Shown: piece by piece, positions 1-38,798 of the stretch
How the letters are laid out: every line of letters starts with the position of its first letter
How positions within the stretch are numbered: position 1 is the first letter of the stretch
DNA from: Cycloclasticus sp. symbiont of Bathymodiolus heckerae
GTDB taxonomy: Bacteria; Pseudomonadota; Gammaproteobacteria; Methylococcales; Cycloclasticaceae
Assembly: GCA_002101235.1 (NCBI GenBank)
Contig: LWTL01000105.1
Span: 1-38,798, forward strand
Length of the DNA stretch: 38,798 bases
Reading direction: 5' to 3'
Made by a program: the position numbers and the translations under genes
The notes under the pieces: generated by a model
Told to the model about the DNA's origin: nothing
The model's input: only the letters and a program-made list of their open reading frames with translations
Databases searched by the model: none

Positions 1-46
1 ATAATATCACCTCTAATTAGGTGGCCAACTTAACTATGCCACTACA
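1..46 (-). mobile_element. End of an IS3-like insertion sequence running off the left edge
   Basis: The first 46 bases are the exact reverse complement of 38673-38718, where an IS3-like element begins and leads into an OrfA reading frame. Read outward (leftward) the end starts TGTAGTGGCATAG, with the 5'-TG typical of IS3-family tips. This is therefore the orfA-proximal end of a second copy, transcribed leftward out of the window. It is inserted inside the acyltransferase gene that starts at 833. The family assignment comes from the right-hand copy. Confidence 0.8.
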
Positions 47-833
47 GAATTAACGTAATGAATCCAGGATGATTCGAATTCAACTCCATAAATACAATTG
101 AATAGGCTATAAAGCAAAAGCCAAGGGCTGGCATGCATTTGTTTAACAATGCATCATTATTTTTTTGTGGGTGAAAATATAAAATACTGGCCAGTAACCC
201 GCCTGCTAAAAGCTCCCAAAATCTACTGGGTAGCATATAAAATGAAAACGAAGGATTTAATGGAGAGAACCAGTCAGCAAATAAAAGACTTAAAAGAAGG
301 CCCAAAGTGAGGAGAGCAACAATGTGAGTTTTGTGCCAACGGTAAATAGCAATCAACATGAATGGAAAAACAATATAATACTGCTCTTCCACAGCTAAAG
401 ACCAAGTATGTAGGAATGGTTTTAGTAACCCTGCTTCCGCCCCATATTCCTCCAATGAAGAGTTCCAATAAATATTGGAACTAAACAATAACGAGGTAAC
501 CTGAGATTTTGAAAAGTCTACAAGCTGATTTGGTAACAAGTTCCACCAAGCAAATGGCAACGTAAACAGCATTACTATTAATAAAGCAGGCAATAACCTT
601 CTTGCTCTACGTTCGTAAAACTTTTTGATTGAAAACTTACCTGTTTGACTCAGTTCATTCGTTATCAGAGACGTTATTAAAAACCCTGATATGACGAAAA
701 AAATATCCACACCAAAAAAACCACCTTTAAATAGTTGGCCAGAAAAGAGCTCAATATTAGCGTGATAGATAATGACAGATAGTACGGCAATGGTTCTTAA
801 ACCATCTATTTCAGGCCTGTATTGAGGTTTCAT
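47..833 (-). pseudogene. Acyltransferase 3 (OafA/YrhL type), cut off by an IS
   Basis: Membrane O-acyltransferase, the kind that modifies O-antigen or other surface sugars. About 262 native residues remain. The N-terminus has the family signature RPEIDGLRTIAVLSV followed by the conserved YHA, then GFFGVDIFFVISGFLIT, RRARRLLPAL and HTWSLAVEEQYY. Several hydrophobic membrane segments follow. Intact members with a C-terminal SGNH domain run to roughly 600-680 residues, so more than half is missing. The reading frame enters the IS end at base 46 and stops a few bases later. The start is the ATG at 833, next to the conserved N-terminus, but no good ribosome binding site precedes it. The rest of the gene may lie beyond the IS or be lost. 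As it stands it is probably non-functional. Confidence 0.85.
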
Positions 834-1360
834 AATGAGACTTTTTCGTGAGCTGTCAGCTGTTTCATGAGTGACAATTCGTTATAATTTTTTGATTTTA
901 ACATGCAGGTGTAATGTTTCGGTTAAGCAATAAACCAAGCACTCGAAAACAGTAAAGCATATTTTAAAATTACTTTTGGGTACTCTGCTAATAAGAAAGG
1001 CAAATATTGGACTGAGTCTTATTTAGAGTTTCATTTTTTTCAAGAATTGTTTTTTCGAGGCGCAAGCTTAATTGCTGTGGGGTGTAGGTGCTTCAAGGCT
1101 ATATTATTTAGTAAAGTTTGAGCAATTTATGGCAGACCTGAGAGGTTTAAAATTGAAGCGGTTAAGAGACTTACTGAATGTAGTCTCTCTGTAATTATTT
1201 GAATTCTGGAGTCGCTATGTCACAACTTCAGTTGTAGATAGGGAGCTAATACAAAGTAATTGTCATAACGATTTTTTGGTACTAAAATTGGTACTAAATA
1301 CATTGTGAGGACTTCTAAGTCCTTGATTTGGCATATGGCGTATTTAGGTTGAAAGCCTTC
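834..1360. other. Non-coding stretch; possible end of an integrated island
   Basis: I see no supportable gene in these 527 bases. The sequence is AT-rich and contains a 7-bp hairpin (1165-1171 with 1182-1188) and a pair of 11-bp direct repeats (1276-1298). It ends abruptly where similarity to RNase P RNA begins. None of the conserved 5' RNase P elements, such as the GAGGAAAGTCC motif, can be found here. This fits foreign or rearranged DNA joined to an rnpB 3' end. Confidence 0.5.
1276..1298. repeat. Two 11-bp direct repeats TTGGTACTAAA
   Basis: TTGGTACTAAA occurs at 1276-1286 and again at 1288-1298, a 12-bp period. It lies about 65 bases upstream of the rnpB 3' fragment. Short direct repeats beside an RNA-gene attachment site can be arm-type sites for a tyrosine recombinase. 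That reading is inference, and no integrase gene is present in the window. Confidence 0.6.
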
Positions 1361-1444
1361 TGGGTAGGTCGCTCGAGGTGCACGGTGACGTGCATCCCAG
1401 ATGAATGACTGTCCACGACAGAACCCGGCTTATCGGCCAACTCC
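1361..1444 (+). pseudogene. rnpB: 3'-terminal fragment of RNase P RNA (rnpB)
   Basis: This matches the last part of bacterial type A RNase P RNA. It starts with GGGTAGGTCGCTCGAG, then a hairpin with a GTGA tetraloop (stem 1378-1384 with 1389-1395), equivalent to P18. Next come the near-invariant AGATGAATGACTGTCC, CGACAGAACCCGGCTTAT and the 3' strand of P1 (GGCCAACTCC). Only about 83 of the usual 350-400 nt are here. The 5' strand of P1 and the catalytic P4 region are absent upstream. In many Gammaproteobacteria rnpB lies upstream of mraZ, so the position is right but the gene is incomplete. It is either a relic or the duplicated 3' end left by an element integrated into rnpB, with an intact copy elsewhere. 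Confidence 0.85.
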
Positions 1445-1451
1445 TTCTTAT

Positions 1452-3494
1452 TTAAGAGCTTCTTTTGCCAACAATGTGTAAATGGGGAGAAGCTTTATTT
1501 TTGGTAAATAAAGCACTAAGTTCGGATATAGGCATAGGTTTTGAGATTTCGTAGCCTTGCGCAAAATCCACCTTTAGGCCTTTTAAGATGCTTAAAATGT
1601 TGGCATTTTCTACATACTCTGCAACAGTTTGAATGTTCATTTTGTGGCTAACGTCAACAATGGCCTTTATCATTGCGACATCAATATCGTTGTGCTCAAT
1701 TGATCTAACAAAATTGCCGTCAATTTTTACGATGTCGATAGGTAGGTTTTTGAGATACTCAAACGAAGCAAGGCCACTTCCAAAGTCATCTAGAGCTATT
1801 TTGAAACCTTGTTTTTTTAAGTGTTCAAAGAATGCTATCGTTTCACCAAAATTCCGTAAAGTAGTGGTTTCTGTGATTTCGAAGCAGATGTTTTTTGCGA
1901 GTTCGTAATGTGAATATTGCGTGTAAAAATTATTGATAAATTCTTTAGAGTTTAAGGATGAGCCGGATAGGTTAATAGATAAGCATAAGTCTTTATTGTT
2001 TTGCGCCTTTAACCAAGCAAATGCTGAACTTATGACAAAGTTATCAATTCTTGGCATCGAGCCGTAACGTTCAGCTGCAGGTATAAAGGCATCCGGTGAA
2101 ACGATAGTGCCATCTTCGCTTTTCATGCGAATTAAAATTTCATAGTAGGTTGGGCTTGAAATGTTTGATTGGATGGGGGTAATAGCTTGTGCAAACAGTT
2201 GGAAGCGACCTAATTCAAGTGATTCGGTAATGACGGAGATGATATTCATATCCACTTCGCGCTGGAGAACCTGTGTGTCACTGGGCTTGTATGTATGAAC
2301 GCAATTGCGCCCAGACTCTTTTGCGTTATAGCAAGCTATATCAGCCATGGATAGGATGTTGTCGTTAATATTTGACTTATCCATCATGGCAATGCCGATG
2401 CTGCAGCCAATATGGAAATTAGCGGCTTTCCACTTAAATTGATATCCGTCTAGGCTGCTCCGAATAGTTTCGCTAATGGATATAGCGTTATCTATATGGC
2501 AGTTTGGGAGTAAAACACCAAACTCATCGCCGCCAAGGCGAGCTAACGTGTCTGTTTCCCGTATATTGCGTTTTAGTAACGTACTGATTTCTTGGATAAG
2601 AATGTCACCAGCTTCATGACCGGCGGTGTCGTTAACTAGTTTGAATTGGTCTAAATCTATATAGAGTAAGCCGTGCTGAGAGCCATTTTTCTTAGTTAAT
2701 TGCTTAAGCTCAAGTAACATTTCTTCGAAATATCGTCTATTCCATAATGTTGTTAAAGGGTCGTGGGTAGCATGGAAAGCCATTTTTCTTGACGCTTTTT
2801 TTTCTTTCTCGAGACTTGTGCGCAACAATTTTTCCTCTTGTCTGGAGGCGCGCGTTATCAGAATAAAAATAGTGGCGAGGCTGATTAAGAAAAATGCGGT
2901 GCCGATAATGGCAATATTCTGAATAGAGGTTTGCAAGTTACTGTTGAGAATCGCTAGCGTCTGATCCATGTCGTCACTTTGATGCTCAATAATTCCATCC
3001 ATGGAGTTAATGATGACGGCCTGTGCAGGGATGCCTTTCATAAATAAAAGATCTCGGGCGCTACTTCTATTGCCATCCATTAATCGTATGGCAACTTCTC
3101 TTTGCCGCAGCCCGTTGTCAGAGGTTAACTTGAAGAGTGCTTGAAGTTTTGTTTGTTCTTGTGGTGAAGAGGGTAGGCCTTCTAATGCAAGCCGAGCAGT
3201 GATAAATTGTCTTGCAAAACTGCCAAGCTGTTGATTCATATCATCTAAAGCGAAAGCGTCCTTTTCATCTAACATGGCGATGAGGACCAACGAACGCTCC
3301 CTTGCGGCGTTATACATACTTATCAATAAAGATCGCTTTTCTTGTTGAATGCGGACTTTTGTAGAAAGCAAATTGTGCGTTTCAACAACGGTTGAGTAAG
3401 TTTGGAATAACGTTATTGCTGACGTAATAAATACGATCAATAAAGAAATGAGCAACCAACGGTTAAAGTTTTTTGTGATAGAGAGCAATGTCAC
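1452..3494 (-). CDS. Membrane-bound GGDEF-EAL cyclic-di-GMP enzyme
   Basis: 680-residue protein that could both make and degrade cyclic-di-GMP. Order: N-terminal membrane segment (about 12-33), a helical periplasmic region of the four-helix sensor kind (about 35-190), a second membrane segment (about 195-215), GGDEF domain, EAL domain. The diguanylate cyclase motif GGDEF is intact at 321-325. An inhibitory site RETD lies five residues before it. In the EAL domain the signature reads EIL (452-454). The other phosphodiesterase residues are visible (NLSGSSL, FEITET, DDFGSG, KIDGNF, AEYVE, QGY), so both activities look possible. The start is GTG at 3494 with AGGA four bases upstream. It reads away from mraZ and stops 8 bp from the rnpB fragment. 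Confidence 0.9.
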   Translation of the reverse strand: MTLLSITKNFNRWLLISLLIVFITSAITLFQTYSTVVETHNLLSTKVRIQQEKRSLLISMYNAARERSLVLIAMLDEKDAFALDDMNQQLGSFARQFITARLALEGLPSSPQEQTKLQALFKLTSDNGLRQREVAIRLMDGNRSSARDLLFMKGIPAQAVIINSMDGIIEHQSDDMDQTLAILNSNLQTSIQNIAIIGTAFFLISLATIFILITRASRQEEKLLRTSLEKEKKASRKMAFHATHDPLTTLWNRRYFEEMLLELKQLTKKNGSQHGLLYIDLDQFKLVNDTAGHEAGDILIQEISTLLKRNIRETDTLARLGGDEFGVLLPNCHIDNAISISETIRSSLDGYQFKWKAANFHIGCSIGIAMMDKSNINDNILSMADIACYNAKESGRNCVHTYKPSDTQVLQREVDMNIISVITESLELGRFQLFAQAITPIQSNISSPTYYEILIRMKSEDGTIVSPDAFIPAAERYGSMPRIDNFVISSAFAWLKAQNNKDLCLSINLSGSSLNSKEFINNFYTQYSHYELAKNICFEITETTTLRNFGETIAFFEHLKKQGFKIALDDFGSGLASFEYLKNLPIDIVKIDGNFVRSIEHNDIDVAMIKAIVDVSHKMNIQTVAEYVENANILSILKGLKVDFAQGYEISKPMPISELSALFTKNKASPHLHIVGKRSS

Positions 3495-3604
3495 CGTGTC
3501 CTACTATAACTATAGGTTATTAAGGTACGCCTAATGCTTGGAGAATACTAGGAAAACGCATCGCATATTTGTATTGGCGTACAACGTAATGCGGCTAGTA
3601 TTTG

Positions 3605-3622
3605 AACGTTTTGTAAAACGTT
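3605..3622. promoter_or_regulatory. Perfect 18-bp palindrome
   Basis: AACGTTTT-GT-AAAACGTT is a perfect inverted repeat in the divergent region between the GGDEF-EAL gene and mraZ. It is the first of three successive dyads here. It may be an operator for a dimeric regulator. No regulator is identifiable from the window. Confidence 0.45.
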
Positions 3623-3640
3623 AAATATTGGTGAGCAATA

Positions 3641-3667
3641 TATTGAAAATATATATATTTATCAATA
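3641..3667. promoter_or_regulatory. 27-bp AT-rich near-palindrome
   Basis: TATTGA (3641-3646) and TCAATA (3662-3667) flank a 14-bp self-complementary AT core (3647-3660), with one extra A at 3661. It is the second dyad in the mraZ upstream region. It could be a protein-binding site or an easily melted or cruciform element. Confidence 0.4.
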
Positions 3668-3681
3668 GGTTGACGTTTAAC

Positions 3682-3696
3682 CGGCAGTGCCTGCCG
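3682..3696. promoter_or_regulatory. GC-rich hairpin
   Basis: CGGCAG-TGC-CTGCCG forms a 6-bp GC-rich stem with a 3-base loop. No T run follows on either strand, so it is not a standard terminator. It is the third dyad in a row upstream of mraZ. Confidence 0.35.
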
Positions 3697-3890
3697 TGAT
3701 TACGCGAGATTATTGGTTTTTCTTGTGAAAAACATAGCGCGGGGACTATTTTCAGTATTTTCTTTAAGAAAAAGCCGCAACTACATGATTTTCATTGCCT
3801 TTATTTTCTATTTTAATGCTTTGTCGCGAGGCTGTTATGAAATGCCGCTAAGTGATTGTTCGCAAAGAAAGTATTTAGGGAATGCGGTGC

Positions 3891-3920
3891 TTGACAGGGG
3901 GGCATTTTCATCACTATAGT
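3891..3920 (+). promoter_or_regulatory. Sigma70-type promoter of the dcw cluster
   Basis: TTGACA at 3891-3896 (perfect -35) and TATAGT at 3915-3920 (-10) are 18 bp apart. The promoter sits about 50 bp before mraZ and directly before the MraZ-box repeats. This is the expected position of the main dcw promoter (Pmra in Escherichia coli). Confidence 0.8.
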
Positions 3921-3929
3921 GCAAAAAAG

Positions 3930-3954
3930 TGGGTAAAAGTGGTAGAAAAGGGAA
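3930..3954 (+). promoter_or_regulatory. MraZ operator repeats
   Basis: TGGGT (3930-3934), TGGTA (3940-3944) and GGGAA (3950-3954) repeat with a 10-bp period and 5-bp spacers, just downstream of the promoter. MraZ is known to bind direct repeats of TGGGN separated by 5 nt at its own promoter. The first copy matches exactly; the other two are variants. The likely role is autorepression of the cluster by MraZ. Confidence 0.7.
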
Positions 3955-3969
3955 AATACGAATAAGGGG

Positions 3970-4431
3970 ATGGGTTTGTTTAGAGGAGTGACTAATGTGA
4001 CGTTGGATGCGAAGGGGCGATTGTCTATCCCTACGCGTTACCGTGCGCAACTGAAAGCTTCTTGTGATGGGCAAATGGTGATGACAGTTGATCGTGAACA
4101 TAGCCTTTTATTGTATCCACTACCGGTTTGGGAAGATATAGAACGCAAGTTGATTAAACTGCCTACTTTGAACAAACAAGCGCGTCGTCTACAGCGTTTA
4201 TTGATCGGTCATGCAACCGAATGCGAGCTTGATGCACAGGGCAGAGTATTGGTCTCGCCACCGCTACGTGAGTTTGCGGAGCTGGACAAAAAAGTAGTGA
4301 TGATTGGGCAAGGCAATAAGTTTGAAATTTGGAATGATCAAACCTGGGCGACGAAACGCGATATCTGGTTTGAAGAGGAGAATGCAGAAGACGGTGAGCT
4401 TTCACCTGAACTGGGATCGTTGTCTCTTTAA
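3970..4431 (+). CDS. mraZ: MraZ transcriptional regulator
   Basis: 153-residue DNA-binding protein that controls the division and cell wall cluster from its own promoter. Two AbrB-like MraZ repeats are visible. The first holds LDAKGRLSIPTRYR and the second holds ELDAQGRVLVSPPLR, each with the conserved D-x-x-G-R core. Length is the family norm (about 150). The start is uncertain. ATG at 3970 directly abuts AAGGGG with no spacer, whereas TTG at 3976 has the same Shine-Dalgarno 5-6 bases upstream and would give MFRG-like N-terminal spacing as in E. coli. The stop codon overlaps the rsmH start by one base (TAATG). Confidence 0.95.
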   Translation: MGLFRGVTNVTLDAKGRLSIPTRYRAQLKASCDGQMVMTVDREHSLLLYPLPVWEDIERKLIKLPTLNKQARRLQRLLIGHATECELDAQGRVLVSPPLREFAELDKKVVMIGQGNKFEIWNDQTWATKRDIWFEEENAEDGELSPELGSLSL

Positions 4432-5366
4432 TGTCTGGCGACAGTTTACATAAGCCAGTCTTATTAGATGAGGCGTTAGGTGGGTTAATACGACAAACTG
4501 ATGGGGTTTATATCGATGGAACCTTTGGTCGTGGTGGACATAGTGGGGCAATATTGCGTGCTTTGTCGGCGCAAGGGAAATTGCTCGCTATTGATAAGGA
4601 CATGGACGCGGTGAATTCTTCACAAGCACAACAATTACTAACAGATGATCGCTTTGATCTGGCGCACGGCAGCTTTTCGCAAATGGACGAAATGGTCGAG
4701 CAGCGTCAGTGGCTAGGCAAGGTTGACGGTATCTTGTTGGACTTAGGTGTTTCATCTCCTCAGCTAGATGTTGCAGAGCGTGGCTTTAGTTTTATGAAAG
4801 AGGGCCCGCTTGATATGCGTATGGATGTTACGCAAGGTGAGTCTGCCGCTGAGTGGCTCATGCATGTTGGTGAGAATGAATTAATCAAAGTGCTGCGAGA
4901 CTATGGCGAGGAAAAGTTTGCACGGAAAATCGCCGGAGGTATCGTTTTTCATCGTGAAGAAAGCCCTCTTGAAACGACTGCTCAGCTTGCAAAGCTAATC
5001 GAGAATATTGTAACGAGACGTGAGCCTGGTAAACACCCTGCAACGCGTAGCTTTCAGGCGATCAGAATTAAAGTTAATCAAGAGCTTGATGATATTGAAG
5101 CGGTGTTAGCTAGTTCTGCGAGCGTACTTAAAAAAGGTGGTCGCTTAGCAGTTATTAGCTTTCATTCATTGGAAGATCGAATAGTAAAACGTTTTATGCG
5201 AGAGCAATCACGAGGCCCTGTCGTGCCGCGTAATTTACCCATGCCGTTGGATGCTAAAAAACCAGTTTTTAAGTGTGTTGGTAAGGCTGTGAAGGCATCG
5301 GTTAGTGAAGTGGCGAGCAATGTGCGAAGCCGAAGTGCGGTGCTACGTATCGCGGAGAAATTGTAA
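4431..5366 (+). CDS. rsmH: 16S rRNA m4C1402 methyltransferase RsmH
   Basis: 311 residues, formerly MraW. It is an SAM-dependent enzyme that N4-methylates C1402 of 16S rRNA in the ribosomal P site. Visible family motifs are HKPVLLDEAL at the start, the SAM-binding YIDGTFGRGGHS, DGILLDLGVSSPQLD, GFSFMKEGPLDMRMD, and near the end AVISFHSLEDRIVKRFM. Length fits the family (about 310). It is the second gene of the cluster, translationally coupled to mraZ and, through another TAATG, to ftsL. Confidence 0.97.
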   Translation: MSGDSLHKPVLLDEALGGLIRQTDGVYIDGTFGRGGHSGAILRALSAQGKLLAIDKDMDAVNSSQAQQLLTDDRFDLAHGSFSQMDEMVEQRQWLGKVDGILLDLGVSSPQLDVAERGFSFMKEGPLDMRMDVTQGESAAEWLMHVGENELIKVLRDYGEEKFARKIAGGIVFHREESPLETTAQLAKLIENIVTRREPGKHPATRSFQAIRIKVNQELDDIEAVLASSASVLKKGGRLAVISFHSLEDRIVKRFMREQSRGPVVPRNLPMPLDAKKPVFKCVGKAVKASVSEVASNVRSRSAVLRIAEKL

Positions 5367-5644
5367 TGGCGAGCCAGAGCGTTACAAGTATCACTCTATT
5401 GTTTTTGATGTTGGTTATCGCGTCAGCATTGAGCATTGTGTATGTGAAATACGATGCGCGTTTGAAATTCAACCAACTGCAAAAAGAGCTTCGTGAGCAA
5501 GATAGGTTGGGTGTTGAGTGGAGTCGTTTGCAGCTGGAGCAAAACACGTGGTCATCAAATAACAAAATAGAACATGTAGCGCGCACAACATTGAAGTTAC
5601 AAGTGCCTACGCCAGAACAAATTATTTATATAAAGGTTAAATGA
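5366..5644 (+). CDS. ftsL: Cell division protein FtsL
   Basis: 92-residue bitopic protein of the FtsQLB complex, which activates septal peptidoglycan synthesis. There is a short cytoplasmic start, one membrane segment (about 7-27), then a periplasmic coiled-coil-like stretch rich in Q, L and E (about 30-65). The C-terminal part ends IEHVARTTLKLQVPTPEQI, typical of the family. It is somewhat shorter than E. coli FtsL (121). The assignment rests on this layout and on its position between rsmH and ftsI. Start and stop overlap both neighbours. Confidence 0.93.
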   Translation: MASQSVTSITLLFLMLVIASALSIVYVKYDARLKFNQLQKELREQDRLGVEWSRLQLEQNTWSSNNKIEHVARTTLKLQVPTPEQIIYIKVK

Positions 5645-7380
5645 ACTACGGCACATCACATTCTCAAAACAAAGCGCAAAAGATCGTTGTGCCAGAGTTA
5701 GCTGGTCGTCGTCGCTTTATTTTGGCGTGCTTTATGTTGGTGATGTGCGCGCTTATTTATAGAGCGGTTGATTTACAAGTGCTGAACAATGCGTATTTGC
5801 AAAAGCGAGGTGAGGCCGTTCACCTGCGCGACATTAAGTTACCCGCTTACCGCGGGAAGATATTAGATGCGGATGGTCACGCCTTGGCGATTAGCGCGCC
5901 AGTAAGCTCGGTTTGGGTTAATCCGCAAGAATTGGATTTGAAAGGTAAGAAAGCTGAGTTCGCTAAACTTCTGGGGCTGAAAGTTCGTTCGTTAGATAAG
6001 AAGTTGAAAAAAGTAGCGGCAAGACGTTTTGTTTATTTACGTCGGCATATGGATCCACAGGTTGCAGAAGTAGTTGATGGTTTGAATTTACCAGGCGTTT
6101 ACCTGCAAAAAGAATACAGGCGTTACTATCCAGATGGTGAAGTGGCTGCGCACCTTATCGGCTTTACAAATATCGATGATGAAGGGCAAGAGGGTCTTGA
6201 ACTAGCGTTTAATGAGCAACTGAAAGGTGTGGCGGGCGTTGAGCGTGTGCTGCGTGATGGCAAACGTAGAATGGTCAAGCATGTCGATAATATTCGTGCG
6301 CCTATTTCAGGTAATGATATTTACCTATCACTTGATAGACGTTTGCAGTATTTAGCGTATCGCGAGTTAAAGTCGGCGGTAGCGCAGCATAAAGCAAGTG
6401 CGGGCTCTTTAGTGTTGCTGAACCCAAAAACAGGTGAGGTATTAGCGGTGGCTAATCAACCTGCGTTTAACCCTAATGATCGTTCTAAATTAAGAGCAAG
6501 CCACGTGCGTAATCGTGCTTTTGTGGATGTGTTTGAACCTGGCTCAACCATGAAGCCATTTACTGTAGCTGCGGGCATGAAATCTGGTGTGTTTAACGCA
6601 TCAAGTATTATCGATACGAACCCCGGTTATATGAAGGTAGGGCGCAGCCAAGTGCGAGATCACCGTAACTATGGTGAGGTCGATTTGGCGACGTTGTTAC
6701 TTAAATCAAGCAATGTAGCGTCCGCAAAAATTGCCTTAGGTATTCCGCCAGAAAGTTTATGGGGTATGTTGAATGATTTGGGTTTCGGTCGTTCGGCTAA
6801 TTTGGGTTTTCCTGGAGAAGCTCGGGGTCGTTTAGTGGGTTATGAGCAATGGAGGCCGATTGAAACGGCGACATTGTCATTTGGGTATGGGCTTTCAATG
6901 TCCGCTTTGCAGTTGGCACATGGGTACGCAGCTATTGCGAATAATGGTTTATTGCAACCGGTTGGTTTAGTGAAGGGCAATACTTCGGAGGACGGCGAGC
7001 GGGTTATGAGTGCTTCAGTGGCAGGGCAGATTCGCCATATGTTAGAAGGCGTTGTAAGCAAGGCCGGAACAGCACCCAGAGCAAAGGTTTATGGTTACAC
7101 GGTCGCAGGTAAAACAGGCACGGTTAAAAAAGCGATTGCGGGCGGTTATTCAGAAGATAAATATTTAGGTGTTTTTGCAGGTATGGCGCCAGCCAGTGAT
7201 CCTAAGCTTGTGATGGTGGTGGTGATTGATGAGCCAAAAGCGGGTGACTATTACGGTGGTTTAGTTGCTGCGCCTGTGTTTTCAAGAGTCATGGCGGGTG
7301 CTTTACGGTTAATGAATATAGCGCCCGATGATTTGCCGGAGCCAACGGTTTTAGCGTCGCTTGAGAGAGGTATTCAATGA
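5641..7380 (+). CDS. ftsI: Septal transpeptidase FtsI (PBP3)
   Basis: 579-residue class B penicillin-binding protein that cross-links septal peptidoglycan with FtsW. It has a membrane anchor (about 24-44), the dimerisation or pedestal domain (about 60-220) and the transpeptidase domain. The active-site motifs are all present: S302-T-M-K305 (nucleophile Ser302), S356-S-N358 and K491-T-G493. The E. coli protein has 588 residues. It begins in an ATGA overlap with ftsL and ends in one with murE. Confidence 0.98.
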   Translation: MNYGTSHSQNKAQKIVVPELAGRRRFILACFMLVMCALIYRAVDLQVLNNAYLQKRGEAVHLRDIKLPAYRGKILDADGHALAISAPVSSVWVNPQELDLKGKKAEFAKLLGLKVRSLDKKLKKVAARRFVYLRRHMDPQVAEVVDGLNLPGVYLQKEYRRYYPDGEVAAHLIGFTNIDDEGQEGLELAFNEQLKGVAGVERVLRDGKRRMVKHVDNIRAPISGNDIYLSLDRRLQYLAYRELKSAVAQHKASAGSLVLLNPKTGEVLAVANQPAFNPNDRSKLRASHVRNRAFVDVFEPGSTMKPFTVAAGMKSGVFNASSIIDTNPGYMKVGRSQVRDHRNYGEVDLATLLLKSSNVASAKIALGIPPESLWGMLNDLGFGRSANLGFPGEARGRLVGYEQWRPIETATLSFGYGLSMSALQLAHGYAAIANNGLLQPVGLVKGNTSEDGERVMSASVAGQIRHMLEGVVSKAGTAPRAKVYGYTVAGKTGTVKKAIAGGYSEDKYLGVFAGMAPASDPKLVMVVVIDEPKAGDYYGGLVAAPVFSRVMAGALRLMNIAPDDLPEPTVLASLERGIQ

Positions 7381-8909
7381 TGCCAATGCAGCAAAACGCC
7401 CATTTAGTGTCATTGCGGTTTCTTTTAGAGGGCATGGTAAATGTTGAGCAAGATATTTGTGTGGGTAAGCCAAGTGTTGATGCGCGAAATATAGAAAACA
7501 ATGGTTTGTTCTTGGCAGTAGCGGGCTCACAATCGCACGGCCTTGAATATGTAGAGCAAGCGATCGACGCAGGTGCAATCGCTATTGTTTACGAGCTTGC
7601 TAGTGGCGTTGAGCTCTTAGTAGAGAGAATTAAAAAACGACACTCCGTCATCTTGATTGGGTTAACCCATTTGAGCGCAAGCATCAGCGAAATAGCGGCG
7701 AAATTTTATCGGCGTCCTTCAAGCAAAATGACGGTTGTGGGTGTAACTGGAACGAATGGTAAAACATCCGTCAGCCATTTTGTCGCGCAGCTTATGCAAG
7801 ATGAAGGCACTGCTTGCGGCGTAGTTGGAACGTTGGGTTGGGGCCGAATAGATGCATTAAGGGAAGCAATCAACACAACGCCTGATGGTGTGAGTGTTCA
7901 GCAGCAACTTGCATACTTGTTTGATGAGGGCATTGGTAGCGTTGCAATGGAAGTGTCGTCACATGGCTTGGATCAAGGCCGAGTGACTGCAGTTGAATAT
8001 AAAGGCGCGGTGTTTACTAATTTAAGTCACGATCATCTTGATTATCATCAAACGATGACTGCTTATGGGGAAGCAAAATTAGCGTTGTTCAAATGTCCGT
8101 CGCTTGAATTTGCGGTGCTGAATAATGATGACGAGTTTAGTAAAGAGATAGAAAAGGTGTTGGCACCGACGGTTAAAGTTCTAACCTTTTCGCGTTCTCT
8201 AGATAATAAAGACTGTTTGCTTATTTCTAATGAGGAATTATCAGCGTCAGGCGTGTCGTTTGACGTTTCGTTGAATGGTAATTCTGTACATATTCAATCG
8301 GGACTATTTGGGCGTTTTAACGTCGATAATTTAGTGGCTTCAATAGCTGTATTGATTGCTATGGGTCGCCCCCTTAGTGATGCAACGATTAATATCCAAA
8401 AAGTAAAAAGTGTTGCAGGGCGTATGCAGATTGTTTCTGTGAGTTACTCTGCGCCAATAGTTGTGGTGGATTATGCGCATACGCCAGATGCTTTAAAGCT
8501 TGCATTATTGAGTTTACGCGAACATTGCTCGGGCAAGTTAAAGCTGATCTTTGGTTGCGGTGGCAATAGAGATGAGGCGAAACGTCCTTTAATGGGTGCT
8601 ATTGCAGTCGAGTTGGCCGATGCTGTGACGATTACTAACGACAACCCACGACTTGAATCAGCTGAGGAGATTGTCCGTCAAATTAAGATAGGTATGTCTG
8701 ATATGAGCCGTGTTGATGTTGTTCTTGGTCGTCAGCAGGCTATTGAAAAAGTGATTTTAGGCTCAATGAGAGATGACATCATCTTGGTGGCGGGCAAAGG
8801 GCATGAAGACTATCAGCAAATAGGCGATAAAAAAATAGCCTTTAGTGACGTTGCTGAAGTTAATAAAGTGTTGAATAAGCTAGCGGGAGAGGATGGATGC
8901 AAGCCATGA
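7377..8909 (+). CDS. murE: UDP-MurNAc-tripeptide synthetase MurE (meso-DAP adding)
   Basis: 510-residue cytoplasmic Mur ligase that adds meso-diaminopimelate to UDP-MurNAc-L-Ala-D-Glu with ATP. It has an N-terminal substrate domain, the ATP loop VTGTNGKTS, the YGEAKLALF segment carrying the lysine that is carbamylated in the family, and the C-terminal domain. D422-N-P-R425 is the signature selecting meso-DAP rather than lysine, so the cell wall is A1gamma type. The start overlaps the ftsI stop (ATGA). A second ATG follows at once. Confidence 0.97.
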   Translation: MMPMQQNAHLVSLRFLLEGMVNVEQDICVGKPSVDARNIENNGLFLAVAGSQSHGLEYVEQAIDAGAIAIVYELASGVELLVERIKKRHSVILIGLTHLSASISEIAAKFYRRPSSKMTVVGVTGTNGKTSVSHFVAQLMQDEGTACGVVGTLGWGRIDALREAINTTPDGVSVQQQLAYLFDEGIGSVAMEVSSHGLDQGRVTAVEYKGAVFTNLSHDHLDYHQTMTAYGEAKLALFKCPSLEFAVLNNDDEFSKEIEKVLAPTVKVLTFSRSLDNKDCLLISNEELSASGVSFDVSLNGNSVHIQSGLFGRFNVDNLVASIAVLIAMGRPLSDATINIQKVKSVAGRMQIVSVSYSAPIVVVDYAHTPDALKLALLSLREHCSGKLKLIFGCGGNRDEAKRPLMGAIAVELADAVTITNDNPRLESAEEIVRQIKIGMSDMSRVDVVLGRQQAIEKVILGSMRDDIILVAGKGHEDYQQIGDKKIAFSDVAEVNKVLNKLAGEDGCKP

Positions 8910-10297
8910 GCCTTCAGCAATTAGCGCACATTGTTAGCGGCCAGTCTGTGGGTGCTGATGTAATGTTTGCCGCAGTCAGTAGCGATACGCGGAGTATTAA
9001 AAAGGGTGAACTTTTTGTTGCGTTACAAGGTGAAAACTTTGATGCCAACAGTTTTGTTGAGCAGGCAAGCAAAAAAGGTGCGGCCGCTGCGTTAGTGAGT
9101 GCTGATATTACTGCAGATCTACCGTATGTGAAAGTGAGCGATACTTTAGCGGGACTTACGGCTCTGGCGAAACAACAACGCGAAGTAGCGGGTATTCCTT
9201 TAGTCGCTATTACCGGCAGTAACGGCAAAACTAGCGTGAAAGAAATGCTAGCGAGTATTTTGACTCAATCAAAAAATGTATTAGCAACGGAAGGTAATCT
9301 AAATAACCAGATTGGCGTGCCATTAACCTTATTAAAACTAACGGCCGATCACGATATTGCGGTAGTTGAAATGGGGGCAAGTCATCGAGGCGATATTGCC
9401 GAGCTTTGCGATATTGCTAAGCCAACAGTTGCCATCTTAAATAATGTAGGTGCTGCGCATTTAGAAGGGTTTGGTGATCTGCAAGGGGTGGCTGATACCA
9501 AAGGTGAGATAATCAGTGGCTTAAGCAGTAAAGGAATAGCCATTCTAAATAAAGACGAGCCGTGGTTTGATCAATGGTCTGCATTGCCTGGGGATAGAAA
9601 GGTAATTAGTTTTGGTAGTTCGAATGTGGCGGATGTTTGGGCTGATCTTGATGTTGTTGATATGGGCCTTGTGGGTGATAAATTCACAACGAATTTCGTA
9701 TTGAATTATGGGCAAGAAAGTATCGATATTCGATTAAGCCTATTGGGTAAGCACAATGTTTTAAATGCCTTGGCCGCCGCCGGTGCAGCGATAAGTTTAG
9801 GTGTTTCGCTGCAAGAAATACAAAAAGGTCTAGTGGCGCTCAAGCCAGTAAAAGGTCGTATGCAGCCGTTGAAAGGTGTGGCAGGGGGGCTAATTATTAA
9901 TGATTGTTATAACGCTAACCCTAAATCGTTCGATGTGGCAGTGGAGTGTTTAAGTGAAATAGATCGGCCGGTTTGTCTAGTGCTAGGTGATTTTGCAGAA
10001 CTAGGTGCTGATAGCGTGCAGATACATAAAGATTTAGGCGATACAGTTTTCAATAGTGATGTGCGGTGCTTGTGCGCCGTTGGTGAAAAGATGAAATTTG
10101 CGGTTGACCGGTTTAATGCGTTGGCTCAGTCAACAACGCGTTATGCAAAGCACTTCTTCAATAAACAAGCGTTAACCGATTATTTGACGAGCGAATTAAG
10201 TGCTAATGACGTGGTGTTAGTTAAAGCGTCTCGCTCGCAAGGTTTGGAAAGCGTGGTAGAAGAAATAACAATAAAAGAGGGCGTTATATGTTGTTAA
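8897..10297 (+). CDS. murF: UDP-MurNAc-pentapeptide synthetase MurF
   Basis: 466-residue Mur ligase that adds D-Ala-D-Ala to the UDP-MurNAc-tripeptide, the last cytoplasmic step before MraY. It shows [22 protein letters not shown] in the N-terminal domain, the ATP loop [36 protein letters not shown] and [10 protein letters not shown]. The start at 8897 has AGAGG four bases upstream and overlaps murE by 13 bp. An internal ATG at 8906 overlaps the murE stop and is a possible alternative. Confidence 0.97.
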
Positions 10298-11370
10298 TTC
10301 TAGCTGAATGGCTAACGGAATATCACAGCGGTTTTAGGGTATTTCAATATCTAACGATGCGTTCTATTTTAGGGACGCTTACGGCATTATTTATTGCTTT
10401 CTTAGTCGGGCCTACGATGATTCGTCGTTTGACTTATCATAAAATTGGCCAAGCTGTTCGTGATGATGGGCCGGAAACGCACTTCAAAAAAGCAGGGACT
10501 CCAACAATGGGCGGTACGCTTATTTTGGTGGCGATTGGCTTTAGTACGCTGATGTGGGCGGATCTTACAAATCGATATGTATGGGTGGTTTTGTTGGTGA
10601 CTCTGTTAACGGGTGTGATTGGCTTTATTGATGATTATAAAAAAGTGGCGTTGCAAGACCCTAAAGGCTTGTCGGCAGGTAAGAAGTATTTAGGGCAATC
10701 GGTCATTGCCTTAGGTGCGGCGTTATTTTTGTATTACACGGCTACATCACCACTGGAAACAACACTATTTATTCCATTTTTTAAAGATGTGAGTTTTCAA
10801 TTAGGTTGGATGTATATCCCACTAACGTACTTCGTGATTGTGGGTACCAGTAATGCGGTTAATTTAACGGATGGCTTAGATGGGTTGGCCATTATGCCAA
10901 CTGTTTTGGTGGCAGGTGCCTTAGGTATTTTTGCATACTTATCTGGCAACGTTCAGTTTGCCGAATATTTAGCGATCCCAAATTTAAGGGGCACGGGTGA
11001 GTTGGTTGTTTTTTGTGGCGCCATCGTCGGTGCAGGGCTCGGTTTCTTATGGTTTAACGCTTATCCAGCGATGGTGTTTATGGGTGATGTGGGTGCTCTG
11101 GCTTTAGGAGCGGCGTTGGGCATTTTGGCAGTATTGGTTCGTCAAGAATTAGTGCTGGTCATTATGGGTGGTGTTTTTGTAATGGAAACAGTGTCGGTCA
11201 TTATGCAGGTGGCGTCTTTCAAATTGACAGGCAAAAGAATTTTCAGAATGGCGCCTATTCACCATCACTTTGAATTGAAAGGTTGGCCTGAGCCAAGAAT
11301 CATCGTTCGTTTTTGGATTATCACCTTTATCTTGGTGTTAATCGGTTTATCTACACTGAAGATCAGATAA
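10288..11370 (+). CDS. mraY: Phospho-MurNAc-pentapeptide translocase MraY
   Basis: 360-residue polytopic membrane enzyme that transfers phospho-MurNAc-pentapeptide to undecaprenyl phosphate, forming lipid I. Length and hydrophobicity fit ten membrane segments. Hallmarks are [11 protein letters not shown], the acidic [27 protein letters not shown] and the histidine motif [11 protein letters not shown]. The N-terminus [19 protein letters not shown] resembles E. coli MraY, which supports the start. AGAGG precedes the ATG by about 7 bases. It overlaps murF by 10 bp and murD by one base. Confidence 0.98.
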
Positions 11371-12749
11371 TGCAAGCACTCAAACACACACAGCAGCGTC
11401 AAGGCTTAGCTCGTTTAGGGCTGGATCAAGATGACGTGCGTGTGTTGGTTGTAGGCTTGGGTGTGACAGGGTTGTCGGTACTTAAGTTTCTTCAACAAAA
11501 TGATATTGAAGTGGCGGTTGTGGATAGCCGTGAAAACCCACCTGGGCTCGAAGTTCTTGAGCAATCTTTTCGTGATGCAGCGGTGTTCCTCGGTAGCTTT
11601 AACCATGCTGTCTTTGATGCGGCGACACATATTATTGTTAGCCCTGGTATTAGTTTAGAAGAGCCTGAAATTCAAGAGGCAGCAGAAAGAGGCGTTCCAG
11701 TTTTTGGTGACATTGATGTGTTTGCTGTTTGTGTTGATGCGCCGGTTGCGGCCATCACAGGTTCGAATGGTAAGAGCACAGTGACAACTTTGTTGGGTGA
11801 AATGGCGGCTAATGCCGATTGGGATGTGCGAATGGGCGGAAACCTCGGTACGCCTGCGCTTGATTTATTGACTGATAAGACGGCTGACTTATATGTTTTA
11901 GAACTCTCTAGTTTTCAGCTAGAAAGAACCTCGCAACTCAAAGCAGAAGTTGTCGCGTTGCTGAATATTAGTGACGACCATATGGATCGCTATCAAGGCA
12001 TTGAGGACTATTGCGCCGCTAAAGAACGTATATTTTACGGTAATGGTGTGGCCGTAATGAATCGCCAGGATAGTGTTGTTGATGCGATTGTTTTACCCAA
12101 AGGTCGAAAGCTAGTTTCAACGGGGTTGGATAGCCCTGCGCTGGGACATTATGGTGTGACAAGTCAAGCTCTGGTTTCAAAAAATGGTGAGGCTGTTATA
12201 GCTACACCAGAATTAAGAATAAAAGGGTCGCACAATGTCCAGAATGCACTAACGGCCATAGCGATGGCTGATGCGCTTGGGGTGCCTAAAGTAGCCCAAG
12301 TTAAGGCATTAAAGAGCTTCTCCGGATTGGCGCATAGAACACAATGGGTAGCGGATATTTCTGGAGCGACATGGATAAATGATTCTAAAGCAACTAACCC
12401 TGGTGCTTGCTTAGCAGCGTTAAATGGTTTGAGTTCGCCAATTATCCTTATTGCTGGGGGTGATGGAAAAGGCGCTGACTTTAGATTATTACAAGACGCG
12501 ATTGAGCAGAATGTATCGTTTATGATTTTAATTGGACGTGATGCGCAAAGGCTTAAGCAAGAAGCTTCAGGTTCTATACCTTGTGTGTTAGTAGACGATA
12601 TTGAAACGGCTGTGACTGTTGCTGCAAGCCATGCAAAAAGTGGAGATACCGTTCTGTTATCACCGGCGTGTGCGTCCTTGGACCAATTTGTAAATTACCA
12701 ACAACGTGGCGAGCGTTTTATGGCAGCGGTAGCGGAGCTAATGTCATGA
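11370..12749 (+). CDS. murD: UDP-MurNAc-L-Ala:D-Glu ligase MurD
   Basis: 459-residue Mur ligase that adds D-glutamate to UDP-MurNAc-L-alanine. Visible are a Rossmann-like VLVVGLGVTGLSVLKFLQ, ISPGISLEEPEI, the ATP loop [35 protein letters not shown] and the C-terminal NDSKATNPGA. The frame is open further upstream (to 11313) inside mraY, but the ATG at 11370 lies in a TAATG junction with the mraY stop and places the dinucleotide fold correctly. The residues before VLVVGLG are somewhat more numerous than in E. coli (438 aa). Confidence 0.96.
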   Translation: MQALKHTQQRQGLARLGLDQDDVRVLVVGLGVTGLSVLKFLQQNDIEVAVVDSRENPPGLEVLEQSFRDAAVFLGSFNHAVFDAATHIIVSPGISLEEPEIQEAAERGVPVFGDIDVFAVCVDAPVAAITGSNGKSTVTTLLGEMAANADWDVRMGGNLGTPALDLLTDKTADLYVLELSSFQLERTSQLKAEVVALLNISDDHMDRYQGIEDYCAAKERIFYGNGVAVMNRQDSVVDAIVLPKGRKLVSTGLDSPALGHYGVTSQALVSKNGEAVIATPELRIKGSHNVQNALTAIAMADALGVPKVAQVKALKSFSGLAHRTQWVADISGATWINDSKATNPGACLAALNGLSSPIILIAGGDGKGADFRLLQDAIEQNVSFMILIGRDAQRLKQEASGSIPCVLVDDIETAVTVAASHAKSGDTVLLSPACASLDQFVNYQQRGERFMAAVAELMS

Positions 12750-13933
12750 GCACAATGATGTCACAAACTATTCCTACAACCAGGCGTGGACGCTACTATT
12801 TAGATGGTTGGATGTTGTTTGCGGTGGTTAGCTTATTATCAATAGGTTATGTGATGGTGGTGTCAGCATCATTACATTTAGGCGATAGGATGTTTGACAA
12901 CATTTGGCACTATCCTGCTCGTCAGGCGGCGCATATCGTTATCGGCGTGTTAGGTGCGTACGTAATGGCGAATATTCCGCTAAGTGTTTGGGAAAAAAGC
13001 GGACCGAGCTTGATTTTGGTTGCTATTGGATTATTGGTGTTGGTGTTTATTCCAGGTATTGGCGTTAAAGTTAACGGTAGTTATCGCTGGGTTAATTTGG
13101 GTGTGGCGCGCTTGCAAGTGTCAGAAGTAGTGAAATTAATTTGCATCCTCTACATGGCTGGATTTTTAACGCGGCACGTTAATGATGTAAGAGAATCGAT
13201 TAAGGGGGTTATTCGCCCTATTTTACCGTTGGGTATTGTGTTTGGCTTGTTAATGGCTGAGCCTGATTTCGGGGCAACGTTTGTTATTGGCTTCTGTGTA
13301 ATCTGCATGATGTTTTTAGGTGGCGCAAGGCTGATTGAATTTGCCGCACTGGTGCTCATAGGGATTGTTTTAGGCGCGTTTGCGATTGTCTCCTCAGCAT
13401 ATCGAATGGAACGTGTAACGGCATTTATGGACCCGTGGGCAGATCACTTAGGTTCAGGCTTCCAACTCGTTCAATCGTTAATTGCGATGGGGCGTGGCGA
13501 GTGGCTAGGCGTTGGTTTGGGCAGCAGTATTCAAAAACTATTTTATCTCCCTGAAGCACATACTGATTTCATTTTTGCTGTGTTAGGTGAAGAGCTAGGC
13601 TTCGCAGGTTCTTGCGTAGTGATTCTCTTGTTTGGTTTGCTTGTTTGGCGTGCATTTCAAATGGGCAAAGCGGCAGAACGATTAAACTTAAGGTTTTATT
13701 CCTTATTGGCTTATGGCTTAGGTGTTTGGGTGGGCTTGCAGGCGTTTGTGAATATTGCCGTTAATATGGGTGCATTGCCAACGAAAGGACTGACCTTACC
13801 ACTGATCAGTTATGGCGGTAGTAGCATGATTATTATGTGCATGGTCGTCGGTTTATTGTGCCGCGTTCATCATGAAACTCAGCTTCATCTGATGACTCAG
13901 CTTAAAGGAGGTTCATCATGGCAATACGTGTGA
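12746..13933 (+). CDS. ftsW: Septal peptidoglycan polymerase FtsW
   Basis: 395-residue SEDS-family glycosyltransferase that polymerises lipid II at the septum together with FtsI. A short cytoplasmic arginine-rich start is followed by about ten membrane segments. Family motifs include FIPGIGVKVNGSYRWVNLG, the large-loop sequence GRGEWLGVGLGSS, LPEAHTDFIFAVLGEELG and, near the end, LPTKGLTLPLISYGGSS. The frame is open to 12668, but the ATG at 12746 forms an ATGA overlap with the murD stop. An upstream start would add 26 non-homologous residues. Confidence 0.97.
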   Translation: MSTMMSQTIPTTRRGRYYLDGWMLFAVVSLLSIGYVMVVSASLHLGDRMFDNIWHYPARQAAHIVIGVLGAYVMANIPLSVWEKSGPSLILVAIGLLVLVFIPGIGVKVNGSYRWVNLGVARLQVSEVVKLICILYMAGFLTRHVNDVRESIKGVIRPILPLGIVFGLLMAEPDFGATFVIGFCVICMMFLGGARLIEFAALVLIGIVLGAFAIVSSAYRMERVTAFMDPWADHLGSGFQLVQSLIAMGRGEWLGVGLGSSIQKLFYLPEAHTDFIFAVLGEELGFAGSCVVILLFGLLVWRAFQMGKAAERLNLRFYSLLAYGLGVWVGLQAFVNIAVNMGALPTKGLTLPLISYGGSSMIIMCMVVGLLCRVHHETQLHLMTQLKGGSSWQYV

Positions 13934-14979
13934 TGATCATGGCGGGTGGAACGGGCGGGCACGTGTTCCCAGCACTAGCCGTTGCCGAATATCTACGTGA
14001 TGCTGGCCATCAAGTTAGCTGGTTAGGTACAAAAAAAGGAATAGAGGCGAGAATCATTCCTGATGTAGGTTTTGCAATGGATTGGTTAAGCGTATCGGGT
14101 TTGCGTGGTAAAGGAATTATGAGCTTATTATTAGCGCCGTTCATGTTATTAAAAGCGTGCGTCCAGGCCTCGAAATTCATCCGTCAACGTCAACCAGACG
14201 TGGTTTTAGGTTTGGGTGGCTTCGCATCTGGCCCTGGTGGTTTGATGAGTTGGTTGCACGGTAAGCCATTGGTCATTCATGAGCAAAACCGCGTGCCGGG
14301 GACAACTAATCGTTTACTGAAAAGTATAGCGAAACGTGTTTTAGAAGCATTTCCAGATAGTTTCGACAAGCAATCAAAAGCAATCTTTACGGGTAACCCT
14401 GTGCGGAAAGAGCTACTTGAAGCAGTGGTAAAAAAAGAACATAGAGGCATTAACATTTTAATAGTGGGCGGTAGCTTAGGGGCCTCGATCTTAAATGAAG
14501 TTGTTCCTAAGGCTTTAAAGGAATTACAGCATAAGTCAGATATTAACGTCATTCACCAAGCAGGAAAGGCAACCATTGAAACGGCCGTTTCCGCTTACCA
14601 GTCAGCGGATGTGGAAGCGGATGTTCGCGTCTTTATTGATGATATGAATACGGTGTATCAATGGGCTGATATTGTTATTTGCAGAGCCGGCGCGATGACT
14701 ATTTCCGAATTAGCCGTGATGGGTTTGCCGGCTATATTAGTTCCGCTCCCTCATGCGATTGATGATCATCAAACAAAAAATGCGGAGTATCTTGAAAATG
14801 GTGGCGCTGCGATATTAATGCGTCAACCGGCATTTACTGCGAACAGCCTATCTACAATATTGAATAAACTGATATCTAGTAAAGGAAGGCTAAAAGAAAT
14901 GGGCGAGAAAGCGCGCTTATTATCAAAACCCGATGCGACAAAACTGGTTGCTGATATTTGTTTGGAGGTGGCTTTATGA
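13918..14979 (+). CDS. murG: Lipid II synthase MurG
   Basis: 353-residue peripheral membrane GT28 glycosyltransferase that adds GlcNAc to lipid I to make lipid II. The N-terminal [46 protein letters not shown] and the UDP-binding [17 protein letters not shown] followed by [11 protein letters not shown] are all present. Length equals the family norm (about 355). AAGGAGG, the strongest Shine-Dalgarno in the cluster, ends 7 bases before the ATG. Its start lies 16 bp inside ftsW. Confidence 0.98.
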
Positions 14980-16418
14980 TGCCGGATACACATAAACACT
15001 ATTCTGCTCATTTAGGCTTTGGCAAGCTAAAGAAAATTCACTTTATAGGTATTGGTGGTGCGGGTATGAGCGGTATAGCCGAGGTGTTAATTAACCTTGG
15101 TTATGATGTGTCAGGCTCGGATATCCGTGAAAGTAAAGTAACAAAGCGTCTTGTTGAGCAAGGTGCGACGGTTCATATTGGCCATGTGGCGGACAATGTA
15201 ACTGGTTGTGATGTGGTGGTAACGTCTACCGCAGTCAATAAAGAAAATATTGAAGTGGCAGCGGCGTTTGCGCAACGTATTCCTGTTATTCCGCGCGCAG
15301 AAATGCTGGCTGAAATCATGCGGTTTAGATTCGGCATAGCTATAGCGGGTACGCATGGGAAAACGACAACCACTAGTTTGTTAGCGGTATTAATGACAGA
15401 AGGTGGCTTAGACCCAACCTTTGTTATTGGGGGTCTACTGAACAGTGCAGGTACGAATGCAAAATTAGGTGAAAGCCACTATTTGGTTGCTGAAGCAGAT
15501 GAAAGTGATGCGTCATTCTTGCACCTGCAACCTATGATTGCCGTGGTAACAAATATCGATGAAGACCATATGAGTACGTATGGTGGTGATTTTCAGCAAG
15601 TGAAAGATGCGTTTAAGTCATTTCTACATCAATTACCTTTTTACGGCCTTGCGGTGATGTGTGTAGATGATGAAAATATTCGCGTATTAATCCCCTCTAT
15701 AAGCAAGCCAATATTGAGCTACGGCATAGAGGAAAAGGCAGACTTTCAGGCGCTAGATGTGACACAAGAGAACTTCCGTACGCGTTTTAATTTAAAGCGC
15801 ATAGGCCGGGATGAGTTATTACCGTTGACACTTAATATGCCGGGTAAACACAACGTTTTAAATGCCTTGGCTGCCATTGCCGTGGCGAGTGAATTAGGTG
15901 TGTCTGACGAGGCTATTGCGACAGGGCTTAGTCAATTTAAAGGAGTGGGGCGGCGTTTCCAAGTTAATGGTTCAGTTAGCCTTCCAGAAGGTGAGGTGTT
16001 GCTGCTGGATGATTACGGCCACCATCCGCGTGAGGTCATTGCAACCATCAATGCGATCCGTGAAGGTTGGCCTGACAGGCGTTTGGTCTTGGCGTTTCAG
16101 CCGCACCGTTATTCAAGAACGCAGGATTTGTTTGAAGATTTTGTCGATGTGTTGAGTGAAGTGGATGTATTGGTTTTGTTGGATGTATTTGCTGCCGGTG
16201 AAAAGCCGATTGCTGGATCTGATGGCCCAGCATTAAGCGCAGCCATTCGCCAAAGAGGGAAGCTCATTCCTATTTTTGTGAAAGAAATAGAACAATTACC
16301 CCATGTTTTAAAAGATGTGTTACTGCCCGGCGATATCGTTATGACATCCGGTGCCGGTGATATAGGCGCGGCTTCAGCAAAGTTAGATACGCAATTAAAC
16401 AGCATGATGAAACTATAA
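14976..16418 (+). CDS. murC: UDP-MurNAc:L-alanine ligase MurC
   Basis: 480-residue Mur ligase that adds L-alanine to UDP-MurNAc, the first amino acid of the stem peptide. It shows [19 protein letters not shown], the ATP loop [48 protein letters not shown] and FQPHRYSRT. The ATG at 14976 overlaps the murG stop (ATGA) and has GGAGG 7 bases upstream. A TTG six codons earlier would place that Shine-Dalgarno inside the gene and is unlikely. Confidence 0.97.
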
Positions 16419-16424
16419 AAGACG

Positions 16425-17324
16425 ATGACGCAAACAACACAACAACTTACGGGGCAATTGATGGAGAGAGAGCCTTTAGCTCGCTACACATCATGGCGCG
16501 TGGGTGGTGTTGCTGATCGACTTTATAAGCCTAAAAGTATTGAAGATGTTCAAGCGTATTTGCGATCATTACCGCATGAAGAGGCTGTTTTATGGCTCGG
16601 CTTGGGTAGTAATGTGCTTGTTCGTGATGGCGGTATTCGCGGCTCGGTTATTTATACCCGAGGTTGCTTAAAGAAAATGCATGAAACGGATGATGGGCAG
16701 CTTTATGTTGAAGCGGGTGTTCCTTGCGCATTAGTCGCAAAAATAGCAGCAGAAAAAGGCTTATCTGGCGCTGAATTTTTGGCTGGAATTCCCGGCACAA
16801 TGGGTGGTGCATTAGCGATGAATGCGGGTGCCTTTGGCGGTGAAACATGGGGTCTGGTTAGCAAAGTTTTATTGTTGAATCGGCAGGGTGATTTGATTGA
16901 GCGCAAGGCGAGTGAGTTTGACGTAGGGTATCGCTCGGTTTCATTGGCTGATGACGAATGGTTTGTGGCTTGCTATCTCGATATCCCAGAAGGCGGTAAC
17001 CAGCAAAGTAGAGAGAAAATTCGTCAATTATTAGCTACACGTTCGCAAACGCAACCGACGAATATTCCTAGCGGTGGTTCAGTGTTTAAAAACCCACATG
17101 GCGACCATGCGGCACGTTTAATAGAAGTAACAGGGTTAAAAGGAAAAAGTATTGGTGGTGCGCAAGTATCAGAAAAGCACTCAAACTTTATATTGAATAC
17201 TGGAGAAGCGACTGCCAACGATATTGAAGCCTTAATTAGGTTTGTAAAAAAGGCAGTGGAAGACAAACAAGGTGTTTTGTTGGAAACAGAAGTTCGAATT
17301 ATTGGTGAGGTGCTGGCGTCATGA
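16425..17324 (+). CDS. murB: UDP-N-acetylenolpyruvoylglucosamine reductase MurB
   Basis: 299-residue FAD enzyme that reduces enolpyruvyl-UDP-GlcNAc with NADPH to UDP-MurNAc. It shows YTSWRVGGVADRLYKP, LGLGSNVLVRDGG, the FAD-binding AEFLAGIPGTMGGALAMNAGA, the catalytic-site motif PSGGSVFKNP and EKHSNFILNTG. The GSVFKNP form and the short length indicate the type II MurB of Bacillus and many other bacteria, not the longer type I of E. coli (342 aa). It is the only gene here separated from its upstream neighbour by a gap (6 bp) rather than an overlap, and it has no clear Shine-Dalgarno. Confidence 0.96.
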   Translation: MTQTTQQLTGQLMEREPLARYTSWRVGGVADRLYKPKSIEDVQAYLRSLPHEEAVLWLGLGSNVLVRDGGIRGSVIYTRGCLKKMHETDDGQLYVEAGVPCALVAKIAAEKGLSGAEFLAGIPGTMGGALAMNAGAFGGETWGLVSKVLLLNRQGDLIERKASEFDVGYRSVSLADDEWFVACYLDIPEGGNQQSREKIRQLLATRSQTQPTNIPSGGSVFKNPHGDHAARLIEVTGLKGKSIGGAQVSEKHSNFILNTGEATANDIEALIRFVKKAVEDKQGVLLETEVRIIGEVLAS

Positions 17325-18256
17325 GCATAATTAGAGTGCCTGCTGAATTCGGAAAAGTAGCTGTTGCGATGGGTGGTAATGCGGCAGAGCGAGAAATTTC
17401 ATTATTAAGTGGGGAAGCGGTGCTTTCTGCGCTGTTATCGCAAGGTATTGATGCGTTTGAATTTGATACAAAAACACATCGGCTAGATGAATTAAAAAGC
17501 ATGGGCGTTGACCGTGTCTTTAATATCGTCCATGGGCGAGGTGGTGAAGACGGTCAGTTGCAAGGCGCGCTTGAATTAGCGGGTATTCCATATACAGGTA
17601 GCGGTGTTTTGGGCTCTGCTTTGGGTATGGATAAATTAAGAACAAAATTCTGCTGGCTTGGTATGGGTATTCCAACGCCACAGTGGACGGAATTAAAAGA
17701 CGCAGCGGACGTTAACTCTTGCGCCGAAACGCTTGGGTTTTCATTAATGGTGAAGCCTGCGTTAGAAGGGTCGAGTTTAGGTATGGCAAAAGCGGACAAC
17801 CTTGAGCAATTGCATGAGGCCTATAGCAACGCATTAAAATTTTCCTGTGACGTGATGGCGGAGCAATGGGTTGCTGGAAAGGAATATACCGTGGCAATTT
17901 TAGGAGGCGAAGCATTACCAATGATCCGCTTGCAAACACCGAATGATTTTTACGATTACGAGGCAAAATATCAAGCAGATACAACGCAATACCATTGTCC
18001 TTGTGGTTTAGGTAAGACACAGGAGCAAGAGCTGCAACAGTTATCTGTTAAGGCGTTTAAAGCGTTGGGCGGTAGCGGTTGGGGTCGGGTGGACTTAATG
18101 CTTGATCAAGCGGGCCAACCCCAGTTACTTGAGATAAACACAGTGCCAGGAATGACTAGCCATAGTTTGGTTCCAATGGCAGCAAAACAAGCGGGCATAA
18201 GCTTTAATGAGTTGGTTTTGCGAATTTTAGACAGTAGTTTTCGGGCGGCGAAATGA
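17321..18256 (+). CDS. ddl: D-alanine--D-alanine ligase
   Basis: 311-residue ATP-grasp enzyme that makes the D-Ala-D-Ala used by MurF. It shows GGNAAEREISLLSGEAV, HGRGGEDGQLQGALELAGI, YTGSGVLGSALGMDK, the loop EGSSLGM and the metal and substrate site LEINTVPGMTSHSLVP. Its place between murB and ftsQ is the ddlB position of the dcw cluster. ATGA overlaps link it to both neighbours. Confidence 0.97.
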   Translation: MSIIRVPAEFGKVAVAMGGNAAEREISLLSGEAVLSALLSQGIDAFEFDTKTHRLDELKSMGVDRVFNIVHGRGGEDGQLQGALELAGIPYTGSGVLGSALGMDKLRTKFCWLGMGIPTPQWTELKDAADVNSCAETLGFSLMVKPALEGSSLGMAKADNLEQLHEAYSNALKFSCDVMAEQWVAGKEYTVAILGGEALPMIRLQTPNDFYDYEAKYQADTTQYHCPCGLGKTQEQELQQLSVKAFKALGGSGWGRVDLMLDQAGQPQLLEINTVPGMTSHSLVPMAAKQAGISFNELVLRILDSSFRAAK

Positions 18257-19044
18257 AGAAAGTGAATAACGATTTTATTGAGCAGATGAAAGCAGCAGTA
18301 AAGAGTGGTTTGTTTGTGATGGTCATTGCTTTAAGTATTTGGCAGTTTATGGGCTGGCTGCAACATCCGGCAACGCTACCTATTAAACAGGTGCGCATTG
18401 AGGGTGAATTGAGACGTGTAACGCATAGTAAAGTTTCGGCAGCGCTATCTGAACTAGTACAAACAGGTTATTTCGCCATGGATACAAATGCCATTGTGGA
18501 AAAAGTGACAGCGCTTGAATGGGTAAGTAAAGCGAAGATTCGACGAGTATGGCCAGACACAATTGTGTTGTCGCTTAAAGAGCAGCAGCCCGTTGCTATT
18601 TGGAATGAAACGGCTTTACTCAACAAGCAAGGCGAAATATTTGAGCCGGTTTTCGATGCTAAAAAAATGCAACTTCCGCAGTTACATGGCGTTGATAGTA
18701 AAAGTTTAAATATATTGGAAAAGTATAAAGAAATTGAGGGTTTACTGGCTGGATTGGCTTTATCTGTCGTTCAGCTTGAACAGGCGGAACACGGGAGTTG
18801 GTCGGTAGTGCTGAGTAATGGCGTGAAACTCAATGCGGGTCATGACGAACCAGAAAATAAAATAAAGCACTCTTTAAGCGCTCTAGCGGCACTTGATGGG
18901 GGTTTGGTTGAGCACATACAAACAATAGACCTGCGATATCCGAATGGTATGGCGGTTACTTGGAAAGATGGCTACGAGTTTGGTCAGCCGAATACAAAGG
19001 TAAAGTCACCGAGCAGTAATAAAATTAAGCCACTTAAAGGCTAG
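18253..19044 (+). CDS. ftsQ: Cell division protein FtsQ
   Basis: 263-residue bitopic division protein and hub of the FtsQLB complex. It has a short cytoplasmic tail, a membrane segment (about 17-36), a POTRA domain beginning LPIKQVRIEGELRRVTHSKV, then the FtsQ beta domain with WVSKAKIRRVWPDTIVLSLKEQQPVAIWN and, late, IDLRYPNGMAVTWK. Length is close to E. coli FtsQ (276). Translation is coupled to ddl by ATGA. ftsA follows after 5 bp. Confidence 0.95.
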   Translation: MKKVNNDFIEQMKAAVKSGLFVMVIALSIWQFMGWLQHPATLPIKQVRIEGELRRVTHSKVSAALSELVQTGYFAMDTNAIVEKVTALEWVSKAKIRRVWPDTIVLSLKEQQPVAIWNETALLNKQGEIFEPVFDAKKMQLPQLHGVDSKSLNILEKYKEIEGLLAGLALSVVQLEQAEHGSWSVVLSNGVKLNAGHDEPENKIKHSLSALAALDGGLVEHIQTIDLRYPNGMAVTWKDGYEFGQPNTKVKSPSSNKIKPLKG

Positions 19045-19049
19045 GGAAT

Positions 19050-20279
19050 ATGAAGAAAAGTAACGATAAAAATTTAATTGTTGGGTTGGATATTGGAACC
19101 TCGAAGGTCGCGGCTATTGTTGGTGAAATTACACCAGATGGGAGCATTGATGTGATCGGCATAGGTTCAACGCCATCGAAAGGGCTTAAAAAAGGGGTTG
19201 TGGTCAACCTTGAATCAACTGTGCACTCAATTCAACGTGCGATTGAAGAAGCAGAATTAATGGCTGGTTGTCAGATAAGTTCAGTGTTTGTGGGTATTGC
19301 AGGTAGCCATATCAGCAGTTTGAATTCAAACGGTGTTGTGGGTATTAAAGACAGTGAAGTGAATTCGTCGGATATTGACCGTGTGATTGATGCAGCTCGC
19401 GCTGTTGTTATTCCAGCGGATCAGAAAATTCTTCATATCATGCCGCAAGAATTTATTATCGATGGTCAAGAAGGCATTAAAGAGCCAATTGGCATGGCGG
19501 GGATCAGGCTAGAAGCGAAAGTGCATATCGTGACCGGTGCAGTGAGTGCGGCGCAAAATATAATTAAATGCGCGCGTCGTTGCGGATTGGAAGTTGACGA
19601 CATTATTTTAGAGCAGTTGGCTTCGAGTACATCGGTATTAACCGATGATGAGAAAGAGCTAGGTGTTTGTTTGGTGGATATTGGCGGTGGCACAACCGAT
19701 ATTGCGGTTTTTTGTGATGGTTTTATTCGTCACACTGCTGTTATCCCGATAGCGGGCGATCAAGTGACGAACGATATAGCCGTTGCTCTTAGAACGCCAA
19801 CGCAACACGCAGATGAAATTAAGTTGAAGTATGCCTGCGCACTGACTCAATTAGTACAACAAGACGAAATGATTGATGTGCCGAGTATTGGTGATCGCCC
19901 AACACGCAAGATTTCACGTGGAAATTTAGCAGAAATAATTGAACCTCGTTACGAAGAGTTGATGATGCTGGTTCAGGCCGAGCTGAGACGCAGTGGTTTT
20001 GAAGATATTGTTGCAGCAGGCGTGGTCCTAACCGGCGGTAGCGCGAAAGTAGAAGGTTTGGTGGAGTTAGCAGAGGAAGTATTTCATATGCCCGTGCGCC
20101 TAGGTTGCCCGCAACATGTGTCGGGTATCAGTGAAGTGGTGCGTAACCCAATTTATGCAACAGGCGTCGGCTTGCTGTTGTTTGGTCAGCAAAACAGTTT
20201 AGCGAGTGGTGGAGAAGTAAGAGGTGGTTTTTCAGCGATGTGGGAAAAAATGAAGAGTTGGTTCCAGGGTAATTTTTAA
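19050..20279 (+). CDS. ftsA: Cell division protein FtsA
   Basis: 409-residue actin-like ATPase that tethers FtsZ to the membrane and recruits later division proteins. The phosphate-binding GLDIGTSKVAAIVGE, the second phosphate loop DIGGGTTDIAVF and the adenosine motif LTGGSAKVEGL are present. The C-terminus ends in an amphipathic segment (MWEKMKSWFQGNF), the usual membrane-targeting helix. AGGG lies upstream of the ATG. Confidence 0.98.
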   Translation: MKKSNDKNLIVGLDIGTSKVAAIVGEITPDGSIDVIGIGSTPSKGLKKGVVVNLESTVHSIQRAIEEAELMAGCQISSVFVGIAGSHISSLNSNGVVGIKDSEVNSSDIDRVIDAARAVVIPADQKILHIMPQEFIIDGQEGIKEPIGMAGIRLEAKVHIVTGAVSAAQNIIKCARRCGLEVDDIILEQLASSTSVLTDDEKELGVCLVDIGGGTTDIAVFCDGFIRHTAVIPIAGDQVTNDIAVALRTPTQHADEIKLKYACALTQLVQQDEMIDVPSIGDRPTRKISRGNLAEIIEPRYEELMMLVQAELRRSGFEDIVAAGVVLTGGSAKVEGLVELAEEVFHMPVRLGCPQHVSGISEVVRNPIYATGVGLLLFGQQNSLASGGEVRGGFSAMWEKMKSWFQGNF

Positions 20280-20333
20280 CGAAAAAGTTTTTAAAGATAC
20301 AAAAAATATAGATAAACAAAATAGGGGAATAAC

Positions 20334-21500
20334 ATGTTTGAATTAATGGATGCACATACACAAAACGCAGTAATTAAAGTGATTGGTGTTGGCGGTGGCG
20401 GCGGAAATGCTGTTAACCATATGGTGAGTAGTGAGATTGATGGTGTCGAGTTCATCTGCGCAAATACGGACGCGCAAGCGCTTAAAAATACACCAGTAAA
20501 AACAGTGTTACAGTTAGGCAATAACAGCACAAAAGGACTGGGTGCAGGCGCTAATCCAGAAGTGGGTCGCCAGTCAGCACTTGAAGACAGAGAACGTATT
20601 CAAGAGGTTATTGCAGGTGCAGACATGGTATTTATTACTGCTGGCATGGGCGGCGGAACGGGTACAGGTGCGGCGCCTATCGTGGCTGAAATAGCAAAAG
20701 AAATGGGTATTCTCACCGTGGCTGTAGTGACGAAGCCTTTTCCTTTTGAAGGCAAAAAACGAATGAGTATCGCGGATAGTGGCATTGAAGAGTTGGGTCA
20801 TCATGTTGATTCTTTGATTACTATTCCTAATGAGAAGTTATTGCATGTGTTGGGTAAGGAAATGAGCCTACTTAATGCTTTTAAAGCGGCTAATGATGTA
20901 TTGCTAGGTGCTGTGCAAGGTATTGCTGAATTGATTACCCGTCCGGGCTTGATCAACGTCGATTTCGCGGACGTGAGAACAGTGATGTCTGAAATGGGCG
21001 ATGCAATGATGGGTACGGGTTCTGCAAGTGGCGAATCAAGAGCGCGCGAAGCGGCAGAAGCAGCTATTCACAGTCCTCTCTTAGAAGATATTAATGTGCA
21101 AGGCGCACGTGGCATCTTGGTTAATATCACCGCGGGTATGGATATGACGATTGGTGAGTTTGAAGAAGTAGGTCAGGCGATTAGAGACTTTGCTTCAGAT
21201 GATGCATGTGTTGTTGTTGGCACGGTTATTGACCCTGATCTAGCGGGAGAAATGCGCGTGACAGTTGTTGCAACAGGTTTGGGCCAAAGTGCTGCGGCGG
21301 TTGAGCCAACTCCAATTGTGCAAGTTAAGCGGGAGCCGATTCAAGTTAAAAACTTAAAAGAAGAGGATTTCGATATCCCAACAATTATGCGTGAGAATAA
21401 AGTCGAAGCGGTGGCATCACAGAAAGTAAGCGGTTTGGATAGCACCATGGACCCAGCATATTTGGATATACCAGCTTTTTTACGCAGACAAGCAGATTAG
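20334..21500 (+). CDS. ftsZ: Cell division GTPase FtsZ
   Basis: 388-residue tubulin-like GTPase that forms the Z ring. The GTP-binding motif [10 protein letters not shown], the early [13 protein letters not shown], the synergy-loop segment with [15 protein letters not shown] and the C-terminal peptide [12 protein letters not shown], which binds FtsA, ZipA and ZapD, are all present. A 54-bp A-rich leader with AGGGGA separates it from ftsA. This is the last gene of the dcw cluster proper. Confidence 0.99.
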
Positions 21501-21507
21501 AACGTGT

Positions 21508-21537
21508 ACCGCTCTCAAGATTACTATTGGGAGCGGT
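21508..21537 (+). terminator. Hairpin between ftsZ and lpxC, no T run
   Basis: ACCGCTCTCAA (21508-21518) pairs with TTGGGAGCGGT (21527-21537) around an 8-base loop, giving an 11-bp stem with one G-T wobble. It begins 8 bp after the ftsZ stop. No T tract follows, so it may slow or process transcripts rather than terminate them as an intrinsic terminator would. Confidence 0.5.
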
Positions 21538-21578
21538 AGAGTAACTTGAAGCCTTGTTTGAGTTAAAAGCAAGAAGGG

Positions 21579-21608
21579 TTGATTTTTTGTTAAATAGCAA
21601 AATATGTT
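21579..21608 (+). promoter_or_regulatory. Possible lpxC promoter
   Basis: TTGATT (21579-21584) and TATGTT (21603-21608) are 18 bp apart in the AT-rich gap before lpxC, after the ftsZ hairpin. The match is moderate. A separate lpxC promoter would fit its independent control in other Gammaproteobacteria. Confidence 0.4.
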
Positions 21609-21665
21609 AAGATTGGAGAATAATAATAAAAATTAAACTAAATATGTATCTGCTTGGGAGCCCAA

Positions 21666-22580
21666 ATGATTAAACAACGGACGCTGAAAAACGTGATTCG
21701 TGCCACTGGTGTTGGTCTACACAGTGGTGAGAAGGTTTACTTAACACTACGGCCTGCGGGTATTAATGCCGGCATCGTATTTCGCCGTGTTGATTTTGAT
21801 GAACCAGTTGAAATTTCAGCAAAAGCTGAGAATGTTGGTGACACTCAATTATCAACAACGCTTATTCAGGACGGTGTTAGAGTTTCAACAGTAGAACACC
21901 TCTTGTCGGCTATTGCTGGACTAGGTATTGATAATATATTTATCGATTTAAGTGCTGCTGAAGTTCCTATTATGGATGGCAGTGCAGGCCCTTTTGTTTT
22001 CCTTCTTCAATCCGCTGGAATAGAAGAGCAAAATGCCGCAAAACGCTATATTCGTATTAAAAAAGAAGTCCGCGTTGAAGACGGTGATAAATGGGCAAGC
22101 TTCGTACCTTTTGAAGGCTTCAAAGTCAGCTTTAGCATTGAATTTGATCACCCTGTTTTTAAATCTCGTGTACAAGAAGCATCGATAGACTTTTCCTCAA
22201 CATCCTTTGTTAAGGAAATTAGTCGTGCGCGAACATTTGGTTTCATGAAAGACATCGAAATGCTACGCCAACGCAACTTAGCATTGGGCGGGAGTATGGA
22301 TAATGCGATTGTTGTTGATGACTTTAGAGTGTTGAATGAAGATGGTTTGCGTTACGAAGATGAATTTGTAAAACACAAGATTCTAGATGCTATTGGTGAC
22401 TTGTATTTACTAGGACATAGTTTGATTGGTGAGTTTCATGGGCATAAGTCGGGTCATGAGTTGAACAATAAATTGTTGAGAAAACTGCTTATTCAAGAAG
22501 ATGCTTGGGAAGAAGTTACTTTTGAAGATAACGATGAATTCCCTATTTCATATATAGAGCCTTTACCAGCATCAGTTTAG
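21666..22580 (+). CDS. lpxC: UDP-3-O-acyl-GlcNAc deacetylase LpxC
   Basis: 304-residue zinc enzyme catalysing the committed step of lipid A synthesis. The start [21 protein letters not shown] is typical. Zinc ligands lie in [11 protein letters not shown] and in [14 protein letters not shown] (His and Asp). The catalytic histidine is in [13 protein letters not shown]. Length matches the family (about 303-305). The ATG at 21666 has GGGAG 5 bases upstream; an in-frame TTG at 21654 would bury that Shine-Dalgarno. Its 3' end overlaps dciA tail to tail by 9 bp. Confidence 0.97.
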
Positions 22581-23012
22581 TAATTGATTTTTCTTTAGTG
22601 TCTGTATGAGTTTTCTCATGGAGGTATTAAGCTTGTCTGTCGACTCGATATTGCACATGGACAGGTCTTTAATAATATTTATTGATGGAGACTTAGGCAA
22701 CGGTTGAGTCGGTAGTATTCGTTTGGTGAGAACTTTGACTTTTAAAGTATGAGCTTGTTCACCGAAATGCTGTGAAAGAGCCTTTAGAATAGTTTGGCGC
22801 ATATACAGTAGCTTAGATGCCCAAACGGAAGAGTCGGTAAATAAAATAGTGCGTTTGTTACTTGACGTGATGTGTAAGCAATGCGAAGCCAAGTCTTTGG
22901 TTAACGATGTTTTAACAACCTTAAGTAATAGGCGTTGTTGATTAAGGTTTTGCTGTATATGTTGTAAGCCTCTTAATGGCGCAGAGTTGTTTTTGAATGG
23001 GTTTTTAAGCAT
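22572..23012 (-). CDS. dciA: DciA-like (DUF721) helicase-loading protein
   Basis: 146-residue protein of the DUF721 family, now linked to loading of the replicative helicase DnaB in bacteria without DnaC. The region [31 protein letters not shown] carries the family pattern of basic residues and the W-A-x-x-L-x-x-x-R core. Gene context supports the call: a DUF721 gene lies between lpxC and an M23 peptidase gene in pseudomonads. It converges on lpxC and diverges from the M23 gene across only 26 bp. The sequence is divergent, so the family call is good but the function is inferred. Confidence 0.75.
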
Positions 23013-23038
23013 AGGGTATTAAAGAAATTATAAATAAT

Positions 23039-23950
23039 ATGCAAATTATACTGCTAACAAAAGGCCAAAAGAAAACGATTAGTTTTTCAACAGGCCAACA
23101 AAAGACCGCATTAGCTTTGTTGGCTAGTGTTTCCATGTTGTTAGCTGTTTTTTTCTATTTCTCTCCTATATCAGGTGCTGAGCTCACGAGCGTTTCAAAA
23201 GCAGCTTCCGAAGAATTATTAGCGCAGCGCGTAGATATAGAAAGAATGCGTGAGAAAACGCAAAATACTTTAGATGGTATTGCGTTGCGCGTAGGTCAAA
23301 TGCAAGCACAGTTAACGCGGCTAAACTCAGTGGGTTAGCATTTAGTTAAAAAGGCAAAGTTATCAAAATCAGAATTTGACTTCGATGTGCAACCAGCTAT
23401 TGGTGGCGCAGAGGTAAGCGATGTTGCAAGTAGTTTTACGCAAAACCAATTACTACAAGATATTCAATCGCTTGCAGATCAATTAACGTTGCGTGAAAAG
23501 CAATTAAAGTTACTAGGTGTGTTTTCCGCAAATAAAATCTTATCAAAGGAAGTTCGACCTGCTGGCTTACCGGTTGAAAAAGGTTGGTTATCCTCTTTTT
23601 ATGGTTATCGTGCAGACCCTTTTACGGGTAAAAGAACATTCCACCACGGTGTTGATATTGCAGGGAAAAGCGGCACAAAAGTTCTAGCAGCTGCATCAGG
23701 TCTTGTAACTTGGACGGGTAAAAAGAGTGGTTACGGTTATTTAATTGAAATTGACCACGGCTCAGGTTATGTAACACGTTACGCGCATAATAAGGAAATT
23801 ACCGTTAAGGTGGGTGATGTTGTTAAGCAAAGTGATGCGATTGCTAAAATGGGCTCAACGGGACGTTCAACAGGTCCACACGTTCATTTTGAAGTGTTAC
23901 GTCACGGCAAAAAAGTAAATCCTCGTAAATACCTCTATAGCGCTAGATAA
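23039..23950 (+). pseudogene. M23 (LytM) peptidoglycan endopeptidase, interrupted by an amber codon
   Basis: Envelope metallopeptidase that would cleave peptidoglycan cross-bridges. The N-terminal part (23039-23335) has a membrane segment (about residues 20-42) and a coiled-coil-like region ending near AQLTRLNSVG. Then TAG at 23336-23338 interrupts it. The same frame continues with HLVKKAKLSKSEFDF and the full M23 domain: HHGVDIAGKSG (H-x3-D zinc motif) and HVHFE (H-x-H). Relatives usually have a Gln-type codon at this point, so one C-to-T change of CAG or CAA would explain it. The catalytic half looks undamaged. A GTG at 23387 could restart translation but would lack the membrane anchor. It may be a recent pseudogene, a sequencing error or a read-through gene. 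The neighbour pair M23-secA is conserved in pseudomonads. Confidence 0.85.
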
Positions 23951-24038
23951 ATCAGCAAATTCCTGTACGCCAAATACCAGTTATAGCGCATTTTGCGGTA
24001 TCATCTGCCCTCTTGCTTCACATTAAAATTTACCCTCA

Positions 24039-26699
24039 ATGATTTCCAATATTGTAAAAAAAATTTTTGGTAGCCGAAATGACCGGTTGGTAAAAATAAA
24101 ACAAAAAATTGTTAAAACCATTAATGCACTAGAAGAGCCGATTAAAACTCTGGATGATGATGCGTTAAAAGCTAAAACTGTAGAGTTTCGGAATCGGCTT
24201 GAAAAAGGCGAAACGTTAGAGTCACTCATTCCTGAAGCTTTTGCAGTGGTTAGAGAGGCCGGTGTTCGTTCGTTAGGCATGCGTCACTTTGATGTGCAGC
24301 TGATCGGTGGCATGGTGCTTAATGATGGGCGCATTGCGGAAATGAAAACGGGTGAAGGCAAAACTCTTGTAGCAACATTAGCAGCCTACTTAAATGCCTT
24401 GCCTGGTAAAGGCGTTCACATGGTGACGGTGAATGACTATCTAGCAGAACGAGATTCTGAATGGATGGGTAAATTATTCGAATTCTTAGGCATGAGCACG
24501 GGCGTTATTGTTAACGTCATGAGCCCAGAGCAGCGCCGTGTAGCGTATGCAGCGGATGTCACATACGGCACAAATAATGAATTTGGATTTGATTATCTGC
24601 GCGACAATATGGCGTTTGGTAATGAAGACAAGGTTCAGCGAGAACTTTATTATGCGATTGTGGATGAGGTGGATTCAATTTTAATTGATGAGGCTAGAAC
24701 ACCACTTATCATTTCAGGGCCAACTGAGGATAAAAGTAAATTATACGTTCAGCTGAATGAATTGGTTAAAGACTTAAAGCCTGAGCTGGAAACAGAAGAG
24801 GGCGGTGAGTATACGGTTGATGAAAAAACAAAACAGGTTTTCTTGACCGAATTGGGTCATGAGGAAATTGAACGTTTACTAACGGAAAGCGGCTTATTAA
24901 GCGAAAACGAAAGCTTATACGATGCATCTAATATTGGCTTGATGCATCATGTGTATGCTGCATTGCGTGCACGTGCGCTGTATCAAAATGACGTTGATTA
25001 TATTATTCAAAATAACCAAGTCGTTATTGTCGATGAGTTCACAGGTAGAACAATGCCTGGACGGCGTTGGGGCGAAGGCCTTCACCAAGCAGTAGAAGCT
25101 AAAGAAGGGGTGAAAATCCAGAGCGAAAACCAAACAATGGCATCGATTACATTCCAGAATTACTTCAGGATGTATGAAAAACTATCTGGTATGACAGGTA
25201 CGGCTGATACAGAAGCGTTTGAATTCCAGCAAATTTATGGTTTAGAAGTGATCGTAATCCCAACACATCGCGAGATGTTGCGAGATGATGCTGGTGACCT
25301 TGTTTATTTAACAGCGAAAGAAAAGTACGAAGCGGTTATTGAAGATATCGAAGACTGTTATAAACGGAAACAGCCTGTTTTAGTCGGTACAACCTCTATC
25401 GAAGTCTCAGAATTTATCGCTGAAAGTTTGAAGAAAAAGAAAGTACCACATGAAGTGCTGAATGCTAAACAGCATGAGCGCGAAGCTCAAATTATTACCA
25501 ATGCAGGTGCGTTAGGTTCAGTCACCATTGCGACTAATATGGCGGGCCGCGGCACAGATATTGTTTTAGGTGGTAAGCCTGAAGACGGTAATGAGACTGA
25601 AGAGTGGAAACAAAAGCATCAAGCTGTTTTAGATGTAGGTGGCCTGCGGGTTATTGGTACGGAAAGGCACGAATCAAGACGAATCGATAATCAGCTTCGT
25701 GGTCGTTCTGGTCGTCAAGGGGATCCGGGTGCAAGTCGTTTCTACTTATCGTTAGAAGACAGCCTAATGCGAATTTTCGCATCCGAACGTGTTTCGGGTT
25801 TAATGCAAAAATTAGGTTTAGAAAAAGGTGAGTCAATAGAGCACCCTTGGGTCAGTAAAGCCATTGAAAATGCGCAAAGAAAGGTAGAAGGGCATAACTT
25901 CGATATTCGTAAACAGTTGCTTCAGTATGATGATGTGGCTAATGATCAGCGCCGTGTTATTTACGAACAGCGTAATGAAATAATGGATGCTTCGAATATT
26001 GCCGACACTATTGTTTCTATCAGAGAAGATGTGGCAAATACTCTTATTAGCCAATATGTTCCTATGCAATCTATGGAAGAGCAGTGGGATTTAGACGGCT
26101 TGCAAATAGCCCTAGAAGAAGAGTTTTACTGCAAACTTGCTATTAAAGAGCTGCTGGATGAAGACGATAGTTTGAATGAAGAGGGTCTTCGTAGTCTTAT
26201 TTTAAAAGACATTACAGATGCTTATGCAAAGAAGGAGATTCTGGCAGGGGTAGAGGTTTTACGGCACTTCGAGAAATCAGTGATGTTACAAACACTCGAT
26301 TCTTTATGGCGTGATCATTTAGGAGCAATGGATCATTTACGTCAAGGCATCCATTTACGTGGTTATGCGCAAAAGGACCCTAAGCAAGAATACAAACGCG
26401 AAGCATTTGAGCTATTTACAGCCATGCTTGATGCGTTAAAACGTGAAGTTGTTATGTTGGTAACCAAAGTTCAAGTTCGAGCTGAGGAAGATGTGCAGGC
26501 AGTGGATGAACAGCGTCGTGTGAGCCAACAAATGGAATTTAAACATGCGGATGCCAATGCACTAGAAAATGACGGCGTAGAAGCGCAAGAGGAAGATAAG
26601 GCGCAACCCTTTAAACGTACTGATAAGAAAGTAGGTAGGAATGACCCATGTCCGTGCGGTTCAGGTAAAAAATATAAACAGTGCCACGGTAAGCTGTAA
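24039..26699 (+). CDS. secA: Preprotein translocase ATPase SecA
   Basis: 886-residue motor that pushes preproteins through SecYEG. It has the Q motif region [11 protein letters not shown], Walker [29 protein letters not shown], the DEAD-like [31 protein letters not shown] and [10 protein letters not shown]. The C-terminal zinc tail [18 protein letters not shown], which binds SecB and lipids, is complete. Length is near E. coli SecA (901). No Shine-Dalgarno is visible before the ATG. No secM-like gene precedes it, unlike in E. coli. Confidence 0.99.
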
Positions 26700-26720
26700 G
26701 ATTCACTAGGAGCGAGTGTT

Positions 26721-27941
26721 ATGCCGGTTGGAGGTTTTGTCCCGTTAAATTTAAAAGCTGTTGCGGGTATTCGCATTGGTACGGCATCGGCAGGTATCTC
26801 GCAAACACAGCGCGATGATTTGACGGTCTTTGAGTTAGCTAAAAAGACTCAAGTTGCGTCGGTATTCACAACAAATAAATTTTGTGCGGCGCCGGTAACG
26901 CTGGCCAAAAAGCATATAACTGAAAGTTCTCCGCGCTACCTATTGATCAACTCCGGGAATGCAAACGCTGGTTTAGGCGATGTAGGTTTATTGTCGGCTA
27001 CGCAGTGCTGCGAAGTACTTGCGGATAAGGTGAATGTAGATGTAAATCAGATATTGCCTTTTTCAACGGGTGTTATTGGAGAGCATTTACCTGTTGATGT
27101 TCTAGTGGGTGGCTTACCGTCGGCGATTGATAATTTAGCAGAAGATAATTGGTTGTCCGCGGCTAAGGCTATTATGACAACTGATACGTGTGAAAAAGGT
27201 TGTGCAAAGGTTATTCAGCTGAATGGTGTAGATGTAACGATTACCGGCATTGCTAAAGGCTCAGGAATGATTCGACCTGACATGGCAACAATGCTTTCTT
27301 ATATTGCAACGGATATGCCTATTGCAGGTGATGTATTGCAAGTGATGTTGAAAGCGGCAGTTGATGTGTCGTTTAATAGTATTACGGTAGACGGTGATAC
27401 ATCGACAAATGATGCTGTTATCTTAATGGCAACGGGTTTAGTTAATACTGCTTCAATAGATTCAATTGAGGACTCTCGATATGCTGATTTTTTAGCAGCA
27501 CTCACTGATGTTTGTTGTTTCTTAGCAGAATCAATCGTTCGAGACGGCGAGGGTGCAACGAAGCTGGTTACTGTTAAAGTCGAACAAGCGGCGAGCGTAA
27601 AGGATGCAAAAGAAGTTGGCTACACCATCGCGCATTCACCGTTAGTGAAAACAGCTTTGTTCGCATCAGATCCTAATTGGGGACGCATTCTAGCGGCCGT
27701 GGGACGCGCCAAAATAGAGGAACTTAATGTAGATGAGATATCTATATACCTTAATGATGTTTGTATTGTAGAAAGCGGCCAGCGTTCACCAGAATATACT
27801 GAGGAACAAGGGCAAAGCGTGATGAATCAAGAGGATATATTGATTCGTGTTGTTCTAGCTCAAGGGTTGTACTCTGCATCTGTGTTAACGTGTGATTTGT
27901 CTTACGATTACGTCAAAATAAATGCTGAGTATCGTTCTTAG
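26721..27941 (+). CDS. argJ: Glutamate N-acetyltransferase / ornithine acetyltransferase ArgJ
   Basis: 406-residue enzyme of arginine synthesis that moves the acetyl group from N-acetylornithine to glutamate; some members also use acetyl-CoA. The self-cleavage site is in RPDMATMLSYIATD, with Thr190 as the expected new N-terminal nucleophile of the beta chain. INSGNANAG, SFNSITVDGDTSTND and a late DPNWGRILAAVGRA are family motifs. AGGAG lies 10 bases before the ATG. It sits 21 bp after secA in the same direction. Confidence 0.97.
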   Translation: MPVGGFVPLNLKAVAGIRIGTASAGISQTQRDDLTVFELAKKTQVASVFTTNKFCAAPVTLAKKHITESSPRYLLINSGNANAGLGDVGLLSATQCCEVLADKVNVDVNQILPFSTGVIGEHLPVDVLVGGLPSAIDNLAEDNWLSAAKAIMTTDTCEKGCAKVIQLNGVDVTITGIAKGSGMIRPDMATMLSYIATDMPIAGDVLQVMLKAAVDVSFNSITVDGDTSTNDAVILMATGLVNTASIDSIEDSRYADFLAALTDVCCFLAESIVRDGEGATKLVTVKVEQAASVKDAKEVGYTIAHSPLVKTALFASDPNWGRILAAVGRAKIEELNVDEISIYLNDVCIVESGQRSPEYTEEQGQSVMNQEDILIRVVLAQGLYSASVLTCDLSYDYVKINAEYRS

Positions 27942-27983
27942 CATCCTCTTTATAAGACGCTATTTTCCAAAGCAGTTCTGTGT

Positions 27984-28982
27984 ATGTCCTCGTGTAGGGA
28001 AGACGTTAAGGTGAGCGGAAGCACACACACGCGAAAGTCGATATTGGAAGTAGCGGTAGGTGTTATAAAAAACCAAAAGGGCGAAATTCTTATCAGCAAA
28101 CGTTCTGCTGATACGCACCAGGGTGGTTTATGGGAATTTCCTGGCGGTAAAGTTGAAGGTTCAGAAACTACTGGGGACGCTCTAAAGCGAGAGCTTCTTG
28201 AGGAGCTAGATCTTACTATTGAATCAGCCATTCCTTTGATTGAAATAGAGCATGAATACGAGGATCTATCTGTCCACCTTAATGTGCAGTTAGTGAAAGC
28301 TTATCAAGGTGAAGCGATGGGTATGGAGGGGCAGCCTATTAAATGGGTGAAAGCTAGTGATTTAAAACAGTATGCGTTTCCAGAAGCTAATGCACGTATT
28401 GTAGAGGTGTTGAATTTACCTCATAGCTACCCTATTGTCGATGAATCTATAGGGTGTACACGGAGTATGTTGCAGCACTTAGATCGGCTTATTGGCGATG
28501 GATATTTAATGATTCAGTTACGTGCTAAGTCACTTACTGAAAAACAATTTAAAGAGTTAGCAATAGAAGCAATAGTAAAGACTAAGAAAGAAGGTGTGCG
28601 CCTTTTCGTCAATACTACGTTAGAGATAGCGTTAGATATTAATGCAGATGCGGTGCATTTAAATTCAAAAGAACTGAGTAGCTTAAAGGGCTCATTTTTA
28701 GATAAAAAGTCTATGGTGTTTGCTGCATCATGCCATGGTAAAGAAGACTTAGAGCAAGCTAAAAAGCTTGGGGCACTGTTTGCAGTGCTGTCGCCTGTAT
28801 GTGAAACATGTAGTCACCCCGAAGCAACGCCTTTAGGGTGGGATGTATTTAAGGCGTTAGTTGAACCAATGGCGATTCCTGTTTATGCGCTGGGTGGCGT
28901 TGGGCCAGTTAATATGGATAAGGCGATATTGCAGGGAGCTTGTGGCGTATCAGGTATCAGCGCATTTCATGCGAAATGGTAA
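27984..28982 (+). CDS. mutT: MutT-type Nudix hydrolase fused to a ThiE-like domain
   Basis: 332-residue fusion. Residues about 20-150 are a Nudix hydrolase like MutT (removes 8-oxo-dGTP): GLWEFPGGKVEGSETTGDAL leads into the Nudix box, with the catalytic REL-x-EE present. Residues about 152-332 resemble thiamine phosphate synthase: QLRAK, FVNTT, INADAVHLNS and a final ALGGVGPVN. Several ThiE hallmarks are altered (ND became NT, and the T-x-TKP loop is replaced by CETCSHPEATPLGW), so TMP synthase activity is doubtful. The same fusion occurs next to argJ and secA in pseudomonads. An in-frame GTG at 28011 is an alternative start. It converges on yacG with a 24-bp gap. Confidence 0.9.
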   Translation: MSSCREDVKVSGSTHTRKSILEVAVGVIKNQKGEILISKRSADTHQGGLWEFPGGKVEGSETTGDALKRELLEELDLTIESAIPLIEIEHEYEDLSVHLNVQLVKAYQGEAMGMEGQPIKWVKASDLKQYAFPEANARIVEVLNLPHSYPIVDESIGCTRSMLQHLDRLIGDGYLMIQLRAKSLTEKQFKELAIEAIVKTKKEGVRLFVNTTLEIALDINADAVHLNSKELSSLKGSFLDKKSMVFAASCHGKEDLEQAKKLGALFAVLSPVCETCSHPEATPLGWDVFKALVEPMAIPVYALGGVGPVNMDKAILQGACGVSGISAFHAKW

Positions 28983-29006
28983 CTGTTTTTTAGAATAATC
29001 TGGGCT

Positions 29007-29186
29007 TTAGTGATGCGGCTCATCATCAGGAATAAAAACAGGTTCTCCAGCAATAGCATGGGCTCCAGATGCCCAGTCTCCTAAATCAATAAGTTTACAG
29101 CGCTCACTGCAAAATGGCTTGAATGGATAATCTTTGTTCCAAAGAACCTCTTTTTTACAGTTTGGGCAATTAACGGTTTGAGTCAT
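29007..29186 (-). CDS. yacG: DNA gyrase inhibitor YacG (zinc protein)
   Basis: 59-residue zinc-binding protein. The four ligands are visible as C7-P-N-C10 and C26-x3-C30 (FCSERCK), followed by the conserved [13 protein letters not shown] and an acidic tail. In E. coli YacG binds GyrB and inhibits gyrase. It is the last gene of a minus-strand run and starts 4 bp after the zapD stop. The zapD-yacG pairing is the usual one in Gammaproteobacteria. Confidence 0.95.
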
Positions 29187-29190
29187 GACT

Positions 29191-29967
29191 TTATAGTTGA
29201 CAAATATTTAGTGTGAAGTGAACATCTTCATTTGTTTGAATAGCTCTTTCGGCTTCCATTGGTTGCATAAAACGTACGGTGAATCGGTGTTTCCCACCGC
29301 TTATTTCAGCGAAGTAATTAGAATCATGTTGCAGTGAAACGCGTAATAAATGCACGGGAAAATTAGTGTCTAGACTTTGCTGATAAAAACCTGCAGATGC
29401 TAATTGTTGGGTGGGGGAAGCGCTGAAGCGGATAAATTGCAATAACAAAGAGATGGCTTTGCGGATTGGGTTTAAGTTAGCCGTCCAAGCCTCAATTTGT
29501 GAGTGTCGAATATCCAAAGGCTTATTTAGCCAGAAATGATAAGCGGGAAGGTCAAAATCGCATGTGCCGCCCGGTATGCTGTTTCGCTGGGCGAGGCACT
29601 TTAATAAATCGACTTGCGTTAGAACTTGGTCAATTCTACCGCTAGAAGATAGTAACGTGTTATTAAGTTGATTAAGTTGATTAAGTTGAGCAATGCTTTG
29701 TTCTAGTTTTTCTCGGTCTACTTTTGGGTTTTTGGCGAAAATAACAAGACATTTAGTATGTCTCTCAATTTCTTTAGTTATTTCATTTCTTAGGGCTGTT
29801 CTACTTGAAATAGCAAGAATATCTAACAGGCAGCTTAATTCCGCTCTATTTTGCCATTCGCCATCGTGTTGTGAAAAGTGATGCATTTGCTCGAATAAAT
29901 CCTCCAACCTTAAAAAGGTACGGATGCGTTCACTAAGCGGCAATTCATATGTTATTTGTTCGGGCAC
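29191..29967 (-). CDS. zapD: Z-ring associated protein ZapD
   Basis: 258-residue cytoplasmic protein (YacF, DUF1342) that cross-links FtsZ filaments by binding the FtsZ C-terminal peptide. The N-terminus [21 protein letters not shown] is the family hallmark. A helical domain follows, then a beta-rich C-terminal part ([20 protein letters not shown]). The start is GTG at 29967, fixed by the conserved N-terminus; no good Shine-Dalgarno is seen. The gene holds three perfect tandem 9-bp repeats (29663-29689) encoding QLN three times. Length fits the family (about 250). Confidence 0.95.
29663..29689. repeat. Three tandem copies of TTAAGTTGA inside zapD
   Basis: The 9-bp unit TTAAGTTGA occurs three times without interruption and encodes QLNQLNQLN in ZapD. 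A 9-bp unit keeps the frame if copies are gained or lost. Confidence 0.95.
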
Positions 29968-29991
29968 GATTTGGATGGACTCGTAAAATGT

Positions 29992-30612
29992 TTATTTTGC
30001 AGGATGACTGCTATTTTTTCCAGCACTCATTTTTAAATACAACTCGTGGAGTTGTTGTACAGTTTCGTCTAAAGCAATTAAGTTACCGTCGTTACTGAGA
30101 ATATCGTCAGCATGTGAAAGGCGGAATGAACGAGAACATTGGGCGTGCATAATGGATTGAATCATTGAATCATCTAGCTGATCACGTGCTTTGACCCTTG
30201 TTTTTTGAGTTTCTTCTGAGCAATCAATAACGAGGACACGGTCAACCTTATCTTGATACTGAGTTTCAAACAGTAGTGGAATACTAAAAATCCCATAAGG
30301 GGAGGTAAACTGTTCCAGTTGTTGAAACATGGTTTTGTAGATAATAGGGTGAAGGATATCCTCTAGTTTCTTTTTTTTATCGGGTTGGCTAAAAACAAGT
30401 TCTCGTAAGAAATCTTTATTTAAAGAGCCGTCACCTAAAAGAATGTTATTACCAAAAGCATCGACTAGGAGAGTTAAAGCTGGTTGCCTCGCTTTAACGA
30501 TGGTACGTGAAATTTCGTCGGCATCGATAATGGGGATGTTTCTTTTTTCAAATAACTGACTAACCGTTGTTTTTCCACAGCCAATGCCCCCGGTTAAGCC
30601 AATAATTAACAT
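29992..30612 (-). CDS. coaE: Dephospho-CoA kinase
   Basis: 206-residue P-loop kinase that phosphorylates dephospho-CoA, the last step of coenzyme A synthesis. It begins MLIIGLTGGIGCGKTTVSQLF (Walker A) and has IIDADEISRTIV, LEDILHPIIY and IPLLFETQYQDKVDRVLVIDC, all typical. The order pilD-coaE-zapD-yacG on one strand is common in Gammaproteobacteria. The gap to pilD is 5 bp. Confidence 0.97.
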   Translation of the reverse strand: MLIIGLTGGIGCGKTTVSQLFEKRNIPIIDADEISRTIVKARQPALTLLVDAFGNNILLGDGSLNKDFLRELVFSQPDKKKKLEDILHPIIYKTMFQQLEQFTSPYGIFSIPLLFETQYQDKVDRVLVIDCSEETQKTRVKARDQLDDSMIQSIMHAQCSRSFRLSHADDILSNDGNLIALDETVQQLHELYLKMSAGKNSSHPAK

Positions 30613-30617
30613 AGTTG

Positions 30618-31493
30618 TTACAAACCGACAAACTGTAGGTAGGCGGTGTTAATCTCGTGCCCCCATATAAGGGCGATAAATGCTGCAATAGATAAATACG
30701 GGCCAAATGGCATGGGGGTGCTTTTATCACGCCCTTTGACTGCGATAAGCGTTAGACCAATGGCTGCGCCTACAAAGGCAGATAGCATGATGACCAGAGG
30801 TAGCATCTGCCAGCCAAGAAAAGCGCCAATGGCCGCGAGTAGTTTGAAATCACCGTAACCCATGCCTTCTTTTCCGGTGACTATTTTAAATAACCAAAAT
30901 ACAGACCAAAGGCTTAAGTAGCCCGCTAACGCGCCAATAAGTGCCGACTCCGGCAATACAAAAGTATTAAAAAGGCTAATAAATAGAGCAAACCAAAGAA
31001 GGGGTAAAGTGATGTTATCGGGGAGCAGTTGTGTGTCAAAATCTATTAACGTTAAGCAAATTAACATCCATGTGAAAAGTAAGGCCGCGCATGTTTGCAA
31101 CGTCACGCCAAATTGAATAGCGACAAGAATAGAAAGTAATGCAGTGGTCAGTTCAACAATAGGGTAACGAGCCGAAATGATCGCCTTGCAACTCTTACAA
31201 CGGCCTTTTAAAACCAAGTAACTTAGAATAGGGATGTTTTCGCCGGCGCTAATGGGGTGGCTACAGGACGGGCAGCGAGAGCGGGGTTGTGACAAGTTGA
31301 AAATTTCAGTTGAATTAGCTTCTGTGTCCTCCTGTTCTAGAAAGCTTAAACACTCTTGTCGCCAGCCTTGTTGTAGCATTATAGGTAGCCGATAAACGAC
31401 CACATTTAAGAAACTGCCAACAAGAAGGCCTAGTATACCTACGGTAAGGTATAAAAATAAGGCACTTTGTTCAAGCGCTTGAATTATGCTCAT
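30618..31493 (-). CDS. pilD: Type IV prepilin peptidase / N-methyltransferase PilD
   Basis: 291-residue inner-membrane enzyme that cleaves prepilin leaders and methylates the new N-terminus. The cytoplasmic zinc-type domain has two C-x2-C pairs (CPSC and CKSC). The two aspartates of the aspartic protease site are in DFDTQLLPD and in the GYGDFK motif. Multiple membrane segments follow the family layout. It may also process type II secretion pseudopilins. It follows pilC by 30 bp. Confidence 0.97.
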   Translation of the reverse strand: MSIIQALEQSALFLYLTVGILGLLVGSFLNVVVYRLPIMLQQGWRQECLSFLEQEDTEANSTEIFNLSQPRSRCPSCSHPISAGENIPILSYLVLKGRCKSCKAIISARYPIVELTTALLSILVAIQFGVTLQTCAALLFTWMLICLTLIDFDTQLLPDNITLPLLWFALFISLFNTFVLPESALIGALAGYLSLWSVFWLFKIVTGKEGMGYGDFKLLAAIGAFLGWQMLPLVIMLSAFVGAAIGLTLIAVKGRDKSTPMPFGPYLSIAAFIALIWGHEINTAYLQFVGL

Positions 31494-31523
31494 GTGTAGA
31501 ACAGCCGGTTGTCGCTAGTTTCG

Positions 31524-32744
31524 TTAGAAAACAGACCCTAACATAAAGATAGGTAGGTACATGGCAATAATCAAGCCACCGACCAAAACACCTAATATGG
31601 CCATAATAAGCGGTTCAATTAAGCTGGCTAGTGAGTCAACGGCGTTATCGACCTCTTCTTCGTAGAAATCGGCAACTTTACCTAGCATCGTTTCAACTGA
31701 GCCAGCTTCTTCACCAATGGCGACCATTTGTACGACCATGTGCGGGAATAGTCCGACGTTCTTCATGGACTGTTGAAGTTGAATACCTGTTGCAACTTGT
31801 TCTCTCATTTGTAAAACGGCATTAGAGTAGACAATGTTACCGGTTGCACCAGCGACGGATTCTAAAGCCTCAACCAATGGAACACCTGCTGCAGACATAG
31901 TGGATAAAGTTCTGGCGTATCGTGCGATAGCGGCTTTATTCATAATGTCGCCAATAATTGGCATTTTAAGAACGGCTCTGTCTAGTAAATGGTTGAATTT
32001 GCGAGAACGTTTTTTGACTTGCATGACGACATATACAACGCCACCAATAATACCAAAAACAGCCCACCACCATTCTTGCATGAACCGTGATAATTCAACC
32101 ACCATTTGTGTAAAGGCGGGTAGGTCGGCGCCGAAGCCATGGAACAAACTTTCAAATTGCGGTACCACAAACACTAGCAAGATAGAAGTGACGATAAGTG
32201 CTACAACAAGTACGGAAATATGGTATGTCAGCGCTTTCTTGATTTTAGCTTTTAAACTTTCTGTTTTTTCTTTGTATTCAGCAATTTTAACGAGTAGTTC
32301 TTCTAAAATACCGGCGTGTTCACCGGCTTCTACCAAATTACAAAATAGCTCGTCAAATTGAAAAGGAAATTTACTCAGGCCTTCTGTTAGCGTAGAACCG
32401 CCTTCGATGTCAGCTTTAATGGCAGCTAACATATTTTGCATGGCTGGTTTTTCATGACCTTTTCCAATAATATCGAAAGCTTGAACTAATGGAATGCCCG
32501 CGGCCATCATGGTCGCAAGTTGACGACTGAATATAGCAATGTCCTTGGGAACGATAGGCTTCTGCCCCATGCTGCCAAATAAGGGTTGTGGTTTTTTCTT
32601 AACCTTAATAGGGCGAATCCCTTGGCGACGTAATTCAGCCTTAACAATGGCGTCGCTACGCGCGTTAATTTCGCCTTTATTACGGTTGCCCTTCGCGTCA
32701 GTTCCTTCCCACAAATATGTAACTTTAGATGAATTAGCAGCCAT
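31524..32744 (-). CDS. pilC: Type IV pilus inner-membrane platform protein PilC
   Basis: 406-residue polytopic protein (GspF family) that couples the PilB motor to the pilus base. Two repeated GspF domains are visible. Each starts with an R-x-L-x-T/S-M pattern (FSRQLATMMAAGIPL and YARTLSTMSAAGVPL) and contains an EEAG- or EAGEHAG-type segment. Three membrane segments are evident, the last at the C-terminus. Length matches the family (about 405). It starts 6 bp after the pilB stop. Confidence 0.96.
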   Translation of the reverse strand: MAANSSKVTYLWEGTDAKGNRNKGEINARSDAIVKAELRRQGIRPIKVKKKPQPLFGSMGQKPIVPKDIAIFSRQLATMMAAGIPLVQAFDIIGKGHEKPAMQNMLAAIKADIEGGSTLTEGLSKFPFQFDELFCNLVEAGEHAGILEELLVKIAEYKEKTESLKAKIKKALTYHISVLVVALIVTSILLVFVVPQFESLFHGFGADLPAFTQMVVELSRFMQEWWWAVFGIIGGVVYVVMQVKKRSRKFNHLLDRAVLKMPIIGDIMNKAAIARYARTLSTMSAAGVPLVEALESVAGATGNIVYSNAVLQMREQVATGIQLQQSMKNVGLFPHMVVQMVAIGEEAGSVETMLGKVADFYEEEVDNAVDSLASLIEPLIMAILGVLVGGLIIAMYLPIFMLGSVF

Positions 32745-32750
32745 AATATT

Positions 32751-34463
32751 TTAATCTTTAGTGATTCGGTTAATTTCTTCAATACTGGTAATGCCAGTTT
32801 TTATTTTTTCAAGACCAGATTCTCGAAGCGTTAAAACGCCCTCTTTCGCGGACTGAACGTCAAGGTCTTTAGTTGATCCGCCTTGGATAATAAGGTCTTC
32901 CATTGCCTCAGAAACAGGCATTACTTGGAAAATGCCAATACGGCCTTTATAGCCGTTAACGCAATAATCACACCCTACGGCCTTGTATGTTGTGAGCCCT
33001 TCCGCATCTTCGAGTTTAAATCCTTCTTTTAAGAGTAAATCAGTCGGTAATGTTTCTTCTTTTTTACACTTATCGCATAATTTTCTAGCTAAACATTGCG
33101 CCATAATGAGCAATACAGATGCAGCGATATTGTAAGGTGGAATACCCATTTGGCTCAAACGGTTTAGTGTTTGCGGGGCATCATTTGTATGTAAAGTTGA
33201 AAGTACCAAGTGGCCTGTTTGAGCTGCTTTAACTGAAATTTCAGCGGTTTCAAGGTCGCGAATCTCACCCACCATGATGATGTCAGGATCTTGTCGCAAG
33301 AAGGCACGAAGGGCCTCGGCAAAGGATAGTCCTGTTTTGGGGTTCACGTTAACTTGGTTAATACCAGCAACAGTGATTTCAACGGGGTCTTCAGCAGTCG
33401 AGATATTAATGTCCGGCTCATTCAACATATTTAAGGCGGTATATAAACTCACTGTTTTACCACTGCCGGTTGGACCTGTAACCAGAATCATACCGTAAGG
33501 TTTTTTAATCGCTTTTAGGAAAGCCTCTTTTTGAGTTGGGTCGAAGCCAAGCTGCTCAATGCCTACTTGTGCACTGGTAGGATCAAGAATACGCAGTACA
33601 ATTTTTTCGCCATATAAGGTGGGGCAAGTGTTCACACGAAAATCGATGGATCTTTTTTTCGAAAGAGCCATTTTAATACGACCATCTTGCGGAATACGGC
33701 GTTCAGAAATATTCATACGCGACATGACTTTAATGCGTGATGTCAGTTTATTGGCGATATTCATAGGAGGCGAAGCTACTTCCTTTAAAATACCGTCTTG
33801 ACGAGTACGTATTCTGAATTTTTTCTCGTAAGGTTCAAAATGGATGTCAGATGCACCTTTTTTAATAGCGTCCAGTAAAATTTTATTAACAAAACGAACA
33901 ACAGGCGCGTCATCAATTTCACTGTCTAAGTCGTCTTCAATAGGGGCGGCATCAGGGTCATCGAAGTTAATATTATCCAGGTCATCATCCAATAAATCAT
34001 CCATGGATGTATCGTCATCATCCATGGCGATATCAATAATGCGGGCTAACTTGTCTTCTTCAACAAGAATAGCCTCGGTGCTCATTCTTGTCTGGAACTT
34101 TATTTCATCGAGAGCCTGAAGGTTTGTCGGGTCAGACACGGCAACAAATAGCTTGTTGCCACGTTTAAACATAGGTAACGCATGATGTTTACGGACCAGC
34201 TTTTCTTCAACGATACCCTTAGGAATGACTTCTTTGTTGAGCGCATTAATATCAAATAGCGGAACGCCAAACTCTTCAGAAGCAGAAAGGGCAATAGTTT
34301 GGCTGTCTAGGATTTTCTGTTCAACGAGGAAACCCACAAATGATTTTTTCTTTTTACGCGCCTCTCCAAAATGCTTGCGAGCTGCTTCTTCAGTAATTAA
34401 ACCATCTAGCACAAGCCGTCTAGCCAAGCCGTCTAAATGAATTCTTTCGCTAGTAACTGCCAT
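32751..34463 (-). CDS. pilB: Type IV pilus assembly ATPase PilB
   Basis: 570-residue cytoplasmic hexameric ATPase that drives pilus extension. An N-terminal MshEN-type domain (about 1-140) is followed by an acidic linker (about 150-185). The ATPase core has Walker A GPTGSGKT (K336), the Asp box, Walker [11 protein letters not shown] and the His box [14 protein letters not shown] four-cysteine zinc motif is formed by CDKC and CDYC. AAGGA lies 5 bases before the ATG. In relatives MshEN domains can bind cyclic-di-GMP; the signature here is too divergent to claim that. Confidence 0.97.
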
Positions 34464-34849
34464 GTATTCCTTTTAAATAAATCCTTGTTGAAGAAGCTGC
34501 GCGTATCTATCTGCCATAGTCTAGTATAAACCATGGTTTTGTCTAGGGTTAGTGTGTGATTGGAAGAGTAAGGCCACAAAAAAACCGATACCTGCTTTTA
34601 AAAATTTACACGGATTTAAAAAGTGCTCTAAAAATATGGCGGCAACAGTCATCATCGTGTCACCAAAAATGCTATCCCATTCGCTAAAGGATTGATTGGC
34701 TGTGATTAGCAGACTGCATCGTTTATAACAGTGAACTATAAATTAATGTGGCAACGCAAGACTTGCCCCCAGGCCTAGTTGCGGTTACTGACGAAAGAGT
34801 GGACGGTTGTGGCGTGTAAGTATCATCATTAATGAAAAGACTGCATGGA
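34464..34849. other. Intergenic region upstream of pilB, no intact gene
   Basis: 386 bases without an intact gene. The middle holds the istB relic. The part next to pilB has a good Shine-Dalgarno (AAGGA) and a TATACT that could be a -10 for pilB, but no convincing -35. There is no pilin gene: no prepilin leader or hydrophobic pilin helix can be read on either strand. Confidence 0.6.
34638..34775 (-). pseudogene. istB: Relic of an IS21-family istB ATPase gene
   Basis: Between pilB and the glycosyltransferase gene, the minus strand from 34739 to 34638 reads 34 codons that include SLLITANQSFSEWDSIFGD and MTVAA. This is a hallmark stretch near the C-terminus of IstB-type helper ATPases. A stop lies just upstream in this frame. 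In another frame, at about 34773, comes GGKSCVATL, reminiscent of the Walker A of IstB. After MTVAA the expected IDRLVHH is lost. This is a small, frameshifted, internally deleted fragment and cannot make a product. Confidence 0.75.
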
Positions 34850-34861
34850 TTAGTCTGTTTC
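34834..34861 (-). terminator. Weak hairpin at the end of the glycosyltransferase-methyltransferase gene
   Basis: On the minus strand GAAAC-AGACT pairs with AGTCT-TTTC around a 9-base loop, with one bulge. It overlaps the stop codon of the gene at 34850. The following T tract is short, so termination would be weak. Confidence 0.3.
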
Positions 34862-36616
34862 GTTTTTGTAAATAAAAATAAAGGTCGGGTGGATAAAAGT
34901 TGTTCTGTTCAGTACTTTGATTGGTATCTTATTTAATATTTTTTCGAGCCACTGGGGTGTTTTCATAAGGTAGTTTGATGGATTTTTAATGATTTCTCCG
35001 CTATAACTTTTAAGCTGTGATTTTTTAAGTAGGCTCTTAATGTCGGTTAGATTTAACAGCTTGATATTTTCTTCGTATAAATTTAATTTTTTTAGGGTAG
35101 CCATAAATAATTTATGGGGCAGGTAGTGGAGAAAGTAGATTCTGTAGTGTACTTCAAAAGGCCAAAGTTTATTAGGAGTGGCAAAGTAGAGTAACCCATC
35201 TTTTTTTAACACTCGTTTAATCTCACTAATGTGAAGTTGTTGGTCCTGGACATGCTCAATTACGTGGTTTGAAATAACGACATCAAAGCTGTTGTTTTTA
35301 AAGGGTAGGGCTTCTGTGCATAAGGAAAAGCTGAAGTCTTTGTTTGCTTGCCGGGTATCTACAATATCCACACTGGTGACATTGTTTTTTTTACCAATGA
35401 ATGAAGAAATTTCGCCATTACCTGTACCAATATCTAAAACGGATAGGTTTTTTGTTTCAGTTCCTCTTGTCTCGTTTAGGACTTTTAATATTTTCTTTGC
35501 TTTGCTTTCTCGATCTGTAGTTGGGGAAAAACCGGCACGGTGTGATTTTTTTTGCTTAAAGGTCATTAATTTATCAATATATTGTTGTGCAATTATGCCC
35601 CAATCAAAAGTTGCTATGCAATGAGCTTGTACGCTAGAGGAGGAGCTATTTTTATTACTTTTTAAAAATGCTTCTTTCTCTAAAATGATGCGTAGTAACT
35701 GATCTGCATTGGATGGTTCAACTAGCCAACCGTTCTTACCTTCTTGTATAGCATCTTTAATCCCCTCAAGGTTTGATGAGATCGAGGGTAAGCCGCAAAT
35801 GCCAGCTTCTAACTGAGTTATACCGAAACCTTCCACGTCGTTCTCTACGGGGATATTAGGTTGAATAAATAAATCAGTATGTGTGAATAGACTTTGCTTT
35901 GTTTGCTCATCAACTAGCCCCAATAGTATGACTTTTTTCTCAAGTGATAATCGCTTTATTGCTTGCAGAATTTTTTCATGCTGAGGCCCAGAACCTGCTA
36001 TTAAATAGAGTATGTTACTGGGAAGTTTGTGAGCAACATTTTCAATAAACCATAAAACACCTTTGCGCTTTACCAAGCGGCCCAGTGAAAGAAGAATGAA
36101 TTTATTCTCTGGCTCAAGGGCTAGTTTTTTTTGTAGGTCCTTTTTTGATAAAGGGCTGATGAGAGATTTCTCGACACCATTAGGAATAACGCTGATTTTT
36201 TCTTCGGGAATGCCTGCTTTGATGGCGATAGCTTTAGTGGATTGACTGACAGCAATAAAAAGATCAATTTTGTTAAAAAAGAAATTGACCCATAGTTTCT
36301 GATATAGGGAGTTCCCCCAAGTGATGTCAAGCCCATGTAATATGCAGGCGACGGGCTTGTTGCTGAATAGTTTAATAAACCATCCAATAATTGCGGCGAC
36401 TCCATCCCCTAGTAATATCTGGTCTGCCTGCTTGGCTTTTATAGAGCCAAGGATAATGGCCCAAGGAATGAATAATGGAAGAGCCTTCTTGCCGTAGCGG
36501 TTTACAACTTGATCACAATTAATTTGTTTTGATAGGTGCCGAGCTAAGGCTTCATTTTGGTTTTCGATACCGCCTATTACGGGTGGAAAAGCTCTGGAAA
36601 TAAAGAGTAATTTCAT
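34850..36616 (-). CDS. GT4 glycosyltransferase fused to a SAM methyltransferase
   Basis: 588-residue two-domain protein. Residues about 1-355 form a GT-B, GT4-type glycosyltransferase: N-terminal PPVIGGIENQNEALARHL, then SVIPNGVE, LSLGRLVKRKGV and the retaining-enzyme motif EGFGITQLEAG (E-x7-E). Residues about 380-588 form a class I methyltransferase: LDIGTGNGE (SAM motif I), then FDVVISNHVIEHV and LKKDGLLYFATPN. The likely role is in surface polysaccharide or glycolipid synthesis; substrates are unknown. The start is ATG at 36616, which precedes the conserved KLLFISRAFPP. A TTG four codons upstream is possible. It lies 17 bp after the GT2 gene. Confidence 0.85.
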   Translation of the reverse strand: MKLLFISRAFPPVIGGIENQNEALARHLSKQINCDQVVNRYGKKALPLFIPWAIILGSIKAKQADQILLGDGVAAIIGWFIKLFSNKPVACILHGLDITWGNSLYQKLWVNFFFNKIDLFIAVSQSTKAIAIKAGIPEEKISVIPNGVEKSLISPLSKKDLQKKLALEPENKFILLSLGRLVKRKGVLWFIENVAHKLPSNILYLIAGSGPQHEKILQAIKRLSLEKKVILLGLVDEQTKQSLFTHTDLFIQPNIPVENDVEGFGITQLEAGICGLPSISSNLEGIKDAIQEGKNGWLVEPSNADQLLRIILEKEAFLKSNKNSSSSSVQAHCIATFDWGIIAQQYIDKLMTFKQKKSHRAGFSPTTDRESKAKKILKVLNETRGTETKNLSVLDIGTGNGEISSFIGKKNNVTSVDIVDTRQANKDFSFSLCTEALPFKNNSFDVVISNHVIEHVQDQQLHISEIKRVLKKDGLLYFATPNKLWPFEVHYRIYFLHYLPHKLFMATLKKLNLYEENIKLLNLTDIKSLLKKSQLKSYSGEIIKNPSNYLMKTPQWLEKILNKIPIKVLNRTTFIHPTFIFIYKNETD

Positions 36617-36633
36617 TGAATCAACCAATGATA

Positions 36634-37515
36634 TTAATGTTCCCTTTCGCTTTCTGAGTTTCGGTAATGTAATGACGATATTTGCTCAGACAATATCCCC
36701 ATCAAAAAGATAAAAACGGATGCGACGTACAGTAATAAACTACCGTTGCTGAATTTCCCTGTGGCAGCATAGGTGCTGATATGGTTAATGGCGCCTAGAA
36801 GAAAGAAAGCAGCGCTAGTAGGTAAAAATAATCGCATAGGGGAGAATAGCGCACCTATTTTCAAGATGATAACGAAGAATCGTAGGCCATCTTTTAGCAG
36901 TTTAATCTTGCTTTTACCTTCTCGTTTACCTGCTTTGATAGGTATGTAGGCGACGGGCAGGGCTGAACGAAAAAAAGCCATGGTTGAGGTGGTGGGATAT
37001 GAGAATCCATTAGGCAATAGATATAAGAATTTTTTAAAGTGTATTGCACGAACAGCCCGAAAGCCTGATGTGAGGTCTTCTATTTTTTGACCAGTCATAA
37101 ATGAGGCGAGCTTATTAAAAACGGTATTGCCGAACAGTCGCTTTTTTGAAGCGTGAGAACCAGGCTCTCGTGCTCCAACAACCATGTCGTAGCCTTCGTC
37201 TAACTTCTCTAGAAGTCGCTGGATATCTTCAGGTGCGTGTTGTCCGTCTGAGTCCATAAAGACGATAATATCGCCGATTGCATTGCGTGCGCCGGTTTTA
37301 ATGGCGGCGCCATTGCCTAAGGGTTCTGGGTGTGAGACGACGTTGATGCCATGTTGTTCGCAAATTTCAGCTGAGCGGTCCGTTGAGCCGTCATTTATGA
37401 CTAGGATTTCTGCTTCTGGTTGAGCTGCTTTGAGCTTAGGAAGTAGGGCTTCTAAATTTTTTGCTTCATTTAAACACGGCATAACGATGCTGACGGATGG
37501 TTTACTTTTAGCCAT
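36634..37515 (-). CDS. GT2 family glycosyltransferase (dolichyl-phosphate-mannose synthase-like)
   Basis: 293-residue inverting glycosyltransferase. The GT-A fold begins VSIVMPCLNEAKNLEALLP, with LVINDGSTDRSAEI and the metal site DSDGQHAPEDI, then DLTSGFRA. Two hydrophobic segments at the C-terminus (about 220-245 and 255-275) anchor it in the membrane. Relatives charge a polyprenyl phosphate with a sugar for later flippase-dependent transfer. It shares a strand and a short gap with the GT4-methyltransferase fusion, so the two probably act in one glycan pathway. The acceptor is not evident. Confidence 0.88.
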   Translation of the reverse strand: MAKSKPSVSIVMPCLNEAKNLEALLPKLKAAQPEAEILVINDGSTDRSAEICEQHGINVVSHPEPLGNGAAIKTGARNAIGDIIVFMDSDGQHAPEDIQRLLEKLDEGYDMVVGAREPGSHASKKRLFGNTVFNKLASFMTGQKIEDLTSGFRAVRAIHFKKFLYLLPNGFSYPTTSTMAFFRSALPVAYIPIKAGKREGKSKIKLLKDGLRFFVIILKIGALFSPMRLFLPTSAAFFLLGAINHISTYAATGKFSNGSLLLYVASVFIFLMGILSEQISSLHYRNSESEREH

Positions 37516-37530
37516 ATTTAAACGATAGAG

Positions 37531-38322
37531 TTAATTAATGAGTTGTTGAATTAATTGTCTCACATTTTCAGGTTCAAAGGGCTTGTCGCAAATGGCTGAA
37601 ACACCGGCTTGTTGAACAGCGGCTAGGCGGCTATCATTTTGTTCGCTGGTTACCATGATGATGGGGACAGATGCTTGATCACTTTGCTCTCTAATGTAGG
37701 CCGATAATTCGCGACCATCCATTTCGGGCATATTGTAGTCGGTGACGATTAAATCGAATAATTCAGAGTTTAGAATGCCGACAGCTTCGCGGCCATTTTC
37801 GGCTTCTATTACATTTTCTAACCCCATGGATGTTAGCGTACGACGTATGTGTTTTCTGGCTAGTTTGCTGTCATCAACGAGTAAAATTTTAAGGTCGTCA
37901 ATATCTGTGTTTTCTAACGCTATATCTTCAGGGTTAAGGTGGCTAAGAGTGGTTTTTAGAGCTAAACTCAAATCTTTTGCAGAGAAAGGTTTAGGTAATA
38001 TGGCGACAACGCCTGCTTGCCGAATAGCATCGAGTTGCCTGATGTCGGTGACGCTAGACACGAGTACGAAGCAGGTACCTTGATTGGTCGCGTCTTCTCT
38101 AAGCGTATGGAGAAGTTCATTGCCTGTCATGTCGCTTAGGTAATATGCACTTAGAATTAAATCAGGTGCCCCTGTTGATATGTAATTTAAGGCTTCTTGA
38201 GCGGTATGAACGGCATCAATTTTATCGATGGATAAACTGTTTAGCTCTCGTTCTATGATGCGCTGTTGAGTCTTTGATGGTTCTACAATGAGTACATTTA
38301 GGTCGTTTAAATTGATATCCAT
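37531..38322 (-). CDS. Tandem-receiver response regulator with a degenerate first domain
   Basis: 263 residues made of two receiver (REC) domains with no output domain. REC2 (about 143-263) is complete: D150-D151, phospho-acceptor D195 in TDYNMPEMDG, T225 and K247. REC1 (about 8-128) has lost the acceptor (A59 in LSAYYLSDM) and the acidic pair (EP replaces DD), but keeps the switch lysine in LPKPFS. REC1 is therefore a pseudo-receiver. Output is likely by protein contact, as for CheY-like proteins. It lies upstream of the GT2 gene on the same strand (15-bp gap). No histidine kinase is nearby. Confidence 0.88.
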   Translation of the reverse strand: MDINLNDLNVLIVEPSKTQQRIIERELNSLSIDKIDAVHTAQEALNYISTGAPDLILSAYYLSDMTGNELLHTLREDATNQGTCFVLVSSVTDIRQLDAIRQAGVVAILPKPFSAKDLSLALKTTLSHLNPEDIALENTDIDDLKILLVDDSKLARKHIRRTLTSMGLENVIEAENGREAVGILNSELFDLIVTDYNMPEMDGRELSAYIREQSDQASVPIIMVTSEQNDSRLAAVQQAGVSAICDKPFEPENVRQLIQQLIN

Positions 38323-38441
38323 AACTTCTTTAGGCGTTTCTATTTACGTTAGTTTATAGCGTAGTTGATATTTTGAACTTTGCAGAGGAAAGGGCGTCTC
38401 AAGATGATAAAATTTAATAGTGTATTTATAGAGGTAAGAGT

Positions 38442-38648
38442 ATGGATGAAGGTAATAATTTAGCGCCTACATTTTGGCAAATGGTCGGCAGTACGATGCT
38501 GTCTTTTTTAGGGGTTTCTAAGGAATCACGTAGGAAACGAGACTTTCAGCACGGCAACCCAAAGGTGTTTATTGCGACCGGTTTTATCATGGCGTTCCTA
38601 TTTATTATGATTGTTGTCGGTATTGTGCAATTGGTATTGCCTAAATAA
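38442..38648 (+). CDS. DUF2970 small membrane protein
   Basis: 68-residue protein of unknown function. It has a soluble first half with SFLGVSKESRRKRDFQHGNP, the family's conserved G-V-x-S and RDF-x-HGNP pattern, then one membrane segment (about 44-65) ending at the C-terminus. GAGGT lies 7 bases before the ATG. It is divergent from the response regulator gene and is the last complete gene before the right-hand IS, which begins 24 bp after the stop. Confidence 0.85.
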   Translation: MDEGNNLAPTFWQMVGSTMLSFLGVSKESRRKRDFQHGNPKVFIATGFIMAFLFIMIVVGIVQLVLPK

Positions 38649-38672
38649 TTCCAGTATCTAAGCTGGCCGCTA

Positions 38673-38798
38673 TGTAGTGGCATAGTTAAGTTGGCCACCT
38701 AATTAGAGGTGATATTATTCATCTCAAGATAAAAAGGTGAGCGCATGATGAGAAGAAGCAGACCAACATTTACCCCTGAATTTAGGCTTGAAGCAGCA
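38673..38798 (+). mobile_element. IS3-like insertion sequence, left end only
   Basis: The element begins TGTAGTGGCATAGTTAAG and leads into an OrfA reading frame at 38745. Its first 46 bp are identical, in inverted orientation, to the left edge of the window. Only 126 bp are inside the window, so the other end, the length and the target duplication cannot be seen. Confidence 0.8.
38745..38798 (+). CDS. IS3-family transposase OrfA, N-terminal fragment
   Basis: Eighteen codons at the right edge read MMRRSRPTFTPEFRLEAA. The pattern T-PEF-R-EA is the usual start of the helix-turn-helix domain of IS3-family OrfA proteins. AAGGTGA lies about 4 bases upstream of the first ATG. The gene continues outside the window. 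Confidence 0.75.
   Translation, partial: MMRRSRPTFTPEFRLEAA

Follow-up and report, generated by a model that had tools for sequence, protein, structure and literature searches.

The rnpB fragment near the start of the window is a real integration scar in the gene for RNase P RNA, left by a tyrosine-integrase island which is now broken. The window is a stretch of 38,798 nucleotides and comprises all of contig C105 of the genome of a Cycloclasticus symbiont of Bathymodiolus heckerae. Judged from the sequence comparisons below, RNase P RNA, an essential ribozyme, is probably chimeric in this host. The relevant features of the window are:

1 to 46, no strand: left end of an IS3-type insertion sequence, which breaks the assembly and truncates an acyltransferase gene (GGTGGCCAACTTAACTATGCCACTACA, 18 occurrences genome-wide)
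42 to 833, minus strand: N-terminal part of an Acyl_transf_3 protein (PF01757, E = 4.9e-26), the frame ending inside the IS end
1278 to 1298, plus strand: paired repeat GGTACTAAAATTGGTACTAAA, a probable arm-type integrase site, nearly repeated where the integrase begins on contig C123
1357 to 1380, plus strand: probable crossover region (att core) 5' of P18, identical in both rnpB copies and ending before 1381
1357 to 1444, plus strand: probably the displaced native rnpB 3' end, from P18 to the P1 3' strand (81/88 identity, RF00010, genus consensus at seven sites)
1452 to 3494, minus strand: GGDEF-EAL protein (Pfam), native flank beyond the island, 61% identical to the G012 ortholog located between rnpB and mraZ
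3970 to 4431, plus strand: mraZ, the native neighbour of rnpB in relatives, 85-96% identical in these

Window positions 1357-1444 matched the 3' end of the intact rnpB of the same genome with 81/88 identities (92%, E = 5e-32). In a whole-genome covariance search RNaseP_bact_a (RF00010) scored 58.2 bits at this locus (E = 2.6e-17), which falls under the gathering score of 100 of this model; an Rfam scan of the window reported nothing over the Rfam threshold. Nominally the covariance alignment covered model positions 1-367 over 1256-1448, most of the model being skipped. Its 5' part (1256-1356) paired poorly and was unlike the rnpB of any relative. Therefore, only the rnpB 3' end is present here. 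Covariance alignment and direct comparison thus confirmed the initial annotation, which had noticed that the remainder of the gene is absent from the locus. The elements it had named, i.e. P18 with a GTGA loop, the universal stretches ATGAATGACTGTCC and AACCCGGCTTAT and the P1 3' strand, were all identified in the fragment. The 3' end at 1444 was retained; the left limit had to be moved from 1361 by 4 nt to 1357. The fragment lies 1356 bp from the contig start and its 3' end faces the GGDEF-EAL gene and mraZ.

The initial annotation had also predicted an intact gene elsewhere. The covariance search recovered, next to the fragment, exactly one intact rnpB (C123:727-1087, minus strand, 319 bits). 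Between it and the start of C123, toward which its 3' end points, lie 726 bp; rsmI adjoins on the 5' side, as in relatives. In the latter, rsmI, rnpB and mraZ are grouped together, and rnpB shortly precedes mraZ as had been anticipated. The empty site is present in five same-genus relatives, with distances between rnpB and mraZ of 705 (G002), 451 (G005), 422 (G009), 345 (G015) and 758 bp (G016). GGDEF/EAL genes lie between rnpB and mraZ in G007, G010 and G012, G010 being split over two contigs. G004, G008, G014 and G017 (loci L035, L037, L038 and L043) were uninformative, with rnpB and mraZ far apart or on separate contigs; in three of these four a TetR/RND-efflux or RND gene set directly follows rnpB. 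Because relatives have rnpB close to mraZ, we conclude that extra DNA entered between C123 and C105. One end of the island has the complete target gene, intact rnpB, and the other has the 88-nt 3' fragment in direct orientation, facing mraZ like the rnpB of the relatives.

A recombinase gene was expected in between, and the reading frame nearest to the 3' end of rnpB, which opens 66 bp past it, proved to be the start of an integrase (DUF6538, 8.7e-11, Pfam). Near C123:402 the gene is frameshifted, and the following frame matches DUF3258 (9.4e-10). At C123:127 the integrase is cut by an IS3-type element. Thus, what remains of the integrase gene beside the regenerated rnpB is a broken N-half (DUF6538/DUF3258). 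Integrases of the DUF6538 type consist of a PF20172 N-domain followed by PF00589; here the N-domain alone was seen, and the catalytic half is lost or unassembled. It was not found in the genome, contigs C76, C78, C100, C114 and C118 holding unrelated integrases or none. The degenerate end of an integrase, interrupted by a stop, lies on C100 (G000:C100:2530-2751, L075) beside a tRNA-like stretch and is possibly the trace of another, unrelated island. With its integrase frameshifted and cut by an IS, the island element is probably unable to move itself now, and judging from these reading frames excision or integration activity is unlikely.

Homologous N-domains adjoin tRNA-Ser genes in other genomes of the order. 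These DUF6538 integrases (G143, G158 and G156; L066, L065 and L069) share a related N-domain and start just past the 3' end of the RNA gene, likewise with paired repeats of the CTACAAAA/GTACTAAA type between gene and integrase. They differ from the integrase at rnpB in their target and are only about 30-40% identical to it. The G143 protein (L066), beside tRNA-Ser, is complete and carries both the DUF6538 N-domain and a Phage_integrase domain. In the symbiont, repeat pairs of the GGTACTAAA type are present at both island ends and resemble one beside a related integrase at tRNA-Ser. A gap of 58 bp separates GGTACTAAAATTGGTACTAAA from the fragment that follows it; GGTGCTTAAATTGGTACTAAA, situated where the integrase begins on C123, has the same orientation relative to rnpB (BLAST 20/22). 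In G143, GCTACAAAAACTTGCTACAAAA is located between tRNA-Ser and the integrase; in G011, GGTACAAAAAATGGTACAAAA precedes an rnpB fragment. The expectation for such paired repeats was 0.0 per shuffled window. They presumably are arm sites of the integrase.

The middle of the island between C123 and C105 is unassembled since each of the two contigs terminates in a copy of one IS, judged to belong to the IS3 family from the transposase tail and the ends. IS ends are present at the start of C123 (C123:1-127) and at the start (1-46) and end (38673-38798) of C105. Genome-wide, the left end occurs 18 times and the right end 17 times, two of the latter being short matches, and nearly always at contig ends. 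That the IS caps many contigs suggests a recent IS expansion. The triplets flanking the IS on C123 and C105 do not match, and clear target-duplication pairs were not found; therefore, the two contigs are not linked by one simple insertion of the IS. The gap may hold several copies of the IS, or the IS may have mediated a deletion there. The proposal of an island integrated in rnpB with a duplicated 3' fragment at its far side was supported by both ends, which are on separate contigs; that one island joins C123 and C105 we infer. The acyltransferase, which the IS cuts, is probable cargo of the island. The end of C114 was inspected by eye as a candidate for its missing part; it encodes a different acyltransferase and is not clearly the missing piece. 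C108, in which the IS left end resides in a gene like the first of a gene cluster in G011, leads into ordinary chromosome.

Which of the two 3' ends is native? Fragment and intact rnpB differ at seven sites (1381, 1382, 1391, 1392 and 1437-1439), at which the fragment reads CATGCCA and the intact gene TTAATTG. CATGCCA is found in 11 of 13 other rnpB genes of the genus and the remaining two have TATGCCA and CTAGCCA; TTAATTG is found in none. Because it has the genus consensus at all seven sites, the fragment 3' of about position 1380 probably is the displaced native end; by the same comparison, the 3' end of the working rnpB probably came from the element. Pairing fits this assignment. The P1 5' strand, GGAGTTGGC, pairs fully with GCCAACTCC of the fragment (-18.0 kcal/mol); with the present 3' strand it reaches -12.3 kcal/mol using G-U pairs. 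The four changes in P18 are compensatory and hybrids of both P18 versions are weak, so P18 probably was swapped as a unit. We infer a foreign origin of the present rnpB 3' end and the exact position of the crossover; drift after integration could have made part of the differences. A donor rnpB with the present P18 was not found, this P18 variant being unique among 311 genomes of the order. The CGGTTGACTCC end is native in two distant Gammaproteobacteria MAGs, which have matching 5' strands. No clear attP carrying the 3' end of an rnpB was recovered in searches of phage, plasmid and IMG/VR sequences. Two Acinetobacter phage records show an rnpB-like match. A 'plasmid' of Enterobacter, on which rnpB lies close to prophage genes, is apparently a mis-circularised piece of chromosome, its first phage gene being more than 1 kb away from rnpB.

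We propose the following course of events. An element with a DUF6538-type tyrosine integrase, whose attP carried its own rnpB 3' end, would have integrated into the 3' part of rnpB. Recombination within the stretch matching 1357-1380 would have generated a complete chimeric rnpB beside the integrase, with a native 5' part and element-borne P18 and P1 3' strand. The native 3' end would have been displaced to the far side, where it forms the fragment of the window, with the native GGDEF-EAL gene and mraZ beyond it. Subsequently, the integrase presumably suffered its frameshift, and IS3-type copies would have entered the integrase and the acyltransferase cargo, breaking the assembly. The account as a whole, an integrase island in rnpB with a chimeric working gene, a displaced native end and later decay, we regard as very probable.

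Two alternatives accept the same island and divide the 3' ends differently. In one the working gene kept its native 3' end, which has drifted since integration; the end that the element brought was identical. P18 and P1 do vary among relatives, and the changes preserve the helices; however, it is the intact copy that carries all seven changes, whereas the fragment, though free to drift, has none. This we consider unlikely. In the other the crossover occurred 3' of P18, at about 1397-1436. Then the P18 of the fragment would be derived from the element, that of the intact gene would be native but private to this genome, and foreign sequence would be confined to the last bases of the working gene. 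The block 1393-1436 is indeed also identical in both copies, the fragment in G011 begins only at the P18 loop, and the P18 of G015 is partly like that of the intact copy. Yet two distinct odd states are then required, a native P18 private to this genome and an element whose P18 equals the genus consensus; the fragment also fits this consensus both 5' and 3' of that crossover. A crossover 3' of P18 thus appears quite improbable.

Explanations without an island fare worse. An IS-mediated rearrangement might have cut the native rnpB, a second rnpB being acquired or duplicated, and the genome is full of one IS able to rearrange DNA. Against this, the intact gene stands beside rsmI as in relatives and has a genus-like 5' part, the integrase abuts its 3' end, and no IS touches the left edge of the fragment. 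We view this as very improbable. With its 123 contigs the genome assembly is a draft, which raises the question of an assembly or binning artefact. However, the two copies disagree at seven sites, at each of which the fragment sides with the genus consensus, and the DNA beyond the fragment holds genes typical of the genus; genome completeness is 100 with a contamination of 0.17. An artefact is extremely improbable.

The arrangement of a regenerated target gene, a displaced 3' fragment and an adjacent integrase has been described for tRNA and tmRNA genes (PMC4383910). The mechanism here is the same as in tRNA-gene islands; rnpB is the unusual target. As in tRNA and tmRNA islands, the target is regenerated at one end, the displaced 3' fragment lies at the other and a tyrosine integrase is next to the regenerated gene. 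In contrast to those, 65-88 nt of the gene are exchanged, the interior is unassembled and the integrase is broken. Islander examines only tRNA and tmRNA genes, which places rnpB outside its scope, and the TIGER/Islander resource classes sites as tRNA/tmRNA, coding or intergenic (PMC12424338). Islands in rnpB could therefore go unnoticed as intergenic. No report of rnpB as a site of integration turned up in a literature search, which covered few subscription papers and is not proof of novelty. The case suggests that a mobile element can exchange the 3' end of an essential ribozyme, with the native end left nearby as a record. This would permit a direct test of how much foreign sequence is tolerated by RNase P RNA.

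The pattern recurs within the genus. In G011, a second rnpB 3' fragment (62/66 identical) with the same orientation follows about 4 kb past an intact rnpB and is preceded by a GGTACAAAA pair, similar to the repeat pair of the symbiont. Different from the latter, the G011 fragment is about 65 nt long, mutated and begins at the P18 loop; no integrase is left, and the cargo includes DoxX, carbonic anhydrase and PEMT. G010 has several cargo genes in common with G011 and a more decayed rnpB fragment at the corresponding place. The G011 island spans about 3.7-7.8 kb of L033 in rnpB orientation, its G010 counterpart being at L040 and L115. This region is an older rnpB island, integrase-less and decayed in G010. 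That a DUF6538-type integrase lineage used rnpB more than once in the genus, and that the RNase P RNA on which the host depends is chimeric, with its 3' end, P18 and one P1 strand included, supplied by an element, is a combined reading toward which we lean slightly.

Pattern surveys of 311 genomes of the order and 369 of the class, which miss strongly decayed fragments, disclosed no other real case outside the genus. An 18-base rnpB pattern was doubled in two further genomes of the order outside the genus, both false: the second match in G116 is a chance match in a response-regulator gene, that in G234 a contig overlap. A longer pattern, matching 144 class genomes, was doubled in none except the source genome. 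In E. coli the rnpB 3' end was found at 5,383 places in 5,375 genomes, eight more than there are genomes; a few strains may carry a second copy or fragment of this end.
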